64,000 bases of DNA from Herpetosiphon aurantiacus DSM 785 (GTDB lineage Bacteria > Chloroflexota > Chloroflexia > Chloroflexales > Herpetosiphonaceae): the NCBI GenBank assembly GCA_000018565.1, contig CP000875.1, positions 3,549,199-3,613,198 of the forward strand. Direction: 5' to 3'. Positions 1-64,000 of the stretch are shown here, one piece after another. Made by a program: the position numbers and the translations under genes. Position 1 is the stretch's first letter. Every line of letters starts with the position of its first letter. The notes under the pieces are model-generated. The model was not told the origin of the DNA. It saw only the letters and a list, made by a program, of their open reading frames with translations, and made no database searches.

Positions 1-288
1 GCATCTGGATCACTTTTGTTACAATCGACCTTTATTTTTGCTGCCTCGACGCTATTTGGTCTGGTATCATTCTTACCAGGTGGTTTGGGCGCTTCAGAAG
101 TTTCGAGCACCTTATTGATTACCACCTTGGTCAAATTAGGCGAGGGCGCGGCAACTGCCGCCACGATTGTCATTCGCTTTTGCACGTTGTGGTTTGGCGT
201 GTTGCTGGGGATTGTCGCAATGAGCATCTTCGCCCATCGTTATGGCCTGATCGAGTCGGAGGCAACCAATCTTGCGAAAGAAGCTTAA
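1..288 (+). CDS. Flippase-like integral membrane protein, C-terminal part (LPG_synthase_TM / YbhN family)
   Basis: The reading frame is open from the first base of the window, so this is the 3' end (about 95 codons) of a gene that begins upstream. The visible part has two hydrophobic segments around a P-G-G-L-G-x-x-E motif (about residues 26-33 of the fragment), which is typical of the C-terminal half of the lysylphosphatidylglycerol-synthase transmembrane / UPF0104 family. Members move or modify lipids or lipid-linked sugars in the cytoplasmic membrane; the substrate cannot be told from this piece. Its 3' end overlaps the next gene by 17 bases, which suggests cotranscription. A full-length gene of the same superfamily lies at 2068-3150. 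Confidence 0.75.
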   Translation, partial: ASGSLLLQSTFIFAASTLFGLVSFLPGGLGASEVSSTLLITTLVKLGEGAATAATIVIRFCTLWFGVLLGIVAMSIFAHRYGLIESEATNLAKEA

Positions 289-1462
289 CTATTTATTCGG
301 TTTAGGATTTGGCCTGGTACTTTTAATTGGCTGTGGCTCGGATGCTGCGCTTGGTGAAGTGACGCTCAGCGAGCCAATTATCAACTTGAATACTGGCCCG
401 CGCACCACCACCATCAGCTATCTGATTGGGCAGCCAACCAAGGTTTCGATTTGGCTTGAAACCAGTAGTGGTGAGCGTTATGCCTTGCGTCAAGCAGTTA
501 CCCGTGAGCCATCCAAGGATGCGTATCAAGTGCTGTTTGATGGCAGTGTGCCAGTTGATGCTGATACGAATCGTTTATTGCCGAGTGGTAGCTACACAGT
601 GGTGATTGAGGCGGAAAATACTGCGGCCCAACGGCTGAATTTGCAAATCGATCAAGCGCCAAGTGATAGCTTTGACGTGTATGATCTGCGGGTTACGCCC
701 AATCCATTTTCGCCAAATGATGATGCAGTTGAAGATTTTACAACCTTCTCGTATCGTTTGCCGATTACCGCGACCGTCTCGTTGGATGTGATTGATTCAG
801 CCAATGCGACGCGCTATCCAATTCTCAATCGTGAGTTACAAGGCTTGGGCGAACATAGTGAGGCTTGGTCGGGGCGGCCTGTGGTTGGCGGTATTTTGGC
901 CGCAGGAACCTATCAATATGAATTGCGAGCTGATGATGGCCGTGGCAACCGCGTGACCAAGCGCGGCGATGTGACCCTCAGCAGTGCTGGGATCGGGGCG
1001 CTCGATGTGCTCAGCGTTGAAATTGGCCCTGAACAGATCTTATTAAACGATGTGATCACGGTCACGTTCAAGGTCAAAAATAATAGCGATGTGGCCTTGC
1101 GCACCTTTGGGCCAGCTTCGGGCTACACCTATAGCACCAACCAAAGCTACTCGTCGATTGAAAACGAGCAGTATGCTAACCTTGGCGGCGGCTTATGGCG
1201 GGTGGCAATCGATTGGGATGGCAATGGTGGCTCGGGTTTTCGCTACCCATTCCGTTGGGCGATTTCGCCACGCAGCCCTGACCAATGGTACGACCCCAAC
1301 AAATTTGATTACCTGTATCCAGGCGAAGAAGCCACGATTATTGGGCGCGTGCAAATCAAACAACGCGAAGATCGCATGACCTTTTATGCTGGCGTGGCCC
1401 ATGAAGGTGTTGATTACCCCACCAATCGACTCAAACCAACCCTAATTCAAGTTTCATTCTAA
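272..1462 (+). CDS. Secreted lipoprotein with FlgD-like Ig domain
   Basis: A 396-residue protein starting at TTG 272. GGAGG at 258-262 lies nine bases upstream and supports this start. The N-terminus is basic, then hydrophobic, then L-I-G-C (Cys near residue 21), a lipobox for signal peptidase II, so the mature protein should be membrane-anchored outside the cell. Around residues 135-235 there is a P-N-P-F-S-P-N-D-D segment followed by a beta-rich stretch ending in A-G-T-Y-Q-Y-E-L-R-A-D-D-G, the pattern of FlgD-type Ig-like domains. The last 150 residues resemble a BsuPI-like or CARDB-like beta domain, but I cannot name it firmly. Function unknown; an adhesive or structural surface role is an inference. 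A strong terminator follows. Confidence 0.7.
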   Translation: MRKKLNYLFGLGFGLVLLIGCGSDAALGEVTLSEPIINLNTGPRTTTISYLIGQPTKVSIWLETSSGERYALRQAVTREPSKDAYQVLFDGSVPVDADTNRLLPSGSYTVVIEAENTAAQRLNLQIDQAPSDSFDVYDLRVTPNPFSPNDDAVEDFTTFSYRLPITATVSLDVIDSANATRYPILNRELQGLGEHSEAWSGRPVVGGILAAGTYQYELRADDGRGNRVTKRGDVTLSSAGIGALDVLSVEIGPEQILLNDVITVTFKVKNNSDVALRTFGPASGYTYSTNQSYSSIENEQYANLGGGLWRVAIDWDGNGGSGFRYPFRWAISPRSPDQWYDPNKFDYLYPGEEATIIGRVQIKQREDRMTFYAGVAHEGVDYPTNRLKPTLIQVSF

Positions 1463-1474
1463 ATTTAAACCGAC

Positions 1475-1506
1475 AACCCACGGTATTTGCCGTGGGTTTT
1501 TATATT
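1475..1506 (+). terminator. Rho-independent terminator after the lipoprotein gene
   Basis: Arms AACCCACGG (1475-1483) and CCGTGGGTT (1490-1498) form a perfect 9-bp stem with a 6-base loop, followed by a T-rich run. It ends the 272-1462 transcript, and its far side abuts the stop codon of the small minus-strand gene. Confidence 0.85.
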
Positions 1507-1662
1507 TTAGGCTGCGCCATTTTTGGTGAGCAGTTGATAGACTAATTGATTAAGTCGTGTTTCGGCTTCGAGGTAGGTTGGCGCATAGCCGACCAATTCC
1601 CCATCAAGATACATAGCAAAATCGCCAGTCTTTCGATCATATACAATCATTTTGCGATACAT
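1507..1662 (-). CDS. Small conserved-looking protein, 51 aa
   Basis: A short minus-strand gene (ATG at 1662, TAA at 1507-1509). The product starts M-Y-R-K-M-I-V-Y-D-R-K-T-G-D-F, continues A-M-Y-L-D-G-E-L-V-G-Y, and ends in an amphipathic helix with E-A-E-T-R-L-N-Q-L. It reads as a compact beta-beta-beta-alpha fold: two strands that meet at a D-G turn, then a helix. I recall very similar small proteins as recurrent, often multicopy, hypothetical genes in Chloroflexota, but cannot check that here. The region upstream has only a weak purine-rich site (GAAAGCGAG). It stands alone, between a terminator and a 400-base gene-free stretch. Function unknown. Confidence 0.6.
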   Translation of the reverse strand: MYRKMIVYDRKTGDFAMYLDGELVGYAPTYLEAETRLNQLVYQLLTKNGAA

Positions 1663-2067
1663 GGATGTACTCGCTTTCTATGGTACGTTGTCGATAACCC
1701 AGTAACGAATATTTTAGCACAAACGTTCGTTATAATCAAGGCCTATTTGTTAACAAAATGGACTTTTATTGCGTTTGCTGGCCTGAGTATATGGGTTTGG
1801 TGTGACAACCAGTGTCATTTAATTAATCCAATTTGGCAATAGCGTGCGATTAATTAATGACAACCAGACCGAGCCAAGGCTAGCCAACATAGTGCTTGTG
1901 CGTGACAAAACTCAACCTATTGGGCTATTTGCAGTCTTGTCACCGATCGGCTATGATCTTAAGTTGGGTGTGTGGTGTGATGCTCTATCACACAGCGCGG
2001 CACACATCGTAGCATTGACATTGAAGTACGGCTGGTAGCAATGGCTACTAGCATGGTGGAGGACGCT
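1663..2067. other. Gene-free stretch with direct and inverted repeats
   Basis: No convincing gene. It holds the divergent upstream regions of the 51-aa gene (minus) and the flippase-like gene (plus). Two copies of TGACAACCAG lie at 1803-1812 and 1858-1867. Between them the arms 1814-1828 (GTCATTTAATTAATC) and 1848-1861 (GATTAATTAATGAC) form an inverted repeat with one extra base. TGACA-N5-TGTCA at 1803-1817 is itself a dyad. This looks like a regulator-binding region, but nothing identifies the regulator. Confidence 0.4.
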
Positions 2068-3150
2068 GTGCGACGACCAAAATTATGGTTTGGAATCGCG
2101 ATTAGTGCATTCTTTTTGTGGTGGTCGTTTAATGGCCTCGATTGGGCTGGCTTCTGGGATGCGTTAAGCACCGCCAATTATTGGTGGATTATTCCTGGAG
2201 TCGTGGTCTACTTCGGGGCTGTTTGGGCCAGAACGTGGCGTTGGCACTATATGCTCCGTCACATCAAAGCGGTTTCGATCCGCCGCTTGTTCCCGGTAGT
2301 CGTGATTGGCTATATGGGCAATAATGTCTATCCCGCCCGTGCCGGAGAAGTGATTCGTTCGTATGTGCTCAAGCGCAAAGAAGGCATCGGCATGGGCGCA
2401 TCGCTCACGACCGTCATCCTCGAACGCTTGTTTGATGGCTTGGTGATGCTCTTATTTGTGTTTGTTACCTTGCCTTTTATCGATTTGCCAACGCTCTGGA
2501 ACAACTTGGTGATTATTTCATCAATCTTGTTTGGGGTTGCTTTGGTAATCTTTTTGATGATCGCGACCAACCAACGCCGTACCGAACAGCTGTATTCGTG
2601 GGCCTTGCGCAGCATCGTGCCTCAACGCTTTCATAGCAAAGCCCATGGCTTGTTCGATAAAATTATGTTGGGCTTGCATTCGTTACGCTCCCCGCGCGAG
2701 ATGCTGATGATTTTCGTCACTTCAACCGCGATTTGGCTAACTGAAACCACTAAATATTGGTTTATTATGCAAGCCTTTGATTTTCATGTCTCGTTTGATG
2801 TGCTGATGTTGATGACTGCCGTCGCCAACTTGGCCCTGATCATTCCGGCTGCTCCTGGTGGCGCTGGAACCTTCGATGCCGCTGGAATTAGCGTGCTGAA
2901 ATCGTTCAATGTGGCCGAAAGCATTGCAACAGGCTATACCTTGGTGCTGCACCTCGCTCTGTGGATTCCAATTACTGTGCTCGGTTTTTGGTATATGTGG
3001 CGTGAGCGGGTGGCTTGGAATGAATTTGATCAAGCTGTCAACGAAAGTCAAGCCGCCGAAAATCGCATTCAACAGCGTGAGGCCGCTCTGCGAGATGAAT
3101 TAGGCGAGTCGGCGAATCTGCCGCATGCTGAAGTTGAGGTACTCCGTTGA
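2068..3150 (+). CDS. Flippase-like integral membrane protein (LPG_synthase_TM / UPF0104 family)
   Basis: A polytopic membrane protein of 360 residues. I place the start at GTG 2068 because GGAGG (2058-2062) lies five bases before it; ATG 2041 in the same frame has no ribosome-binding site. There are about eight hydrophobic segments. The family hallmarks are R-A-G-E-V-I-R in the first third (after G-N-N-V-Y-P-A) and A-A-P-G-G-A-G-T-F-D-A-A-G in the last third. Homologues include YbhN, AglD and MprF transmembrane halves, which handle lipids or polyprenyl-linked sugars. The stop overlaps the TTG start of the FAD oxidoreductase by four bases, so both proteins are probably made together, perhaps for a glycolipid or isoprenoid product. 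The C-terminal 40 residues are charged and cytoplasmic. Confidence 0.85.
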   Translation: MRRPKLWFGIAISAFFLWWSFNGLDWAGFWDALSTANYWWIIPGVVVYFGAVWARTWRWHYMLRHIKAVSIRRLFPVVVIGYMGNNVYPARAGEVIRSYVLKRKEGIGMGASLTTVILERLFDGLVMLLFVFVTLPFIDLPTLWNNLVIISSILFGVALVIFLMIATNQRRTEQLYSWALRSIVPQRFHSKAHGLFDKIMLGLHSLRSPREMLMIFVTSTAIWLTETTKYWFIMQAFDFHVSFDVLMLMTAVANLALIIPAAPGGAGTFDAAGISVLKSFNVAESIATGYTLVLHLALWIPITVLGFWYMWRERVAWNEFDQAVNESQAAENRIQQREAALRDELGESANLPHAEVEVLR

Positions 3151-4436
3151 AAACAATTGCAGTAATTGGGGCGGGCTTTGCTGGATTAAGCGCCGCCTAT
3201 GATTTGGCTTGTGCTGGTCACCAGGTCACGGTTTATGAGGCTGCGCCCCAAGTTGGTGGTTTAGCGGCGGGCTTTCAGGCTGAAGGCTGGGATTGGTCGC
3301 TGGAAAAGTTCTATCATCATATTTTTGGCTCGGATAAGGCGCTGCTAGATTTTATTAAAGAAATTCGCGCCGATGATTTGCTCTTTTTCAATAGCCCAGT
3401 TTCTGGTCAATGGGATGCTCAGCGTGGCTCAATTGAAATTGGTGGGATCATTCCGCTCTTGACCTATCCCCACCTTTCAGTCTTCAACCGTTTGCGGAAT
3501 GCTGCTGGCGGGGCTTGGCTTAAATTTTTGGCGATTATCGATCGCTGGCAACACCTCGAAAAGACCACTGCCGAGCGCTACATTCAAAAGCTGATGGGTA
3601 AACCGGCCTACGAAGCCATGTGGAAACCTGTGCTTGAAGGCAAATTTGGGCCATACACGCCCGAAGTTAATGCTGCTTGGTTTTGGGCACGGATCGCCTC
3701 GCGGACTTTCAAACTTGGCTATTTTCGTGGCGGCTTCCAAGCCTTGGGCGAACGCATGGCCGAGGCGGTGCGCCAAAAGGGCGGCACAATTCGGCTCAAC
3801 AGTCCAGTTCAAGAGCTGCGTAAAATTGAGCAAGGCTGGCTGGTGATCAGCAACGATCAAGCGAGTTATGATCAAGTGCTTTCGACCACTTCGCCTGGTT
3901 TGCTCAAGCGCATGACCCCCGATCTGCCAGCCAGCTACACCGCCAAACTTGATCAACTCAAATCGATTGGGGCGGTGGTGTTAACGGTGGCGCTCAAACA
4001 ATCGCTGACCAACGGCATGTATTGGATGAACATGGACAAAAAGCATTTTCCCTTTTTGGCCTTGGTTGAGCATACCCAGATGATCGATCGTCGTCATTAT
4101 GGCGGCCAGCATTTGGTCTATCTTGGCGATTATCTGGAGCCATCGCACGAGTATTTTCAATTGAGCAAAGAAGAACTCCTCGAACGCTTTATGCCTTCGC
4201 TAAGCAAAGTTAATCCTCAATTCAAGCCCGATTGGATCGAGGGCGTGTGGTTGCATCGCGAAGCCTATGCTCAGCCAATTGTGCCAGTCAACCATAGCCA
4301 AGCGATTCCAGCCTTGAAAACGCCGCTCGAAGATTTATGGTGGGCGAGTATGAGCCAAGTCTACCCATGGGATCGCGGCACGAATTTCGCGGTGGAAATT
4401 GGCCGTCGCGCCGCCAAAGAGATGTTGTCTAAATAG
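3147..4436 (+). CDS. FAD-dependent amine oxidase / protoporphyrinogen-oxidase-like protein
   Basis: A 429-residue flavoprotein. The start is TTG 3147, overlapping the upstream TGA (TTGA), a translational-coupling arrangement. Residues 4-35 form a Rossmann dinucleotide fold (V-I-G-A-G-F-A-G-L-S-A-A-Y, then acidic E at the end of strand 2 and P-Q-V-G-G-L-A-A-G-F). The C-terminal W-W-A-S-M-S-Q-V-Y-P-W-D-R-G-T-N stretch is the second FAD-contacting segment. The group resembles NAD(P)-binding Rossmann proteins found beside glycosyltransferases and flippases; it also has features in common with UDP-galactopyranose mutase and HpnE-type enzymes. The substrate is unknown; pairing with a flippase-like gene points to lipid or sugar-lipid chemistry. 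Confidence 0.8.
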   Translation: MKTIAVIGAGFAGLSAAYDLACAGHQVTVYEAAPQVGGLAAGFQAEGWDWSLEKFYHHIFGSDKALLDFIKEIRADDLLFFNSPVSGQWDAQRGSIEIGGIIPLLTYPHLSVFNRLRNAAGGAWLKFLAIIDRWQHLEKTTAERYIQKLMGKPAYEAMWKPVLEGKFGPYTPEVNAAWFWARIASRTFKLGYFRGGFQALGERMAEAVRQKGGTIRLNSPVQELRKIEQGWLVISNDQASYDQVLSTTSPGLLKRMTPDLPASYTAKLDQLKSIGAVVLTVALKQSLTNGMYWMNMDKKHFPFLALVEHTQMIDRRHYGGQHLVYLGDYLEPSHEYFQLSKEELLERFMPSLSKVNPQFKPDWIEGVWLHREAYAQPIVPVNHSQAIPALKTPLEDLWWASMSQVYPWDRGTNFAVEIGRRAAKEMLSK

Positions 4437-4472
4437 AATAGCGAGCATAGAACATAGAGATCTGACTGGATT

Positions 4473-4525
4473 TAACGGAGAGGCGCAGAGAAAAATAGCG
4501 CTATATTCTCTGCGCCTCTCCGTTA
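4473..4525. terminator. Large near-perfect palindrome, bidirectional terminator-like
   Basis: Arms 4473-4492 and 4506-4525 are perfectly complementary over 20 bp (core GGAGAGGCGCAGAG). The 13-base loop contains a further dyad (ATAGC/GCTAT, 4495-4504), so almost the whole 53 bases can fold. It sits between two convergent genes, the oxidoreductase (plus) and queA (minus). Flanking T-runs are poor, so it may instead be a dispersed palindromic repeat. Confidence 0.6.
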
Positions 4526-4564
4526 ATCATTAATTAGGCACGCATAAACGTTCGTGGATCAGCC

Positions 4565-5605
4565 CTAAATAATCAGCATGGCATCGCCAAACGAGAAGAA
4601 TCGATACTGACGTTCGACCGCCTCGGCATAGGCTTGCATAATCAAATCGCGGCTTGCCAAGGCACTGACCAAGAGCAACAAGGTCGATTTTGGTAAGTGA
4701 AAATTGGTGATCAAACTATTGACCACTCGATATTCATAGGGCGGGTAGATATAAATACTGCTCCAGCCCGCCGCTGCTTGGATTTCGCCAGCAGTCAAAC
4801 TAACGTCTTGGGATTGGGACACGGTTTCAAGCACACGGGTGCTGGTGGTACCAACCGTGATAATTCTCCCGCCAGCAGCGCGGGTTGCGTTGATTGCTTG
4901 GGCAGTTTCCGCCGAAAGCTCATACCATTCACTATGAATTTGATGATCAAGCGCGTTTTCAGTTTGTACAGGCCGAAATGTATCCAAGCCAACATGTAAG
5001 GTAACGCTAGCCCAACCAACCCCCAGCGCTTTAACCTGCTCGATTAATGCTGGTGTCCAGTGTAAACCTGCGGTTGGGGCGGCGGCTGAGCCGGCTTGAG
5101 CGCTATAGACTGTTTGGTAACGCTCAGGATCAGTCAGCGGGGCAGTGATATAGGGTGGGGTTGGCATTGAGCCAAGTTCGGGCAATCGATCATTAATCGG
5201 TTGCTCAAAACAGATAATTCGACTGCCGCTTTCCAATAATTCCTCAACTGTTGCTTGGACTTGGGCTCCACGATGGCCAGTGATGATTAAGCGTGTGCCA
5301 ACCGCAACTTTGCCTTTGATCAAGGCTTCCCAGCGTTGGGCATCGCGTTGTTTGAGTAGTAGCAACTCGGTTTTGCCACCACTGGCTTTTTGGCCATACA
5401 AACGGGCGGGCAAAACCCGACTATCGTTGGCAACCAGTAGGTCGCCAGGCCGCAAATAACGCCCAATCTCATAAAAATGGCGATGCTCAAGCTGGCCTGT
5501 AGCGCGGTCGAGCACCAACAAACGCGAATGGTCGCGTGGCTCAATTGGGGTTTGGGCGATGCGTTCAGGTGGCAAATGATAATCAAAATCGGCAATTGGT
5601 AGCAT
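4565..5605 (-). CDS. queA: S-adenosylmethionine:tRNA ribosyltransferase-isomerase QueA
   Basis: A 346-residue protein, the usual QueA length. The enzyme transfers and isomerises the ribosyl group of SAM onto 7-aminomethyl-7-deazaguanine in tRNA to make epoxyqueuosine. Family marks: N-terminal D-F-D-Y-H-L-P-P-E-R-I-A-Q-x-P, R-D-x-S-R-L-L-V-L, N-D-S-R-V-x-P-A-R-L, P-T-P-P-Y-I, the A-G-S-A-A-P-T-A-G-L-H-W-T stretch and H-V-G-L-D-T-F-R-P, all visible in order. No ribosome-binding site is obvious before ATG 5605. It is divergent from prfA. A QueD/PTPS homologue (57222) is the only other queuosine-type gene in the window. Confidence 0.95.
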   Translation of the reverse strand: MLPIADFDYHLPPERIAQTPIEPRDHSRLLVLDRATGQLEHRHFYEIGRYLRPGDLLVANDSRVLPARLYGQKASGGKTELLLLKQRDAQRWEALIKGKVAVGTRLIITGHRGAQVQATVEELLESGSRIICFEQPINDRLPELGSMPTPPYITAPLTDPERYQTVYSAQAGSAAAPTAGLHWTPALIEQVKALGVGWASVTLHVGLDTFRPVQTENALDHQIHSEWYELSAETAQAINATRAAGGRIITVGTTSTRVLETVSQSQDVSLTAGEIQAAAGWSSIYIYPPYEYRVVNSLITNFHLPKSTLLLLVSALASRDLIMQAYAEAVERQYRFFSFGDAMLII

Positions 5606-5842
5606 GATGATTGGCTATAGACTATGGGCGATAGGCTATAGATAAAGCATACGTTTAGGGTTTATAGCATACCATAGAATATAAGGATGAGGGATGAGGA
5701 ATGAAACTCATACCCGAAACTCAAGCGCCAAACGCCAAACCGCTGTTCTATGTTCTATGTTCTTATGCTCTATGCCCTTTGTAAAAGCCTTATGCTATAA
5801 TGGCGCAGATACACCACCAAGATAAGGAACATCCATACAACT
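5606..5842. other. Divergent queA/prfA intergenic region with TTCTATG repeats
   Basis: A 237-base gap between divergent genes. It carries tandem heptads of the GTTCTAT/TTCTATG type at about 5750-5775, and a related GGCTATAGA/CTATAGACTATGGG stretch near 5612-5645. The same heptads recur at 14363, 14509 and 50206 and, inverted, at 4447 and 8000. AAGGA at 5824-5828 is 14 bases before the prfA start, which is long for a Shine-Dalgarno site. No promoter could be assigned with confidence. Confidence 0.4.
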
Positions 5843-6940
5843 ATGGAACCAGAAATTTTAGCTCGTCTCGCGCGGGTCGAGGCGCGATATATCGAACTCA
5901 ATGATGAAATGACTCAGCCTGATGCGCTGAGCGACCATGTGCGTTTAACTACATTGGCCCGCGAACAAACCGAACTTGGCGAATTAGTCGGGCGGTATCG
6001 CGAGTTTATGCAGGCTGAAAAATCGGTCGAAGAAGCCAAAGCCCTTCTGCGCGAGGAGAATGATCCCGAGTTGCGCGAAATGGCTCAATTGGAGATCGAT
6101 GAGCTTTCGGCTCGCATGGAAGCAATCGGGGCTGAAGTACGGGTTTTGCTCTTGCCACGTGACCCCAACGATGAAAAGAACGTGATCATCGAAATTCGCC
6201 AAGGCGAAGGTGGCGATGAAGCAGCACTCTTCGGCGCTGATGTCTATCGTATGTACCAACGTTATGCCGAAATTCGTGGTTGGAAAACCGAGGTTATGTC
6301 GCTCAGCGAAAATGGTATCGGCGGCTTCAAAGAAGTTATTTTTGAAGTGCAAGGCCAAGGCGCTTGGAGCCGGCTTAAATATGAGGGCGGCGTACATCGC
6401 GTTCAGCGCGTACCAGCCACCGAGGCCCGTGGCCGAATTCATACCAGCACGATCACGGTGGCGGTGTTACCAGAAGTCGAAGAAACTGCCGTCGAAATCA
6501 AGCAAGAAGATTATCGCATCGACGTGTATCGCTCAGGTGGTCACGGCGGCCAAGGGGTCAACACCACCGACTCAGCCGTGCGGATCGTGTACAAGGCTGG
6601 TACGCCTGAAGAAATTGTGGTTGTTTGTCAAGACACCCGTTCGCAAATCAAAAATCGCGAAAGTGCCTTGAATGTGTTGCGGGCACGGCTCTATGCGCGT
6701 GAGCAAGAAAAACGCCAAAAAGAGCTTGGGGAATCGCGCTTGGCTCAGGTTGGAAGCGGTGAGCGAGCTGAAAAAATGCGCACCTACAACTATCCTCAAG
6801 ACCGCATTACCGATCATCGGATTGGCCAAAACATCTCAAACCTGCCGGTTGTGCTTGATGGAGCGCTTGATCGCTTGATCGATGCGCTAGTTACCTTCGA
6901 CAACGCCGAACGGCTTAAGGCCTTGGGTATGGGAGCCTAG
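5843..6940 (+). CDS. prfA: Peptide chain release factor 1
   Basis: A 365-residue class I release factor that reads UAA/UAG and triggers peptidyl-tRNA hydrolysis on the ribosome. The catalytic GGQ is at residues 235-237 within S-G-G-H-G-G-Q-G-V-N-T-T-D-S-A-V-R, and the R-V-P-A-T-E segment carries the P-A-T codon-recognition motif that marks RF1 rather than RF2. The N-terminal helical domain and C-terminal N-Y-P-Q-D-R-I-T-D-H-R are intact. Unlike many genomes, no prmC methyltransferase gene follows; an adenosine deaminase gene begins 11 bases after the stop. Confidence 0.97.
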   Translation: MEPEILARLARVEARYIELNDEMTQPDALSDHVRLTTLAREQTELGELVGRYREFMQAEKSVEEAKALLREENDPELREMAQLEIDELSARMEAIGAEVRVLLLPRDPNDEKNVIIEIRQGEGGDEAALFGADVYRMYQRYAEIRGWKTEVMSLSENGIGGFKEVIFEVQGQGAWSRLKYEGGVHRVQRVPATEARGRIHTSTITVAVLPEVEETAVEIKQEDYRIDVYRSGGHGGQGVNTTDSAVRIVYKAGTPEEIVVVCQDTRSQIKNRESALNVLRARLYAREQEKRQKELGESRLAQVGSGERAEKMRTYNYPQDRITDHRIGQNISNLPVVLDGALDRLIDALVTFDNAERLKALGMGA

Positions 6941-6951
6941 GAGTTTGTTGC

Positions 6952-7992
6952 ATGCACTCGCCGCTTGCTGAATTTATTCGCCGCATGCCCAAATGTGAGC
7001 TTCATGTTCACTTAGAAGGCTCGATTACCCCTAAAACGCTTTTAGAGCTAGCGACGAAGAATGGCATTAGCTTGCCTGCTAGCGATTTGGCTGGGGTCGA
7101 GCGCATGTTTCAATATGAACATTTCCTCGGCTTTTTGGATGTGTATCGCACCTGTGCTCGCTGTTTGATCCATGGTGAGGATTTTGAGCGGGTTGCCTAT
7201 GAATTGGCAATCGATTTGGCGCAACAACAGGTGCGTTATGCTGAAGTGATGCTCTCGCCTGCTCAGCACATGCTCCGCAACATGGATTTCGATGAGATTC
7301 TTGGTGGTGTTGCGGCTGGGTTTGCCCGTGCTGAGCGCGAGATGGGCATTGTGTGTCGGCCTGCCTTTGATTTTGGTCGGCAGTTTAGCCTTGATCAAGC
7401 CTTACGAGCGGTCGAGTTGGCCCAAGCTGGCATGCAATATGGGGTTGTCGCCTTTTCGATTGGCGGCGATGAGGCCAACTATCCCCCTGAGCCGTTTGTT
7501 GAGGTGTTTGCCTTGGCCAAGGCGGTTGGGCTGCACGTTATGGCTCATGCTGGCGAGGTCGCTGGGGCCAATAGCGTGCGCGGCGCAGTCGAAATGCTGG
7601 GCGTAGATCGAATTGGCCATGGTTTTCGGGTGCTTGAGGATGCCGAATTAACCCAATTTCTGGCTCGCCGTGGCGATATTACCTTCGATGTGTGCCCAAC
7701 CAGCAATATTCGGACTGGTGTGGTTGCCTCGTTTGATCAACACCCTCTGCGCCAGATGCTCGATGCTGGATTGCCAATTACCCTCAACTCCGATGATCCA
7801 GTCTTGTTTGATACAACAGTAACTGGTGAGTTTTTGCTGGCCGCCGAACGCTATGATTTTACGATTGATGATATTTGTAAAGTCGCCCGCCAAAGCGCCA
7901 AAGCCGCCTTCTTACCAGCCGAACAACGCCAACAACTGCTGCTTGAGTTTGATCAACAACAAGCCCAATTGCGGCGCGAACTCGGCTTATAA
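6952..7992 (+). CDS. add: Adenosine deaminase family protein
   Basis: A 346-residue amidohydrolase-fold enzyme predicted to deaminate adenosine (or a related aminopurine nucleoside) to inosine. Metal ligands: H-V-H-L-E-G-S near residues 18-24, the H-A-G-E motif near residue 200 (ligand and catalytic Glu), I-G-H-G-F (catalytic His) and N-S-D-D-P-V-L-F (ligand Asp). GGAG directly after the prfA stop gives a ribosome-binding site. Families in this group also include 6-aminodeoxyfutalosine deaminase of menaquinone synthesis and adenine deaminases, so the exact substrate is uncertain. Confidence 0.88.
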   Translation: MHSPLAEFIRRMPKCELHVHLEGSITPKTLLELATKNGISLPASDLAGVERMFQYEHFLGFLDVYRTCARCLIHGEDFERVAYELAIDLAQQQVRYAEVMLSPAQHMLRNMDFDEILGGVAAGFARAEREMGIVCRPAFDFGRQFSLDQALRAVELAQAGMQYGVVAFSIGGDEANYPPEPFVEVFALAKAVGLHVMAHAGEVAGANSVRGAVEMLGVDRIGHGFRVLEDAELTQFLARRGDITFDVCPTSNIRTGVVASFDQHPLRQMLDAGLPITLNSDDPVLFDTTVTGEFLLAAERYDFTIDDICKVARQSAKAAFLPAEQRQQLLLEFDQQQAQLRRELGL

Positions 7993-8104
7993 TCCGAAGA
8001 GCATAGAACAGAACAGAGGGTTCATTCTCTGCCCTTCCAGCAGGCGAGAGGAAACTATGCCATGATAGCTATTAGAACTTCCAGCTATGGTCTCTAGCTA
8101 ACCC

Positions 8105-9577
8105 TTATTGCCTGACAATTGGCAACGGTTGCGAGGGCGATTCACGTAATTGCCCAGTAATCAAGCGATCGGTGGCGGGAGCGAGGGGTAGCCACAAGGT
8201 GAAGAGGCTGCCTTCGCCAACATTTGAACGAACTTCGATTGTACCGCGATGGGCATCGGTAATCCATTTGACGATCGCCAGACCGATGCCAGCTCCGCCG
8301 CCTTTGCGCACCCGCGATTTGTCGGCACGATAGAAACGCTGGAAAATATTAGGCAGAATATCGGGTGGAATGCCCTCGCCAGTATCTTGCACCCGCAAAG
8401 CCACCTCGCGCCCAACCCGCTCCAAACTTAGAGTGACTGCGCCACCTTCGGGCGTATGCTGAATCGCGTTATAGGCCAAATTGAGCATTGCTTGCTTAAG
8501 CCGATCGCGATCACCGATAACAGTTGCTTGATCTTCGCTGCCGATTTGGAGCTTGACATGCTCAGCCAGTGGGCGCAATTCGCGGAACACTTCCAAAATC
8601 AAGGTATCAAGCTCAACTGGCTCGCTACGCATTTGTACGCCAGCCTCGGTTTGAGCCAAAAACAGCAGGTCGTTGACCAAACGATTGAGCCGCGCTACCT
8701 CACGTTCTAAGTCGCTCAGCGATTCGTTGAGCAATTCGGGGTTGCGCATAGCTCCGCGCCGCAGCACCTCAAGGTTACCGCGCATCGCCGCTAGTGGGGT
8801 GCGCAATTCGTGCGAAACATCGGCGGTCAGGCGTTTTTGGGTGTTGAACAAACCTTCCATCCGCGCTAGCAAATCGTTGGTAATCGTGGCTAATCGCCCA
8901 AGCTCATCGTGGGGGTTGGCCACGGCGATACGGCGGCTCAAATCTTCGGCCCGCACAATTTGCTCAGCGGTGTTGGCGATCATATCAATTGGGCGCAAGC
9001 CGCGCTTGGTGATTTGGCTGATGCCCAAAAACATCAGCACCACTGTGAGCGAGCCAGCAATCAAAAACACCAACGACAAGGTATCCAAGGCCCGATCAAC
9101 CGTGCGCAGCGATTGACTGGCCACCAACACCCCAACCACGGTATGATCGAAGGTCAAGGGCGAAACCACCTGCATTGTGCGACCATACGACGAAGGTTTG
9201 GTGTTAATGACTGAATTTTTCTCTAGTGCCGAGGCTAATTCAGTGCTATCGAGGGTCGGGCCTTCGCCCATAAACGAAGGTGTTGAGGCCAATCGCACGC
9301 CATTGGGGTAATACACCGCCACCGAAATCGGCGAACCTTCAAAATCTTCGTTGGGCACTGGCAACAACGAAACACTTGTGCCGCTAAAATAGCGCTCAAG
9401 CGGTTTTTTGGCCTCGGCATATTGGCTCTGAATTTGGTTGGTAGCCCGCACCAAATCATCGCGCACGCCGTTGAGCAAAATCGCCCGTTCCGCCGAATAG
9501 AGTGTCAACCCTAGAATTAACAATCCAAGGGTCATAAAGGCCACAGAAATGAAGGTTAGCCGATAGCGTAGGGTCAT
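8105..9577 (-). CDS. Sensor histidine kinase, HAMP-HisKA-HATPase
   Basis: A 490-residue membrane sensor. There are two transmembrane helices (about residues 10-30 and 170-190) around an extracytoplasmic sensor of about 140 residues, followed by HAMP (about 190-240). HisKA has phospho-acceptor His256 in D-V-S-H-E-L-R-T-P. The ATPase domain has [10 protein letters not shown] (N box), D-T-G-E-G-I-P (G1), F-Q-R-F-Y-R-A-D (F) and [11 protein letters not shown] (G2). The start overlaps the end of the response-regulator gene by four bases (ATGA), so regulator and sensor form one operon. The signal is unknown; the architecture resembles the cell-envelope and antibiotic sensors of the BaeS/CusS type. 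Confidence 0.93.
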
Positions 9578-10284
9578 CGTTCACCGTAGGGTTGTTCACG
9601 TAAAATGTAGCCAGCTCCACGCACGGTGTGCAGCATGCGGCCTTCGCCCGATTCTTCGAGTTTTTGGCGCAGATAGCGCACATAGACCTCAATGATATTC
9701 GATTCGCCGCCGAAATCATAGCCCCAAACCCGATCATAAATGACATCGCGGGTTAGCACTTGACCTGGATGGCGCATAAATAATTCGAGCAATTCGTATT
9801 CTTTGGCAGTAAGTTGGACAGCGCGGCCTGCAATTGTGACCTCGCGCGAAGCCGTGTTCATCTCCAAGCCATTGACTTGCAAGACAACTGGGCCTTCGGT
9901 GCGGGCTACATGGCGACGCAGCAAGGCCCGAATTCGCGCTAACAATTCTTCAAAGGCAAACGGCTTGATCAAATAATCATCTGCGCCACTTTCTAAGCCC
10001 ATCACGCGGTCGGGCACCGTTTCTTTGGCGGTCAACATAATAATTGGCACATCGCTGCCAGCCCGTAATCGCCGACAAACCTCAAAGCCATCCATGCCTG
10101 GCAACATAATATCGAGAATCACCAGATCGGCGGGGCGTTCACGAGCGGCGGCAATCCCAGTTGGCCCGTCATGGGCGACCTCAACTGTAAAACCTTCGAA
10201 GGCCAAACCACGCCGCAAATAGCCAGCAATTTCTTTTTCATCTTCAACAACCAAAATTCGTGCAGCAGCTTGCGGTTGGCTCAT
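9574..10284 (-). CDS. OmpR/PhoB-family response regulator
   Basis: A 236-residue transcription factor. ATG 10284 is preferred: AAGGAG (complement of 10293-10298) is eight bases before it, whereas the in-frame GTG at 10293 overlaps that site. The receiver domain has acidic pocket E-D-E, phospho-acceptor Asp58 in V-I-L-D-I-M-L-P-G and K in L-I-K-P-F. The C-terminal winged helix has the usual [17 protein letters not shown] and [13 protein letters not shown] patterns. It is cotranscribed with the kinase gene. An inverted repeat upstream (10320-10354) may be its own control site. Confidence 0.94.
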
Positions 10285-10319
10285 GCAGCACACTCCTTCT
10301 TTGAATAATAAACAACACC

Positions 10320-10354
10320 GCTAGGGTGTGAGATTCGGAATTATTCCCCCTAGC
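10320..10354. promoter_or_regulatory. Inverted repeat upstream of the two-component operon
   Basis: GCTAGGG (10320-10326) and CCCTAGC (10348-10354) are perfect 7-bp arms 21 bases apart, 36-70 bases upstream of the regulator start. A role in autoregulation is only an inference from position. Confidence 0.3.
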
Positions 10355-10413
10355 ATAGCACATTCTGCTGAAAATCTGGCAAGAATCGGTTAAGGATTGG
10401 CTTAATTTTTAGT

Positions 10414-10441
10414 TTGCTACAGGCGATGTTTTTGGTATAGT
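10414..10441 (+). promoter_or_regulatory. Candidate sigma-70 promoter for the AI-2E permease genes
   Basis: TTGCTA (10414-10419), a 16-base spacer and TATAGT (10436-10441) resemble a housekeeping promoter. It lies 60 bases before the ATG at 10501. Confidence 0.4.
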
Positions 10442-10500
10442 TGTTGCTTAAGTCACGCCTGTATCAATCCAGCCAAGCATATTTGTGTATGGGAGTCGCC

Positions 10501-11778
10501 ATGGACGAGCTTTCGTTGACTCTTGCTCGTTGGACAACTCGTCGTGTCATGACCGCCACTTTAGTCGTCCTCGCGATCATCGGCCTCGCTTTTGTGATTG
10601 TTAATTTTTATAGTGTGTTTGTGGTAGCCTTTATTGCCTTTGTGCTCAGCACCGCGATTCGCCCATTGGTGCAATTATTACAACGGCTCAAAATCTCACC
10701 CCAACTAGGGGTAATTATTGCCTACCTGCTATTATTGGCACTGCTGGTGGGCATTGTTGTGCTGATGGCTCCGCTGATCACCGAACAAATTACCGCAATT
10801 ACTGCCAAAATTCCTGAGTATTATCATGATGCCCGCCAATTTTTAATTTCTTCGCGCAGTAGTTTTATTCGCAATTTAGCGTTACGTTTGCCACTTGATG
10901 CCCCAATTTCGCTATCTGGAGTTGCGCCCAGCGAAACCAGCCAGCAACAAACTGACGTAGCAGTAAGCCAACTTGTCACTGTTGTAGAAAATGCGGGCAT
11001 CAGTTTGTTTGTGTTGATTGCCACCTTACTGCTGGGGTTTTATTGGACGCTTGATGGTGATCGGGTACTGAGAACCTTGCTCCAGCTCGTCGCGGCAGAA
11101 AAACGTGAGAATTGGCGTTCGCTGATTGCCGAAATTCAGGCCAAAATGGGCGCATTTATTCGCGGACAACTCATCCTTGATCTCTCGATTGGGGCACTTT
11201 CAACCGCCGCCTACTTGCTAATTGGTATCGATTATGCGATTGTACTGGGCATTTTGGCTGGTTTACTCGAAACCATCCCGATTTTGGGGCCAGTGCTTGG
11301 GGCAGTGCCACCCTTGCTGATTACCCTGGCCCAAGGTGACACAACCGCCTTTATTTGGGTGATTGTAGCGACCGTGGTGATTCAACAAATTGAAGGCACT
11401 TTTTTAGTGCCCAAAGTGATGGATCGGGCGGTTGGGGTGAATGCGGTGCTGACCTTGGTCGCTTTTGCGGCCTTTAGTGCGACCTTAGGCTTGGCTGGGG
11501 GGATTTTGGCCGTGCCATTGGCAGCCATTGTGCAAATTATCTTCACTCGCTTGGTGTTTAATCAAGCTGAAACCAGCACCAACGTCACTCGCCGTGATCG
11601 CTTTGGCGTGCTGCATTATGAATCACAGCAATTGCTCCAATCCTTGCAACGCCATAATCGGGCTGATGAAACTGAAGATGAAGCTAATATTGTGTTTGAC
11701 GATCAGCTCGAACATGTGGTCGTCGATTTGGATGGCATGTTGGCGGCGATCAATAGCAGCGAGGAAGTAGCGGCATGA
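10501..11778 (+). CDS. AI-2E family (PerM/YdiK-like) membrane permease
   Basis: A 425-residue polytopic membrane protein. The start is ATG 10501: GGGAG at 10491-10495 lies five bases upstream, while in-frame upstream TTG codons have none. Features of the family include the paired N-terminal helices, a hydrophilic middle (about residues 90-170), the G-x-I-R-G-Q-L-I-L-D segment and the G-L-L-E-T-I-P-I-L-G-P-V-L-G motif near residue 255, then a V-Q-Q-I-E-G-x-F-L-V-P-K-V motif. Members export diverse solutes (AI-2, Na+/H+ exchange, others); the substrate is unknown. The C-terminal 70 residues are an acidic cytoplasmic tail. It overlaps its paralogue downstream by four bases. Confidence 0.88.
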   Translation: MDELSLTLARWTTRRVMTATLVVLAIIGLAFVIVNFYSVFVVAFIAFVLSTAIRPLVQLLQRLKISPQLGVIIAYLLLLALLVGIVVLMAPLITEQITAITAKIPEYYHDARQFLISSRSSFIRNLALRLPLDAPISLSGVAPSETSQQQTDVAVSQLVTVVENAGISLFVLIATLLLGFYWTLDGDRVLRTLLQLVAAEKRENWRSLIAEIQAKMGAFIRGQLILDLSIGALSTAAYLLIGIDYAIVLGILAGLLETIPILGPVLGAVPPLLITLAQGDTTAFIWVIVATVVIQQIEGTFLVPKVMDRAVGVNAVLTLVAFAAFSATLGLAGGILAVPLAAIVQIIFTRLVFNQAETSTNVTRRDRFGVLHYESQQLLQSLQRHNRADETEDEANIVFDDQLEHVVVDLDGMLAAINSSEEVAA

Positions 11779-12983
11779 AACAGCTTGCACGTGTTACCGC
11801 AACCATCCTGTTTACGCTGGCGCTTGTGGTATTAATGTGGATGTTCAGCGATGCGGTGTTGCTTTTCTTAGTTTCGCTGGTGATTGCCTCGGCTGTGCGG
11901 CCCTTTGCTCAGCGCTTGATTGATCGGGGCATGAGCCGTGGAGCGGCCTATGGCTTGGTCTATTTTGCCAGTTTTGTGTTTTTTGGAGGCTTGTTTGCGG
12001 TGATCAGCCGTGGTTTGCTGAGCGAATTACAGCTAGCCGGCGACCAATTATTGAATTTTTACACTCGCGTCACGCTAACCTGGCCCCAAGGCCAAGAATG
12101 GCAACAAACGATAGCTAGCGAACTGCCCTCGCGTCAAGCATTGCTCGATTATTTTGCAGGAACTGATGGGACAGCAGTAATCAATAGCATCGTGGGGTTT
12201 GGCAGCGGCGTATTCGATTTTCTAGCACAGTTGGTGATTTTGCTCTCACTGAGCACCTATTGGGCAGTTGATCAAAACCGCTTTGAGCGTTTATGGCTTT
12301 CGTTGATCAGTGCCAAACATCGCCAACGCGCCCGCACCATTTGGCGGGCAGTGGAGTTAGAAGTTGGTGCCTATATTCGCAGCGAAGTTGCCCAAAGCTC
12401 GTTGGCAGGCATAAGTTTAGGGATTATTTTTGAATTGATTGGCTTGCCCTATCCAACGCTTTTGGCCTTGTGGATTGCCATTGCTTGGCTGGTGCCATGG
12501 GTTGGGGTATTGTTGGCCTTGATTCCAGCGGTGGCCGTAGGCTTATTGGTCAACATTCCTGTGGCCTTATTGGCAGGTTTATCGACAATCGCCGTGTTTG
12601 CCTTTTTGCAAATTTGGGTCGAGCCACGCTTGTATGGGGCCAATCGGGTTAGTCCAGTTTTGGTGGTGCTGATATTAATGGTGATGGCGCAAGCCTTTGG
12701 GATTTTGGGCATGCTGATTGCCCCACCCTTGGCAGCCACCATTCAAATTTTGGGGCGCGAACTGTGGTTTAGCAAATCGCCAGAGGAGCAATTGGCTGAT
12801 GATTATCGCAATCAGTTGCATACCCTACGCCAACGGCTGGCGACGATTGAGCGCGACGAGGTGACAGCAGAAGTCGCAGCGACCGCCCAACATCAATCGT
12901 ATATTCGCCAAATTGAGGCGCTAATGGATCAGACTCAAGCTGCGTTGGGCAATGCTGGCATGCTCAATCGTGAGCAATCGTAG
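11775..12983 (+). CDS. AI-2E family membrane permease, second paralogue
   Basis: A 402-residue paralogue of the preceding gene, starting in its ATGA stop overlap, so translation is probably coupled. It has the same helix pattern, with G-A-Y-I-R-S-E-V-A-Q (about residue 200), A-W-L-V-P-W-V-G-V in place of the E-T-I-P-I-L-G-P motif, and W-V-E-P-R-L-Y in place of V-P-K-V. The C-terminal tail is predicted helical and charged. The two overlapping genes may encode a heteromeric transporter; this is inference from their arrangement. Confidence 0.85.
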   Translation: MKQLARVTATILFTLALVVLMWMFSDAVLLFLVSLVIASAVRPFAQRLIDRGMSRGAAYGLVYFASFVFFGGLFAVISRGLLSELQLAGDQLLNFYTRVTLTWPQGQEWQQTIASELPSRQALLDYFAGTDGTAVINSIVGFGSGVFDFLAQLVILLSLSTYWAVDQNRFERLWLSLISAKHRQRARTIWRAVELEVGAYIRSEVAQSSLAGISLGIIFELIGLPYPTLLALWIAIAWLVPWVGVLLALIPAVAVGLLVNIPVALLAGLSTIAVFAFLQIWVEPRLYGANRVSPVLVVLILMVMAQAFGILGMLIAPPLAATIQILGRELWFSKSPEEQLADDYRNQLHTLRQRLATIERDEVTAEVAATAQHQSYIRQIEALMDQTQAALGNAGMLNREQS

Positions 12984-13024
12984 TTAGTTCGGGCACGAGC
13001 CTAGAGCAAGATGAGGCGCAATTC

Positions 13025-14131
13025 ATGAAAGAATGGGTAACCAAAACCGCTTGGCCGTTAACTCAACGCACCTTTAAAGCATGGACGGTCGATGATTGTT
13101 CACGCATGGCAGCATCGTTGGCCTACTATGCGGTATTTTCAATCTTCCCGTTGATTTTGCTGTTGCTTTCGATTTTGGGTTTTTGGCTACGCTTGCAAGG
13201 CGATACTAACACCAATGCTGAAGAAACTTTAGTTAATTCGTTGATGCAAGTCTTTCAAACCAGCCCACAAGTTGGGGTTGATGATTCAGCAATACGTACA
13301 GCCCTCACCGAAATTCTGAAAAGCCTCAGCCAACAAGCTGGCACCAATGCTCCAATTGCGTTGGCCACTACTTTTTTTGCCGCCAGCGGGATTTTCGTGC
13401 AAATTGATAAAGCCTTTGATGTGATTTGGGATATTCAACCGCAGCAAGGCAACTTTTTGCATACTGTCAAAAGCACCTTGATCGAACGTGGCAAAGCCTT
13501 TGCCTTGGTATTGGTGATTGGCTTATTGCTGATTAGCTCGTTGATTCTTTCCTCAGTCTTGCAAGCCTTGGAAAATCTCTCCAAAAGCTTCGATTTGCCT
13601 GGAGTTGGGGTTGGGTGGCAAATTTTCACGTTTGCAACGGCCTTTGCTATCAATGTATTAGTATTCTTTTTATTATTTTTTGCCATGCCCAAGCCCAAAA
13701 TGCGCTGGCGTGATGTCTTGCCCGGGGCGATTCTGACCGCTGCGCTGTGGGAAATTGGCAAAATTGTGCTTTCGCTGTTTCTTGGCGGCAATAAATATAC
13801 CGCTTCAACCACTGTGGCGGCTTTTATCGCGCTTTTGGCTTGGATCTACTATGCCAGCCAAATTATCTTTTTTGGAGCCGAGTTTTGTCGGGTGTATACC
13901 GATTGGAATAGCACCAAACGCGCTAAGCAAGCGCCAGCGGTCGCCTTACCGACTCCGCCCGATTTACCAACCACAGCCTTGCCGCCAGCTCTGGCTACGG
14001 CGCAACAAAAAGCCAGCTATGCGGTTGGTGGCACAGCCTTGGGCGTGGTTTTAGGGGTGCTGATGAGTATTGTTGGTACGCTAGTTGCGATTATCCAATT
14101 TATTCAAACCTTGCGTAAAGGCAAAGCCTAG
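13025..14131 (+). CDS. YihY/BrkB-family membrane protein
   Basis: A 368-residue inner membrane protein of the YihY/virulence factor BrkB family, often wrongly called ribonuclease BN. The N-terminal D-D-C-S-R-M-A-A-S-L-A-Y-Y-A-V-F-S-I-F-P segment is diagnostic. Six family helices follow, then a Pro/Ala linker (about residues 305-325) and an extra C-terminal hydrophobic helix (about 330-360) that is not part of the core family. GAGG lies eight bases before ATG 13025. It belongs to the same plus-strand run as the AI-2E genes. Function of the family is unsettled. Confidence 0.85.
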   Translation: MKEWVTKTAWPLTQRTFKAWTVDDCSRMAASLAYYAVFSIFPLILLLLSILGFWLRLQGDTNTNAEETLVNSLMQVFQTSPQVGVDDSAIRTALTEILKSLSQQAGTNAPIALATTFFAASGIFVQIDKAFDVIWDIQPQQGNFLHTVKSTLIERGKAFALVLVIGLLLISSLILSSVLQALENLSKSFDLPGVGVGWQIFTFATAFAINVLVFFLLFFAMPKPKMRWRDVLPGAILTAALWEIGKIVLSLFLGGNKYTASTTVAAFIALLAWIYYASQIIFFGAEFCRVYTDWNSTKRAKQAPAVALPTPPDLPTTALPPALATAQQKASYAVGGTALGVVLGVLMSIVGTLVAIIQFIQTLRKGKA

Positions 14132-14150
14132 CGTTATTGAGGATGTGAAT

Positions 14151-14327
14151 ATGAGCGACCCAAGCGAACAGCCAACGCCAATCGAGCCACCAGCGCCAGA
14201 ACCCATGCCGATCGGCGACCCGCCGCTAGATCCAACGACCGCTGATCCGCCGCCAATTGGTGACCCGCCGAGCCAACCCCAGCCACCAATCGGCGATCCG
14301 CCCAAAAGTGGTGAGCATAAAACATAG
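14151..14327 (+). CDS. Proline-rich small protein with I-G-D-P-P repeats, 58 aa
   Basis: A very small gene 19 bases after the BrkB-family stop, with GAGG nine bases before ATG 14151. The product is about one-third proline and contains four spaced copies of a [P/I]-I-G-D-P-P or similar unit, with acidic and polar spacers and no hydrophobic core, so it should be disordered. It could be a soluble partner of the membrane protein or a cell-wall linker. The opposite strand is open too (a Gly-rich frame), but that frame has no ribosome-binding site and I regard it as a shadow. Confidence 0.5.
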   Translation: MSDPSEQPTPIEPPAPEPMPIGDPPLDPTTADPPPIGDPPSQPQPPIGDPPKSGEHKT

Positions 14328-14338
14328 GGGAAGCAGCG

Positions 14339-14528
14339 TGGTTCCCCTCGGCGGCTGAAGGGGTTCTATGTTCTATGTTCTATGTGTAATGGTTTATAGC
14401 ATTAACAACGGTCAGCATGCCCTCACCCCCAACCCCTCTCCCATTGCGGCGGGCGAGGGGAGCACTCCTGGAGCGGTTCCCCCTCTTGTCGATCGGCGGC
14501 TGAGGGGGTTCTATGTTCTATGTTCTGC
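14339..14528. repeat. Composite intergenic repeat cluster
   Basis: Two copies of a unit made of GGTTCCCC, CGGCGGCTGA-GGGG and tandem GTTCTAT heptads lie at 14339-14384 and 14474-14528. They flank one copy of a GC-rich palindromic element at 14419-14465 (CCCTCACC ... CTCTCCC ... GCGAGGGG). The second unit runs into the 3' end of the minus-strand aminotransferase gene. Related elements occur at 19546, 49394 and 54765 in this window. Confidence 0.6.
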
Positions 14529-15686
14529 TAATGCCAATTGCATGCGCCGCAAGCCTTCGGCAAGCAATGAGCGTGGCGTGGCAAAATTGACCCGCCAAAA
14601 GCCCAAGCCAGCCTCGCCATACAAGCCGCCTTTTTCTGGCCCAACTTTGGCATGGGTGCGAAAACGCTCAGTTAGTTCTTCTTCGCTCCAGCCAGTTGCC
14701 CGAAAATCGAGCCAAGCCAAGTAGGTGCCTTCGAGTGGGGTTAGCCGCACCAATGGATTATCAGCAAAAGTTTGTTCGATCAGGCGATAGTTTTCACGCA
14801 GATAGTCGTGCAGCGCATCGAGCCATTCAGCACCCGATTCGTAAGCCACCGCTAGGCCAATATCGCCAAAAACTGTGCCAACATGATAGCCGCTACGGCC
14901 TTTTTCGGCTTCGTAGCGTTGACGATGCTCCTCGTTGGCAATCACGCCATACGAAGTCGTTAGGCCAGGTAAATTGAAGGTTTTGCTAGGAGCGGCCAAG
15001 GTAATTAGCTGGTCGGCCAAATCGGGGCGCAAACGGCCAAGCGGGGTAAATTCAGCAAATAGAGCCAAATCGCAGTGAATTTCGTCACTCACCACGATCA
15101 CATTATGTTGCAAACACAAATCGGCAATCCGATTCAGCTCATCGGCGTTCCAAACTCGGCCAACCGGATTGTGCGGGCTACACAAAACCAGCATTTTGGC
15201 TTGAGCGAGTTTAGCCTCAAGATCAGCAAAATCGATCTGGTAGCGACCATCGACTTCGAGCAAGCGGTTTTCAATCAGCGTGCGACCATTGTCGCTGATT
15301 ACACCATAAAACGGAGCATACACTGGTGGCTGAACGACAATCCCATCGCCAGCTTGGGTAAACGCCCGCACAGCGACATTTAATGCAAACACGACCCCTG
15401 GATTTATCACAATCTGTTCTTGGGGAATTTCCCAACCATGGCGGGTTTGATTCCACGTTTGAATGGCTTTGAACATGCGCTCAGGCCGCGCTGCATAGCC
15501 ATAAATTGGGTGTTGTGCTCGCTCGATCAGTGCTTCTGTCACGGCTGGAGGCGAACGAAAATCCATATCCGCAACCCATAAAGGCAGCACATCAGCGCCA
15601 CCAAGGAATTGCTCGCGCATATCCCACTTTACCGAATTGGTGTTAACTCGATCAATCACCTGATCAAAGAAATCTGCAGTGATCAT
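14511..15686 (-). CDS. MalY/PatB-family PLP aminotransferase or C-S lyase
   Basis: A 391-residue fold-type I PLP enzyme. The N-terminal W-D-M-R-E then L-P-L-W-V-A-D-M-D-F segment, P-I-Y-G-Y and the Y-x-P-F pattern are those of the MalY/PatB group, whose members are cystathionine beta-lyases or aminotransferases. PLP contacts: N-P-V-G-R (Asn), S-D-E-I-H-C-D (Asp) and A-P-S-K-T-F-N-L-P-G (Schiff-base Lys). GAGGGAG lies about six bases before ATG 15686. It may belong to sulfur amino acid metabolism, as does the PLP enzyme at 19751. The C-terminal L-A-E-H-R-T overlaps a dispersed repeat unit. Confidence 0.9.
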   Translation of the reverse strand: MITADFFDQVIDRVNTNSVKWDMREQFLGGADVLPLWVADMDFRSPPAVTEALIERAQHPIYGYAARPERMFKAIQTWNQTRHGWEIPQEQIVINPGVVFALNVAVRAFTQAGDGIVVQPPVYAPFYGVISDNGRTLIENRLLEVDGRYQIDFADLEAKLAQAKMLVLCSPHNPVGRVWNADELNRIADLCLQHNVIVVSDEIHCDLALFAEFTPLGRLRPDLADQLITLAAPSKTFNLPGLTTSYGVIANEEHRQRYEAEKGRSGYHVGTVFGDIGLAVAYESGAEWLDALHDYLRENYRLIEQTFADNPLVRLTPLEGTYLAWLDFRATGWSEEELTERFRTHAKVGPEKGGLYGEAGLGFWRVNFATPRSLLAEGLRRMQLALAEHRT

Positions 15687-15814
15687 GAATGCTCCCTCAC
15701 GGCCACAAACTGGCTGCTACAGCGAGAGAACCTAGCAACAACTCGGCGCTGAGCCGCACACAGGTTCTGTTGGCACTCATTGTACTACCAATTTAGGGCA
15801 GATCTGGGCTTAAG

Positions 15815-16642
15815 TTAGCGGCGCATCGGCTTAGCGTTTTGGCGTTTCTGGCGCTCAAAGGCATATTCAACCCCAGCTTGCAACGTGCCTTGGGTGCGCA
15901 CGCCCTGCAAATTTACGCCAAGTTGTACCAACGTTTGGGCCATTTCAGGCCGAATGCCCACTAATAACACTTCGGCTCCAACCAATTTGGCAGCCTGAGC
16001 CGATTGAATTAAGTTGTGCGCCACTTGAGTATCAACCACCGGAACCCCCGTTACATCGATCAATACGGTCGAGGCTTGTTCCTCGCTGATTCGTTGCAAC
16101 AAGGCTTCGGTAATGCGGCTGGCTCGTTGTTCGCCCAAAACGCCAATCAACGGGACAACTAATACACCTTGCGAAAGTGGAATAATCGGGGTTGAGAATT
16201 CGGCAATTTGGCTGGCCTGCTCACGAATATGCTGTTCACGCGCTTTGAGAATTGTATCGGAGAGTTTCATCGCGCCAGTATAGACAATCGCATGCATCTG
16301 TTGCATCCACCACAATAATCCAGCGGGATTATCGGCAAACGTCGCGTTGAGATCTTCGGTAATTACTTCAACGCCCATATTGATGCCGAACAAAATATCT
16401 TCAACGGTTGCGCCTTGCTCAGCGCGTTGCGGGCCAATGCGCATCAGAAAATTGGGCATCGCCTCAACCGTACCAGCACTAAGATCGCTCACAAAGGCCG
16501 TGTAGGCATAGCGAATTGAGGTCTGTAATTGATCATAGCCAAAGCTACGATACAGATTGATTTTGGCTGCGAAGACGCGATCGGTGGCGGTGGTGACATA
16601 GCGATCAAGGTGCGCTTGAATATGCTCAAGAATAGGTTGCAT
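15815..16642 (-). CDS. RsbR-like STAS domain protein (stressosome type)
   Basis: A 275-residue protein starting at ATG 16642 (GGAG seven bases upstream); a longer GTG start at 16666 has no site. The N-terminal 130 residues are helical and may be a globin-like or other sensor fold. Residues about 155-270 are a STAS domain with L-I-D-V-T-G-V-P-V-V-D-T-Q-V-A-H, which matches the phosphorylatable Thr region of RsbR/RsbS proteins of the Bacillus stressosome. No RsbT-type kinase or RsbS gene is adjacent, so partners must be elsewhere. The likely role is partner-switching control of a stress response. Confidence 0.85.
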   Translation of the reverse strand: MQPILEHIQAHLDRYVTTATDRVFAAKINLYRSFGYDQLQTSIRYAYTAFVSDLSAGTVEAMPNFLMRIGPQRAEQGATVEDILFGINMGVEVITEDLNATFADNPAGLLWWMQQMHAIVYTGAMKLSDTILKAREQHIREQASQIAEFSTPIIPLSQGVLVVPLIGVLGEQRASRITEALLQRISEEQASTVLIDVTGVPVVDTQVAHNLIQSAQAAKLVGAEVLLVGIRPEMAQTLVQLGVNLQGVRTQGTLQAGVEYAFERQKRQNAKPMRR

Positions 16643-16896
16643 CGATAGGCTCCGTTGTTGCGGCACCAGTGATCGAACATAGCGATTGATCAGAGTGGCG
16701 CTAATGTATTTAGTTGATTACCAAGGGCTAAAAAACATCATAGCTTAGAATAATCGTGCTCGCAATCCTGTTTATACGCCCGTACTGAATCCCCTTTTAG
16801 TGTGAATTAGGTCTGCCAATGTTAATAGCTTGCAAGCGGCACAGCCAGCTTTTCGGCCCTATAATATTTACAGGTTTCTTTTGCAGGAGACAGCTG

Positions 16897-19527
16897 ATGA
16901 CACTTGCGACCAATCTTCATCGATTACCCAACGGCTTGACGGTGCTCACCCGCGAGGTGCATACCGCGCCAATCGCGACCAACTGGATTTGGTATAAAGT
17001 TGGTGGGCGCAACGAACGGGTGGGCATTTCGGGCATTTCGCACTGGTGTGAGCATATGTTGTTCAAAGGTACACCATCGATGCCTAAAGGCGCGTTTGAT
17101 GCCACGATTGCCCGCAATGGCGGTACATTCAATGGCTTTACTTGGATCGATTACACCGCCTATTATGAAACCCTGCCCGCCGATCGCCTCAGCTTGGGGT
17201 TGCAAATCGAAGCAGATCGCATGGTCAATTCATCGTTTGATCCTGATGAAGTCGCTTCTGAACGCACGGTCATTATTTCGGAACGCGAGGGCAACGAAAA
17301 CAGCCCTAGTTTTTGGCTTGATGAAGAGTTACGTTCAACCGCCTTCAAAGTCCATCCTTATCGTAATGGGGTGATTGGCTGGAAGAGCGACTTGCGAGCC
17401 ATGACCCGCGAAGATTTATACACCCACTACAAGACTTTTTACGCACCCAACAACGCGGTGTTGGTGGTCGTCGGGGCATTCAATACCGATGAAGTGCTCA
17501 AACAAATCGAAGCCTTGTATGGCCCGATTCCCCAAGGCTTGCCCTTGCCCGAAGTGCGCGGCGAGGAGCCAGAACAGCAGGGCGAACGCCGCGTCCATGT
17601 TTCGCGGCCTGGCCCCAACTCAATGATTCAAATTGCCTTCCATGCCCCACCAGCCACCTCACCTGATTGGGCCGCCTTGACCGTACTCGATGCAGTGTTG
17701 ACGGGTGGTAAATCGCCTTCGTTTACAGGCGGCGGTGCTCAGACCAATCGCTCAGCTCGTTTGTATCGGGCCTTGGTTGAGGGCGAATTGGCCACTGGCG
17801 CTTATTCATCGTTTATGGCGACGCTTGATCCATTCTTATTTGAAATTGGGGCAACCGTGCGGCCTGATCGCACAGTCGAGCAAGTTGAGCAAGCACTCTA
17901 CACTGAAATCGAAAAACTGCAACAAACACCAATCAGCGAGGCTGAATTGCAAAAAATTCAGCGCCAGGTGCGTGCCCAACAAGCCTATAGCCTCGAACGA
18001 ATCAGCAATCAGGCCATGATGTTGGGCATGTGGCAAACCCTCGATTCCTATGAACGGGCCGATAGTTCGTTGGAAGAGATTGCAGCGGTGACTGCCGCCG
18101 ATGTTCAACGAGTGGCCCAGCACTATCTAGCCCCACAAAAGCGCAATATCGGGGTCTTTACGCCGAGCAATAGCAGTGGCGGAGGCCAAATCACCCCAAC
18201 TGCCCGTACATTTCACCCAGCCTTGAGTTTTTATGATGCCAAGGCGGCTGAAGCTGAAGCTACCGCTGCCGCCAACAATGCTCCCCAAGCAACCCGCCAT
18301 GTGCTGAGCAATGGCATTGTGGTGTTATTGCAGCGCAATCCAAATAGCCCAACTGTTAGCATTCAGGGCGAAATCGCGCTGGGCCAAATCCATGAATCAA
18401 GCGCATTAAATGGCGTGGCCGTGTTCACCGCCGCCGCACTCACTCGTGGCACAACCAGCCGCAGTTTCCACGATATTACCAATCTTACCGAAGATCGTGG
18501 CTGCTCAATTTCGGCTAGCGCAGGCCGCCACAGCACTTCGTTTGGGGGCAAAGCCTTGAGCGATGATGCGCCATTAATCTTAGAATTATTGGCTGATGTG
18601 TTGCGCAACCCAACCTTCCCTGAGCGTGAAATCGAGCGTTTGCGCACCCAATTTACCACCATGCTGCGCCAAAGTGAGCAAGATACCCGTTCGCAAGCAT
18701 CCAAAGCTGCGCGTGAACAACTGTATCCCAGCGATCATCCTTACTATTTTTCACCCAACGGCTCGTTAGATACCGTGCCTGGGATTACCACTGCGGATCT
18801 TGCCGCCTTTGCCAAGCGCTATCACCCTGCCGCGACCACGATTGCAATTGTTGGCGACATTGACGAAACGGCGATTTTGGCCGAAGTTGAGCGCTGGTTT
18901 GGCGATTGGCAAGGTCAAGGCGAGCCACCAACGACTGCCGTACCAAGCGTTGATCTGCCCCCTAGCGTGCTGCGCCGCGAAATTGAAGTCGCAGGCAAAA
19001 CCCAATCCGACCTCGTTTGGGCCGTACCAGGTTTAGCCCGCACCGACCCTGATTTCTATGCAGCGATGATGGCTAATTTGGTGCTTGGCCAATTGGGCTT
19101 GATGGGGCGTTTAGGCGAAAATGTACGTGATAAACAAGGCCTCGCCTATTATGCCACCAGCCGCATCGATGCCGATGTTGGGGCTGGCGCGTGGATCATC
19201 TATGCTGGGATCAACGCCAAAAATGTTGATCGGGCACTCAGCGCCATCCAAGAGGAAGTTGATCGCTTGTTGGCTGAAGGGATTAGCGAACTCGAACGCA
19301 GCGATTCGGTGGCCTATCTCACAGGGATGTTGGGGATTAGTCTTGAGGCCAATAGTGGCATCGCCAATATGTTGCTGAATATCGAACGCTACAACTTAGG
19401 CCTCGATTATGTACAGCGCTATCCCGAAATTATCGGTTCGGTTACGCTTGAGCAGATTCATGCTGCCGCCAAACGCTTGCTTTCCAGCGAGCGCTATGTA
19501 ATTGGAGTAGCAGGACCAGCCGCCTAA
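16897..19527 (+). CDS. M16 family zinc metallopeptidase, two-repeat form
   Basis: An 876-residue pitrilysin-type peptidase. ATG 16897 is preceded by AGGAGA at a good distance; the frame extends 26 codons further without a site. The first half carries the inverted zinc motif H-W-C-E-H (residues 49-53) and the third ligand Glu near residue 129 in S-E-R-E-G-N-E. The second half (from about residue 490, R-H-V-L-S-N-G-I-V-V) is another M16 module that lacks H-x-x-E-H and is structural. Fusing both modules in one chain is known in this family, while many bacteria split them. No signal peptide, so it is probably cytoplasmic. Confidence 0.92.
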   Translation: MTLATNLHRLPNGLTVLTREVHTAPIATNWIWYKVGGRNERVGISGISHWCEHMLFKGTPSMPKGAFDATIARNGGTFNGFTWIDYTAYYETLPADRLSLGLQIEADRMVNSSFDPDEVASERTVIISEREGNENSPSFWLDEELRSTAFKVHPYRNGVIGWKSDLRAMTREDLYTHYKTFYAPNNAVLVVVGAFNTDEVLKQIEALYGPIPQGLPLPEVRGEEPEQQGERRVHVSRPGPNSMIQIAFHAPPATSPDWAALTVLDAVLTGGKSPSFTGGGAQTNRSARLYRALVEGELATGAYSSFMATLDPFLFEIGATVRPDRTVEQVEQALYTEIEKLQQTPISEAELQKIQRQVRAQQAYSLERISNQAMMLGMWQTLDSYERADSSLEEIAAVTAADVQRVAQHYLAPQKRNIGVFTPSNSSGGGQITPTARTFHPALSFYDAKAAEAEATAAANNAPQATRHVLSNGIVVLLQRNPNSPTVSIQGEIALGQIHESSALNGVAVFTAAALTRGTTSRSFHDITNLTEDRGCSISASAGRHSTSFGGKALSDDAPLILELLADVLRNPTFPEREIERLRTQFTTMLRQSEQDTRSQASKAAREQLYPSDHPYYFSPNGSLDTVPGITTADLAAFAKRYHPAATTIAIVGDIDETAILAEVERWFGDWQGQGEPPTTAVPSVDLPPSVLRREIEVAGKTQSDLVWAVPGLARTDPDFYAAMMANLVLGQLGLMGRLGENVRDKQGLAYYATSRIDADVGAGAWIIYAGINAKNVDRALSAIQEEVDRLLAEGISELERSDSVAYLTGMLGISLEANSGIANMLLNIERYNLGLDYVQRYPEIIGSVTLEQIHAAAKRLLSSERYVIGVAGPAA

Positions 19528-19545
19528 GTTATAAGTGGTGGGTTC

Positions 19546-19706
19546 CGCGCCCCTCGCCCCTCACTCGCTCGACGGGCGAGGGGCGAGGGTAGGTTGACTC
19601 CTCACCCCAACCCCTCTCCCACTGCGGTGGGTGAGGGGTTCGCTTACAAGAATAGATTTTAAGTCCCCTCACCCCAACCCCTCTCCCACTGCGGTGGGTG
19701 AGGGGC
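19546..19706. repeat. Tandem GC-rich palindromic repeats
   Basis: A 39-base unit occurs twice without change at 19600-19638 and 19667-19705 (start CCTCACCCC, centre CACTGCGGTG, end GTGAGGGG). A degenerate palindrome, CCCCTCGCCCC ... GGGGCGAGGG, stands before them at about 19550-19589. Each unit can fold into a GC-rich hairpin. The array lies between convergent genes, so it could act in termination or be a non-autonomous repeat. Confidence 0.75.
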
Positions 19707-19750
19707 GTTCCCTCCTTCATGCTTGATGACTGGGAACGAGCGATCACAGT

Positions 19751-20872
19751 TTAGCGAGTTGCTGCGGCGATAGCCGATTCTAGATCATGCCACAGATCGG
19801 CGGCATCCTCAATCCCAACGCTCAAACGCAACAAGGCTGGCGGTAGATGCTCCTGCCCGGGAATTGCCGCCCGTCGTTCCATGGTCGATTCAACTGCTCC
19901 AAGGCTCGTGGCATGATGAATTAATTTAACTTGCTGACACACATGATCAGCAGCCACAGCGCCACCCAACACATCAAACGAAATAATTGTGCCAAAACCC
20001 TTGAGTACCCGTTGAGCGACGGCATGGGTTGGGTGCGATCGAAGCCCAGGGTAACGCACGCGCATAATCTGTGGATGAGCCTCAAGTCGCTCGGCCAGCA
20101 GCATGGCCGTTTGTTGCGCCCGTTGCAAACGCACCGCCAAGGTGCGTGCACCGCGTACCGCCAAATAAGCTTCGAGCGTGCCAGGGGTTGCGCCAGTTAA
20201 CTCACGCGATTTCTTGAGCGCATGCCAAAGCGCCGCATCGTTGGTCGTCGCTACGCCAGCCAATAAATCTGAGTGGCCGCCAATAAATTTCGTCGCCGAT
20301 TGAATTGCAACGGTTGCGCCAAACGCCAGTGGTTGCTGATTTAACGGCGTGGCAAAGGTATTATCGACCACGACAATCGCGCTGGGTTTACGTGGCGCAG
20401 CACAAATCAGTTCAAGATCGGCCACGGTCAGCAATGGATTCGATGGCGATTCAAGCCAAATGAGGTCGGCATCGGCACAGGCTCGCACCCATGCTTCAGT
20501 ATCATCGACCGCTACCCGCTGCACCGACCAACGCCCACGCTGTTGTCCAGCAGCAGCAAGGCCAGCAACGCCTTGATAACAATCATCGGGCAAGGCAACC
20601 TGTGAGCCAACCGCCAGTTGATCAAACACTGCGGCAATCGCAGCCATGCCCGAAGCAAACGCCAAGGCCTTGCCACCCTCTAAGCCACCAACCACCGCCT
20701 CAAGCGCTTCCCAAGTTGGCGTGCCATCATCACGCGAATATTCACGGCCACTGCCAATGATAAAGTTCGATGCAGGAACCAAGGGCACATTCAATGGATC
20801 GCCTGGCTGCGAACCGCGCCCCGCTGAAACCAACCATGATTCTGGTTTGATGCTGGCTGAATCTTGGCCCAT
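19751..20872 (-). CDS. Cys/Met metabolism PLP-dependent enzyme (cystathionine gamma-synthase/lyase-like)
   Basis: A 373-residue protein of the trans-sulfuration enzyme family. ATG 20872 has GAGG nine bases upstream. The PLP lysine is in S-A-T-K-F-I-G-G-H-S-D, preceded by V-V-D-N-T-F-A-T-P-L-N-Q-Q-P, and the PLP-phosphate contact is the early S-G-M-A-A-I. C-terminal S-L-G-A-V-E-S and L-R-L-S-V-G-I-E are family marks. Whether it makes cystathionine, splits it or splits methionine cannot be decided by eye. The gene is divergent from the PadR regulator, whose operator could affect both. Confidence 0.9.
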   Translation of the reverse strand: MGQDSASIKPESWLVSAGRGSQPGDPLNVPLVPASNFIIGSGREYSRDDGTPTWEALEAVVGGLEGGKALAFASGMAAIAAVFDQLAVGSQVALPDDCYQGVAGLAAAGQQRGRWSVQRVAVDDTEAWVRACADADLIWLESPSNPLLTVADLELICAAPRKPSAIVVVDNTFATPLNQQPLAFGATVAIQSATKFIGGHSDLLAGVATTNDAALWHALKKSRELTGATPGTLEAYLAVRGARTLAVRLQRAQQTAMLLAERLEAHPQIMRVRYPGLRSHPTHAVAQRVLKGFGTIISFDVLGGAVAADHVCQQVKLIHHATSLGAVESTMERRAAIPGQEHLPPALLRLSVGIEDAADLWHDLESAIAAATR

Positions 20873-20956
20873 TGTGCAGTACCTCGCAAACAACGAAAAT
20901 CCTGAAGCCCGAGCACGATCATAGCAAATCAGCGCAAGCACTTCAAATTGCGAGGC

Positions 20957-20989
20957 TTGACAATCGCTTAATCTATATTACTATTAGAT
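20957..20989 (+). promoter_or_regulatory. padR promoter with overlapping dyad
   Basis: A perfect -35 TTGACA (20957-20962), 16-base spacer and TACTAT (20979-20984) precede the padR start by about 25 bases. The dyad ATCTA-N9-TAGAT (20971-20989) covers the -10 region. PadR proteins bind AT-rich dyads at their own promoters, so this is a likely autoregulatory operator (inference). Confidence 0.55.
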
Positions 20990-21009
20990 ATATAACGCAA
21001 GGATATATT

Positions 21010-21552
21010 ATGGAACATGTGATTCTAGGGTTGTTGATGCTCAGGCAACGCAGCATCTACGAGATCAAGAAAATTCTCGAAGAGACGATTTCGTTGTTTT
21101 ATAGTGCCAGCTTTGGCAGCATCAACAGCGCGATTGAAAAATTGGTGGCAAAACAAGCAGTGACGGTGCAGGAGCAGGTTGAGAGTGGGCGATTCAAAAA
21201 AATTTATAGCATCACGCCAAGCGGCCAAGCGCTGTTTGAGCAATGGCTGGCGAGCGCAATTCCCCAAGAGAAGGTCAAAGATCCAGCCTTGACCCGTTTG
21301 TTTTTTATGGGCTTTCTCGCCCCAAGCGAGCAAATTCGGCTCTTGCGTGAACATCTTGGGAGTGTGCAAATAGTACATGCCCAACTCAACAGCTTGTTGC
21401 GTGAGCGCGAGCAAATCAATGTGGCAGCTGAACAACAAGCGCTCGCCGATTTTCAATGGCTAACCTTGGAATATGGTGTAGCCTACTACAGTTTCAATAT
21501 TAATTGGTATCAACAACTGCTAAGCAAACTTGAGGAATCTGGCAATGAGTAA
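21010..21552 (+). CDS. PadR-family transcriptional regulator
   Basis: A 180-residue regulator. ATG 21010 follows AAGGA at six bases. Residues 1-80 are the PadR winged helix (L-G-L-L-M-L-R-Q-R-S-I-Y-E-I-K-K, then the S-F-G-S-I-N-S-A-I-E-K-L recognition region and the wing K-K-I-Y-S-I-T-P-S-G). The remainder is a helical dimerisation domain typical of the longer, AphA/Vir-type members. The stop overlaps the hydrolase start by eight bases. It probably represses its own operon in response to a small, perhaps lipid-like, effector. Confidence 0.88.
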   Translation: MEHVILGLLMLRQRSIYEIKKILEETISLFYSASFGSINSAIEKLVAKQAVTVQEQVESGRFKKIYSITPSGQALFEQWLASAIPQEKVKDPALTRLFFMGFLAPSEQIRLLREHLGSVQIVHAQLNSLLREREQINVAAEQQALADFQWLTLEYGVAYYSFNINWYQQLLSKLEESGNE

Positions 21553-22360
21553 TCAATTAAGCGCTAAAACGATTAATATACACGATTTTGATTTACACTA
21601 CTATACCGTAGGCAACCCCGACAACCCAGCTTTGATCTTAATTCATCCAGCGTTTGGCGATCATCAATGCTTTGCTCAGCAGATTGATAGCTTCGCCAAA
21701 TTGCATTATGTCATCTTAATCGATTTACCTGGTCATGGTCGTTCGCAACCAAGCAAAGCCTTGATTGGCATCGAACGCACACCTGAATATTTGGCCGCCA
21801 TCTTGCAAAACGAAAACCAAGCACAAGCTCATGTGTTGGGCGTTTCGCTTGGCTCGTTGATCGCTCAAGAATTCGCCTATCGGTATCCGCATTTGGTGGC
21901 TAGCGTGACGGTTGTTGGTGGCTACAGTATTTTTGGCGATCAACGGGCGGTGATGCGGGCGCAACGCAAAGAAATGCTCAAATGGATGTTCATGGTGCTA
22001 TTTTCAATTGAGCGTTTTCGGCGCTATGTGGCAAAGATCAGCGTGTTTTATTCGGCTGGTCAGGAATTATTTTATCAACGTATGCAGTTTTTTTCGCGCT
22101 CATCATTTCGCTTGATGAGCAAGTTGAATCAAATTATGCATCCAAACGAAGTAGCACCCCAACAAAAACTCTTGGTTTTGGTGGGCGAGCACGATCAGCC
22201 AATTGCCTTGCAAGCAGCCCGCGAATGGCAACAACAGCAACCAACGATCGACTACCATGTGCTACCAAACGCTGGGCATTGCGCCAATATGGATAATCCA
22301 ACGCTTTTCAATCAATTGGTGCTCGATTTTCTGCATTCCGCCCCAAAACCGCATAATTAA
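21545..22360 (+). CDS. Alpha/beta hydrolase
   Basis: A 271-residue alpha/beta hydrolase beginning at ATG 21545 inside the padR 3' end (GAGGA eight bases upstream). Oxyanion region H-P-A-F-G-D; D-L-P-G-H-G-R-S after strand 4; nucleophile Ser in G-V-S-L-G-S; acid Asp in G-E-H-D-Q-P; and catalytic His in N-A-G-H-C-A-N. No signal peptide. The substrate is unknown; position between a PadR regulator and a membrane acyltransferase suggests an ester or lipid substrate. Confidence 0.88.
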   Translation: MSNQLSAKTINIHDFDLHYYTVGNPDNPALILIHPAFGDHQCFAQQIDSFAKLHYVILIDLPGHGRSQPSKALIGIERTPEYLAAILQNENQAQAHVLGVSLGSLIAQEFAYRYPHLVASVTVVGGYSIFGDQRAVMRAQRKEMLKWMFMVLFSIERFRRYVAKISVFYSAGQELFYQRMQFFSRSSFRLMSKLNQIMHPNEVAPQQKLLVLVGEHDQPIALQAAREWQQQQPTIDYHVLPNAGHCANMDNPTLFNQLVLDFLHSAPKPHN

Positions 22361-22364
22361 TCCT

Positions 22365-22396
22365 GTAACAACTGCGTAACATCGCGGCGCTATGCT
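22365..22396 (+). promoter_or_regulatory. Candidate PhoB/PhoP box and -10 upstream of the MBOAT gene
   Basis: GTAACA-N5-GTAACA (22365-22381) is an exact direct repeat with an 11-base period, as in Pho boxes bound by PhoB or PhoP dimers. TATGCT (22391-22396) follows nine bases later, where a -10 element is expected in such activator-dependent promoters. The start codon is 34 bases downstream. The regulator is not in the window. Confidence 0.4.
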
Positions 22397-22430
22397 CAAA
22401 ATATATCATTTTGAAGCAAACGAGGCCGCA

Positions 22431-23363
22431 ATGCAAACACTCCTTTGGTGGATTTACTGGCCACTTAGTTGGCTATTGATTGTCGCCAGCGCTTGGTATC
22501 TGCCCAATCGCTGGCGAAACAGCGTCGGTTGGAGCATATTGGGGTTCGGAGGAGCACTCAGCTTATATCTAGCAATCGATTTAGACCCTTGGCAACGCTT
22601 GCTCACCAGCACAGCCGGATTAATTCTCTTGCTCAAAGCTGTCGTACTTTTGCAAATTCCCCGTCAAGAACTGCAACGGTATTCGCATGTTGGTTTAGGC
22701 TTGTTTATGACGATCTGGCCAGGCATGAATCCAGCCCCTTTTCGCCAACGCCGCCAGATTCAACGCGATCTTGGCCCGACAATTATTCAAGGTTGGGTTG
22801 GAGTTATGGCTGGCAGTTGTGGTTTGATTCTCAGTGCTTATCTCTTGCCATGGCTTGGCCAAGCATGGGCAAGTTGGGCAGCAATTCTCAGTATTTTAGG
22901 GATTGTGCACTTTGGTTTAGCCTATTGGCTCAATGCCGGGTTATGGTATTGGGGTTGGCCAGTGGCCGCCTTATTTCGGCAGCCCCTCCAAAGCCGCTCC
23001 TTACGCGATTTTTGGAGTGTGCGGTGGAACATTGCGTTTGTTGAGATGAACAAACAACTTTTTTTACGCCGCTTAGGCCGCTACGGCCCAAGTACGCTCG
23101 TGATAGGAATCTTTCTACTGTCAGGGATATTCCACGAACTTGGTTTAAGCTATCCGGCACAAGCAGGTTGGGGTCAAGCAATGGCCTACTTTGGGTTGCA
23201 TGCTGGGCTAATGTGGCTTGAGCGAACGTTTAATTTAGCTCAACGCTGGCCACAATGGATCTTAAGTTGTTGGACATGGCTAGCCATCCTTGGGCCTTTG
23301 TCATGGTTGTTTCATCAACAATTTCGCCAAGCGCTGATTGTACCTGCCCTACATTGGGCCTAA
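22431..23363 (+). CDS. MBOAT family acyltransferase (wax-synthase-like)
   Basis: A 310-residue membrane protein with about eight hydrophobic segments. ATG 22431 follows CGAGG. The family core is R-S-L-R-D-F-W-S-V-R-W-N (about residues 190-201) and the active-site histidine segment L-L-S-G-I-F-H-E-L-G (His near residue 235). This pattern is that of the MBOAT_2 / wax synthase group, which moves acyl chains from acyl-CoA to an alcohol. The product could be a wax ester, a glycolipid or a modified polymer. It follows a hydrolase gene and may have its own phosphate-linked promoter. Confidence 0.75.
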   Translation: MQTLLWWIYWPLSWLLIVASAWYLPNRWRNSVGWSILGFGGALSLYLAIDLDPWQRLLTSTAGLILLLKAVVLLQIPRQELQRYSHVGLGLFMTIWPGMNPAPFRQRRQIQRDLGPTIIQGWVGVMAGSCGLILSAYLLPWLGQAWASWAAILSILGIVHFGLAYWLNAGLWYWGWPVAALFRQPLQSRSLRDFWSVRWNIAFVEMNKQLFLRRLGRYGPSTLVIGIFLLSGIFHELGLSYPAQAGWGQAMAYFGLHAGLMWLERTFNLAQRWPQWILSCWTWLAILGPLSWLFHQQFRQALIVPALHWA

Positions 23364-23369
23364 GCACTA

Positions 23370-23807
23370 TTGCATAGTCAGCCGCTTGATTGGTATTTTG
23401 GCTGGGGCATCAGTTTGGCAGCTTTGGCTCATGGCATAATTTTGCTGGCGAGTTCTCAAGTGCCCAAACAACTGAATTGGCGGCAAGATCTCGCCAAATT
23501 AACGCCGTTTAACCGCAAAATTATGTGGACGTATGGCGGCTTTATTGTGCTTTGCATCATCGTCTTTGGTTGTTTGTTGGCTTGGCTCAAGAGCGATATT
23601 TTGCAAGGGCAACCAGCCGCGTTAGGTCTGGTTGCCTTCAATGGACTCTTTTGGACAACGCGAGTTATTGTTGATTTTAGCTATTTCAAACATAGCGATT
23701 GGCCATCAGGGCTGCTATTTGTGATTGGTCATTGCTGCCTTAGCACAACCTTTATTGCCATCGTGATCGTCGATTGGTCTGTGCTTGCTTGGCACATACT
23801 AACCTAG
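23370..23807 (+). CDS. Membrane protein of unknown function, 145 aa
   Basis: Begins at TTG 23370, six bases after the MBOAT stop and in the same frame; no good ribosome-binding site is present and no ATG is available nearby. It has four hydrophobic segments (about residues 8-28, 50-72, 80-98 and 115-140). A D-F-S-Y-F-K-H-S-D-W-P-S stretch sits between helices 3 and 4. I do not recognise the family. Being directly linked to the acyltransferase gene it may be an accessory protein. Confidence 0.6.
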   Translation: MHSQPLDWYFGWGISLAALAHGIILLASSQVPKQLNWRQDLAKLTPFNRKIMWTYGGFIVLCIIVFGCLLAWLKSDILQGQPAALGLVAFNGLFWTTRVIVDFSYFKHSDWPSGLLFVIGHCCLSTTFIAIVIVDWSVLAWHILT

Positions 23808-23838
23808 TCAATGGGCTAGGCTAATTAAGCTATATCCC

Positions 23839-26226
23839 TTATTTAGTTGCCCACGGCAAATAAACCCGAAACTGATGGATTGAGGTTGTCGTGGGCAAGG
23901 CGGTCTCAGTTGGTACAACCGTGTTGGTATAAGTCGCTGTTAGTGTTGCGGTATTCGTCACCGTTGGAATTCCAGTTGGCGTAGCCGTTGCCGTATTCGT
24001 CACCGTTGGAATTTCAGTTGGCGTGGCCGTTGCCGTATTCGTCGCCGTTTCAGTTGGCGTAGCTGTTGCCGTATTCGTCACCGTTGGAATTTCAGTTGGC
24101 GTGGCCGTTGGCGTAGCTGTATCCGTCGCCGTCGGAATGGCGGTTGGCGTTGCAGTCGCCGTTTCAGTTGGCGTTGCAGTCGGCGTGGCCGTTGCCGTTG
24201 GAATGTCGGTTGGAATTTCAGTCGCCGTATTCGTCGCCGTTGGAATTTCAGTCGGCGTTTCAGTTACGGTATTTGTCGCTGTTGGAATGTCGGTTGGCGT
24301 GGCCGTTGCAGGAATTTGGGTCGCAGCCGAGCCTGGATTATAGACCTCGAAAATTCGCGATTGGCTGCTACTGGCTTGAGTTCCGCCAGCGGGCACATAG
24401 ATTCGCCCGCCAACCAAGATTGGAGCATGACCCTGACGGGCAGTTGGCATCGGGGCAACACTGCGCCAACTCTTAGTCAACGGGTTATACACATCAACTC
24501 GATTGCTCACACCGGCCTGATCGGCCCCGCCCAGCAGATAGAACTCACCTTTATACCAAATTGCTTGGCCCAGATCGGCACGAGCTTGGGGTAATGGCGG
24601 AATCGTTGGATCGCTGGCGCTGCTCGTCCACGTTTGGGTCAGTGGATCATAGATTTGCAGATCGTTGCTGGCAGCACCGATTGTACCACTCGCCCGCCCA
24701 CCAAACAGATAGAAAAAATGGCCATCTGTGCCACCAGCAGCACCATTACGCGCCAATGGCATGTTTGGCAAATTGGCCCAAGTGTTGGCGGTTGGATCAT
24801 AGGCGGCATGATAATTTGAGGTATTGCCGCTGACAATGCCGCCTGCAACATAGATTTTGCCATCAATGAATGCAGAGCTAGCCGCCATTGTCGCAAATGG
24901 CATGGCCGTGCCTTGCGACCAACTATTGCTGGAAGGTTGGTAAATTTGCACTTTGCCTGCGCTTGTGCCTGCCCCGCCAAACAAATAGAGCCGCTGGTTC
25001 CAGACTTGGGCACTGTGGCTATGGGTTTTATAGGGGCGTTGCGCCAAGCCAGCATTCCACGAATTCGCCCCAAGATCAAAGGCAGCGGTTGCACCATTGC
25101 TCTCACCAACCAGATACATTTTATTGCCGATAACCCCGCCAGAAGCCTCGCCCAGTGAGATCGGCAAGGTTCGCGCTAATTCCCAGTGATTTTCAAGCTG
25201 GCCGATCCACATTTCGGGATTGGGCACATAGCCACCAGTCGTTACCAAAATTTTGTTGCCATAGGCTGCGGCAACTGGAGTTTTGCGCACCCCAGGAATC
25301 GAGGTTAATTTCATCCAAACATCATCATTGGGGTCGTACAGCATCACATCGGCAGAAGCCAAGCCATAATCGCCGCCATTAACCGAGCCGCCCACGACCA
25401 TAATTCGGCCATCGACTTCAAACACCGATGAGGTAATATGCCCGCGACCTTTGGGCAAATCAGCGACTCGTGTCCAAGTGTCAGTGCTGGGGTCATAACG
25501 ATTGACTTCAACTTGAGCGGCTGTTGATTCGGCAGCTAAATATTGGCCGCCAATTGCATAGACATAGCCATTGAGCGTCGCCGCTCCAAGGTGATTGCGG
25601 GCATTGGGCATGGGTGCGGCAGTGCGCCAAACTTGAGTATCCAAATTCAGTACAAAATGTTTGTTGCTATCCCATTCTTCGAGGTGCAAATTACGCCGAT
25701 GCGCTCCACCAAAAAAGTGAATTTCGCGGCCAAGTTTGGTTGCCCCAGCAGCGCCGCGATCTTCGGGCAAATCGGGGCCACGGCTCCAAGCATTGGTCAG
25801 CGTGTTATAGACCCACACATGATCAGTGCTACCACCAGGCGAATTGCCAATATAGCCACCCAATACATAAATCAAATGGCCATCGGCAACCACAGGGGCA
25901 TGAGTCATCGCTTCGGGAATATTAGCGCAGATTCGCCATTGATTAGTAGTGATGTTATAGGCAAAAACCGTATCAGTAGCCTCAACTTGGTTGGTATAAA
26001 AACCGCCGATCACATACAAGCTATCACCAACAACTGCCCCGCCAGCCTCAAATCGCGCCAACGGAATCGGCTGAAACGTATTCCAATTAAACATATTAGT
26101 GGTTGTAGTAATAGCAGGAGTGGGGGATTCAAGTGGAATTTGGGCTTGAGTTGGTTTCAACCAGGCTAGAGCGACCAAACTAAGCACGACCAACAACACC
26201 GACCAACGAACCGCAATCAAACGCAT
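23839..26226 (-). CDS. Secreted Kelch-repeat beta-propeller protein with Thr/Pro tail
   Basis: A 795-residue secreted protein starting at ATG 26226 (AGGGA five bases upstream). A signal peptide covers residues 1-29 (basic, hydrophobic, A-Q-A-Q). Residues about 45-620 contain roughly a dozen Kelch units, visible as repeated Y-V-I-G-G, Y-V-L-G-G, H-F-F-G-G and L-Y-L-F-G-G followed by W-x-x-x-x-x-M/L-P; two beta propellers are likely. Residues about 640-780 are almost only Thr, Pro, Ala and acidic spacers. The protein ends in V-Y-L-P-W-A-T-K, a tail shared with other secreted proteins here. Carbohydrate or protein binding outside the cell is likely; an enzyme role of the galactose-oxidase type is possible but no copper site was seen. 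Confidence 0.87.
23900..24318. repeat. Degenerate tandem repeats encoding the Thr/Pro linker
   Basis: Short units of the type GTTGGCGT[A/T/G]GC, GCCGTTGGAATTTC and GCCGTATTCGTC recur many times on the plus strand and encode the T-P-x-x-T-P-T linker on the minus strand. The opposite frame is open for over 100 codons as a result, but is not a gene. Confidence 0.8.
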
Positions 26227-26344
26227 AATTTCCCTGTTACAAGCAGCTATCGGCAGCAATTGCCGCCAATACACAAACTGGATATAGCCAAAACGTCCGG
26301 CGCAGGCTATTATACAAACATAGTCAAGAGTAAAGAGCCAACAA

Positions 26345-26383
26345 GTTTCACATTTATTCACAGTGCTGCAACAACTGTGAAAC
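26345..26383. promoter_or_regulatory. Nested dyads in the divergent Kelch / membrane-protein promoter region
   Basis: GTTTCACA (26345-26352) pairs with TGTGAAAC (26376-26383), and inside it CACAGT (26360-26365) pairs with ACTGTG (26374-26379). The site is between divergent genes and just upstream of the SD of the gene at 26424. A regulator-binding role is inferred. Confidence 0.35.
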
Positions 26384-26423
26384 CTTTGTCGTCCAACCCA
26401 TGCCAAAACCATAGGAGGAAGTT

Positions 26424-27047
26424 ATGCAACCATATACCGAGCATGATACCGAACGCGCTCGCCAAATTGAGGCCGCTCAAGCCAACTATCCAATCTATCC
26501 AACCAATCAACAAACGCCCAGCAATAAACTGTTACAACAACTAACCGCCCAGCGTGATTCACGCGGGATCGCGGCGATTGCCCTGATTGTGTTTGGGGTT
26601 TTATGGTTTCTAGCTCGTTTGATGGGTGGCGATAGCATTGCCTTTAATTTTGGGATCGATCCCGACGCATTTATCCCAAGCATGATTTTATTTACAATTG
26701 CCAGCTGTTTCTTCTTCTTTGCCTTTGCCAAGCGGCTGTTTGGGCTATTTATCCCCGCTAGCATTCTGACAGGATTGGCCGTGGGAATTCCCTTCGCCAA
26801 CCTGACCAATGGTATGTCGGTAGTGTGGGGGTTGGCCTTGGGCTTTGGGGCAATTGGCTTGCTGGGTAAGCCAATGTTTGGCACGAATGGCTTTTGGGGC
26901 TTTATTCCAGCTTCGATTTTGTTTGTGGTCGGAACGATCATTGCAATTGCCACCTTGCCAGGTCTGCTAAGTATTGGTATGGTATGGGTGCCGATAATGC
27001 TAATCGGGGCAGGTCTATACCTTGGGTGGGGCCGCAACCGGATCTAG
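26424..27047 (+). CDS. Multi-pass membrane protein of unknown function
   Basis: A 207-residue protein with an excellent AGGAGGA ribosome-binding site before ATG 26424. A polar N-terminal 50 residues (rich in Gln and Asn, with Y-P-I-Y-P) is followed by six hydrophobic segments in close succession. Gly/Phe-rich loops such as G-F-W-G-F-I-P-A-S-I and F-I-P-A-S-I-L recur, suggesting an internal duplication of a two- or three-helix unit. It resembles LiaF-type or DUF5668-like transmembrane regions, but I am not sure. A terminator follows directly. Confidence 0.65.
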   Translation: MQPYTEHDTERARQIEAAQANYPIYPTNQQTPSNKLLQQLTAQRDSRGIAAIALIVFGVLWFLARLMGGDSIAFNFGIDPDAFIPSMILFTIASCFFFFAFAKRLFGLFIPASILTGLAVGIPFANLTNGMSVVWGLALGFGAIGLLGKPMFGTNGFWGFIPASILFVVGTIIAIATLPGLLSIGMVWVPIMLIGAGLYLGWGRNRI

Positions 27048-27068
27048 TCAGACTCGGCAGTATTGAAC

Positions 27069-27105
27069 AACCACGGAGCCAATTCCTCGGCTTCGTGGTT
27101 TTTTT
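27069..27105 (+). terminator. Rho-independent terminator
   Basis: AACCACGGAGCC (27069-27080) pairs with GGCTTCGTGGTT (27089-27100) with one G-T pair and is followed by seven T. It closes the 26424-27047 transcript. Confidence 0.88.
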
Positions 27106-27159
27106 GTGGCCTCAAGCCTGCTATAGTAGCCCACTAGCTAGCTTAAGGAGTTCAATCTG

Positions 27160-27876
27160 ATGCAACAAGCACCAACCAAGCCACGTTGGCAACCTGATCT
27201 TTCCGAAACGACATTCAATGGTTTGCGGGCATTGCTCATTTCGAGTGCAGCCACCCTTGGCTTAATTGCAATCTTTTGGTGGCTGACCAGCTTGATCAAT
27301 CCTGAAATTAGCCAATTTGATCGGGCTGGCTTGGCTGGTGGTTTTTGGCTGCGCACGCAGTTGCCCTACCTCAACCCAATTTTTCACCTCGCGACATGGA
27401 TTGGGACACTGTATGGATTGGCCTTGCAAACATTAATTGTCGGCTATTGGCTCTATCGGCGTAAGCCAGCAGCATGGCGCAGTCGCTTGAGCTTAATTAT
27501 TTTGGCCCTGCTTGGCGCGGCCATTTGGATGACCTTGCTCAAACAGGGCTTTGCCCGGCCACGCCCGAGCATCTTCGAGCCAGCCTACCAGATTAGCACC
27601 TACAGTTTCCCCAGTGGCCATGCCATGGCCGCAGCAGCTTGGTATGGCAGTATGGCCATAGCGCTCAGTTACGGCCATACTCAATCACGGCGTTGGGGGA
27701 TTATTATTGGGTTGGCAGCCATGGCAGTGTTGATCGGCACATCGCGGGTTGTGTTCGCGGTGCATTATCCAACCGATATTAGTGCAGGATGGATTGGCGG
27801 AATCGCTTGGTTGGCCTGCTTGCGGGCAGTTTGGCATGGCATTAGTTGGCAACGCCAGCGCCGCCAATCGAATTAG
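27160..27876 (+). CDS. PAP2-superfamily membrane phosphatase
   Basis: A 238-residue integral membrane phosphatase of the type 2 phosphatidic acid phosphatase group. All three signature motifs are present: K-Q-G-F-A-R-P-R-P, P-S-G-H and S-R-V-V-F-A-V-H-Y-P-T-D. It has six hydrophobic segments with the active site facing outward. It probably dephosphorylates a lipid phosphate such as phosphatidate or undecaprenyl pyrophosphate. AAGGAG precedes ATG 27160. Its stop codon overlaps that of the convergent oxidoreductase gene by four bases. Confidence 0.92.
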   Translation: MQQAPTKPRWQPDLSETTFNGLRALLISSAATLGLIAIFWWLTSLINPEISQFDRAGLAGGFWLRTQLPYLNPIFHLATWIGTLYGLALQTLIVGYWLYRRKPAAWRSRLSLIILALLGAAIWMTLLKQGFARPRPSIFEPAYQISTYSFPSGHAMAAAAWYGSMAIALSYGHTQSRRWGIIIGLAAMAVLIGTSRVVFAVHYPTDISAGWIGGIAWLACLRAVWHGISWQRQRRQSN

Positions 27877-29441
27877 CCTAAAAGCTGTTTCGCCACGATA
27901 TAGCCAGAACCACCATTAATCCCATGGCCCGGCCATGTTGCTGCTCCCAGCATAAAAATATTCGGAACCAGCGTGCGATGGCTAGGTTGGGCGGGCAAAG
28001 GACTCAATAGATAGCTTTGGGCTAAATCATGTGCCCCACCGTAAGGATCTCCAGGCCCAAGATTGGGGCTGAATTGGGCTAAACTGGTTGGTGTAACCGT
28101 GTGTAAGCCGACAACACTCGATGGAATATTGGGAATATGGCGCTCAACAATTGCCAAAATGCGCTCAACAAAGCGCTGGGTTAAATCGCCAGTCCAAGTA
28201 CCATCGCCAACTGCGATCTGTCCGGCGGCATCGCCAATCGGGCGACATGGCACTTCAAGCACTTGGATTCGCATAATCGCTTTGCCTGCTGGCGCACGGG
28301 TTGGGTCAAGGTTGGTCGGGCAATCGACGGTAAACGTTGGATTGATTGGCAACAAACCTGCCATCGCTTGGGCCACGGCCAAGGTACATTGATTTAGGCC
28401 ATCGGTTAAATGCGGCTGACCAATTCGATTAAAACGCGCATCAGGCCAACGTGGCGGCTCACTCAACGCCAAATGAATTTGAACACAACCACGGCCATAG
28501 CGAAATTCTTTGGCTTGTTGCAGCACATGCTCCGGCTGCGGCGAATCGGCCAACAAACGCAAATACAATTGATCAGGATTGACCGAAGCGATCACATGTT
28601 CACGCACGCCAAAGGCTTCGCCAGTATTAGTATGCACTTCGCTGGCCTTGCCATTGCTCAGCACAATCCGCGTGGCGGCTGTTTGCGTGCGAATTACCCC
28701 ACCATGGTCGCTGATCAAACTACCCAAAGCGCGGGCTAATTGTTCGCTGCCACCTTCGGGAGTTGCCATGCCCGCGCCCATCGTCGCCAACACAATCAGA
28801 TAGACCCATAAACCGCTGCCAATTTCATCGGGAGTGCGGCCAAGGTGCATCACCCAAGGCGCAAGCATGGCCTGCATCACTGGCGATTGAAATGGGCTGA
28901 CCACATTTCGCGCTGTTTCAAACAACAATTTACTAAATGGCGAATAGCCAGTTTCGCTCCGCAGCAACCGTTGAATCATCGTTTGCGCCGTTGGCGATTG
29001 CAAATCCATCGAAAATAAGCCAAAAACATCTTCAACATAGGGGTTGAATGAAGCTAACATTTGACCAAGCACCGCGCCATCGCCTGTGGCTAAACGCTCA
29101 GCTTCGGCCAACGCCGCCTCGAAGGCTTGGGGCAAAATCGCCGTGCGCCCATCGCTAAACGAAACTCCAGTTGGAATATCGGTGTTGATGTAGCGCAAAC
29201 CACGCGCCGTCAAATCTGCGCCAAGGTCGGCATAGGCTTGGCTGGTGGTAAATAATGGGTGAGCCGAGGAATAGACGTCATGTTTGAAGCCAGGTAAGGT
29301 CAGTTCTTCCGTCCGTACCAAGCCGCCAATCCGATCGTTGTTTTCGAGCACCAACACCGATTTGCCTGCCCGCGCCAAGTAGGCCGCCGCGATCAGGGCA
29401 TTGTGTCCGCTGCCAATCACCACAACATCATAGCTGTCCAT
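27873..29441 (-). CDS. FAD-dependent oxidoreductase, CrtI / PYROXD2-like
   Basis: A 522-residue flavoprotein. ATG 29441 has AAGGAA close upstream; the longer frame has no site. The N-terminal D-V-V-V-I-G-S-G-H-N-A-L-I-A-A-A-Y-L binds FAD ADP, followed by V-L-V-L-E and I-G-G-L-V-R-T-E-E. The C-terminal N-I-F-M-L-G-A-A-T-W-P-G-H-G-I-N-G-G-S-G closes the FAD site. This G-S-G-H-N-A-L variant and the C-terminal W/H-P-G-G-G-I-like stretch are shared with phytoene desaturases and with PYROXD2-type proteins of unknown substrate. A role in carotenoid or isoprenoid chemistry is possible, but no other carotenoid gene is nearby. Confidence 0.85.
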   Translation of the reverse strand: MDSYDVVVIGSGHNALIAAAYLARAGKSVLVLENNDRIGGLVRTEELTLPGFKHDVYSSAHPLFTTSQAYADLGADLTARGLRYINTDIPTGVSFSDGRTAILPQAFEAALAEAERLATGDGAVLGQMLASFNPYVEDVFGLFSMDLQSPTAQTMIQRLLRSETGYSPFSKLLFETARNVVSPFQSPVMQAMLAPWVMHLGRTPDEIGSGLWVYLIVLATMGAGMATPEGGSEQLARALGSLISDHGGVIRTQTAATRIVLSNGKASEVHTNTGEAFGVREHVIASVNPDQLYLRLLADSPQPEHVLQQAKEFRYGRGCVQIHLALSEPPRWPDARFNRIGQPHLTDGLNQCTLAVAQAMAGLLPINPTFTVDCPTNLDPTRAPAGKAIMRIQVLEVPCRPIGDAAGQIAVGDGTWTGDLTQRFVERILAIVERHIPNIPSSVVGLHTVTPTSLAQFSPNLGPGDPYGGAHDLAQSYLLSPLPAQPSHRTLVPNIFMLGAATWPGHGINGGSGYIVAKQLLG

Positions 29442-29632
29442 AACGTTCCTTTCACACCACACATACACGGCAAGAAGGTCTTTGTATATAGCTATTCAAA
29501 CAGCAGTGTCAAGTAGCAGACAAATTTTGTAGCTGTTTTTGTAGCACTTGTGGCATTGCAGCAGCAACTCTTAATATGTTTTAATACTCTCACTGAAATA
29601 AGTCTGGTCTTTTCACCAAAGGAGCGACAACG

Positions 29633-31891
29633 ATGTTCTCGAATGTACGATTTTCTTCCCGTGGAGCATCACGCCTAGCTTTGTTAGCATGTTTGGTGCT
29701 CAGCCCAATGCTTTTGTTGGGCCAGCCTCAAAGCACATTTGCCGCCACCAACCTCGCGCTCGGCAAAACTGCCGTCGCCTCGACCAGTGAAAACGCTGAT
29801 TTTGGCGCAGCACTGGCACTCGATGGTAACGTGAATACCCGTTGGAGCAGCACGTTTGCCGACGGTCAATGGCTGCGCGTCGATCTTGGCAGCGTCCAAA
29901 GCTTCAATAATGTGGTGCTGCGCTGGGAAGCTGCTTACGCCAGCAGCTATCGCATTCAAACTTCAAACGATGCCAACACATGGACAACCATCCAAACCAT
30001 CACCAATAGCGATGGTAATGTTGACGATTTGAGCATCAGTGGCACAGGTCGCTATGTTCGCGTCGAAAGCATCACCCGCGCCACCCCCTATGGCATCTCG
30101 TTGTTTGAATTTGAAGTCTATGGCAATGCTGGCAGCAGCAATATTGCCTTGAACAAAACGACCAGCGCCTCAAGCAGCGAAAATGCTGCAACGACCGCCA
30201 ATTTTGCCGTTGATGGCAATGTGAATACTCGTTGGAGCAGCACATTTGCCGATGGTCAATGGCTGCGCGTCGATTTTGGCAGCGTCCAAAGTTTCAATCG
30301 AGTGGTCTTACGCTGGGAAGCTGCCTACGCCACCAGCTATCGGGTGCAAACCTCGAACGATGCTAACAGCTGGACGACCATCCAAACCGTCACGAATAGC
30401 GATGGCAATGTTGACGATTTAAGCATCAGCGGTAGTGGCCGCTATGTTCGGATCGAAAGCGTTACTCGCGCCACGCAGTATGGCATTTCGTTGTTCGAGT
30501 TGGAAGTGTATAGCGGCAGCATCCAACCAACGGTGCAGCCAACCACCCAACCAACCACTCAACCGACGGTACAGCCAACCGCCCAACCAACTACTATTCC
30601 GGGCAACTGTACAACTTCAACCAATATTGCCTTGAACAAACCAGCCTATGCCTGGTTCTACGAATCGAAAACCTCAAGCCCAGCCCAAGCCGTCGATGGC
30701 AATGCCACGACCACTCGCTGGAGCCATCTCTGGTATCCAAGCGGCCCAGCCAATGCTTGGTTGTATGTTGATTTAGGCTCAACTAATGCCACAATCAACC
30801 GCGTGCGCATCTTGTGGGAATCAGCCTACGCCGCCGATTACCAAATTCAAGTCTCGAATGATCGCAGCAACTGGTCGAACATACGCAGCGTGGTTGGCAA
30901 CACCCAAACCACCAACGACTACAATCTCACGCCAATTACTGGGCGCTACCTGCGAATCAACATGACCAAAAAGGGCACTGAATATGGCTACTCCATTTGG
31001 GAATTAGAAGTGTATGGCTGTAATGCAGGCAACCCCAGCTATGATCCCGCGCCAACCCCATTGACTGGCAATTTCAGCCGCGTTTGGGTTGAAAACTTCG
31101 ATGGCACCAGCCTGAACATGAACAACTGGGCCTATGATAACGATGTTCATGTCAATGGTGAACAACAACAATACACCAGCAACAACGTCGCCGTCAGCGG
31201 TGGCACCTTGAAAATCACCGCCCGCAAAGAAACCGCCAACGGCTATCCTTTCACCTCGGGCCGGATCTTTGGCCTAGGTCGTCAGAGCTTCTTATATGGC
31301 AAAATGGTTGCCCGCATGAAGATGCCAGTTGGTGAAGGCTACTGGCCAGCCTTCTGGATGATGGGCGCAAATATCAATGAAGTTGGCTGGCCTGGCAACG
31401 GTGAGCTGGATATTATGGAAAATATCGGCTATGGCAACTGGACTTCAGGGGCACTTCACGGCCCAGGCTACTGGGGAGCAGGCTCGGCAGGCGGCTTAGT
31501 CAACTTGCCAGCAGGCCAAACCACCGGCGCTTGGCATACCTACGCCGTCGAATGGGACCCAACCTATATCAAATGGTTCGTCGATGATCGTGAAATTCTG
31601 AGCTTCACTCGCGCCCAAATCATCGCCGATTATGGCCAATGGACGTATAACAATCCCAAGTTCTTTATCTTGAATTTGGCCTTGGGCGGCGAATATCCCG
31701 CTGGCTACAACGGCTGTACTGGCAATCCATTGCCAGCAGGCTGTGCCTACTTTGGAGTCAAGCAATCAACCGTCGATAGCATTGTGGCTGGTAATGGCTT
31801 GCTCGAAGTTGATTACGTTGAAGTATGGCAAAAACCAGCTGCAACAACCCAAGGTGCTCAATATTTGCCTTTGGCGCAACAAGAAAACTAA
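29633..31891 (+). CDS. Secreted GH16 beta-glucanase with three discoidin (F5/8C) domains
   Basis: A 752-residue extracellular enzyme; AAAGGAG precedes ATG 29633. A signal peptide ends near residue 38 (F-A-A). Three discoidin/CBM32-type domains lie at about 40-165, 170-290 and 325-462; each starts N-[L/I]-A-L-[G/N]-K and ends G-x-x-x-[Y/F]-E-L-E-V-Y-G. A Gln/Pro/Thr linker (about 297-320) separates domains 2 and 3. Residues about 480-735 are the GH16 domain with catalytic E591-L-D593-I-M-E596. The likely substrate is a beta-1,3 or mixed-linked glucan such as laminarin or fungal/yeast wall glucan. The chain ends in A-Q-Y-L-P-L-A-Q-Q-E-N, a tail shared with neighbours. Confidence 0.93.
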   Translation: MFSNVRFSSRGASRLALLACLVLSPMLLLGQPQSTFAATNLALGKTAVASTSENADFGAALALDGNVNTRWSSTFADGQWLRVDLGSVQSFNNVVLRWEAAYASSYRIQTSNDANTWTTIQTITNSDGNVDDLSISGTGRYVRVESITRATPYGISLFEFEVYGNAGSSNIALNKTTSASSSENAATTANFAVDGNVNTRWSSTFADGQWLRVDFGSVQSFNRVVLRWEAAYATSYRVQTSNDANSWTTIQTVTNSDGNVDDLSISGSGRYVRIESVTRATQYGISLFELEVYSGSIQPTVQPTTQPTTQPTVQPTAQPTTIPGNCTTSTNIALNKPAYAWFYESKTSSPAQAVDGNATTTRWSHLWYPSGPANAWLYVDLGSTNATINRVRILWESAYAADYQIQVSNDRSNWSNIRSVVGNTQTTNDYNLTPITGRYLRINMTKKGTEYGYSIWELEVYGCNAGNPSYDPAPTPLTGNFSRVWVENFDGTSLNMNNWAYDNDVHVNGEQQQYTSNNVAVSGGTLKITARKETANGYPFTSGRIFGLGRQSFLYGKMVARMKMPVGEGYWPAFWMMGANINEVGWPGNGELDIMENIGYGNWTSGALHGPGYWGAGSAGGLVNLPAGQTTGAWHTYAVEWDPTYIKWFVDDREILSFTRAQIIADYGQWTYNNPKFFILNLALGGEYPAGYNGCTGNPLPAGCAYFGVKQSTVDSIVAGNGLLEVDYVEVWQKPAATTQGAQYLPLAQQEN
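29755..30515 (+). repeat. Tandem duplication of discoidin domains 1 and 2
   Basis: The segment from about 29820 to 30120 recurs at about 30210 to 30510 with long identical blocks (for example around GTTGGAGCAGCAC and TTGACGATTT). The duplication is more recent than the split from domain 3, which is clearly diverged. Confidence 0.75.
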
Positions 31892-31912
31892 CCAACTGAT
31901 CGTTCGATCAGC

Positions 31913-31946
31913 AACCCGACGGATGCATTAGTGCATTCGTCGGGTT
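31913..31946 (+). terminator. Hairpin after the GH16 gene
   Basis: AACCCGACGGATGCA (31913-31927) pairs with TGCATTCGTCGGGTT (31932-31946) over 15 bp with one G-T pair and a four-base loop. The following sequence is only weakly T-rich, so termination strength is uncertain. A smaller hairpin (TGATCG-TT-CGATCA) stands just before it at 31898-31911. Confidence 0.65.
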
Positions 31947-31983
31947 ATAGTTTAAGTGGCAAATCCTATCAAGGAGCAAATTC

Positions 31984-32349
31984 ATGTCCACAGTTATCAA
32001 TCTCGTCGAGAAATTTGGCCATTTCAACGATTATTGTAACCCCCGAGTTGTCGGCGAACTCAACGGTCAGCAGGTCAAGCTAGTCAAACTTCAAGGGGCT
32101 TTCGAGTGGCATCATCATGAGCATGAGGATGAATTATTTTTCGTGGTACAAGGCCGTTTGCGCATGCAGTTACGTGATGGAGACCAAGTGCTCAACCCAG
32201 GCGAAATGATCATTGTTCCGCGTTGCGTAGAGCATTGTCCGGTTGCCGAAACCAAGGAAGTTTGGTTGATGTTGTTTGAGCCAGCCACCACCCTTAACAC
32301 TGGCAACCTACAAAATGAGCGCACTCGCACGGAGCTAGAACACATTTAA
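31984..32349 (+). CDS. Cupin domain protein
   Basis: A 121-residue single-domain cupin; AAGGAG precedes ATG 31984. Motif 1 is H-H-H-E-H-E-D-E-L-F-F-V-V-Q-G (residues about 41-55) and motif 2 is P-G-E-M-I-I-V-P-R-C-V-E-H-C. Together they supply the usual His/Glu metal site. Small cupins of this form act as isomerases, dioxygenases or sugar-binding proteins; the role here is unknown. A strong shared hairpin separates it from the convergent membrane-protein gene. Confidence 0.88.
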   Translation: MSTVINLVEKFGHFNDYCNPRVVGELNGQQVKLVKLQGAFEWHHHEHEDELFFVVQGRLRMQLRDGDQVLNPGEMIIVPRCVEHCPVAETKEVWLMLFEPATTLNTGNLQNERTRTELEHI

Positions 32350-32352
32350 TAG

Positions 32353-32391
32353 GATCAGCCGCTCAGAATAGTAAACCCTGAGCGGCTGATC
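32353..32391. terminator. Bidirectional hairpin between convergent genes
   Basis: GATCAGCCGCTCAG (32353-32366) and CTGAGCGGCTGATC (32378-32391) are perfect 14-bp arms with an 11-base loop. It lies between the cupin gene (plus) and the membrane-protein gene (minus). Confidence 0.75.
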
Positions 32392-32398
32392 ACATTGA

Positions 32399-32800
32399 TT
32401 AAATTGAGCCGCTCACATAGGCTTGGCCAATAGTGAAAGTCATCAGCACAAACAAAAATGAGCCAACCGTGACTAGTGCGGCAAAACGGGTTTTGATCTG
32501 TGGCCGCGCAATTGGAATCCAGTAGAACAACGAGCAAAAGAAGAGTGGAGCTAATCCACCAACATAATGGATATACAACTGCACAACCCCTAAGCCCTGA
32601 TCAAGCAGCTTGATGCCCAATAGTGCTTGCAGCATAATCACCAGTTGCATGCTAATAATCGCCAAATTTGCCCAACGATTAAGCTGTTTGCCCTTCCAAG
32701 CCAACCAACAGACATAGCCCATCGTCAAAATACTGACCGTTACCACCAGCATCCCCATGTTCAGGTGGACAGTCGGCGAAAGGAACAAGCGATCGATCAC
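32399..32800 (-). CDS. Four-helix membrane protein of unknown function
   Basis: A 133-residue protein with GTG start at 32800 and AGGAGG six bases upstream. Four hydrophobic segments lie at about 12-33, 45-62, 75-95 and 105-128. Single histidines fall near the starts of helix 1 (L-S-P-T-V-H-L) and helix 3 (Y-I-H-Y-V-G-G), so a heme-binding role is conceivable but unproven. A Fur-box-like dyad just upstream (32822-32836) suggests metal control. Confidence 0.7.
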   Translation of the reverse strand: MIDRLFLSPTVHLNMGMLVVTVSILTMGYVCWLAWKGKQLNRWANLAIISMQLVIMLQALLGIKLLDQGLGVVQLYIHYVGGLAPLFFCSLFYWIPIARPQIKTRFAALVTVGSFLFVLMTFTIGQAYVSGSI

Positions 32801-32821
32801 GAAGACCTCCTAAATAGATTC

Positions 32822-32836
32822 TGAGAACCATTCTCA
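32822..32836 (-). promoter_or_regulatory. Fur-box-like dyad
   Basis: TGAGAA-CCA-TTCTCA is a perfect 6-3-6 dyad, close in form to the GAGAAT/ATTCTC half-sites of Fur-family operators. It lies about ten bases before the Shine-Dalgarno site of the gene starting at 32800, a position suited to repression. No Fur gene is in the window. Confidence 0.4.
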
Positions 32837-32871
32837 CCGCAATCCAAACTGTATCATAAAAAGCTGGCTTA

Positions 32872-32911
32872 ATAAAAAAACTGCCCTGTTCGTTGAATGA
32901 ACAGGGCAGTT
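32872..32911 (-). terminator. Rho-independent terminator of the TSP3-repeat gene
   Basis: AACTGCCCTGTTC (32879-32891) pairs perfectly with GAACAGGGCAGTT (32899-32911). On the minus strand the stem is followed by a run of T, 15 bases after the stop codon at 32926. Confidence 0.92.
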
Positions 32912-32925
32912 GCAATTTAGGAGAG

Positions 32926-35900
32926 TTATTCGCCTTTCATTGCCATTGGTAAGAAAATCTTGTTTTGGGTTGGCTGAACCGTACTTGTAGCCGTCGCGGT
33001 TGGTGTTAGCGTTGGCGTTAGGGTCGCCGTTGCCGTTGCCGTCGCGGTCGCTGTGGCCGTAGCAATCGCAGTCGCAGTGACCGTCGGAATTGGTGTATTC
33101 GTTACGGTTGCAATCGCAGTTGCTGTCGCGGTTGCAATTGCTGTCGCCGTCGCTGTTGGCACATTGGTTGCCGTTGCCGTTGGCACATTGGTTGCCGTTG
33201 CCGTTGGCACATTGGTTGCCGTTGGTTCTGGCGTGTTGGTCGCTGTTGGCGTTGGCACATCGGTTGCCGTCGCGGTCGGAACATCAGTCGCCGTCGCCGT
33301 TGGCACGTCAGTCGCCGTCGCCGTTGGCACATCGGTCGCCGTCGCCGTTGGCACATCCGTTGCCGTCGCCGTTGGCACATCCGTTGCCGTCGCCGTTGGC
33401 ACGTCAGTCGCCGTCGGCTCCGGCGTATTCGTCATGGTTGGTTCGGGTGTATTGGTCGCCGTTGCCGTTGGCACATCGGTTGCCGTCGCCGTTGGCACGT
33501 CAGTCGCCGTCGGCTCTGGCGTATTCGTCATGGTTGGTTCGGGTGTATTGGTCGCCGTTGCCGTTGGCACATCCGTTGCCGTTGCAGTCGGGACATCGGT
33601 CGCTGTTGCAGTCGGGACATCGGTCGCTGTTGCAGTCGGGACATCGGTCGCTGTTGGTTCTGGCGTGTTGGTTGCGGTCGGTTCTGGCGTATTCGTCAGG
33701 GTTGGTTCGGGTGTATTGGTTGCTGCAGGAGCATCAAACACGATTGGGCTAGTACCATTAGCAAACTCGGTTGCGTTATCGTAGCTATCACCATCAGGGT
33801 TACCACTAGCACCATCATCACCAACTGAACTCAATGGATCTAAGCCATAATTTACTTCCCAGCCATCCGGCAAGCTGTCGTTATCACTATCGCTATCATT
33901 TGGATTGGTGTTGTTGGCAAATTCACCAGCATTACTCAAACCATCGTTATCAGGGTCGCCAGCGGCTCCATCATCACCAACTGAGCTCAATGGATCAAGG
34001 CTGTTGACAACTTCCCAACCATCGGGCAAGCCATCATTATCACTATCACTATCATTTGGATCAGTTCCAGCTGCGGCTTCCTGGCCATCGTTCAAACCGT
34101 CGTTATCACTGTCGGCATCTTGAGGATCGGTGTTGTTGGCAAATTCAGTAGCGTTGGTCGAACCATCACTATCAGGATCGCCAGCGGCTCCATTATTACC
34201 AACACTGCTCAATGGGTCGAGGCTGTTGGCAACTTCCCAACCATCGGGCAAGCCATCATTATCGCTATCACTGTCATTCGGATTTGTTCCAGCAGCGGCT
34301 TCCTGGCCATCGTTCAAACCGTCGTTATCGCTGTCGGCATCTTGGGGATTCGTGCCATTTTGATATTCTTGTAAGTTGGTCGAGCCATCATTGTCAGGAT
34401 CACCATTGGCTCCATTGCCTTCGGTTGTACTGGTTGGATTAAGATTATTGCTGATTTCCCAGCCATCAGGCAAGCCATCACCATCGGTATCAGCATTATT
34501 GGGGTTGGTTCCCAAACCAGCCTCTTGACCATCAGTCAGGCCATCGTTATCGCTATCAGCATCGTTGGGATCAGTGCCATTTTGATATTCTTGCAAGTTG
34601 GTCGAGCCATCGTTATCAGGGTCGCCAGCGGCTCCATCATCACCAACACTACTCAATGGATCGAGGCTGTTGACGACTTCCCAACCATCGGGCAAACCAT
34701 CGTTATCGCTATCACTATCATTCGGATTTGTGCCCGCGCTAATTTCAGCACCATCGTTCAGGCCATCGTTATCGCTGTCAGAATCCTGGGGATTGGTATT
34801 GTTGGCAAATTCAGCGCTATTATCCAAACCATCATTATCTGGATCACCAGCAGCATCGTTTGGATTTAGCGGATCAAGCCCGTTGCTCACTTCCCAACCA
34901 TCTGGCAAGCCATCATTATCAGTATCGCTGTCGTTTGGATTCGTACCAGCAGCGGCTTCTTGACCATCATTCAAGCCGTCATTATCGCTGTCGGTATCGT
35001 TCGGATTAGTGCTGTTGGCGAATTCAGCGGCGTTGTTTGAACCGTCATTATCAGGATCACCTGTTGCGCCATCATCACCAACACTGCTCAATGGGTCAAG
35101 GCTGTTGGCGACTTCCCATGCATCAGGCAAGCCATCATTATCAGTATCGCTGTCATTTGGATCAGTTCCGGCAGCGGCTTCTTGACCATCATTCAAGCCG
35201 TCATTATCGCTGTCGGCATCGTTTGGATCAGTATTGCTAGCAAATTCAGCGGCATTGTTTGAACCGTCATTATCAGGATCGCCTGCGGCTCCATCATCAC
35301 CAACGCTGCTCAATGGGTCAAGGCTGTTGGCTACTTCCCAACCATCGGGCAAACCATCGTTATCGCTGTCGGCATCATTTGGATCAGTTCCGGCAGCGGC
35401 TTCTGGACCATCGTTCAAGCCATCGTTATCGCTGTCGGCATCATTTGGATTGGTGCCTGCGGCAAACTCAGCGGCGTTGTTTGAGCCATCACCATCAGGA
35501 TCGCCAGCGGCTCCATCATCACCAACGCTGCTCAATGGGTCAAGGCCGTTGGCTACTTCCCAGCCATCGGGCAAGCCATCATTATCAGTATCACTGTCGT
35601 TTGGATCAGTTCCAGCAGCGGTTTCTTGACCATCATTCAAGCCGTCATTATCGCTGTCGGCATCGTTTGGATCAGTATTGCTAGCAAATTCAGCGGCATT
35701 GTTTGAACCGTCATTATCAGGATCGCCTGCGGCTCCATCATCACCAACACTACTCAATGGGTCAAGGCTGTTGGCTACTTCCCAACCATCGGGCAAACCA
35801 TCGTTATCGCTGTCACTGTCATTTGGATCAGTTCCGGCAGCGGCTTCTTGACCATCGTTCAAGCCGTCATTATCGCTGTCGGCATCATGAGGGTTGGTGC

Positions 35901-37110
35901 TATTTTGATATTCTTGCAAGTTGGTCGAGCCATCATTATCGGGGTCACCAGTAGCACCCTGGTTGCCAGTAGCATTCAATGGATTGAGACTATTCGAGAC
36001 TTCCCAGCCATCGGGCAAGCCATCACCATCGCTATCAGCATTGTTTGGATTTGTCCCCAAAGCAGCTTCAGCGCCATCATTCAAACCGTCATTATCACTA
36101 TCAGCATCATTTGGATGCGTACCAGCGGCAAATTCAGCAGCATTGTTTGAACCATCGTTATCGGGGTCACCAGCCGCACCATTGTTTCCTGTTGCATCCA
36201 ATGGATTTAGGCCATGATTGACTTCCCAGCCATCAGGTAGCCCATCGTTATCGCTATCGTTATCCAATGGATTTGTGCCCGCACTATCTTCGGCACCATC
36301 ATTCAAACCATCGTCATCACTATCAGGATCATTGGGATCGGTGCCATTCTGATATTCATCCAAATTACTGGAGCCATCATTATCGGGATCACCAGTCGCA
36401 CCAGTCGCACCAGTACCATTGTTTGGATTCAAGCCGTTATCAACTTCCCAACCATCGGGCAAGCCATCATTATCGCTATCTGAATCGTTGGGGTTGGTGC
36501 CATTGGTAATTTCTTCACCATCGGTCAAGCCATCATCATCACTATCTGGATCGAGGGGGTTAGTGCCATTGGTAATTTCATCAACATCATTCACCCCATC
36601 ATTATCGCTATCAGGGCGAAATGTTGTTGCTTCAACTGCATCAATTTGATATGCAGTCAATAAGGAAACAAAGCGCACGTACCGATAGGGAGTAGGACTT
36701 TGGGGATAATCAACTGTAGTCGTATAGATAGTACCAAGTGATAAACCAACAATATCTAATGATGACGAGGCAATCACTTGGCGGCTAGCATTCAGAAACT
36801 GAACGTTCGCTGCCAACTGCACGCCAATCCCGCCATAGTGCACCACTAGATCGCCAGTACCTTCTTCATTAGCACCCATATCGAGGGTCAGGTTTTGTCC
36901 GAGCAAACCAATCACTGTTGCTACAGTACCATTTGGTGCTCCAACAGAATTAGCAGCATTAACAATTAGACCACTAGTACTCGAATCAACCGCATTAGCG
37001 TAGGGAGTCTCTCCAGCAGCAGCGGCAGAGCGAACCATACCAAGGTGAAGAACCACGATTAAGGCAAGTAAAAGTCGCCCATAATTACGCCGAGACCGAT
37101 CGAAATTCAT
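32926..37110 (-). CDS. Giant secreted thrombospondin type 3 repeat protein
   Basis: A 1394-residue secreted protein with AGAGGAG before ATG 37110. A signal peptide ends near residue 32 (S-A-A-A-A-G). Residues about 35-165 form a beta-rich, discoidin-like domain. Residues about 168-1130 are calcium-binding repeats of the form D-x-D-x-D-G-L-x-D-G-x-E; they contain 13 copies of a 74-residue unit centred on D-G-L-P-D-G-W-E-V. Residues about 1130-1375 are a Thr/Pro tail (T-A-T-D-V-P-T-A units), and the chain ends in [10 protein letters not shown]. The acidic repeats should form a rigid, Ca-dependent rod, so a surface fibre, adhesin or sheath component is likely. Nearby glucanases share the tail form. 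Confidence 0.92.
32990..33730. repeat. Tandem short repeats encoding the Thr/Pro tail
   Basis: The 18- to 24-base unit GTTGGCACATCGGT[T/C]GCCGTCGC and variants recurs over 700 bases, with a TTCTGGCGT[G/A]TTGGT variant (P-E-P-T). It encodes the T-D-V-P-T-A-T-A tail on the minus strand. Confidence 0.85.
33780..36560. repeat. 13-copy array of about 222-base coding repeats
   Basis: The marker ATC[A/G]GGCAA[G/A]CCATC recurs with a period of 222 bases (for example 34021, 34243, 34465, 34687), with one unit nine bases shorter. Neighbouring copies in the middle of the array are almost identical, a sign of recent unequal exchange. It is a protein-coding array, not a CRISPR. Confidence 0.9.
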
Positions 37111-37699
37111 ACGATTGCTCCTCTGAAATGGCTACATGTCGCGTTCAATGATGGTGAAATCTGAGTGTAGTAGGTCTGCTAGCCGCATCACATTCGTTAA
37201 TCGCTGCATTTGATAGTGATCAATCGCTCCGATTAGGTGGTGCAGCCTAAATGCTGGCTCACTCAAACTTCAAAGCTACGAATATCAATCACATAGACCA
37301 CAAGACACTACATCAAATCATGGATGCATGCATATCAATCACAAGCTTGTTATCGATCAACATTGATCGTCAATTGGCTGAAAATGCAGCTATATCCTAT
37401 ACCATGCCAATTCAAATTCTGGTAATCTTTAGTCCTATCTCACCCAATAACCATGGTAATAGAGGGGATGGGCTAGTCCCACTAATTGTCTGGGAATATT
37501 CCCCTAAAGTGGGATATTCTAACCCTAGAGGGCTAGTTAGTTTTCGCTGCCCAAATCTGGCAAAATAGGGCTTCACAAATCAAAAATATTAAGGTATTTT
37601 TAGAATTGAATTGATTTGGGATGGCCTTTCTTAGGGATCGGTCTCAATCAAGATTGATCTAATCAGTTCTGCTATCATTTCAAATACGAGGGAGTATCT
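37111..37699. other. 589-base divergent intergenic region with several dyads
   Basis: No credible gene. It separates the TSP3-repeat gene (minus) and the cellulase gene (plus). CGATCAA-CA-TTGATCG (37354-37369) is a perfect 7-2-7 dyad of operator type. Further on, CCCACT (37478-37483) pairs with AGTGGG (37508-37513) around the inner palindrome GGGAATATTCCC (37492-37503), and CCCTAGAGGG follows. GGGCTAGT occurs on both sides of this block. It may control both secreted-protein genes. Confidence 0.5.
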
Positions 37700-39601
37700 A
37701 TGTCGCAGAAACAACGTTCGTTTCGCACCCGCCTAGCCATGATCGGCGGGCTAGTTACCCTACTCTTGGCTGGTCAGCCCGCTACTACCAAGCCAACCGC
37801 TGCCGCCGCTATCTGCGAGGTCACTTACACAATCTCGAATCAGTGGTCTACTGGCTTCACTGCTAATGTGAGTGTTAAGAATCTTGGGATCGGTCTCAAT
37901 AATTGGCAGGTTGGCTGGACATTCGCGGGCAATCAGGCAATTACCAATCTTTGGAATGGGGTGCTCACCCAAACTGGCGCTCAGGTCAGTGTGTCAAATC
38001 CAGCATGGGCCGCCAGTTTACCCAGCAATGGTACTGCCAGCTTTGGTTTCCAAGCTTCGTATACTGGTAGTAATGCGATTCCAAACGCATTTACCTTGAA
38101 TGGCGTTAGTTGCAACGGCGATCAGCCAAGCCCAATGCCTACAAATACTGCTATTCCGAGCATTCCACCTGCCACCAACACCCCTAATCCGCCAACCAAT
38201 ACGCCAATTGCTACCACAACCGGAACCCCTCGCCCAACCAATACGCCAACCAGCGTCATTCCAACGGTCACGAATACACCTCGCCCAACCAATACTCCAG
38301 TTCCAACCACGGTCAATCCAACGGCTACGAGTACCCCAACTGGTAATAACAATAATGATGATTGGCTCCACACCAATGGCAATCAAATTGTTGATAGCGC
38401 AGGTCGCCCAGTTTGGTTAACTGGAGTCAATTGGTTTGGCTTCAATGCAACTGAGCGGGTGTTTCATGGCTTGTGGTCGGCCAATTTGACCAGCATGATG
38501 CAAAGCATTTCGCAACGTGGATTGAACATTATTCGCGTACCAATCTCAACTGAATTGATTTTGGAGTGGAAAGCCGGGGTTTTCAAAACACCAAATGTCA
38601 ACACTTACGCCAATCCTGAATTAGAAGGCTTAACCTCGTTGCAAATATTTGATCGCTTCGTGATGCTTTCAAAGCAATTTGGCATTAAGGTGATGATCGA
38701 TGTGCATAGCGCCGAAGCCGATAATTCAGGCCATTATGCGCCACTCTGGTACAAAGGTTCGTTTACCAGCGAGCAGTTTTATCAGGCTTGGGAGTGGATT
38801 ACTGATCGTTACAAAAATGACGATACGGTGATCGCAATGGATATTAAGAATGAGCCACACGGCACGGCCCACGATAATCAAACCAGCAGTCAATTTGCCA
38901 AATGGGATAACTCGACCGATATCAACAACTGGAAATACGTTTGCGAAACTGCTAGCAAACGAATTTTGGCGATTAACCCTAATGTCTTGGTGCTATGCGA
39001 AGGCAACGAGGTTTATCCAAAGGCCGGCGCAAGCTATACCTCAAGCAACAAAAATGATTACTACTTTACCTGGTGGGGCGGAAATTTACGTGGCGTGCGT
39101 GATTATCCGGTCAATCTTGGCAGCAACCAAGATCAATTGGTCTACTCGCCACACGATTACGGCCCGTTGGTCTTCAATCAATCGTGGTTCTACCCTGGTT
39201 TTACCAAAGAAACGCTTTACAACGATGTTTGGTATCCTAATTGGTTTTTTATCCATGAAGAAAATATTGCGCCATTGTTTATTGGCGAATGGGGTGGCTT
39301 TTTGGATGGTGGCGCAAATGAACAATGGATGAAGGCGTTGCGCGATTTGATCAAAGAGCACTATCTACACCATACCTTCTGGGTACTCAACCCCAATTCT
39401 GGCGACACTGGCGGTTTGCTCGGATACGATTGGGCCACTTGGGATGAGGCTAAATATGCCTTGCTCAAGCCAGCCTTGTGGGCAGATCGCAATGGTAAAT
39501 TTGTCAGCCTCGATCATCAAATTCCGCTCGGTGGCACAGCTACTGGCACAACCATTACCCAATATTATCAACAGGGCAACCAAGCTCCAAGCAATCCCTA
39601 A
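37700..39601 (+). CDS. Secreted CBM2-GH5 cellulase
   Basis: A 633-residue extracellular endoglucanase; GAGGGAG precedes ATG 37700. The signal peptide covers about residues 1-38. Residues 39-140 are a family 2 carbohydrate-binding module (C-E-V-T-Y start, aromatic W-S-T-G-F, N-W-Q-V-G-W, C near the end). A Pro/Thr linker spans about 145-215. The GH5 domain (about 225-610) has the R-V-P-I-S segment, D-V-H-S, acid/base E385 in I-K-N-E-P-H-G, H-D-Y-G-P and nucleophile E530 in F-I-G-E-W-G-G. It should cleave cellulose or related beta-1,4-glucans. Unlike its secreted neighbours it lacks the C-terminal Y-L-P tail. Confidence 0.95.
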
Positions 39602-39622
39602 TTGATCGATGAGCAACAAAAC

Positions 39623-39656
39623 AAAAGCCTTGACAATTCAAATTGTCAAGGCTTTT
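39623..39656. terminator. Bidirectional Rho-independent terminator
   Basis: AAAAGCCTTGACAATT (39623-39638) pairs perfectly with 39641-39656, leaving a two-base gap. A-run on the left and T-run on the right let it serve both the cellulase gene (plus) and the minus-strand operon that ends at 39677. Confidence 0.9.
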
Positions 39657-39676
39657 CGATTTATGTCAATAAAAAT

Positions 39677-39808
39677 CTAGCGACAACCACAGCTGCTCGC
39701 TTGGCTTGAACCACAACAGTTGGTTTTTTCATCGGCTGAGCAGCAGGTTGCTTGTTCTTCGGCTGAGCAGCAGTCGTTGTTCGATTTGGTGGTTTCGGTC
39801 GTTGGCAT
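39677..39808 (-). CDS. Cysteine-rich metallothionein-like peptide, 43 aa
   Basis: A short gene with a strong AAGGAG seven bases before ATG 39808 and stop TAG at 39677-39679. The product has 8 Cys in 43 residues, arranged as three near-repeats: D-C-C-S-A-E-E-Q-A-T, C-C-S-A-D-E-K-T-N, C-C-G-S-S-Q-A-S-S, then C-G-C-R. The acidic, Ser-rich spacers and absence of hydrophobic residues mean it is a small soluble metal or metalloid chelator, or a thiol scavenger, rather than a membrane peptide. It is the last gene of a minus-strand run with an ECF sigma factor and two flavoproteins, 85 bases after the sigma gene. TTGAA-N6-TTCAA stands in that gap (39835-39850). Confidence 0.8.
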   Translation of the reverse strand: MPTTETTKSNNDCCSAEEQATCCSADEKTNCCGSSQASSCGCR

Positions 39809-39893
39809 AATCGTTCTCCTTAACATAAATTCAGTTGAAGCAGTATTCAAGCGCTTCTACTATTAAAGACGGCCAATTTGCCAAAGGACGCAG

Positions 39894-40445
39894 TTATTCG
39901 AATTGAATTAATTGGCGATGGGGATGACAACCCAAAACATGGCCCGCAGGATCACGCTCCACCACACAACATTGATCAAACAATACCCGCAACTTTTGAC
40001 GCGCCCGCTGAACCCGTGATTTTGTGCCCGAAAATGATAAGCCCAACTCGCTACTCAAGGCTTGTTGGCTGATGCCCTCGAAGGCCGTGCGCTGCAAAAC
40101 CCAACGATCTTGGCTGGGTAAGCGATCCAACATTTGCTGCACACAAGCATCAAAGCCTGCTAAAATTGGTGGTTGCTGGTTGTTTTCGGCTGCCTGCATT
40201 TCATCAAGTGGGCTAGTTTCACGCCGCACACGATAATGATCGATTAATTTGCGCCGCGCAATTTGCCAAAGCCAAGCCTCGCTGCGCTCAGAATCCTGCA
40301 ATTGCGCAGATTTGAGATAGGCCGCTAGAAAAATATCTTGCAACAAATCTTCGACTGCTGCTTGATCGGCTAAACGAGCCTGCAAAAATCGCCGCAATGG
40401 CTGCGCTAGGTTTTGCCAAAGGTTAGTCAGATCAAGCTGGTTCAT
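39894..40445 (-). CDS. ECF sigma factor, SigZ-like, with C-terminal Cys cluster
   Basis: A 183-residue extracytoplasmic-function sigma factor starting at ATG 40445 in the ATGA overlap with the upstream monooxygenase gene. Region 2 has D-L-L-Q-D-I-F-L-A-A-Y and E-A-W-L-W-Q-I-A-R-R-K-L-I-D-H-Y-R; region 4 has the E-G-I-S-Q-Q-A-L-S-S-E-L-G-L-S helix-turn-helix. After region 4 a tail of about 25 residues carries Q-C-C-V-V-E-R and G-C-H-P-H, that is three Cys and two His. SigZ-type sigma factors have such a tail; sensing of a metal, metalloid or redox signal through it is an inference. No anti-sigma gene is adjacent, which fits direct sensing. Confidence 0.85.
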   Translation of the reverse strand: MNQLDLTNLWQNLAQPLRRFLQARLADQAAVEDLLQDIFLAAYLKSAQLQDSERSEAWLWQIARRKLIDHYRVRRETSPLDEMQAAENNQQPPILAGFDACVQQMLDRLPSQDRWVLQRTAFEGISQQALSSELGLSFSGTKSRVQRARQKLRVLFDQCCVVERDPAGHVLGCHPHRQLIQFE

Positions 40446-41536
40446 TGCCCCATCGCCCAGCGACAACAACCTGCTGGTTGCTGCATGCGAACTTGAATAT
40501 GGCGCACCACTCGCGATGCATCCGGCCCAACTCCACGCAACGTAGCCGAGGCAAAATTAGTTTGTTGCTCCAAGCCAACGTAATACAAGCCCTCAACTGT
40601 GGTGCTCACACCTGCCCGATGCAAGGGCAAGCCAGCTTGATCAAGCGCATTGAGGCCTTGCAAATAGCTCAAATGAGGTCGATAGCCAGTCGCAAACAAT
40701 ACTATGTCAACTGCTTCGGGCTGTCCATCAGCCCAAACTACACCCGTTGCGCTAAAACGTTCGAACATGGCTCGGCGTTGGGGTTGGTTTTGATTGATTT
40801 TTCTGCTGTACAGACCAGTATCGAGGACAATTCCTTGGGTTCGTTGCTGAATCCAACGGCCAACTCGCGTGTTGAGTGCCAGCCGATCAAAACCTGTCAG
40901 CCACCACCACCAATGGATATCACGGCCTGCAATCCGTTGGGCTTGAAAGCGAATTGGCTGGCGCGTAGCTAGGGTCACATCGGCAACTTGGGCCAGCTCG
41001 ATCGCAATTTGAATTGCCGAATTGCCTGCGCCAACCACCACAACCCGTTTGCCCACAAAATCTGCTGAATCGCGATAGCGAGCACTATGTAAAATCTTGC
41101 CTTGAAATGCAGCTTGGTTGGGCAATTCGGGCATAAATGGCCGCGCAAACGCTCCAGTTGCGGCAATAATTTGACCCGCATGAAATACTTGTCCCGCACT
41201 ACTTGTCAGGCGAAAGCCACCATTCTGCGGTTCGATCGTACTAATTGCCGTATTCGTCTGAATCGGTAAATTGAAATGTTCAGCATAGCGCTGCAAATAG
41301 GCCACAACAGTATCGCGCTGCGGGTAGCTATCGGCGGGCGCAGGGAAAGCCATGCCTGGCAAACTTGAAAATCGCGCAGGCGAAAACAAGCTCAAACTAT
41401 CGTAATAGGCGGGCCACGAGCCACCAACGCTGGCTTGAGCCTCGATAATTTGAAATGGAATTTTAGCTTGTTGCAGCCAATAGCCAGCCGCCAAGCCAGC
41501 CTGACCAGCCCCAATCACAATCGTTTGATTAGCCAT
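40442..41536 (-). CDS. ArsO-like flavin-dependent monooxygenase / oxidoreductase
   Basis: A 364-residue NAD(P)H- and FAD-binding protein. ATG 41536 overlaps the MFS stop by eight bases, with GAGG eight bases upstream. FAD motif V-I-G-A-G-Q-A-G-L-A-A-G-Y (residues about 6-18), A-S-V-G-G-S-W-P, then Y-D-S-L-x-L-F-S-P-A-R-F-S-S-L-P-G and Y-P-x-R-D-x-V-V-A-Y-L; NADPH motif V-V-V-G-A-G-N-S-A-I-Q-I-A; and L-F-A-T-G-Y-R. This set matches flavin monooxygenases found in arsenic-resistance operons (ArsO) and related YUCCA-like proteins. The substrate is not known. Confidence 0.85.
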   Translation of the reverse strand: MANQTIVIGAGQAGLAAGYWLQQAKIPFQIIEAQASVGGSWPAYYDSLSLFSPARFSSLPGMAFPAPADSYPQRDTVVAYLQRYAEHFNLPIQTNTAISTIEPQNGGFRLTSSAGQVFHAGQIIAATGAFARPFMPELPNQAAFQGKILHSARYRDSADFVGKRVVVVGAGNSAIQIAIELAQVADVTLATRQPIRFQAQRIAGRDIHWWWWLTGFDRLALNTRVGRWIQQRTQGIVLDTGLYSRKINQNQPQRRAMFERFSATGVVWADGQPEAVDIVLFATGYRPHLSYLQGLNALDQAGLPLHRAGVSTTVEGLYYVGLEQQTNFASATLRGVGPDASRVVRHIQVRMQQPAGCCRWAMGQ

Positions 41537-42755
41537 TACTTGCACCTCGAATCAAATAAATTGCCGCTGCGCTGATCAAACACATCAGCAACAGCAAGCC
41601 AAACAGCGGTTGATAGCTATGCAACAATCCCACCAACAGGCTAGCCAAAACTGGAGCCAAGGCCCGAGCTGTTGTGGTCAACAATGCCAACGCCCCGCTG
41701 ATACTGGCATATTGGGCTGTGCCAAAAACATCGGCAACCAATGCTGCTCGTGTCGGGGTCAACGCGCCAGATCCCGCCCCAAACAAGCAAGCAAACAGCA
41801 GTAGCCCTGTCACATTGGGCACAAACAGGAAGATGGCAAACGCAGCACTTTGCAGCAAACACAACATCCATGCTAATTGGACTTGGGGCCAACGTCGCCC
41901 AACACTTCCAATCACAATTCGGCTGGGAATTTGCGAACCACCCAGCAAGGCCACAGCCAAGGCTTGAATCTCTGGGGCATAGCCTTGGGCTTGAATCGCT
42001 GAAATCAAATGCACGCCTAAGGTGAATGTTGCCATCGTGGTCAGGCCAAAAGCCAGCGCCAACCACCAAAATGAGCTTGCTCGAATGGCATTTCCCAACG
42101 ACATCGAAGGCTGAATCGTGGGATTTGGCGTAACGGTTGCCACTGCCAGCGATCCGCCATCAGGCAATAAGCCCAAATCGGCGGGCTTACCACGCAATAC
42201 CAAGCCATGCAACGGAATCGTTAGCACTGCCAAAATCGCTGCCAGCCACAGCAACACCTCGCGCCAATTCAGTGTGCCGAGCAATCGCGTAACTAAGGGC
42301 ACATATACGACGCTGGCCAAGCCACCGCCAACCGTCAAAATTGTCAGGGCATGTTGGCGTTTTTGCTGAAACCACGTTGCCACCACGGCAAACGCTGGCT
42401 CATATAAAATTGCCGCCATCGCCAAACCCAAGCCAGCCCAAATCAGATACCAAGCCAAGAGCGATTGAACATTGGCCCATGCCACCACCAAAATTGCCGC
42501 CAAACATGAGCCAAGTGTCATCAAACCGCGTGCGCCATGCTGGTCGAGCCAGCGGCCAACGGGCAAAGCCACAATTCCCGAAATAAACAAGGCCAGCGAA
42601 AATCCACCCGTAAAATGGGCTTGCGACCAACCCAACTCACGCTGCATCGGGGTCAAGAGCACGCTAAATGCGTAGTAAATCACGCCCCACGAAGTCATCT
42701 CGGTAAATCCCAGCATGCTCACAATCCACCAGCCATAAAACGGGCTTCGCCGCAT
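41529..42755 (-). CDS. MFS transporter
   Basis: A 408-residue major facilitator transporter with 12 hydrophobic segments. ATG 42755 follows AAGGA by eight bases. The N-terminal F-Y-G-W-W-I-V start and the G-R-W-L-D-Q-H-G-A-R loop between helices 2 and 3 are those of the OFA/monocarboxylate-type and related MFS groups. It lies between two flavoprotein genes in one run, with overlap to the next gene, so it probably exports the product or substrate of those enzymes. Members of this group sit in some actinobacterial arsenic islands, as I recall. Confidence 0.87.
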   Translation of the reverse strand: MRRSPFYGWWIVSMLGFTEMTSWGVIYYAFSVLLTPMQRELGWSQAHFTGGFSLALFISGIVALPVGRWLDQHGARGLMTLGSCLAAILVVAWANVQSLLAWYLIWAGLGLAMAAILYEPAFAVVATWFQQKRQHALTILTVGGGLASVVYVPLVTRLLGTLNWREVLLWLAAILAVLTIPLHGLVLRGKPADLGLLPDGGSLAVATVTPNPTIQPSMSLGNAIRASSFWWLALAFGLTTMATFTLGVHLISAIQAQGYAPEIQALAVALLGGSQIPSRIVIGSVGRRWPQVQLAWMLCLLQSAAFAIFLFVPNVTGLLLFACLFGAGSGALTPTRAALVADVFGTAQYASISGALALLTTTARALAPVLASLLVGLLHSYQPLFGLLLLMCLISAAAIYLIRGASNG

Positions 42756-42800
42756 AACCAAAATCCTTCAGCATTGCAAAAACGATGTTAAGCGGCCATT

Positions 42801-44105
42801 CTACAACTGCAAAAGAATCTCGCTGCGGGTTGGAGTTGTACCACAGCAGGCTTCGCCACCGAATTGGGTTTTGCAAACGCCAGTTTCTGGCAGCACCAAC
42901 TGCACCTCACGCGCCGCTTGCCAATCGCCAACCAGCGCTGCCACCACCGAGCGTACTTGCTCATAGCCTGTGCGCATGAGGAAGGTTGGAGCGCGACCAT
43001 AGCTTTTCATGCCCACAATATAGAAATTTGGCTCGGGCTGCTGCAATTCTTCTGCGCCGTGTGGGCGCACCGTGCCGCAACTATGCTCATTTGGATCAAT
43101 CAAGGGGGCTAAAACCCGTGGACTTTCGACTGCCGCATCAAGATCTAAACGAATTTCACTGAGCATGCTTAAATCTGGGCGAAAACCTGTGGTTGCGATT
43201 AATTGATCAAAGCCTGTTAATTGGCGCTCACCTGCCTGCAAGTCAAGTTTGCCTTCAGCCTGAGTAATGCGCTCAATACCAAAGCCTGTAACCAGTTTAA
43301 AGCGCCCGCTTGCCACTAATTGCTCAACCCGACCACCTAAAAGGCCGCGTTGGACTAATTGATCATTAGCTCCGCCGCCATATAAAGCTGCATCAACCTG
43401 CCCACGCCGCATAATCCAAGTAACGCTGGTTTCAGGTGCTTGCTCAGCCAATTCAGCTAGATCGAGCAAGGCATTGAAGGCTGAATGGCCGCTACCGACG
43501 ACCGCCACCGAGCGATTGGCATAACGAGCGCGATCATTGCCCAAAATGTCGGGGATGCCATAGTAAATTTGGTTGTTGGCCGCTGTTTCGCCCAAGGCTG
43601 GAACCCCTGCCACGCCCAAGGGATTCGGGTTGCGATAGGTTCCTGAAGCATCAATCACTGCTTTGGCATAGATTTGGTGGGTTGCACCAACAGTTTCAAT
43701 CGTCAGCACAAATGGCGTGGTGGCGCGTCCAGCATTCTTCAATTTATCTAAGCCCAAACGGGTAATGGCCACAACTTTGCTGTTGAACTTTAAATGGAGC
43801 TGAATTTGCGGCAATTGAGCTAAAGGCTGCAAATAATCGCGTACTAATTCTGCACCAGTTGGAAATTCGGCCAAATTGGGAGTTTGCCAGCCTGCACCAA
43901 TCAAAAGCTGCTCCGCCACAGGATCGATATTAAATTCCCAAGCCGAGAATAAGCGTACATGGCCCCAACGCTGCACCGAATCGGCGACCCGTGAGCCTGC
44001 CTCAAAAATAATCGGCGTTTCGTTACGGGCCAACAAATGGGCAGCCGCCGCCAAACCAACTGGCCCCGACCCGATCACCGCTACTGGTAATTGCGCAAAA
44101 TCCAT
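42801..44105 (-). CDS. FAD/NAD(P)-binding flavoprotein, second of the operon
   Basis: A 434-residue flavoprotein with ATG 44105 after a GGGGG stretch. FAD motif V-A-V-I-G-S-G-P-V-G-L-A-A-A-A-H-L (residues 8-24), W-G-H-V-R-L-F-S-A-W-E-F-N, then V-I-D-A-S-G-T-Y-R-N-P-N-P-L-G and NADPH motif V-A-V-V-G-S-G-H-S-A-F-N-A-L. The C-terminal segment has V-G-M-K-S-Y-G-R-A-P-T-F and ends with several Cys (V-C-K-T-Q-F-G-G-E-A-C-C). Similar proteins are known to me from actinobacterial ars clusters. It is the first gene of the five-gene run, with a palindrome group upstream. The C-terminal Cys pair is unusual for a plain monooxygenase. Confidence 0.82.
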   Translation of the reverse strand: MDFAQLPVAVIGSGPVGLAAAAHLLARNETPIIFEAGSRVADSVQRWGHVRLFSAWEFNIDPVAEQLLIGAGWQTPNLAEFPTGAELVRDYLQPLAQLPQIQLHLKFNSKVVAITRLGLDKLKNAGRATTPFVLTIETVGATHQIYAKAVIDASGTYRNPNPLGVAGVPALGETAANNQIYYGIPDILGNDRARYANRSVAVVGSGHSAFNALLDLAELAEQAPETSVTWIMRRGQVDAALYGGGANDQLVQRGLLGGRVEQLVASGRFKLVTGFGIERITQAEGKLDLQAGERQLTGFDQLIATTGFRPDLSMLSEIRLDLDAAVESPRVLAPLIDPNEHSCGTVRPHGAEELQQPEPNFYIVGMKSYGRAPTFLMRTGYEQVRSVVAALVGDWQAAREVQLVLPETGVCKTQFGGEACCGTTPTRSEILLQL

Positions 44106-44128
44106 TCAAAGCCCCCTATAAACAGTAA

Positions 44129-44291
44129 ATTGAAAATTTTCAATATAAAACCCGAAAGAAAATCCATCAGGCTGATGGATAGATTGAAAATTTTCGATTG
44201 AAATCTGGTAAAAATGCGCTAGCCCTTTTGTGGCTAACGTGCACGAATTGGCTGTTGCAGCAGCATAGCATAGAGATTGAAAAAAATCAAT
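44129..44291 (-). promoter_or_regulatory. Three iterated ATTGA-N6-TCAAT-type dyads
   Basis: 44129-44144 (ATTGAAAATTTTCAAT) is a perfect 16-base palindrome. 44183-44198 is the same but for one base (TCGAT). 44276-44291 keeps the outer ATTGA and TCAAT around six A. They lie 24 to 186 bases upstream of the flavoprotein start, and 93 or more bases before the plus-strand gene at 44384. CCATCAG-G-CTGATGG (44164-44178) is a further hairpin. Size and spacing fit a dimeric repressor such as an ArsR-type protein; the regulator is not in the window. Confidence 0.5.
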
Positions 44292-44383
44292 ATCGAAAAA
44301 CAAAGGTAGTTGCAACCACATGCTGATTGCTTCATACCATGGCGCTGTGTATACTACAAACACAACAAATCAGGAGAGAATCA

Positions 44384-44731
44384 ATGAGAATCTATCTTTC
44401 AATCAATTCGGTTCCAGAACTTGATGGTTACCCCAAATTACAAAAGCGAATGCTTTGGAGACGTGCTTTAAAAGAAAATCGTTCAAACAAAATAGTTTGG
44501 CTTGGCTGTATTCTACTAATAATAGGCATAATTATACCAGACGTGATCTTTCCAGAGTTTGATAGCATTTGGCTAACAATGCTACTAGCACTAACTTTTG
44601 GCATAGTAATCGGATATATCAGTGGGCATATTATTGTCGCGGCGATTCGCCCAACTTTAGCCCGCTATCGTCGTGAGCTTGAGCAGGCTACTGCACAAAA
44701 TGATCATGATTATTTTGTACCACATGCTTAA
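44384..44731 (+). CDS. Small two-helix membrane protein, tandem paralogue 1
   Basis: A 115-residue protein; AGGAGA precedes ATG 44384. The N-terminal cytoplasmic part is M-R-I-Y-L-S-I-N-S-V-P-E-L, then about 35 basic residues; two hydrophobic segments follow (about 42-60 and 66-88); the tail is R-Y-R-R-E-L-E and ends D-H-D-Y-F-V-P-H-A. The next gene encodes a relative with the same first and last residues but a different membrane core. AT-rich codon use sets the pair apart from neighbours. I do not recognise the family. Confidence 0.65.
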   Translation: MRIYLSINSVPELDGYPKLQKRMLWRRALKENRSNKIVWLGCILLIIGIIIPDVIFPEFDSIWLTMLLALTFGIVIGYISGHIIVAAIRPTLARYRRELEQATAQNDHDYFVPHA

Positions 44732-44760
44732 TTAATCTAAATTCTAGTACAGGAATAGCA

Positions 44761-45114
44761 ATGAAAATTTACTGGTCGAATAATTCAGTTCCTGAATTAC
44801 AAGGCCTTGATAAGCATAAACAGCTTGATTTACGTTTTCGGGCAGTCAAAGCCAATCGCCATAATCCACGTTTATGGCTTGGTTTAGTAGCTGTATTCTC
44901 GGTCTATTTAGGAATATTAGCTTTTTTGTTGTATGCTATTCCTTTTTCAGGAATACAGATACTAATTCAAATAACTCTTATGCTTTTATTTCATTTTTGG
45001 TTCAATCAATATCTGATTTGGCTTATCCGGCCACATTTACGGTTATATCGTTTAGCATTAGATAAAACTTATTCAAATGATGATGACGATTATTTTGTAC
45101 CGCCAGCTTATTAA
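44761..45114 (+). CDS. Small two-helix membrane protein, tandem paralogue 2
   Basis: A 117-residue paralogue of the preceding gene, 29 bases downstream. It starts M-K-I-Y-W-S-N-N-S-V-P-E-L and ends D-D-D-D-Y-F-V-P-P-A-Y. The middle has two hydrophobic segments, and R-P-H-L-R-L-Y-R corresponds to R-P-T-L-A-R-Y-R of its relative. The upstream site is weak (AGGAATAGCA). The shared tails suggest binding of a common partner at each end. Confidence 0.65.
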   Translation: MKIYWSNNSVPELQGLDKHKQLDLRFRAVKANRHNPRLWLGLVAVFSVYLGILAFLLYAIPFSGIQILIQITLMLLFHFWFNQYLIWLIRPHLRLYRLALDKTYSNDDDDYFVPPAY

Positions 45115-45120
45115 ATGAAC

Positions 45121-45159
45121 GAAGCGCATCGGTTAGCCTTCCATTTATCGATGCGCTTC
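45121..45159. terminator. Hairpin between the paralogue pair and otsB
   Basis: GAAGCGCATCG (45121-45131) pairs perfectly with CGATGCGCTTC (45149-45159). It separates the plus-strand pair from the convergent trehalose operon. T-runs are weak on both sides. Confidence 0.55.
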
Positions 45160-45198
45160 ATTCGAACACATATGCTTGATTAGCATTGATAACAATAG

Positions 45199-46014
45199 CT
45201 AATCAACGCCATGGCTATCGCTCAACCGCTGTGCAAGAATCCATTGTAAAACTTCAGCACTTGCATCAACGCCGTTGATCAAGATATCGGCAGTTTCGGC
45301 CACCGATGGATGCGATTCGGGATTGATCACACCGATCGCCAAGGCTTGGCAACCGCGTTCACGCGCTGCCGCAATCGAGCGAAAGCCATCGACATCGGTC
45401 AGATCGTCGCCCAAAAAGATGGCTGCCTCAAGCTTGTGATCCTCGATCAGCCAGGCTACCGCGCTGCCCTTATGCCAATCAACGGGTGGGCGCACCTCGA
45501 AAATCATCAACCCTTCGGTGATGATCAAATTGTGGGCGGCGGCTAGTTCGCTCAAAACCTTGCGCAGCCAAAGCTCAGCCGCCGTTTGATCAGTCGCCAA
45601 GCGATAATGTAAGGTGGCCGTGATGCCCTTGGATTCAAGCACAACGCCTTCAGGTAGCTCGTAGCGCTGCATCGCTGCCACAAATTCGCGCACGGCGGCG
45701 CTATATGGTTGCGCAGCGGGCACGAGTACCCCACCATCTTGGCCCCAGATTTCCAAGCCATGGTTGCCGATGTAGCGCATCGCTGGCAGTTGCAGCATAC
45801 GTTGCACATCGCGGGCGGCACGACCAGAAACTGCGGCAACGAGGGGTAAATGCTCAGTCAATTGGCTCAAAGCGGCCCGACATAAAGGATCAACGGTTGC
45901 ACCATCAGGCGTTGGTGCAATTCGACTGATCGTACCATCAATATCGGTGATTAATCCCAAGCGCTCCGCTTTGATAATTGGCTGCAACCGTTGTTTAAGC
46001 GTCGTCGAGAGCAA
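45199..46014 (-). CDS. otsB: Trehalose-6-phosphate phosphatase
   Basis: A 271-residue HAD-superfamily phosphatase that removes phosphate from trehalose-6-phosphate. I place the start at TTG 46014: AAGGAG lies six bases upstream, inside the treS 3' end, whereas ATG 46050 has no site. HAD motif I is I-T-D-I-D-G-T-I-S with nucleophile Asp; S-G-R is motif II; the G-N-H-G-L-E segment is family-specific; K-G-S-A-V near residue 180 has the Lys; G-D-D-L-T-D-V-D is motif IV. The 20-base overlap with treS indicates coupled translation. Confidence 0.92.
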
Positions 46015-47641
46015 GGCGCACTCCTTCGATTCGGAACCAGATAAAGCCATGCGGCGCTAGCGACAGAAAATAAGGTGTCGTCGCAATTGCCGGAAATGGC
46101 GTTTCACCAATTAATTCCACCAAGCGCATGCCCGCAAACTCAGCCAAATCCAGCTCAACTGGCTGGATAAAGCGCGAAAGATTATTGACAATCAGCACCG
46201 TTTGGTCGGCGTAACTGCGCAAATAGGCTAAAACTTTGCGATTTTGCGTTTCGAGAATTTGAATATCGCCACGCCCAAAGACTGAATAACGCTTGCGCAC
46301 CCGAATTAAGCGCTTCATCCAATTTAATAATGATGATTGCACGCGCTCCTGCGCCTCAACATTGATCGCTTGATAGCCATAAACCGGATCAATAATCACA
46401 GGGCTATACAAACGGGCAAAATCGGCAGCCGAAAAACCAGCATTGCGGTCGCCATTCCATTGCATCGGAGTACGCACGCCGTTGCGGTCGCCAAGATAAA
46501 TATTATCGCCCATGCCAATTTCATCGCCATAATAAATAATTGGCGAGCCTGGCAAACTCAACAGCATGCTATTCATCAATTCCATACGACGACGTGCATT
46601 ATCCATCAAGGGTGCTAAACGTCGTCGAATCCCAATATTGATTTTCATGCGTGGATCAGCCGCATATTCACGATACATATAATCACGTTCTTCATCAGTG
46701 ACCATTTCGAGAGTTAATTCATCGTGATTGCGCAGAAAAGTTGCCCATTGGCAGTTTTCAGGAATTTTAGGCGTTTGGCGTACAATATCGATAATTGGCG
46801 TACTATCTTCCTTGCGTACAGCCATAAACATGCGTGGCATCACTGGAAAATTAAAGGCCATATGAAATTCATCATCGTTGCCGAAATAATGGCGCACATC
46901 ATCGGGCCATTGGTTGGCCTCAGCCAGCAGTACACAATGTGGATAGTGTTGATCAACAAATTCACGCATTTTACGCAAAATTACATGAGTTTCAGGCAAA
47001 TTTTCGCAATTTGTGCCCTCACGTTCGATTAAGTAAGGCACTGCATCAACTCTGAACCCATCAACCCCGCGATCGAGCCAAAAACGCATAATATTGTACA
47101 TTTCTTCCAAGACTGCGGGATTTTCATAATTCAAATCAGGTTGATGACTGAAGAAACGATGCCAGTAATACGATTCGGAAACTTCATCCCAAGCCCAATT
47201 CGAGCGTTCGGTATCGGTGAAAATAATTCGTGCATCGCGGTAACGCTGATTTGTATCACTCCAAACATAATAATCGCGATAGGGCGAGTCTGGTTGGCGT
47301 GCCGCTTGAAACCATGGGTGCTGATCCGAGGTGTGATTAACTACAAGGTCAATCATTACCCGCAAGCCACGTGAATGGGCTGCCTCGAAAAATGTAACCA
47401 CATCTTCCATCGTGCCATAACTAGGATGCACATTACAATAATCTGCAACATCATAGCCATCATCTTTGCCAGGCGATGGATAAAAAGGTAATAACCATAA
47501 ACAATCAACGCCTAAACTTTGTAAATAATCCAAGCGCGAAATCAAGCCACGGAAATCGCCATTGCCATCGCCATTGCTATCCTGAAAAGCTCGTACATGC
47601 AATTCGTAAAAGATTGCATCTTTATACCAATCGTTTTGCAT
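45995..47641 (-). CDS. treS: Trehalose synthase / maltose alpha-D-glucosyltransferase
   Basis: A 548-residue GH13 enzyme that interconverts maltose and trehalose; AAGGAG precedes ATG 47641. Start [15 protein letters not shown] is the TreS hallmark. Active-site blocks: [18 protein letters not shown] (nucleophile Asp), L-L-A-E-A-N-Q-W-P (acid/base Glu) and F-L-R-N-H-D-E-L. The length is that of the simple TreS, with no maltokinase fusion. Together with otsA and otsB it gives two routes to trehalose. Confidence 0.95.
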
Positions 47642-47666
47642 AAAACTCCTTTAGTAGCATATATAC

Positions 47667-49127
47667 TTATAAACTTGATCCTTGTTCAATTGCCCCCGAA
47701 CGCTTGACATTGGCGGCTTGCAAAAATGTATCGACCCACCAATAAATATCATATTGATTGATCGAATGCCGTAGCTTGCTAATATGTTCAATCCGTTCTA
47801 AGCGGGGCATTGTGACCGCATTATAAAGTGCTTGAGCTGTGCCATTAATATCATAGGGATTAACCGTCAATGAGTGTTCGGATAATTGCATTGCCGCCCC
47901 AGCAAATTCACTTAAGATCAGTACGCCATCATCAGGCCCACAGACCGCATATTCCTTTGCTACAAGATTCATGCCATCCTTTAATGGTGTGATTAAGGCG
48001 GCATGAGCAGCGCGATAATAAGCTAATAATTCTTCGCGTGGTAATGAGCGAAAAATATAATGAATTGGCACCCAACCGATTTTGGTATATTTACCATTAA
48101 TTTCACTGACTAATTGCTGAATTGTTTGCTTCAAATCGGCGTATTCACTAATATCTTCGCGGCTTGGTACAACAACTTGAGTTAATGAAATTTTTTGTTG
48201 TAGCTCAGGATAGGTTTCGAGCAATGCACTAAATGCTTGTAAGCGATCAGGAATCCCTTTGGTATAATCTAAACGGTCAACCCCAAGAATGATTTTACGT
48301 TCTGAAAAAGCCTCACGAATCTGGCTATATAAATTATCAACATTTGGCGTATGCGCTGCGGCGCGAAATTCTTGGGGATCAATGCTAATTGGAAAGAAGC
48401 CAACTTTGGTAGGATTTCGATCTGCATGCAAAATTAAGGGATACTCACCAGAGCGATCGATCTCAACATCAGGTAATAATGCTTCAACACAAATCAAAAA
48501 ATTATTCAAATCACGATTAGTCTGAAAACCTAGTAAATCGTATTCCAACAAGCCATTCAGAATTTGCTCGCGCCACGGTAATTTCAGGAAAATATCGATA
48601 TGCGGAAAGGGAATGTGCAAGAAGAATCCAATATGCGCATCAATTCCCAGCTGGCGCAACTCACAAGCAACATTAATTAATTGATAATCCTGCACCCAAA
48701 TATAAGTATCATCACGATAATGTTGGGCGATTGTTTCAGCATATTTACGATTAACTTGCTCGTAGGTTGTCCAATAGCTTGGGTCGAAATTACAACGCGA
48801 CTGCAAATCATGAAATAATGGCCAGATAATCTCATTCGAAAAGCCCAAATAAAATTTTTCCTGTTCCTCTTGGCTCAGGTGAATCGCATGCATGCTATAA
48901 CCAATCGAATTGGCAGCATGTTCGAGTAATTGATCGACCGTTTGATCCGCCTCATTCGTGCCCGACCAGCCGATCCAGGTTCCACGTGCTTGGCGCAAAA
49001 TCGGGTCGAGGGCAGTGACCAAGCCACCCGAAGCTGGCTTGATGGTAGGCGTGCCATCGGCTTGTTCGGCAATCGAAATCGGCAGCCGATTCGAGACGAT
49101 CATCAGTCGATTTGGTAACTCTTGCAT
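47667..49127 (-). CDS. otsA: Trehalose-6-phosphate synthase (GT20)
   Basis: A 486-residue glycosyltransferase that joins UDP- or GDP-glucose to glucose-6-phosphate. AAGGAGG precedes ATG 49127. Marks: V-S-N-R-L-P near the start, [54 protein letters not shown] and [10 protein letters not shown]. It is the first gene of otsA-treS-otsB. Direct repeats at 49164-49185 may be a regulator site for the operon. Confidence 0.95.
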
Positions 49128-49539
49128 GATTTGCCATCCTCCTTAAAAACACAGTTTGATATAAATACACAGCACAATACACAGCAATACATTAGCATTG
49201 CAGGCAAATCCAGCACGACGTTGAGCAGATATATAGGTTGTTTAGCAGGGATAGTGCCAAAAGTATACGTTCATTAAATGCTCCAGATAAACGATTTAGC
49301 TCATTCAGAAGCGCTATTCAGCAATGTGAGGGGGTAAGAGAGTGCGAGCGATGTTAATGGATGTTCAAAGATCAATGAGGCTATAAGTTGATGCCCTCAC
49401 CCCCTCTCCCGCCCAGCAGGCGAGGGGGAGCTAATTAATCGTTCTCCCCTCGCCCGCCGCAGTGGGAGAGGGGCTGGGGGTGAGGGAATGTTAGAACTAG
49501 TTATTAATGCTATAAATCATTACACCTATAGCCCATAGC
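49128..49539. other. 412-base region upstream of otsA
   Basis: No gene seen. Nearest otsA lie two copies of AATACACAGC at 49164-49173 and 49176-49185 (12-base spacing), with a further AATAC after them, in the place expected for an activator or promoter region. The middle is plain AT-rich sequence. At 49394-49486 lies a GC-rich inverted repeat pair, followed by the 3' end of the HD-protein gene. Confidence 0.5.
49394..49486. repeat. GC-rich inverted repeat pair
   Basis: CCCTCACCCCCTCTCCC with CAGCAGGCGAGGGG (49394-49428) faces CCCCTCGCCCGCCGC with GGGAGAGGGGCTGGGGG-TGAGGG (49446-49486). The two can form one long hairpin. It belongs to the same family as the units at 14419, 19600, 19667 and 54765. 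Confidence 0.75.
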
Positions 49540-50121
49540 CTAAACCCCATTCAAACCGAGAGCCACAGCATTGCCTCGCAACGCCGTGATCACTTCTTCG
49601 ATCAAGGTTTCGAGTGGCACATCAAGCTCTTGGGCACCACGAATAATATCTTCGCGATTGACGGCGCGGGCAAAAGCTTTATCCTTCATTTTCTTCTTGA
49701 CTGAACTGACTTCGACGCTATGCACGCTTTTATCGGGGCGCACGAGGGCGACGGCAGTAACAAAGCCCGAAAGCTCATCAACGGCATAGAGCGTTTTTTC
49801 CATGGGCGTAATCCGCTCAACATGGCAATAATCGGCATGTGATAAAATAGCCCGACAAATCTCCTCGCTCCAACCAAGTTCACGGAGCACCCGAACTGCT
49901 TCCGAAGGATGTTCAGCAGTAGGAGATTGGGCAGCATTCGGAAAACGCTCATAATCGAGATCGTGAATCAAGCCAACCGTTGCCCAAAGCTCGGCATCAA
50001 CCTGTTGACGTTGCGCCATATGACGCATGGAGGTAGAAACCGCGAGGCAGTGTTTTCGTAAACTTTCGCTTTGCACCCACTCAGCGAGCAAAGCTTCAGC
50101 AGCAGCATAACTATTAACCAT
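49540..50121 (-). CDS. HD domain phosphohydrolase (HDIG type)
   Basis: A 193-residue HD-superfamily protein with AGGAG six bases before ATG 50121. Metal-site residues are visible as H-C-L-A-V (His), G-L-I-H-D-L-D-Y-E-R-F-P (HD pair), A-E-H-P and I-L-S-H-A-D-Y, plus V-D-E-L-S-G-F near residue 120. Such single-domain proteins hydrolyse nucleotides or other phosphoesters. The substrate is unknown. It is separate from the trehalose operon. Confidence 0.88.
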   Translation of the reverse strand: MVNSYAAAEALLAEWVQSESLRKHCLAVSTSMRHMAQRQQVDAELWATVGLIHDLDYERFPNAAQSPTAEHPSEAVRVLRELGWSEEICRAILSHADYCHVERITPMEKTLYAVDELSGFVTAVALVRPDKSVHSVEVSSVKKKMKDKAFARAVNREDIIRGAQELDVPLETLIEEVITALRGNAVALGLNGV

Positions 50122-50319
50122 CGAGATCTCCTAAAAGCAAATTGCCAATAGAAGATTGTACCAAATTTGCGCTTGGGCTAAAAAGCAAAGAACACAGAAC
50201 CAACGTGTTCTATGTTCTTCTTGTATCCATCGCTCCAGCCATATCCACGCAAATGAAACACGAGGCACTGGAAAACGCATTTGGGGTTATAGATGGGTCA
50301 TTGGCTTTGGCAGCAAGGG

Positions 50320-50571
50320 TTATAAGCCTTCGCCGTCCAGCCACGTTTGAACCGCAGCATCATCAGCGCCGGTCTGACCACCTGAGATATAGCGAAAACG
50401 TTCGCCATAGCCTTCCATAATTTCGTTGCGCTTTGCTTCGGTATCAGCGTCGGCAGCCGTGTCATCAATGCTGATCACACTACCCGACTCAAGATCGAGA
50501 TAACAACTAATCGTCGTATCGGCGGTGCGCAAGGCCTCCAGAATTTGTGCGCGGTCAATGGGCGCAGCCAT
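50320..50571 (-). CDS. Small UPF0158-like protein, 83 aa
   Basis: A small acidic protein with a very good TTAGGAGG before ATG 50571. The segment I-S-C-Y-L-D-L-E-S-G-S-V-I-S-I-D matches the start of the UPF0158 family (Y-L-D-L-E-T-G-x-V), and R-F-R-Y-I-S-G also fits. The family is usually longer, so this may be a short member or a truncated copy. Function unknown. Confidence 0.6.
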   Translation of the reverse strand: MAAPIDRAQILEALRTADTTISCYLDLESGSVISIDDTAADADTEAKRNEIMEGYGERFRYISGGQTGADDAAVQTWLDGEGL

Positions 50572-50723
50572 GGTTGAGTCCTCCTAAGGGTTAGTTGAAC
50601 GTCGTGGTTCAAACATAGCTTAACATACAAACGCGCTCCGAACGGATAATCGAGCGCGGTGGTACGTGCGGCATCGCGATCATACTACAGCACACGGTAG
50701 AAGTCAAAAAGAACAGGAAGCGT

Positions 50724-51929
50724 ATGCGACAGCCTGCAATCACGCAGTATATCGATGCTTATTGGGACAAACTTGTTCGTCAACAGCCGGAAGATCAAAA
50801 AACCTTAATTGGCTTGCCCCATCAATTTATGGTGCCAACCCACGACCCTACCTTTCAAGAGATGTTTTATTGGGATAGTTTTTTCATTGCGCTGGGGTTG
50901 GGTGGCACGCGCTACGAAGCGGTAATCGAGGGCATGGCCGAAAACATGGCCTATCTCTACCAGCGCTTCGGGGTGATTCCTAACGCTAGCCGTTATTATT
51001 TTCTTTCGCGCAGCCAACCACCTTTCTGGACTCAATTGATTTGGCTGGCCTACCAAACCAAACAGGCCGCTGGCGATCCTGATAGCGCTGCTTGGTTACA
51101 ACGCCTGATGGCACTCGCTGAGCAGGAGCATGCCAGTGTTTGGCTGGCTACCACCCATCCGCATCAGCGCCAAGTGCATCGCGGGTTGTCGCGCTATTTC
51201 GATATTAACTATTTGGATACCCTGGCCTGTTGCGAAAGTGGCTGGGATCATTCAACCCGCTGCAATGGCCAATGGATGAGCCATTTGCCAGTTGATTTGA
51301 ATAGCATTTTGTATCTGCGTGAGTGCGATTTTGCCCAAGCCGCCCGTGTGCGCGACGATCACGCGGCTGCCGAGCAATGGCAATCCTGCGCCGATCAACG
51401 CGCCGAAACCATGCAAGCAGTTTTTTGGGATGCCGCTAGTGGCTTTTTCTATGATTACAATTATCTCAATGAAGTGGCTGACCTAGATAACCCTTCGTTG
51501 GCCGGATTTTACCCCTTGTGGGCTGGTTGGGCGACCGAAGTTCAGGCGGCGCAGGTGGTCGAGCAATGGTTGCCAAGCTTTATGCGAGTTGGTGGTTTGG
51601 TGACAACGCTCAAAACCCATGCTAGCTATCAATGGGCTAGCCCCAACGGCTGGGCACCATTGCAATGGATTGTCGTCGAGGGTTTGTTACGCTACGGCTA
51701 TCAATCCCAAGCGCGTGAGGTCATGCAAGCATGGTGTACGCTCAACGAAACTGTCTTCGAGCGAACCAACGCCATGTGGGAAAAATATAACGTGGTTGAC
51801 CCAACGGGCGAAGTTGAGGGCGGCAAATATGGCTCGTTGCCAGGCTTTGGCTGGTCGAATGCGGTTTATCTCGATTTCAAGCGCCGCTTAGCCCAACCAA
51901 CTATCGAACGCTGGAAGCTTGGCGAATAA
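50724..51929 (+). CDS. Trehalase family glycosidase (GH37-like)
   Basis: A 401-residue (alpha/alpha)6 glycosidase predicted to split trehalose into two glucoses. AGGAAG precedes ATG 50724. Family blocks: F-Q-E-M-F-Y-W-D-S-F-F (signature 1 region), S-R-S-Q-P-P, C-E-S-G-W-D-H-S-T-R (general acid Asp), V-D-L-N-S-I-L-Y, and Y-Q-W-A-S-P-N-G-W-A-P-L-Q-W (signature 2), then G-E-V-E-G-G-K-Y-G-S-L-P-G-F-G-W-S-N. It is shorter than periplasmic TreA and has no signal peptide, so it should act in the cytoplasm. It complements the otsA-treS-otsB operon nearby. Confidence 0.9.
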   Translation: MRQPAITQYIDAYWDKLVRQQPEDQKTLIGLPHQFMVPTHDPTFQEMFYWDSFFIALGLGGTRYEAVIEGMAENMAYLYQRFGVIPNASRYYFLSRSQPPFWTQLIWLAYQTKQAAGDPDSAAWLQRLMALAEQEHASVWLATTHPHQRQVHRGLSRYFDINYLDTLACCESGWDHSTRCNGQWMSHLPVDLNSILYLRECDFAQAARVRDDHAAAEQWQSCADQRAETMQAVFWDAASGFFYDYNYLNEVADLDNPSLAGFYPLWAGWATEVQAAQVVEQWLPSFMRVGGLVTTLKTHASYQWASPNGWAPLQWIVVEGLLRYGYQSQAREVMQAWCTLNETVFERTNAMWEKYNVVDPTGEVEGGKYGSLPGFGWSNAVYLDFKRRLAQPTIERWKLGE

Positions 51930-51970
51930 CGCTTAACTAAATCAATCTACTTGATGGTGAGGAGCTTACG

Positions 51971-52111
51971 AGGGTGGTTTTCCGCTATGAACCACGGAAT
52001 CGGTGGTTCATGAGTGGATGCTTGATCACCACTCTATGCAATTTAGGGGGTGCAGGGGGATTAAAGCCCCCTGCGTCTCCCGCCTTGAGGCGGGACGGAA
52101 GGGTGGTGATC
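51971..52111 (+). ncRNA. Candidate structured RNA with multistem junction
   Basis: The gap between the trehalase and peptidase genes can fold as follows. A hairpin TGAACCAC/GTGGTTCA (51988-51995 with 52003-52010) is followed by a long-range stem GATCACCACTC/GGGTGGTGATC (52024-52034 with 52101-52111, one G-T pair). The latter encloses two hairpins, GCAGGGGG/CCCCCTGC (52052-52074) and TCCCGCC-TTGA-GGCGGGA (52078-52095). An upstream GTGGTT (51974-51979) can compete for AACCAC. The layout suggests an RNA with a junction, perhaps a stranded mobile-element RNA of the HEARO/omega type. No associated nuclease gene is near. The strand is inferred. Confidence 0.5.
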
Positions 52112-52169
52112 GCCAATGATTGTAAAGAACCAACCCTTTTATAACCTATCGCAGCGTAACTTGATCGAT

Positions 52170-53501
52170 TTAGCCAAGGCCGATAATCAGTTGTTGAATC
52201 AAACTAGCCATCGCTTTGAGATCGGCCAACTGAATATGTTCATTGATGACCCGAACGTTGCTATCGGGGCGTTGAATTCCCAAGGCAACGGCTGGCACAT
52301 TCATCCCAGCGGTAAAAAGGTGTAGCGGCACCGAGAATGGCGCAAGCGGCACAATTTGCGGAGTTGAGCCATAAACCTGTTCAATTGCCGTCGCTAAACT
52401 ATTGAGTAATGGTGTGCTCAACGCATTCATTGCGGGCGGATAGGCACCCTTGATAATCTCCAAATGCACATCATGGAAATCGGCACTATTGAGGTGCTCA
52501 CGCAACAAACGGGCAACTTCGGTTGGGCGTTGCTCAGGCACAAGACTGAAATCGAGCAGCACTTCGGCACTGGCAGGGATGGTTGGAGGGGGGCTATGAC
52601 CGGTATCAACCGTTAATCCGGCAACATTACAGGTTGGGTTGAAGGTTTCAGCCCGAGCCAGACCAGCCCCGGTCATGCCAAATAAAAATTGCGGCATGCC
52701 CCAAGCTTTTAGTCGCGTTTCCTCATCGAGCTGCAAGCCACGAGTGAGCTTATTGGCCTCGCGGCTTGGTGGCACAACCGCATCATAAAACCCATCAATC
52801 GTCACTTCTTCGCTATCATTTTTAATCCGATTGACCGCCCAAAGGATGCGCCAAGCCGGGTTGGGTACACTGGTCGCCATATCAGCACCGATCGGAATTT
52901 TAGCACCCTCAGCTCGCAAGCGTACCAACAAGCGCCCACGAACCCCAGCATACAAGTAGGGCAAACGCGCTTGATCGAGCATGCCACCATAGCCAACTAC
53001 CAAATCGGCAGTTAAATGATTAGCTTGATCGGCAACCAAATTAGCTAATGATGGGCTACCACTCAGCCCGTCACCTTCAATTAAAAACGTCACACCAACT
53101 GGGAGATCGCCAGTTTCGGCCAAAATTTGAGCCACAGCAGCAATTCGCGCAGCTAAATTGCCTTTATCGTTGGCAACGCCACGCCCATAGAGCAGCCCTT
53201 CGCGCTCAGCCAAGGTAAACGGCTCATGAAACCAATCACGCCAGACCCCAGCTGGCATCACATCGTAGTGATTAAAAAAGAGCAAGCGTTGAGCGCTTTT
53301 GCCAGGCCGATGGGCCAAAATAATCGGTGCACCTTCAGTTGGGTGCACATTGACCTGAAACCCAAGGCCGCGCAATATATCAGCAATCGTCGGCGCAGCC
53401 TGTTCCAAGGCTGGGTCATCGCCAGTAACACTTGGTAAGGCTACCAAGGCACGGACATAGTGCAAAATCAGTTCATCGAGAGTGGATAGGGGAGCAACCA
53501 C
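52170..53501 (-). CDS. M20-family peptidase with altered active site
   Basis: A 443-residue protein of the M20 (ArgE/DapE/CPG2) metallopeptidase family. GTG 53501 has GAGGAA six bases upstream; the longer ATG 53570 has none. Metal ligands His and Asp are seen in F-F-N-H-Y-D-V-M-P-A-G and G-R-G-V-A-N-D-K-G-N, and the late His in I-N-E-H-I. But the segment that normally reads E-G-E-E-E-x-G-S is E-G-D-G-L-S-G-S, so the catalytic Glu and the adjoining metal-ligand Glu are replaced by Gly and Leu. The fold is intact. It may have lost hydrolase activity, or use a different mechanism. Confidence 0.8.
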   Translation of the reverse strand: MVAPLSTLDELILHYVRALVALPSVTGDDPALEQAAPTIADILRGLGFQVNVHPTEGAPIILAHRPGKSAQRLLFFNHYDVMPAGVWRDWFHEPFTLAEREGLLYGRGVANDKGNLAARIAAVAQILAETGDLPVGVTFLIEGDGLSGSPSLANLVADQANHLTADLVVGYGGMLDQARLPYLYAGVRGRLLVRLRAEGAKIPIGADMATSVPNPAWRILWAVNRIKNDSEEVTIDGFYDAVVPPSREANKLTRGLQLDEETRLKAWGMPQFLFGMTGAGLARAETFNPTCNVAGLTVDTGHSPPPTIPASAEVLLDFSLVPEQRPTEVARLLREHLNSADFHDVHLEIIKGAYPPAMNALSTPLLNSLATAIEQVYGSTPQIVPLAPFSVPLHLFTAGMNVPAVALGIQRPDSNVRVINEHIQLADLKAMASLIQQLIIGLG

Positions 53502-53765
53502 GGAGCTTCCTCGCAATCGCACGCCGAACAATATCAAGCGGGTATCTCCATTATAACGGATAACCGCCAAGCCAAAACGACAATCGCTAGCAAACTTTTG
53601 GTCTATCTTTGTTCGTCACTATCGAAAATCCGTCAGTTGTAAACCAATTTCTCAGCTATTGCTCTCTACTAAGGGTAAAATCAAGACTAAAGTCCTACTA
53701 GCATTTAGATAGCTAGGCTTGATGATTATTTTTACTGGTATTTAATGTTTTGCTGTGAGGATGGC

Positions 53766-54428
53766 ATGATCGATTTTAAAACAGTGGGCTGGCAAAAACT
53801 CACTGAAACCACCAAGCAGGTGCACATTCGTCCGCTCGATTCGTTTGGTGAATTAAAGCAAGTGTTGGATTTACGCTATCGCGGCTATGGTCATTTTGCT
53901 GCACCCGATCAAGCGCTTGATATGCTCGATTTGGCTGATCATAGTTTAATCCTGGTGGCCGAATTAGCCAATCGCGGCATTGTCGGCACGCTGCGGCTGA
54001 TCGATGGTGGGCCTGGCAAGATTGAGCTAGAGCAATTTGTGCCGATCACCACGATTCCCCAATTACATCAGCGCTCGTTTGTCGAGGCAACCCGCTTTAC
54101 GATTCGCCATTGCCGCGAATTATTGGCAGTTAAGCTGCTTTTATGCAAGGCTTTGTGGATGTATGCGCTGCAACAAGGCCATGAACATGTAGTAATTTCT
54201 TCGACCCAGCGCTTGGCAAAATTCTATCGGATGTTGATGTTCGAGGATATTGGCTCGGCGGGAATCTATCAACATCCACGCCTTGGCCAAAGCGAACATC
54301 GAACGTTTATTTTGCCAGTGCATACGGCTTTAGATCGTTATCGTGAAATGCAACACCCGTTGTATGCGTTTATGCAACAGCCTCAACCGAATATTAGTTT
54401 GCGTCCAAGCAATAATCGCTATAATTAA
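53766..54428 (+). CDS. FeeM-like N-acyl amino acid synthase / acyltransferase
   Basis: A 220-residue GNAT-fold protein. ATG 53766 has GAGG five bases upstream; an earlier ATG (53745) has none. Family features: L-R-Y-R-G-Y-G-H-F (residues about 36-44), D-x-x-D-L-A-D-H-S-L-I-L-V-A, I-V-G-T-L-R-L-I and F-V-E-A-T-R-F-T-I-R. These match N-acyl amino acid synthases (FeeM) and, more distantly, LuxI-type autoinducer synthases. The enzyme would use acyl-ACP and an amino acid or amine. No cognate LuxR-type gene is adjacent. The tail (R-P-S-N-N-R-Y-N) is polar. Confidence 0.75.
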   Translation: MIDFKTVGWQKLTETTKQVHIRPLDSFGELKQVLDLRYRGYGHFAAPDQALDMLDLADHSLILVAELANRGIVGTLRLIDGGPGKIELEQFVPITTIPQLHQRSFVEATRFTIRHCRELLAVKLLLCKALWMYALQQGHEHVVISSTQRLAKFYRMLMFEDIGSAGIYQHPRLGQSEHRTFILPVHTALDRYREMQHPLYAFMQQPQPNISLRPSNNRYN

Positions 54429-54458
54429 TCGCGATACCTTCCAAATTGGAGCAAATCT

Positions 54459-54683
54459 ATGATTCTTTCGGGAACCCGCCCAGCCGTGATTCAGGCTGTT
54501 CAAGCAGTCAGTTTACATGGCAGCATCTTTTACGATGTCACGTTTGCCCACGACGACCAACCTGAGCGGTTGATCAAAGCGCGGCTTGGCAGCGAAGTTA
54601 TGTATGCCAACCCTCAAGCTGGCGATCAGGTAACGATTAGCTACTTGATGAATATGCCAACCCAAGTTAGCAAACGCGACTAA
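54459..54683 (+). CDS. Small protein of unknown function, 74 aa
   Basis: Thirty bases after the FeeM-like gene, with GGAG seven bases before ATG 54459, so probably cotranscribed. It is predicted as an all-beta domain (V-S-L-H-G-S-I-F-Y-D-V-T-F, V-T-I-S-Y-L). No known motif seen. Its length and strand pattern are like those of small OB or SH3-like folds; this is guesswork. Confidence 0.6.
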   Translation: MILSGTRPAVIQAVQAVSLHGSIFYDVTFAHDDQPERLIKARLGSEVMYANPQAGDQVTISYLMNMPTQVSKRD

Positions 54684-55002
54684 GTTTGAGCGAAGAGCGC
54701 GGTAGTAAGGATGAAACACCACTAGCTATAACGGTTCATTAGGTTAACAACTAATTGTCACATGCCCTCAGCCCTTCGCCCGCCCAGCAGACGAGGGGCT
54801 GAGGGTAAGCCTTCTCTCCATGCATTGTTGGTCATTCAACCCCGTATAATTGAGGCTTCCTGCGTTTCTTCATCCCTCATAATTGATCCTTCACCCTTGT
54901 TAACAACTTACTCATCAAAAGCGGTTGACGCTACTAGGTAACTCAAGTAAGATTCATTCGCGGCTGGCATAGGCCGTACACCACTATCCACGGGAGATCT
55001 TT
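54684..55002. other. 319-base intergenic region with one dispersed repeat
   Basis: No gene seen. A GC-rich repeat stands at 54765-54805 (CCCTCAG ... CTGAGGG ends, CCCGCCCAGCAG core). The last 100 bases are the upstream region of rseP. CGGGAG lies six bases before its ATG. No promoter could be fixed. Confidence 0.45.
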
Positions 55003-56100
55003 ATGGATTTTAGCAGTTTGGCGTGGCTTGCGGTTATTCCCGCTTTAGGCTTTTTAGTTGTTGTTCATGAGTTGGGCCACTATTGGGTTGGCCGCAAAAT
55101 GGGCATTAAGATCGAAGAATTTGGCATTGGGTTACCGCCACGCGCCAAAGTGTTGTTCGTGCGCAAAGGTATTCCGTTCACGCTGAATTGGCTGCCCCTC
55201 GGCGGCTTTGTGCGGTTTGCGGGGGAAGAAGGTGGCTTCGATGACCCCGATAGCCTGGCTTCGGCCTCGCCACGTCGCCGCATTCCAGTGATGGCAGCGG
55301 GTGTAATTGCCAACGTGATTACCGCAATCATTATGTTTGCGATCATTTTTGCAATTTGGGGCTACCCCAACCTTGATAAAGTGATGGTCGCTTCAACCGA
55401 TGAATTTGCCGCAAACGCTGGGTTTCAAGTCGAAGATGTGTTTGTTTCAATTAATGGAACAGCGATTAGTACCGATGAACAGGTGCGGCTGTTGGTTGAA
55501 ACCAGTGGTGGCGAGCCATTAGATGTCATCGTCCAACGGGCTGGCGCTGAACAAAGCCTGAAGGTCACGCCCCAATATAGCGAAGAAGCGCAACGCTATC
55601 GCTTTGGGGTTGGCTTAGGCAATCCACGCGAATCAGTTAATATTTTTCAAGCGATCATCAACGGGTTTACCTATAGTTTTCGGCTATTAGGCGAAATGTT
55701 TATGGGCTTTGCGATGTTGATCGGCGGTTTGCTGGGCACGAATGCAGCGCCGGAAGGTGGCTTAGCTGGCCCAGTTGGCATCGCTCGCTTGACGGGCCAA
55801 GTTGCTCGCTCGGGCTTGCGCGATTATCTTAATTTTACCGCCTTGCTCAGCCTGAATTTGGCCTTGATCAACATTTTGCCAATTCCAGCACTTGATGGTA
55901 GCCGGATTATTTTTGCCTTGATCGAAGCGATTCGCCGCAAGAAGATTCCACCTGAACGCGAAGCAGTTGTGCATGCGGTTGGGATGATGATGTTGCTTGG
56001 GTTGATGCTGCTAATTACCGTTTCCGACGTGCGCAATATCATTAGTGGCGAGCCAGCGATTACCATGCCGCCAACCCCAACGCCAATCGTTAGACCATAA
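55003..56100 (+). CDS. rseP: RIP metalloprotease (site-2 protease, RseP-type)
   Basis: A 365-residue intramembrane zinc protease of family M50. GGGAG precedes ATG 55003. The H-E-L-G-H motif is in the first helix (residues about 24-28), a PDZ domain lies at about 130-205, and L-P-I-P-A-L-D-G-S-R in the third core helix gives the zinc Asp. The family cleaves anti-sigma factors or remnant signal peptides within the membrane. Gene order in many genomes places it beside dxr or cdsA; here it leads a run of small genes. It could act on ECF sigma regulators encoded elsewhere. Confidence 0.95.
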   Translation: MDFSSLAWLAVIPALGFLVVVHELGHYWVGRKMGIKIEEFGIGLPPRAKVLFVRKGIPFTLNWLPLGGFVRFAGEEGGFDDPDSLASASPRRRIPVMAAGVIANVITAIIMFAIIFAIWGYPNLDKVMVASTDEFAANAGFQVEDVFVSINGTAISTDEQVRLLVETSGGEPLDVIVQRAGAEQSLKVTPQYSEEAQRYRFGVGLGNPRESVNIFQAIINGFTYSFRLLGEMFMGFAMLIGGLLGTNAAPEGGLAGPVGIARLTGQVARSGLRDYLNFTALLSLNLALINILPIPALDGSRIIFALIEAIRRKKIPPEREAVVHAVGMMMLLGLMLLITVSDVRNIISGEPAITMPPTPTPIVRP

Positions 56101-56104
56101 AATC

Positions 56105-56338
56105 ATGGCCGAGCGTAAGCCAATTATCCGCGCCAGCGAACTGGGCGAATATGATTTTTGTGCCCGAGCTTGGTGGCTACGCCGTGAGTGTGGCTGGGAA
56201 GGGCGTTTTCCTGAACGGCTAGCCCAAGGCGAAGCGGCCCATCAACGCTATGGTCAAGATTTGCAGCAAAGCCAGTGGTTACGCACCGTAGCCATTGGCT
56301 TGTTGGTGCTAGCCGCCTTGGCCTTGGTGTTGGCATGA
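56105..56338 (+). CDS. Cas4-like nuclease, N-terminal part, membrane-anchored
   Basis: A 77-residue protein beginning four bases after the rseP stop. It holds the N-terminal marks of Cas4/AddB-type Fe-S nucleases: I-I-R-A-S-E-L-G-E-Y-D-F-C19-A-R-A-W-W-L-R and G-E-A-A-H46-Q-R-Y-G. It ends in a hydrophobic helix (about 58-77). The rest of the nuclease is in the next gene, which starts at ATGA across this stop. No clear ribosome-binding site is seen. In other genomes these two parts are one chain, as far as I know. Confidence 0.7.
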   Translation: MAERKPIIRASELGEYDFCARAWWLRRECGWEGRFPERLAQGEAAHQRYGQDLQQSQWLRTVAIGLLVLAALALVLA

Positions 56339-56850
56339 TTTGGCTGGCACTTGGTTTGGGCTTGCTGGCGCTCTGGCTCTGGCGACGCAGCAACCAACTG
56401 CGAGCTAGCACGGGCCTGCCTTGGCGCACAGTGGTTTATCACGATACCGCCCGCCGTGAATTAACCAAAGCCTTATTTTCAGCCCGTTATCAATTAACCG
56501 GCAAGCCCGATTATGTCTTGGCCGATGGCAAGGCTTTGATTCCGGTTGAGGTCAAGCCGCAGCGCCAAGCAACTAGCCCACGCCAAGGCGATATTTTGCA
56601 ATTGGCCGCCTATTGTTTGTTGCTGGAAGAAGCGACTGGCGTGGCTCCGCGTTATGGTTTGTTGCGCTACGCTCAGCATACCTTCCAAGTCGATTGGACC
56701 GATCAACTGTATCAGGCCTTGCTGGAAGCGCTCGACGCGATGCGCGATGACCTTGAGCTAAATGATGTTGAACGTTCGCATGAACAACCATGGCGTTGTC
56801 GCGCCTGTGGATTTGGCGACCGCTGCACAGATGCGCTAGAATATGACTAG
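56335..56850 (+). CDS. Cas4-like PD-(D/E)XK nuclease, core and Fe-S part
   Basis: A 171-residue protein whose ATG overlaps the upstream stop (ATGA). It begins with a transmembrane helix (2-16) and a basic stretch, then the nuclease core: G-K-P-D59-Y and P-V-E72-V-K74 (catalytic D, E, K), then Q89-L-A-A-Y93 (the QxxxY motif of RecB/Cas4 enzymes). C155-R-A-C158-G-F-G-D-R-C164 gives three Cys; with C19 of the preceding gene, these make the four ligands of a Cas4-type 4Fe-4S cluster. It is either a two-chain enzyme held together at the membrane or one chain made by frameshifting. It is not next to CRISPR or cas1. Confidence 0.8.
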   Translation: MIWLALGLGLLALWLWRRSNQLRASTGLPWRTVVYHDTARRELTKALFSARYQLTGKPDYVLADGKALIPVEVKPQRQATSPRQGDILQLAAYCLLLEEATGVAPRYGLLRYAQHTFQVDWTDQLYQALLEALDAMRDDLELNDVERSHEQPWRCRACGFGDRCTDALEYD

Positions 56851-56901
56851 CACATCCCAAGCTTTTGATAATGACGTTGCTAGCAAGCGTTGTGACAAAC
56901 T

Positions 56902-57225
56902 ATGAAATTTAAAATTCGCCAACATCCACGCATGAAAGATATTTGTGTCGGTGATGAGGTCGTGTGGAATCCCCAATTGCTCTACGCCAATGTCGAGGAA
57001 ATTTTTCCGGCAGCGGTCTGTGTTAAACTGGCGATTTTGCAGACGGAGCCAATTCCCAAATTAGAGCTACGCTCACAGCTTTGGCGGGCTGACGATATTG
57101 AAAATCTCAGTGTTTGTCGCTGCTGTGGCTCGCGTGAAAATCTAGTCACGCCCTGTCATACAGGCGTGCCTTTTCGGTTGTGCCAACATTGTTACACCTG
57201 CCACATTGAGGAGTCTCTGGCATGA
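56902..57225 (+). CDS. Small protein with C-terminal zinc-ribbon Cys cluster
   Basis: A 107-residue protein. Residues 1-70 are a beta-rich region. The C-terminal part has C-R-C-C-G-S-R-E-N-L-V-T-P-C and then C-Q-H-C-Y-T-C-H, that is seven Cys and two His, which suits a zinc-ribbon or double zinc site. Function unknown. Its stop overlaps the next ATG (ATGA), so it is part of the run that begins with rseP or the split nuclease. No good ribosome-binding site precedes it. Confidence 0.65.
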   Translation: MKFKIRQHPRMKDICVGDEVVWNPQLLYANVEEIFPAAVCVKLAILQTEPIPKLELRSQLWRADDIENLSVCRCCGSRENLVTPCHTGVPFRLCQHCYTCHIEESLA

Positions 57226-57719
57226 GCCAACGTATTTACCGCTTGCAAGTAACTAAGGATCAGCTTGGTTTTGCGGCGGCGCATTTTATTACCATGCGCG
57301 GCAAATGTGAGCGGCTGCATGGCCATAATTATCGCGTAACGGTCGAAGTAGAAGGCTTTTTATGCGAAGATCAATATGTGGTAGATTTTGGGGTGTTGAA
57401 AAAACACGCCGCCGAAATTGCCCGCACGCTTGATCATCGGGTCTTGTTGGCCGCCGAGAATCCTAAAATCGAGTATAGCCAAAACGAGCAGCATTTAACA
57501 GTACGCTACGAAGATAAATATTATGTCTTCCCAATCGCCGAAGTGATTATGCTGCCAATTCAAAATACCACGGCTGAATTGTTGGCAACCTATTTTTGTG
57601 CCGAATTGTGCGAACGCCTGCGCCAAGATGGTGTTGATACGCTCAAAATGGTCGGGGTTTGGGTTTCCGAAGGCCCAGGCCAGCAAGCCTTCGCCAGCCG
57701 CGAATGGGTACAAAGCTAA
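57222..57719 (+). CDS. 6-pyruvoyltetrahydropterin / 6-carboxytetrahydropterin synthase homologue (QueD-like)
   Basis: A 165-residue member of the PTPS/QueD family; GAGGAG precedes ATG 57222. Zinc ligands His21 (F-A-A-A-H-F), His33 and His35 (L-H-G-H-N-Y) and catalytic Cys29 (G-K-C-E-R) are intact. D-H-R-V-L-L and P-T/N-T-T-A-E-L then supply the second catalytic part. A 30-residue insert (about 80-110) separates it from short bacterial QueD enzymes and resembles archaeal forms. It could make 6-carboxytetrahydropterin for queuosine (queA is at 4565) or a pterin. Confidence 0.85.
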   Translation: MSQRIYRLQVTKDQLGFAAAHFITMRGKCERLHGHNYRVTVEVEGFLCEDQYVVDFGVLKKHAAEIARTLDHRVLLAAENPKIEYSQNEQHLTVRYEDKYYVFPIAEVIMLPIQNTTAELLATYFCAELCERLRQDGVDTLKMVGVWVSEGPGQQAFASREWVQS

Positions 57720-57735
57720 TGCTGAGGGATACGTT

Positions 57736-58059
57736 ATGGATGGAATGAGCGCTTTGGTGGTGATTATCGGGGCAGTTGGCTTAATTACCCTCTTGATTAT
57801 GCGCACCAAAACCTATCGCGAACGCTTACGCTTTCAGGCGAGGGCGATGGATCGCCATATGCGAACCACCAATATTCGCGATGACGTGCGCCAAGACATT
57901 TTGGATCTGTTGATTCGTGGCGATCGTTTGGCAGCCATCCAATATGCCCACGAACAAACCCACCTCGATTTGTTAGAAGCGCGAACTTTGGTTGATGATA
58001 TTGAAAAAGCGCTGAAAAAACACGACCAAACCCAAGGAGCCAGCAGCGATGGCCATTGA
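57736..58059 (+). CDS. Membrane-anchored small protein with L7/L12-like C-terminal domain
   Basis: A 107-residue protein; GAGGGA lies before ATG 57736. One transmembrane helix (about 6-23) is followed by a basic stretch and a C-terminal helical domain: D-D-V-R-Q-D-I-L-D-L-L, A-I-Q-Y-A-H-E-Q-T-H-L-D-L-L-E-A-R-T-L-V-D-D-I-E. The last segment resembles the C-terminal domain of ribosomal protein L7/L12 (K-x-V-R-x-x-T-G-L-x-L-K-E-A-K). Such fusions occur in many bacteria with unknown function. The last 11 bases overlap the next gene. Confidence 0.7.
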   Translation: MDGMSALVVIIGAVGLITLLIMRTKTYRERLRFQARAMDRHMRTTNIRDDVRQDILDLLIRGDRLAAIQYAHEQTHLDLLEARTLVDDIEKALKKHDQTQGASSDGH

Positions 58060-58792
58060 CCTTGCCCCACACAACCCCTATGGTTTAACCGTGCGCAGCG
58101 CCGTGCTTGGGCGCTGTGGCGGTTTCGGGGCGGGCACCGATCGCTTGGCGAATCTCAGCAATCTTGGGGCAATTATCACCGATCCGTTGGGCACACGCGA
58201 TCAAGCTATTCAATTAATTTCAACGACAGGCGGGTTGTTGTATCGCTCATCAACCCGCACCTGGCGACGCGCCCAACGTGACGCAGCCCATTGGCAAACC
58301 CTCGATCTACCAGTGTTGCTCTGCTTACAACCTCGTAGCATTCAGGATCTCCAAGAATTGTTGCGCAATTTGCATGAGGGTGAATGGGCGGCGGTGGTAC
58401 TTGATCTTGAGCAAAGCAGCGAATTAAACCATATGGCGCGTTGGTGTGAGTTGGTGCGCAATCAATGGGAAGCTCCACTATTAATTCAAGTCGCCACCGA
58501 TCAAATTAGCCAACTGACTGCCATTCCTCAAGCCGTTGATAGTTTGTTGCTTGGTTCGGGGCCACGAGCAAAACATGAGTCGCACTATGGACGCTTGGTT
58601 GGCCCAGCCATTGAGCCACTGCTGGGCTGGGGGCTTGAGCGTTTGCGCGAACTCACTGAAAAACCACTGATTTGCAGCGCACCCAGTCTCGCCAGTATCG
58701 CCGCTTTGCCTGAAATTGGGGCACAAGCAATTGTATTAGATAGCCTTTTGTGGACAACTACCCCACAACAGTTACCCCAAATTAATCTCTAA
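58049..58792 (+). CDS. Dihydroorotate-dehydrogenase-like TIM-barrel protein, divergent
   Basis: A 247-residue protein; AAGGAG precedes ATG 58049. The start N-P-Y-G-L-T-V-R-S-A-V-L-G-R-C-G-G-F-G-A-G and L-G-A-I-I-T-D-P-L look like the first strands of DHOD-type flavoproteins (N-P-x-x-x-A-S-G-x-x-G, L-G-A-v-v-x-K). But the usual flavin and orotate contacts (K-T-x-T, N-x-S-C-P-N, K-L-x-P) are not seen. It may be a non-catalytic relative or an enzyme with another substrate. It ends the plus-strand run. Confidence 0.55.
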   Translation: MAIDLAPHNPYGLTVRSAVLGRCGGFGAGTDRLANLSNLGAIITDPLGTRDQAIQLISTTGGLLYRSSTRTWRRAQRDAAHWQTLDLPVLLCLQPRSIQDLQELLRNLHEGEWAAVVLDLEQSSELNHMARWCELVRNQWEAPLLIQVATDQISQLTAIPQAVDSLLLGSGPRAKHESHYGRLVGPAIEPLLGWGLERLRELTEKPLICSAPSLASIAALPEIGAQAIVLDSLLWTTTPQQLPQINL

Positions 58793-59013
58793 TCCTTACA
58801 ATTCGCATAGCTCAAGTGTTTAACCATCGCACGACCTAGGCCAATTGTCCCCCCTACTGCTATTACTTTGCCTACACCAAAAACAACACTATTGCCCCTC
58901 ATTTCAGCCTATGGCTTAGGGGTAGACTATCTGTATTGAAGTTGTGCTCATTGGAAAGCAACAGCAAAGGTTGCTTTTAGGAGTGGAAGCAGCCTTGGCA
59001 AAGGAAGAATTGT

Positions 59014-59406
59014 ATGGCAAACATTTTAGCAATCGATGACAGTGGCTTGATGCAGGCGTTTTGGGTGCGAATTCTGTCGCGTTCACAGCATAATGTGATT
59101 ACCGTGAGCAGCGGCGACGAGATGCGCGGCGTTTTAGCCACTATGAATCCTCAATTAATCTTCTTGGATCTCTCGTTTCCTGGCGAGAATGGCTTTGAGC
59201 TGTTGCAGCACATTCGCAGCTATCAGCATTGCCTTGAAATTCCGGTGATCGCGGTTAGTGGCTATGCTGGTGAAGATACGCGGCAGGCTTGTCGAGAAGC
59301 AGGCTTTACCGATTTTTTAGCCAAGCCGTTTTCATTAGCCGAATTGCGGGGCATGCTCGCTCGCTATCTCGACCATGCCACCAATCCACGGGCTTTGGCT
59401 CGCTAA
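59014..59406 (+). CDS. Stand-alone receiver-domain response regulator
   Basis: A 130-residue CheY-like protein; AAGGAA precedes ATG 59014. Acidic pocket D8-D9, phospho-acceptor D52 in I-F-L-D-L-S-F-P, S in V-S-G-Y-A-G, and K in L-A-K-P-F are all present. There is no output domain and no kinase gene next to it, so it must act with a partner elsewhere. Its stop codon overlaps the stop of the convergent ABC permease gene. Confidence 0.9.
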   Translation: MANILAIDDSGLMQAFWVRILSRSQHNVITVSSGDEMRGVLATMNPQLIFLDLSFPGENGFELLQHIRSYQHCLEIPVIAVSGYAGEDTRQACREAGFTDFLAKPFSLAELRGMLARYLDHATNPRALAR

Positions 59407-60248
59407 ACGTGGGTGTGAATCATGCGATTGCGCAGTTGTTTGCGCAATGCTGCAATGCCCAAGGCCAGCACAAAGCAACTGGTTTGGGTCAAAACAATCG
59501 TCGCACCTGAGGCCAAATCGAAAAAATAGCTCAAATACATGCCGATGCACCCTGTTAAACCACCAATCAACGTCGATAGCCCAAGCATGCGATGAAAACT
59601 ATCAGTCAGCAAACGGGCAGTAATTGGTGGAATAACCAAGGCAGCGGCGATTAACGTCACGCCCAAAATTTTCATTGAAACGATTAATGTGGCAGCCAGC
59701 ATCAATGAAAACAGTGTATCGAGCCAGTTGGTACGAACTCCATAAACTTGGGCTACATCATTATTAAAGGTCATAAACAGTAATTGCTTATAACTGAAGA
59801 ACACCACCAGCCCAACCATAATGCAAACACCGCCAATCGCCCAAAGATCGTCGCTGGTTACCCCGAGAATATTGCCAAACAACGCGGCATCAAACGAGCG
59901 GGTGAAATTGCGGTAGCGACTAATGAGGGCAACTCCAACCGCAAAACTCGCGGTGGTAATAACCCCAATTGCCGCATCAGCATTAATTTTGGTGCGCCGA
60001 GCAGTTTGGTTGATTAACACGGCAGCAGCAAAGCCCCATAAGCCCGCGCCCAGATAGAAATTCCAGGCGAGCACAAACGAAACGACTGCGCCGCCAAAAA
60101 TTGCGTGCGATAATCCATGGCCGATATAGCTCATGCCACGCAACACAATATACACGCCCAACAAGCCACACAAACTGCCAATCAATAAGGCGGCCAAAAT
60201 GCCATAGCGAAAAAAGCTAAAGCTCAGCGGTTCTAAAAGCTGGTTCAA
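59403..60248 (-). CDS. Zn/Mn-type ABC transporter permease
   Basis: A 281-residue membrane protein of the ABC-3 family. The start is TTG 60248 inside the ATPase gene, with GGAG seven bases upstream, giving a 32-base overlap. About eight helices; family marks are L-R-G-M-S-Y-I-G-H-G-L-S-H-A-I-F-G-G and the later G-V-x-x-x-A-A-L-V-I-P-P-I-T-A-R. It is the membrane part of a metal importer with the two genes upstream. Confidence 0.92.
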   Translation of the reverse strand: MNQLLEPLSFSFFRYGILAALLIGSLCGLLGVYIVLRGMSYIGHGLSHAIFGGAVVSFVLAWNFYLGAGLWGFAAAVLINQTARRTKINADAAIGVITTASFAVGVALISRYRNFTRSFDAALFGNILGVTSDDLWAIGGVCIMVGLVVFFSYKQLLFMTFNNDVAQVYGVRTNWLDTLFSLMLAATLIVSMKILGVTLIAAALVIPPITARLLTDSFHRMLGLSTLIGGLTGCIGMYLSYFFDLASGATIVLTQTSCFVLALGIAALRKQLRNRMIHTHV

Positions 60249-61083
60249 TCGGGTTCTCCATGGCTGGGTTCAGCACTTCACCAATTACTGGGTTGGGAAT
60301 CAAATCGCGATAGCTATGGCCATGCGGGCGTTGTTGAATTAAGAGCATGCCTTCATGGTGCACCACCACCATCTCACTATGGTAGGTTTGCTCCAAAACG
60401 ATCGGGGTAAAGACTGCTTCCGGCGTGCCTTGGGCAATAATCGTTTGGTTAAGACAAATAATCCATGGCACATGATTGGCTGCCGAATTCAAATCGTGAG
60501 TTGTCATCAAAATCGTCATGCCTTGTTGATTCAAATCGGCCAGCAAATGCAAAATTGTTTCAGCCACCCGTGGATCAATCCCAGTTGTCGGCTCATCGAG
60601 CACCAACATGGCGGGCTTGGCAACCAAAGCTCGTGCCAAAAAGACTCGCTGTTGCTGACCACCCGAAAGATTGCGAATATGCTGCTGGGCCAAATGCTCA
60701 ATTTCAAGCTGGGTCAGCACGGCCTGCACTGCTTGACGTTGATGTTTGCGTAACCATGGCCATGGATTGCCCTGACGCACTAAACCCATAGCCACAACCT
60801 GCTCAACCGTCACCGGAAAATTCCAATCGACAGTTTCAAGTTGTGGCACATAGGCAATCGTCGGAACTTGGTTATCAACTGGATGCTTGCCATGGGTCAG
60901 AATCTGGCCATGGCTGGGAGCATGCAAGCCCAAAATCAAGCGTAACAGACTGGTTTTGCCAGCGCCGCTTGGCCCGACCAGCGCCGCAAACTGGCCATGG
61001 TGCAGATGAATATTAATTTGATCAAGCACCAAACGGTCGGCATAGCGCAACCCAACATCGCGCAACTCAATAATTGGCTGCAT
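60217..61083 (-). CDS. Zn/Mn-type ABC transporter ATP-binding protein
   Basis: A 288-residue ABC ATPase. Walker A is G-P-S-G-A-G-K-T-S; signature L-S-G-G-Q-Q-Q-R-V; Walker B M-L-V-L-D-E-P-T-T-G-I-D; H-loop T-T-H-D-L. The C-terminal 50 residues form an extra tail with several His (H-H-E-G, H-G-H-S-Y), which might add metal sensing. Twelve bases separate it from the upstream binding-protein gene. Confidence 0.94.
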   Translation of the reverse strand: MQPIIELRDVGLRYADRLVLDQINIHLHHGQFAALVGPSGAGKTSLLRLILGLHAPSHGQILTHGKHPVDNQVPTIAYVPQLETVDWNFPVTVEQVVAMGLVRQGNPWPWLRKHQRQAVQAVLTQLEIEHLAQQHIRNLSGGQQQRVFLARALVAKPAMLVLDEPTTGIDPRVAETILHLLADLNQQGMTILMTTHDLNSAANHVPWIICLNQTIIAQGTPEAVFTPIVLEQTYHSEMVVVHHEGMLLIQQRPHGHSYRDLIPNPVIGEVLNPAMENPIEPAFRTAEL

Positions 61084-61095
61084 CCAAACTACTCC

Positions 61096-62103
61096 CTATT
61101 GTTGTTGAACGACGCTGCTATCGCTGCCAGGAATATTGCTGGTATCGAAATTGGCAATCAAGCTGGGGTCGCCACCCAAATTTTCGGCCATAATCCGCAG
61201 ATCTTCGGTCAGCAAGCCTAAATATGAGTGATTGGCAGCCCCGACCTCGCCAGGTAAATCGTCGTCGCGCAGGCTATCAATATATTTTACGCCTGTTTCG
61301 CGGCCAATTTGCTCTAATACTGGCGATGGAAAAACTTCCGAGCCAAAAATCGCTGGCACTTTTTGCTCACGAATCTGCGTGATCAAATCGGCAACATCTT
61401 TGGCCGATGGCTCGGCAAAATCAGCAGGCTGAATTGCCCCAATCACGGTCATGCCATAGTGCGGGGCGAAATAAGCCCATGAATCGTGGTAGGTCAGCAA
61501 TTTGCGATTTTCAGCCGGGATACTCTCGATCGTTTTTTTAACTGCCAGATCAAAGGCTTCGATGCGGGTTTTGAAGCTGGCATAATTGGCGTTGTAATAC
61601 TCAGCGTTGCTCGGGTCGCGGCGCACCAAGGCATCACGCACAATTTCGGCGTAGCGCAAGCCATGCAGCGGGTGTGTCCAGAGGTGCGGGTTGGGGCTAC
61701 CAGCCTCTTTAGGAAACGAGAAATCGTAGACATATTGCTCAGGCGTGATCGTTTGCTCGCCCAGCAAGATAATTTCGGCACTTGGTTGTTTGTTGGCTTC
61801 GGCCAATTTGTGGGTTGGTTCCTCTAAATTAAGGCCATTGATAAAGATTAAGTCGGCCTCGGCCAAGGTTTTGGCATCTGAAGGCACTGGCTCGAAGGTG
61901 TGGGAATTCACACCCTCAGGCACAATTCCGGTTAGGCTAATTTTATCGCCTGCAATGTTGTAGATAATATTGGTAATTGGCGAAACCGTACTGACGACGT
62001 TGAGTTTGGCGGTTTGGCCTTGGGTGGTTGGGGCGGCTTGTTCAGCACCGCAACTTGCCAAGATAAACAGCGAAAGGAAGCTAATAATCCACCAGCGCCG
62101 CAT
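61096..62103 (-). CDS. Zn/Mn ABC transporter substrate-binding lipoprotein
   Basis: A 335-residue member of the ZnuA/PsaA (cluster 9) family. ATG 62103 is preferred; in-frame ATG 62115 lies directly against GAGG. The lipobox L-A-S-C anchors it. Metal ligands are seen in N-S-H-T-F-E-P (His), P-N-P-H-L-W-T-H-P (His), F-G-S-E-V-F (Glu) and R-D-D-D-L-P-G (Asp). A histidine-rich loop typical of Zn-specific ZnuA is missing, and Glu as third ligand favours Mn or Zn; the metal is therefore left open. It is the first gene of the importer operon. Confidence 0.92.
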   Translation of the reverse strand: MRRWWIISFLSLFILASCGAEQAAPTTQGQTAKLNVVSTVSPITNIIYNIAGDKISLTGIVPEGVNSHTFEPVPSDAKTLAEADLIFINGLNLEEPTHKLAEANKQPSAEIILLGEQTITPEQYVYDFSFPKEAGSPNPHLWTHPLHGLRYAEIVRDALVRRDPSNAEYYNANYASFKTRIEAFDLAVKKTIESIPAENRKLLTYHDSWAYFAPHYGMTVIGAIQPADFAEPSAKDVADLITQIREQKVPAIFGSEVFPSPVLEQIGRETGVKYIDSLRDDDLPGEVGAANHSYLGLLTEDLRIMAENLGGDPSLIANFDTSNIPGSDSSVVQQQ

Positions 62104-62255
62104 AGCGTTATCCATCCTCGACTACATGAATCCAACGAGTATTCTACCATCGATCGTTTGGCTATCTCGGATATACTACTATTCTCTGCAAAAACGCTGC
62201 TTCTGAGCGAGCGCTGAAGGTTGTATGATCAGTACGTTTTACAAGGAGTCTTAGG

Positions 62256-63431
62256 ATGGATATTAAACGGGTAACGGTGATTGTTTTGGATGGTGTGGGA
62301 ATTGGCGAAGCACCTGATGCCGACGAATATGGCGATGTAGGCAGCCACTCGTTGGCCAACACAGCCGCAGCTATCAATGGGCTTGATCTGCCCAATATGG
62401 CAGCACTAGGGCTTGGTTGCATTAGCGAAATGCAGGGTGTCGCCTGCCCTGAATCTTTTAGTGGCAGCTATGGCAAAATGCAACCGCTATCAAAAGGCAA
62501 AGATACAGTTTCAGGTCACTGGGAGATGATGGGCATCGTCTTGCCAACACCATTTCCGGTGTATCCCGATGGCTTTCCGGCAGCAGTAATTGAGCCATTT
62601 AAACAAAAAATTGGGCGTGGCGTGCTGGGCAATAAATCAGCCTCAGGCACTGATATTCTTGAAGAATTAGGCATGGAACACATTCGCACGGGTGATCCAA
62701 TTGTCTATACCTCAGCTGATAGTGTTTTTCAAATTGCGGCCCATGAAGACGTGATTACTCCCAAAGAGTTGTATGCAATGTGCGAAATCGCGCGTGAGAT
62801 CTTGGTTGGAGAGCATGCGGTTGGGCGGGTGATTGCGCGGCCATTTATTGGCGATAGTCCCGAAACCTTTAAGCGCACCATTCGCCGCCACGATTATGCC
62901 CTGACCCCAGAAACCCCCACCATTTTGGATAAAGTAGTAGCGGCAGGCAAACAAGTCTATTCAGTTGGCAAAATCGATGATATTTTTGGCAATCGCGGCA
63001 TCAGCGTTTCCAACCATACCGTTGATAATGCGGCCAGTTTAGAGGCAGTGCTTGAATTTCTCGATGTGGATTTTGAAGGGCTGTTGTTTGCCAACTTCAT
63101 CGAGTTTGATATGATCTATGGCCATCGCAATGATCCGGTTGGCTATGCCAACGCCTTGAAGGCAGTTGATCAGCGTTTGCCTGAGCTACAAGCCAAATTA
63201 CGGGCGGGCGATCTGGTGGTAATTACCGCCGATCATGGCGTTGACCCAACCACCCCTGGCTCGAACCACAGCCGTGAATATGTTCCGCTATTGGTTTTTG
63301 GCCCCGAAGTGCGTAGCGGAGTCAATTTGGGAACTCGTCAGACCCTGAGCGACTTGGCGGCAACGATTGCTGAGATTTTCGGGCTAGAGCAACCACTGCA
63401 TGGCACAAGTTTCCTCAGTGAACTACAATAA
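62256..63431 (+). CDS. deoB: Phosphopentomutase
   Basis: A 391-residue alkaline-phosphatase-superfamily enzyme that interconverts ribose-1-phosphate and ribose-5-phosphate (also the deoxy forms). AAGGAG precedes ATG 62256. Metal and active-site features: V-L-D-G-V-G-I-G-E-A-P-D-A, the K-G-K-D-T-V-S-G-H-W-E nucleophile Thr segment, D-I-F-G-N-R-G-I, and T-A-D-H-G-V-D-P-T with S-N-H-S-R-E. It links nucleoside salvage to central carbon; the adenosine deaminase at 6952 acts in the same salvage network. Confidence 0.96.
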   Translation: MDIKRVTVIVLDGVGIGEAPDADEYGDVGSHSLANTAAAINGLDLPNMAALGLGCISEMQGVACPESFSGSYGKMQPLSKGKDTVSGHWEMMGIVLPTPFPVYPDGFPAAVIEPFKQKIGRGVLGNKSASGTDILEELGMEHIRTGDPIVYTSADSVFQIAAHEDVITPKELYAMCEIAREILVGEHAVGRVIARPFIGDSPETFKRTIRRHDYALTPETPTILDKVVAAGKQVYSVGKIDDIFGNRGISVSNHTVDNAASLEAVLEFLDVDFEGLLFANFIEFDMIYGHRNDPVGYANALKAVDQRLPELQAKLRAGDLVVITADHGVDPTTPGSNHSREYVPLLVFGPEVRSGVNLGTRQTLSDLAATIAEIFGLEQPLHGTSFLSELQ

Positions 63432-63459
63432 TTTAGCATCGATCAAATTGGTCAAATGC

Positions 63460-63490
63460 AAAAACCTATCTCGCACGAGGTAGGTTTTTT
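63460..63490 (+). terminator. Rho-independent terminator after deoB
   Basis: AAAACCTATCTCG (63461-63473) and CGAGGTAGGTTTT (63476-63488) pair with one G-T base pair and a two-base loop, followed by a T-run. Confidence 0.88.
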
Positions 63491-63595
63491 GCGACAACTG
63501 GCGTGATACCGTATGACTTCAGATATCTCTAGTGATACCATGCTAGTACATCGTTCATCCAGCAACCATGCTGTGGGTCTAGAAGGAATCGTACT

Positions 63596-64000
63596 ATGCA
63601 ATTACGTCAACTCGGTAAGTCGGAATTACGGATTCCTAAAGTAGTGATTGGGGGCAATGTATTTGGCTGGACGGTTGATCGCGCCCAAACATTTCGTTTG
63701 CTTGATGCCTTTGTTGCTGCAGGGCTTAACACAATTGATACTGCCGATGTTTATTCGGCATGGGTCGAAGGTAACCAAGGTGGCGAATCGGAAACGCTGA
63801 TTGGAGAATGGATTAAGCAACGCCAGCGTCGCGATGATTTGATTATTCTGAGCAAAGTTGGAGCTGGCACAGGTTTAGCCAAGGCGCATATTGCCCAGGC
63901 AATCGATGCCTCATTACAACGGCTTCAAACTGACTATCTTGATTTATATCAAGCGCATGTTGATGATGCCAATACTCCGTTAGATCAAACGCTTAGCGCA
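63596..64000 (+). CDS. Aldo/keto reductase, N-terminal part
   Basis: An open frame from ATG 63596 (AAGGA eight bases upstream) to the end of the window, 135 codons, cut by the edge. The product starts M-Q-L-R-Q-L-G-K-S-E-L and I-P-K-V-V-I-G-G-N-V-F-G-W, then L-N-T-I-D-T-A-D-V-Y (catalytic Asp and Tyr), I-I-L-S-K-V-G (catalytic Lys) and the Y-L-D-L-Y-Q-A-H segment (His). These are the four residues of the AKR catalytic set. Substrate unknown. Confidence 0.92.
   Translation, partial: MQLRQLGKSELRIPKVVIGGNVFGWTVDRAQTFRLLDAFVAAGLNTIDTADVYSAWVEGNQGGESETLIGEWIKQRQRRDDLIILSKVGAGTGLAKAHIAQAIDASLQRLQTDYLDLYQAHVDDANTPLDQTLSA

Follow-up and report, generated by a model that had tools for sequence, protein, structure and literature searches.

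How is a set of metal(loid) detoxification genes controlled when no repressor gene lies beside it, and why does this set include its own sigma factor? These questions are raised by a five-gene locus in a 64,000-nucleotide window of the chromosome of the soil bacterium Herpetosiphon aurantiacus DSM 785 (Chloroflexota; CP000875.1, positions 3,549,199 to 3,613,198). A sequence-only reading had described it as an operon of two flavoproteins, an MFS exporter, a Cys-tailed ECF sigma factor and a metallothionein-like peptide, and this observation held when we re-examined the locus. With ATG starts, the five genes, here called A to E (Table 1), are separated by 45 nt between A and B and 85 nt between D and E, whereas B and C overlap by 8 nt and C and D by 4 nt (ATGA). 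The open reading frames initially listed for E (from 39850) and D (from 40469) start too far upstream.

Table 1. Features of the Herpetosiphon operon and its flanks, in window coordinates.
Feature	Position	Strand	Product or sequence	Details
Box 3	44276..44291		ArsR-type operator box	ATTGAAAAAAATCAAT
Box 2	44183..44198		ArsR-type operator box	ATTGAAAATTTTCGAT
Box 1	44129..44144		ArsR-type operator box	ATTGAAAATTTTCAAT; perfect palindrome, 24 nt before the first start codon
Gene A	42801..44105	-	ArsV-like FAD/NADPH flavoprotein	434 aa; Cys-rich disordered C-tail ending in ...GVCKTQFGGEACCG
Gene B	41529..42755	-	ArsK-like MFS exporter
Gene C	40442..41536	-	ArsO-like flavin monooxygenase
Gene D	39894..40445	-	SigZ-like ECF sigma factor	183 aa; C-terminal tail with 3 Cys (QCCVVERDPAGHVLGC)
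Element	39866..39892	-	Putative SigZ-dependent promoter in front of gene E	TGCGTCC-N14-CGTCTT
Gene E	39677..39808	-	Cys-rich peptide	43 aa, 8 Cys (CCx7CCx7CCx7CxC)
Terminator	39623..39656	-	Intrinsic terminator after gene E	Perfect hairpin with a 15-pair stem plus T-run

To ask whether this arrangement was more than chance, we compared the six Herpetosiphon genomes. The order A-B-C-D with E was conserved in five of them, with a transposon between D and E in one. The sixth (G004) has lost A-C but keeps the promoter with its boxes, the sigma gene, the element and the peptide gene, D and E being intact. D is under purifying selection (dN/dS 0.10-0.21, and near 0.15 in G004). E is conserved in all six genomes as a peptide of 28-43 aa with its Cys pairs kept. 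Lack of co-occurrence in other genomes had been named beforehand as a condition that would refute the proposal; it was not observed, although the full five-gene set with E is confined to Herpetosiphon.

The identities of the encoded proteins rest on profile searches, several of which fell below curated thresholds, and we therefore use the suffix '-like'. A matched Pyr_redox_3, and no ArsV model was among the NCBIfam matches; its 51-59% identical relatives lie in ars islands of many phyla. Its AlphaFold2 model (pLDDT 83) had YpdA and N-hydroxylating/FMO monooxygenases as best folds. For B, the best family was ArsK (NF033733), with 158.2 bits against a cut-off of 400, and B is next to A in many loci. 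C matched ArsO (NF040505) over its full length with 282.2 bits against a cut-off of 425 and had FMO-type PDB relatives. D reached 163.5 bits against the SigZ cut-off of 168.65 (TIGR02959), with a match covering profile positions 1-166 of 170, including the C-terminal CC segment. E had no Pfam or NCBIfam match at E 0.1, and only its high Cys content recalls metallothioneins. E nevertheless resembles the Cys-rich tail of an A homolog (locus L008), with 16 of 30 positions identical and all 8 Cys in register (permutation p 0.001 for non-Cys positions). As this was the best of 94 homologs, the idea that E is an exact copy of such a tail was not retained and the resemblance is only suggestive.

Which metal(loid) is involved, and what regulates the operon? 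As the sequence-only reading had stated, arsR, arsC, acr3 and arsM are absent from the locus, and ACR3 is absent from genome G000. However, arsR, arsN2 and arsM are present elsewhere in the genome, 3.4 Mb away, and share the operator-like motif of the operon. The 16-bp palindrome ATYGAW6TCRAT occurs in only six places in the 6.8-Mb genome: three upstream of A and one each before arsR (C1:144913-145269), arsN2 and arsM. A pattern one base shorter (WTTGAAAWTTTCAAW) gave unrelated sites. The boxes are conserved in all six Herpetosiphon genomes, where, by our tally, 33 of 38 hits lie at these two loci. In a genome of a sister genus (G007), the arsR ortholog (60% identical, the best match) lies directly upstream of A-B-C with three of the same boxes, although SigZ and E are absent there. 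Relatives of A and B also lie in ars islands of Ensifer (arsR-A-arsK), Pseudomonas, Sporosarcina, Micromonospora and others, and neighbors elsewhere include arsC, acr3, arsN1a, arsH, arsD and arsA. The metal(loid) is therefore almost certainly arsenic, and a standard ArsR most likely controls the operon in trans.

The new part is the sigma factor. In 26 genomes we found 23 arsM copies, 19 of which, by comparison with our list of SigZ genes, lie directly downstream of a SigZ gene; one locus (L248, genome G365) carries arsO-arsN1a-arsV-MFS-SigZ-arsM in a row. SigZ-like genes accompany ars genes in five phyla, being found in or near ars gene sets also in Verrucomicrobiota (L079), Actinomycetota (L280), Betaproteobacteria (L282, L284), Enterobacteriaceae (L287-L289) and Bacteroidota (L278). 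Chloroflexota genomes are not phylogenetically independent, however, and many of the SigZ-arsM pairs come from one family. Moreover, bona fide SigZ of Priestia and Vibrio, which score over the cut-off, and SigZ of Rhodococcus sp. DMU1 have no ars neighbors, which led us to reject arsenic as the role of the whole SigZ family.

A directional bipartite element, TGCGTCC-N14/15-CGTCT, follows or precedes sigZ. In 400 Chloroflexota genomes we counted 61 exact hits, 49 of them within 1.5 kb of sigZ (25 downstream on the same strand, 18 upstream on the same strand, 6 divergent). The element is present in 30 of 33 genomes with SigZ, the other three lacking the exact form, and in 7 of 367 others. Since it was found at SigZ loci, its closeness to sigZ is partly built in, and only the genome-wide specificity and the hits away from sigZ are independent evidence. 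Hits away from sigZ precede arsM (L321), arsV on a different contig (L322) and an arsP-like permease gene (L326), and Cys-peptide genes also carry it. In each of the six Herpetosiphon genomes the element is unique, and none was found in the arsM locus of the present genome, so that the regulon of this sigma factor would be a single gene.

These observations are best explained by a two-locus arsenic regulon, to which we assign a probability of roughly 0.74. In this view, ArsR represses the operon through the three boxes and is released by trivalent arsenic, probably including methylarsenite made by ArsM. A and C would then oxidize trivalent organoarsenicals or antimonite, B would export the product or substrate, and E, together with the tail of A, would bind thiophilic As(III) species; oxidation plus MFS export is the likely chemistry. 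The SigZ-like factor would direct RNA polymerase to the element in front of E, a coherent feed-forward step in which E is strongly made only when ArsR has been released and SigZ is present, possibly only when the Cys tail of SigZ is occupied. What the sequences themselves establish is the gene content, the shared boxes, the distant arsR-arsM locus, the arsR neighbor in the sister genus and the association of sigma, ars genes and element. ArsR binding and its release by As(III), the substrates, recognition of the element by SigZ, and metal binding by E and by the sigma tail are inferred, function resting on sequence only. The sequence-only interpretation was thus partly supported: it correctly proposed metal(loid) detoxification, and its flavoproteins transforming the substrate with the MFS protein exporting it fit the likely chemistry, but arsR and arsM are not missing from the system, and the primary inducible switch is probably ArsR rather than the sigma factor. 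Its proposals that the peptide acts as a buffer and that the sigma tail senses a metal(loid) or oxidized thiol remain possibilities only.

Among the alternatives, the most serious, although tentative, is that the sigma factor is itself the sensor, As(III) or MAs(III) bound by three or more tail thiols switching it on as copper does in CorE. Where sigZ carries its own element no ArsR would then be needed, and in Herpetosiphon ArsR would only supply the protein. All 16 sigma factors of our alignment not from Priestia or Vibrio carry at least 3 Cys (3-9) in the short tail although the body has few, and the Priestia SigZ tail has 2. In addition, elements precede sigZ in many Ktedonobacteria, giving a putative autoregulatory loop that needs an activity switch, and in CorE a 38-residue tail with 6 Cys controls activity (PMC3107203; PMC8999054). 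However, the CC pair is also present in Priestia SigZ, Vibrio SigZ has a Cys-containing tail too, and the CXC linker motif of CorE-like sigma factors is absent from D, whose body has a single Cys.

It is unlikely that the element is instead an operator or RNA signal for another factor, with SigZ working elsewhere. Part of the evidence is indeed proximity only, without a mapped transcription start, and in Klebsiella a weak variant overlaps a 14-bp inverted repeat. Nevertheless, the element is not palindromic, is always oriented toward a downstream gene near sigZ, has a fixed half-site spacing and a CGTC half like many ECF -10 boxes, and its presence follows that of SigZ across the 400 genomes. 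An ordinary ArsR operon with sigma and peptide as passive passengers, as the G007 arrangement might suggest, also appears improbable, given that G004 kept exactly the sigma, the element and the peptide and that the association recurs in five phyla. Vicinal thiols bind many soft metals, but copper, cadmium or disulfide stress as the target is very unlikely, since the partner genes of the shared regulon are arsR, arsN2 and arsM and the neighbors elsewhere are ars genes; no result favored it.

A broader reading, about as likely as not, is that a widespread group of SigZ-like ECF sigma factors forms a previously unrecognized class of arsenic-responsive regulators, present in at least five phyla and on over a thousand enterobacterial plasmids, with its own promoter controlling arsM, arsV, arsP-like and Cys-rich peptide genes and a C-terminal thiol tail that reads As(III)/MAs(III). 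Arsenic regulation in bacteria is described almost wholly through ArsR-type repressors. In the literature searched, no paper linked SigZ or an ECF sigma factor to arsM, two ECF reviews do not mention arsenic, and a review of arsenic resistance genes does not mention a sigma factor. A sigma factor recurring in or next to ars gene sets, with a defined candidate promoter, would add a second regulatory layer and give a function to part of the poorly characterized SigZ family, and the Cys-rich peptides with that promoter would be candidate arsenic-binding peptides.

Several known systems are close to this one. The ArsV plus ArsW/ArsK pathway of Ensifer adhaerens (oxidation and export of methylarsenite; cited in PMC10080717 and PMC11719878) also places a flavin-dependent enzyme next to an MFS exporter in an arsR-controlled operon, and an E. 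adhaerens plasmid relative of A, 53% identical, lies between arsR and arsK. In Herpetosiphon arsR is in trans, and an ArsO-like second monooxygenase, a sigma factor and a free Cys peptide are added. The metal-dependent CorE/CorE2 sigma factors (former ECF44/ECF238; PMC3107203, PMC8999054) share with D the absence of an adjacent anti-sigma gene, a Cys-rich C-terminal extension (3 of 29 tail residues in D, fewer than in CorE) and a link to metal defense genes, but the best family match of D is SigZ, the partner genes are for arsenic instead of copper/cadmium, and the promoter element is different. With SigZ of Bacillus (TIGR02959), D shares the family profile over nearly its full length and the CC pair after region 4. 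Finally, the Klebsiella and Salmonella plasmids inspected carry a SigZ-like gene inside an ars set, in the order arsR-arsH-sigma-arsD, with ArsH and ArsD instead of ArsV/ArsO and a weak variant of the element; this sigma gene, annotated only as sigma-70 family or hypothetical, occurs on 1,228 PLSDB records.

The five genes of the Herpetosiphon operon follow one another on the minus strand with a 45-nt gap, an 8-nt overlap, a 4-nt ATGA overlap and an 85-nt gap, and end at a strong terminator. The first gene product (A) is a Pyr_redox_3 flavoprotein. Its AlphaFold2 model (pLDDT 83) was closest to the bacillithiol reductase YpdA, followed by N-hydroxylating and FMO-type monooxygenases, and the last 29 residues, with the CC pair, were predicted to be unstructured. 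Profile searches showed that B is an MFS protein whose best family is ArsK, C is nearest to ArsO, and D is an ECF sigma factor nearest to SigZ, whereas E has 8 Cys in 43 residues and matched no known family. Since none of B, C and D reached the curated family cut-off, we refer to them as ArsK-like, ArsO-like and SigZ-like.

Upstream of A we found three copies of a 16-bp palindrome, ATYGA-W6-TCRAT. In the whole 6.8-Mb genome (G000) this pattern occurs at six places only, the three mentioned and three at a second locus, which holds arsM (above its family cut-off), arsN2 and arsR, with one box before each gene. In six Herpetosiphon genomes, 33 of 38 box hits lie at these two loci by our tally, and the boxes are among the best-conserved parts of the promoter. 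In a genome of the sister genus (G007), the best match to this arsR (60% identity) lies directly upstream of A-B-C, with three of the same boxes. The remark of the sequence-only reading that arsR and arsM are missing is, therefore, true of the locus but not of the system. ACR3 is absent from the G000 genome and present in only one of the six Herpetosiphon genomes, which makes the A-B-C route a likely main defence. Relatives of A are common in ars islands: we found the order arsR-A-arsK beside arsenite oxidase genes on an Ensifer adhaerens plasmid, and relatives next to arsN1, arsD, arsA, arsC, trxB and acr3 in Pseudomonas, Sporosarcina and Arthrobacter. Published ArsV and ArsW/ArsK oxidise and export methylarsenite (cited in PMC10080717 and PMC11719878), although the identification of A as ArsV remains an inference.

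Of 94 homologs of A, 88 have a CC pair in the last 90 residues, and the Cys content of the tail is about 14 times that of the body. In genome G021, the fused tail CCSSSVLATCCEANVKDTCCGATPAATCGC matches peptide E CCSAEEQATCCSADEKTNCCGSSQASSCGC with all eight Cys in register; however, this was the best of many tails and the resemblance is only suggestive. Peptide E is kept in all six Herpetosiphon genomes, shortened in three of them but with the CC pairs kept. In H. giganteus (G002), a TnpB-like transposon sits between the sigma gene and the gene of peptide E, downstream of the candidate promoter element described below (see the table for coordinates).

The sigma factor is the novel part of this system. 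Among 400 Chloroflexota genomes, 26 have a SigZ over the family cut-off. We read thirty such loci and found that SigZ is followed by arsM in 19, and that the arsN1a-arsV-MFS genes lie up to 5 kb upstream in 7. In the 26 SigZ genomes we detected 23 arsM copies, of which 19, as shown by comparison of coordinates, lie directly downstream of SigZ. One island (L248) has arsO, arsN1a, arsV, MFS, SigZ and arsM in a row. Outside the phylum, SigZ-like genes stand before arsV-MFS in Roseibacillus, behind arsR-arsV-MFS in Rhodococcus opacus B4, between acr3 and a permease in Ideonella and Comamonas, near arsC-acr3 in Hymenobacter, and between arsH and arsD on Klebsiella and Salmonella plasmids. The last of these sigma genes, whose best family match is also SigZ, below the cut-off, is present on 1,228 PLSDB plasmid records, in three of which (L287, L288 and L289) we inspected the neighbourhood, and is annotated as 'sigma-70 family', 'SigL' or hypothetical. 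By contrast, SigZ of Priestia and Vibrio, over the cut-off, is not near ars genes, so that arsenic is the role of a part of the family at most.

Directly after the sigma gene lies the candidate promoter element TGCGTCC-TTT-N-CGTCTT, with the two CGTC cores 19 bases apart in Herpetosiphon or 20 bases apart in the other loci read. It is conserved from Herpetosiphon through Ktedonobacteria and other Chloroflexota families to Roseibacillus, whereas Ideonella, Comamonas and Klebsiella have degenerate versions with the same spacing (none of 5,000 shuffles as good, p 0.0006 and p 0.006). On the three enterobacterial plasmids, an inverted repeat (TTTACCTCAGTGT...ACACTGAGGTAAA) overlaps this weak SigZ-type element in front of arsD. 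We counted the exact pattern in the 400 Chloroflexota genomes and obtained 61 hits, against about 9 for the reversed pattern. Of these, 49 are within 1.5 kb of SigZ: 25 downstream on the same strand, 18 upstream on the same strand, and 6 upstream and divergent. Thirty of 33 SigZ genomes have the element, against 7 of 367 others (Fisher 4e-35), although the genomes are not independent and the p value overstates the case.

Because the element was found at SigZ loci, the informative hits are those away from sigZ. Leaving aside six further hits in genomes G011, G034, G170, G191, G286 and G320, they precede an arsM on another contig (locus L321), arsV on another contig (L322), arsV in the same island (L327), an arsP-like permease gene (L326), and an arsM-like remnant in G144, a genome without SigZ match in the profile search (L324), while the one in G270:C233 (L323) has no recognisable target. 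The divergent hits precede CCG-repeat peptides of 115-116 residues (loci L255, L260 and L274). More generally, families of 80-116-aa peptides with repeated CCG motifs stand in actinobacterial and Ktedonobacterial ars islands (L046, L060, L255 and L260), without any NCBIfam match for the two tested, and in Ktedonobacteria they carry the SigZ-type element. At two other loci (L164 and L165), an AhpD-like protein with a Cys-rich tail (SCGC, ACGC, ACC) follows SigZ and its element directly. In Herpetosiphon the only copy of the element precedes peptide E. In the Herpetosiphon genome G004, a deletion removed A-C but left the ArsR boxes, the sigma gene, the element and E, and the sigma factor is still under purifying selection.

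These observations suggest a model in which the release of ArsR would turn on A-B-C-D, and D would then drive E from its own promoter. In Ktedonobacteria, SigZ appears to drive itself, arsM and Cys peptides. The tail of D, with three Cys, may sense arsenic as the CorE tail senses copper (PMC3107203, PMC8999054), but the CorE linker motif is missing and this step remains a possibility only. Whereas gene content, gene order and the distribution of the boxes and the element were read directly from the sequences, promoter use, DNA binding, enzyme substrates and metal binding are all inferred. In the partial literature that we searched, no paper connected SigZ or an ECF sigma factor with arsM, although earlier mention elsewhere cannot be excluded, and one transcriptome paper lists the gene between arsH and arsD of a Klebsiella plasmid only as hypothetical. 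At another locus (L186), a 437-aa protein divergent from arsR carries an ArsR-type HTH in its second half (residues 255-323), with no further family assigned. Finally, the Herpetosiphon window also encodes a 1394-aa protein made of DSDNDGL-type repeats (thrombospondin type 3 like) and a long threonine-proline stalk.

Coordinates of the loci and features mentioned in the text
Feature	Sequence or locus	Position
Herpetosiphon window	G000:C1	3549199-3613198
Three boxes at the arsM, arsN2 and arsR locus	G000:C1	144400-145317
DSDNDGL-repeat protein	window	32926-37110
TnpB-like transposon, H. giganteus (G002)	L154	13100-15110
SigZ-like sigma gene between arsH and arsD, Klebsiella/Salmonella plasmid	L287	1601-2146
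SigZ-like sigma gene between arsH and arsD, Klebsiella/Salmonella plasmid	L288	3501-4046
SigZ-like sigma gene between arsH and arsD, Klebsiella/Salmonella plasmid	L289	3501-4046
Inverted repeat overlapping the weak SigZ-type element	L287-L289	about 30-75 nt after the sigma stop codon
CCG-repeat peptide	L046	5585-5833
CCG-repeat peptide	L060	5552-5803
CCG-repeat peptide	L255	6654-7004
CCG-repeat peptide	L260	near 8790
AhpD-like protein with Cys-rich tail	L164	7546-7953
AhpD-like protein with Cys-rich tail	L165	7462-7977
Protein with ArsR-type HTH, divergent from arsR	L186	8385-9698
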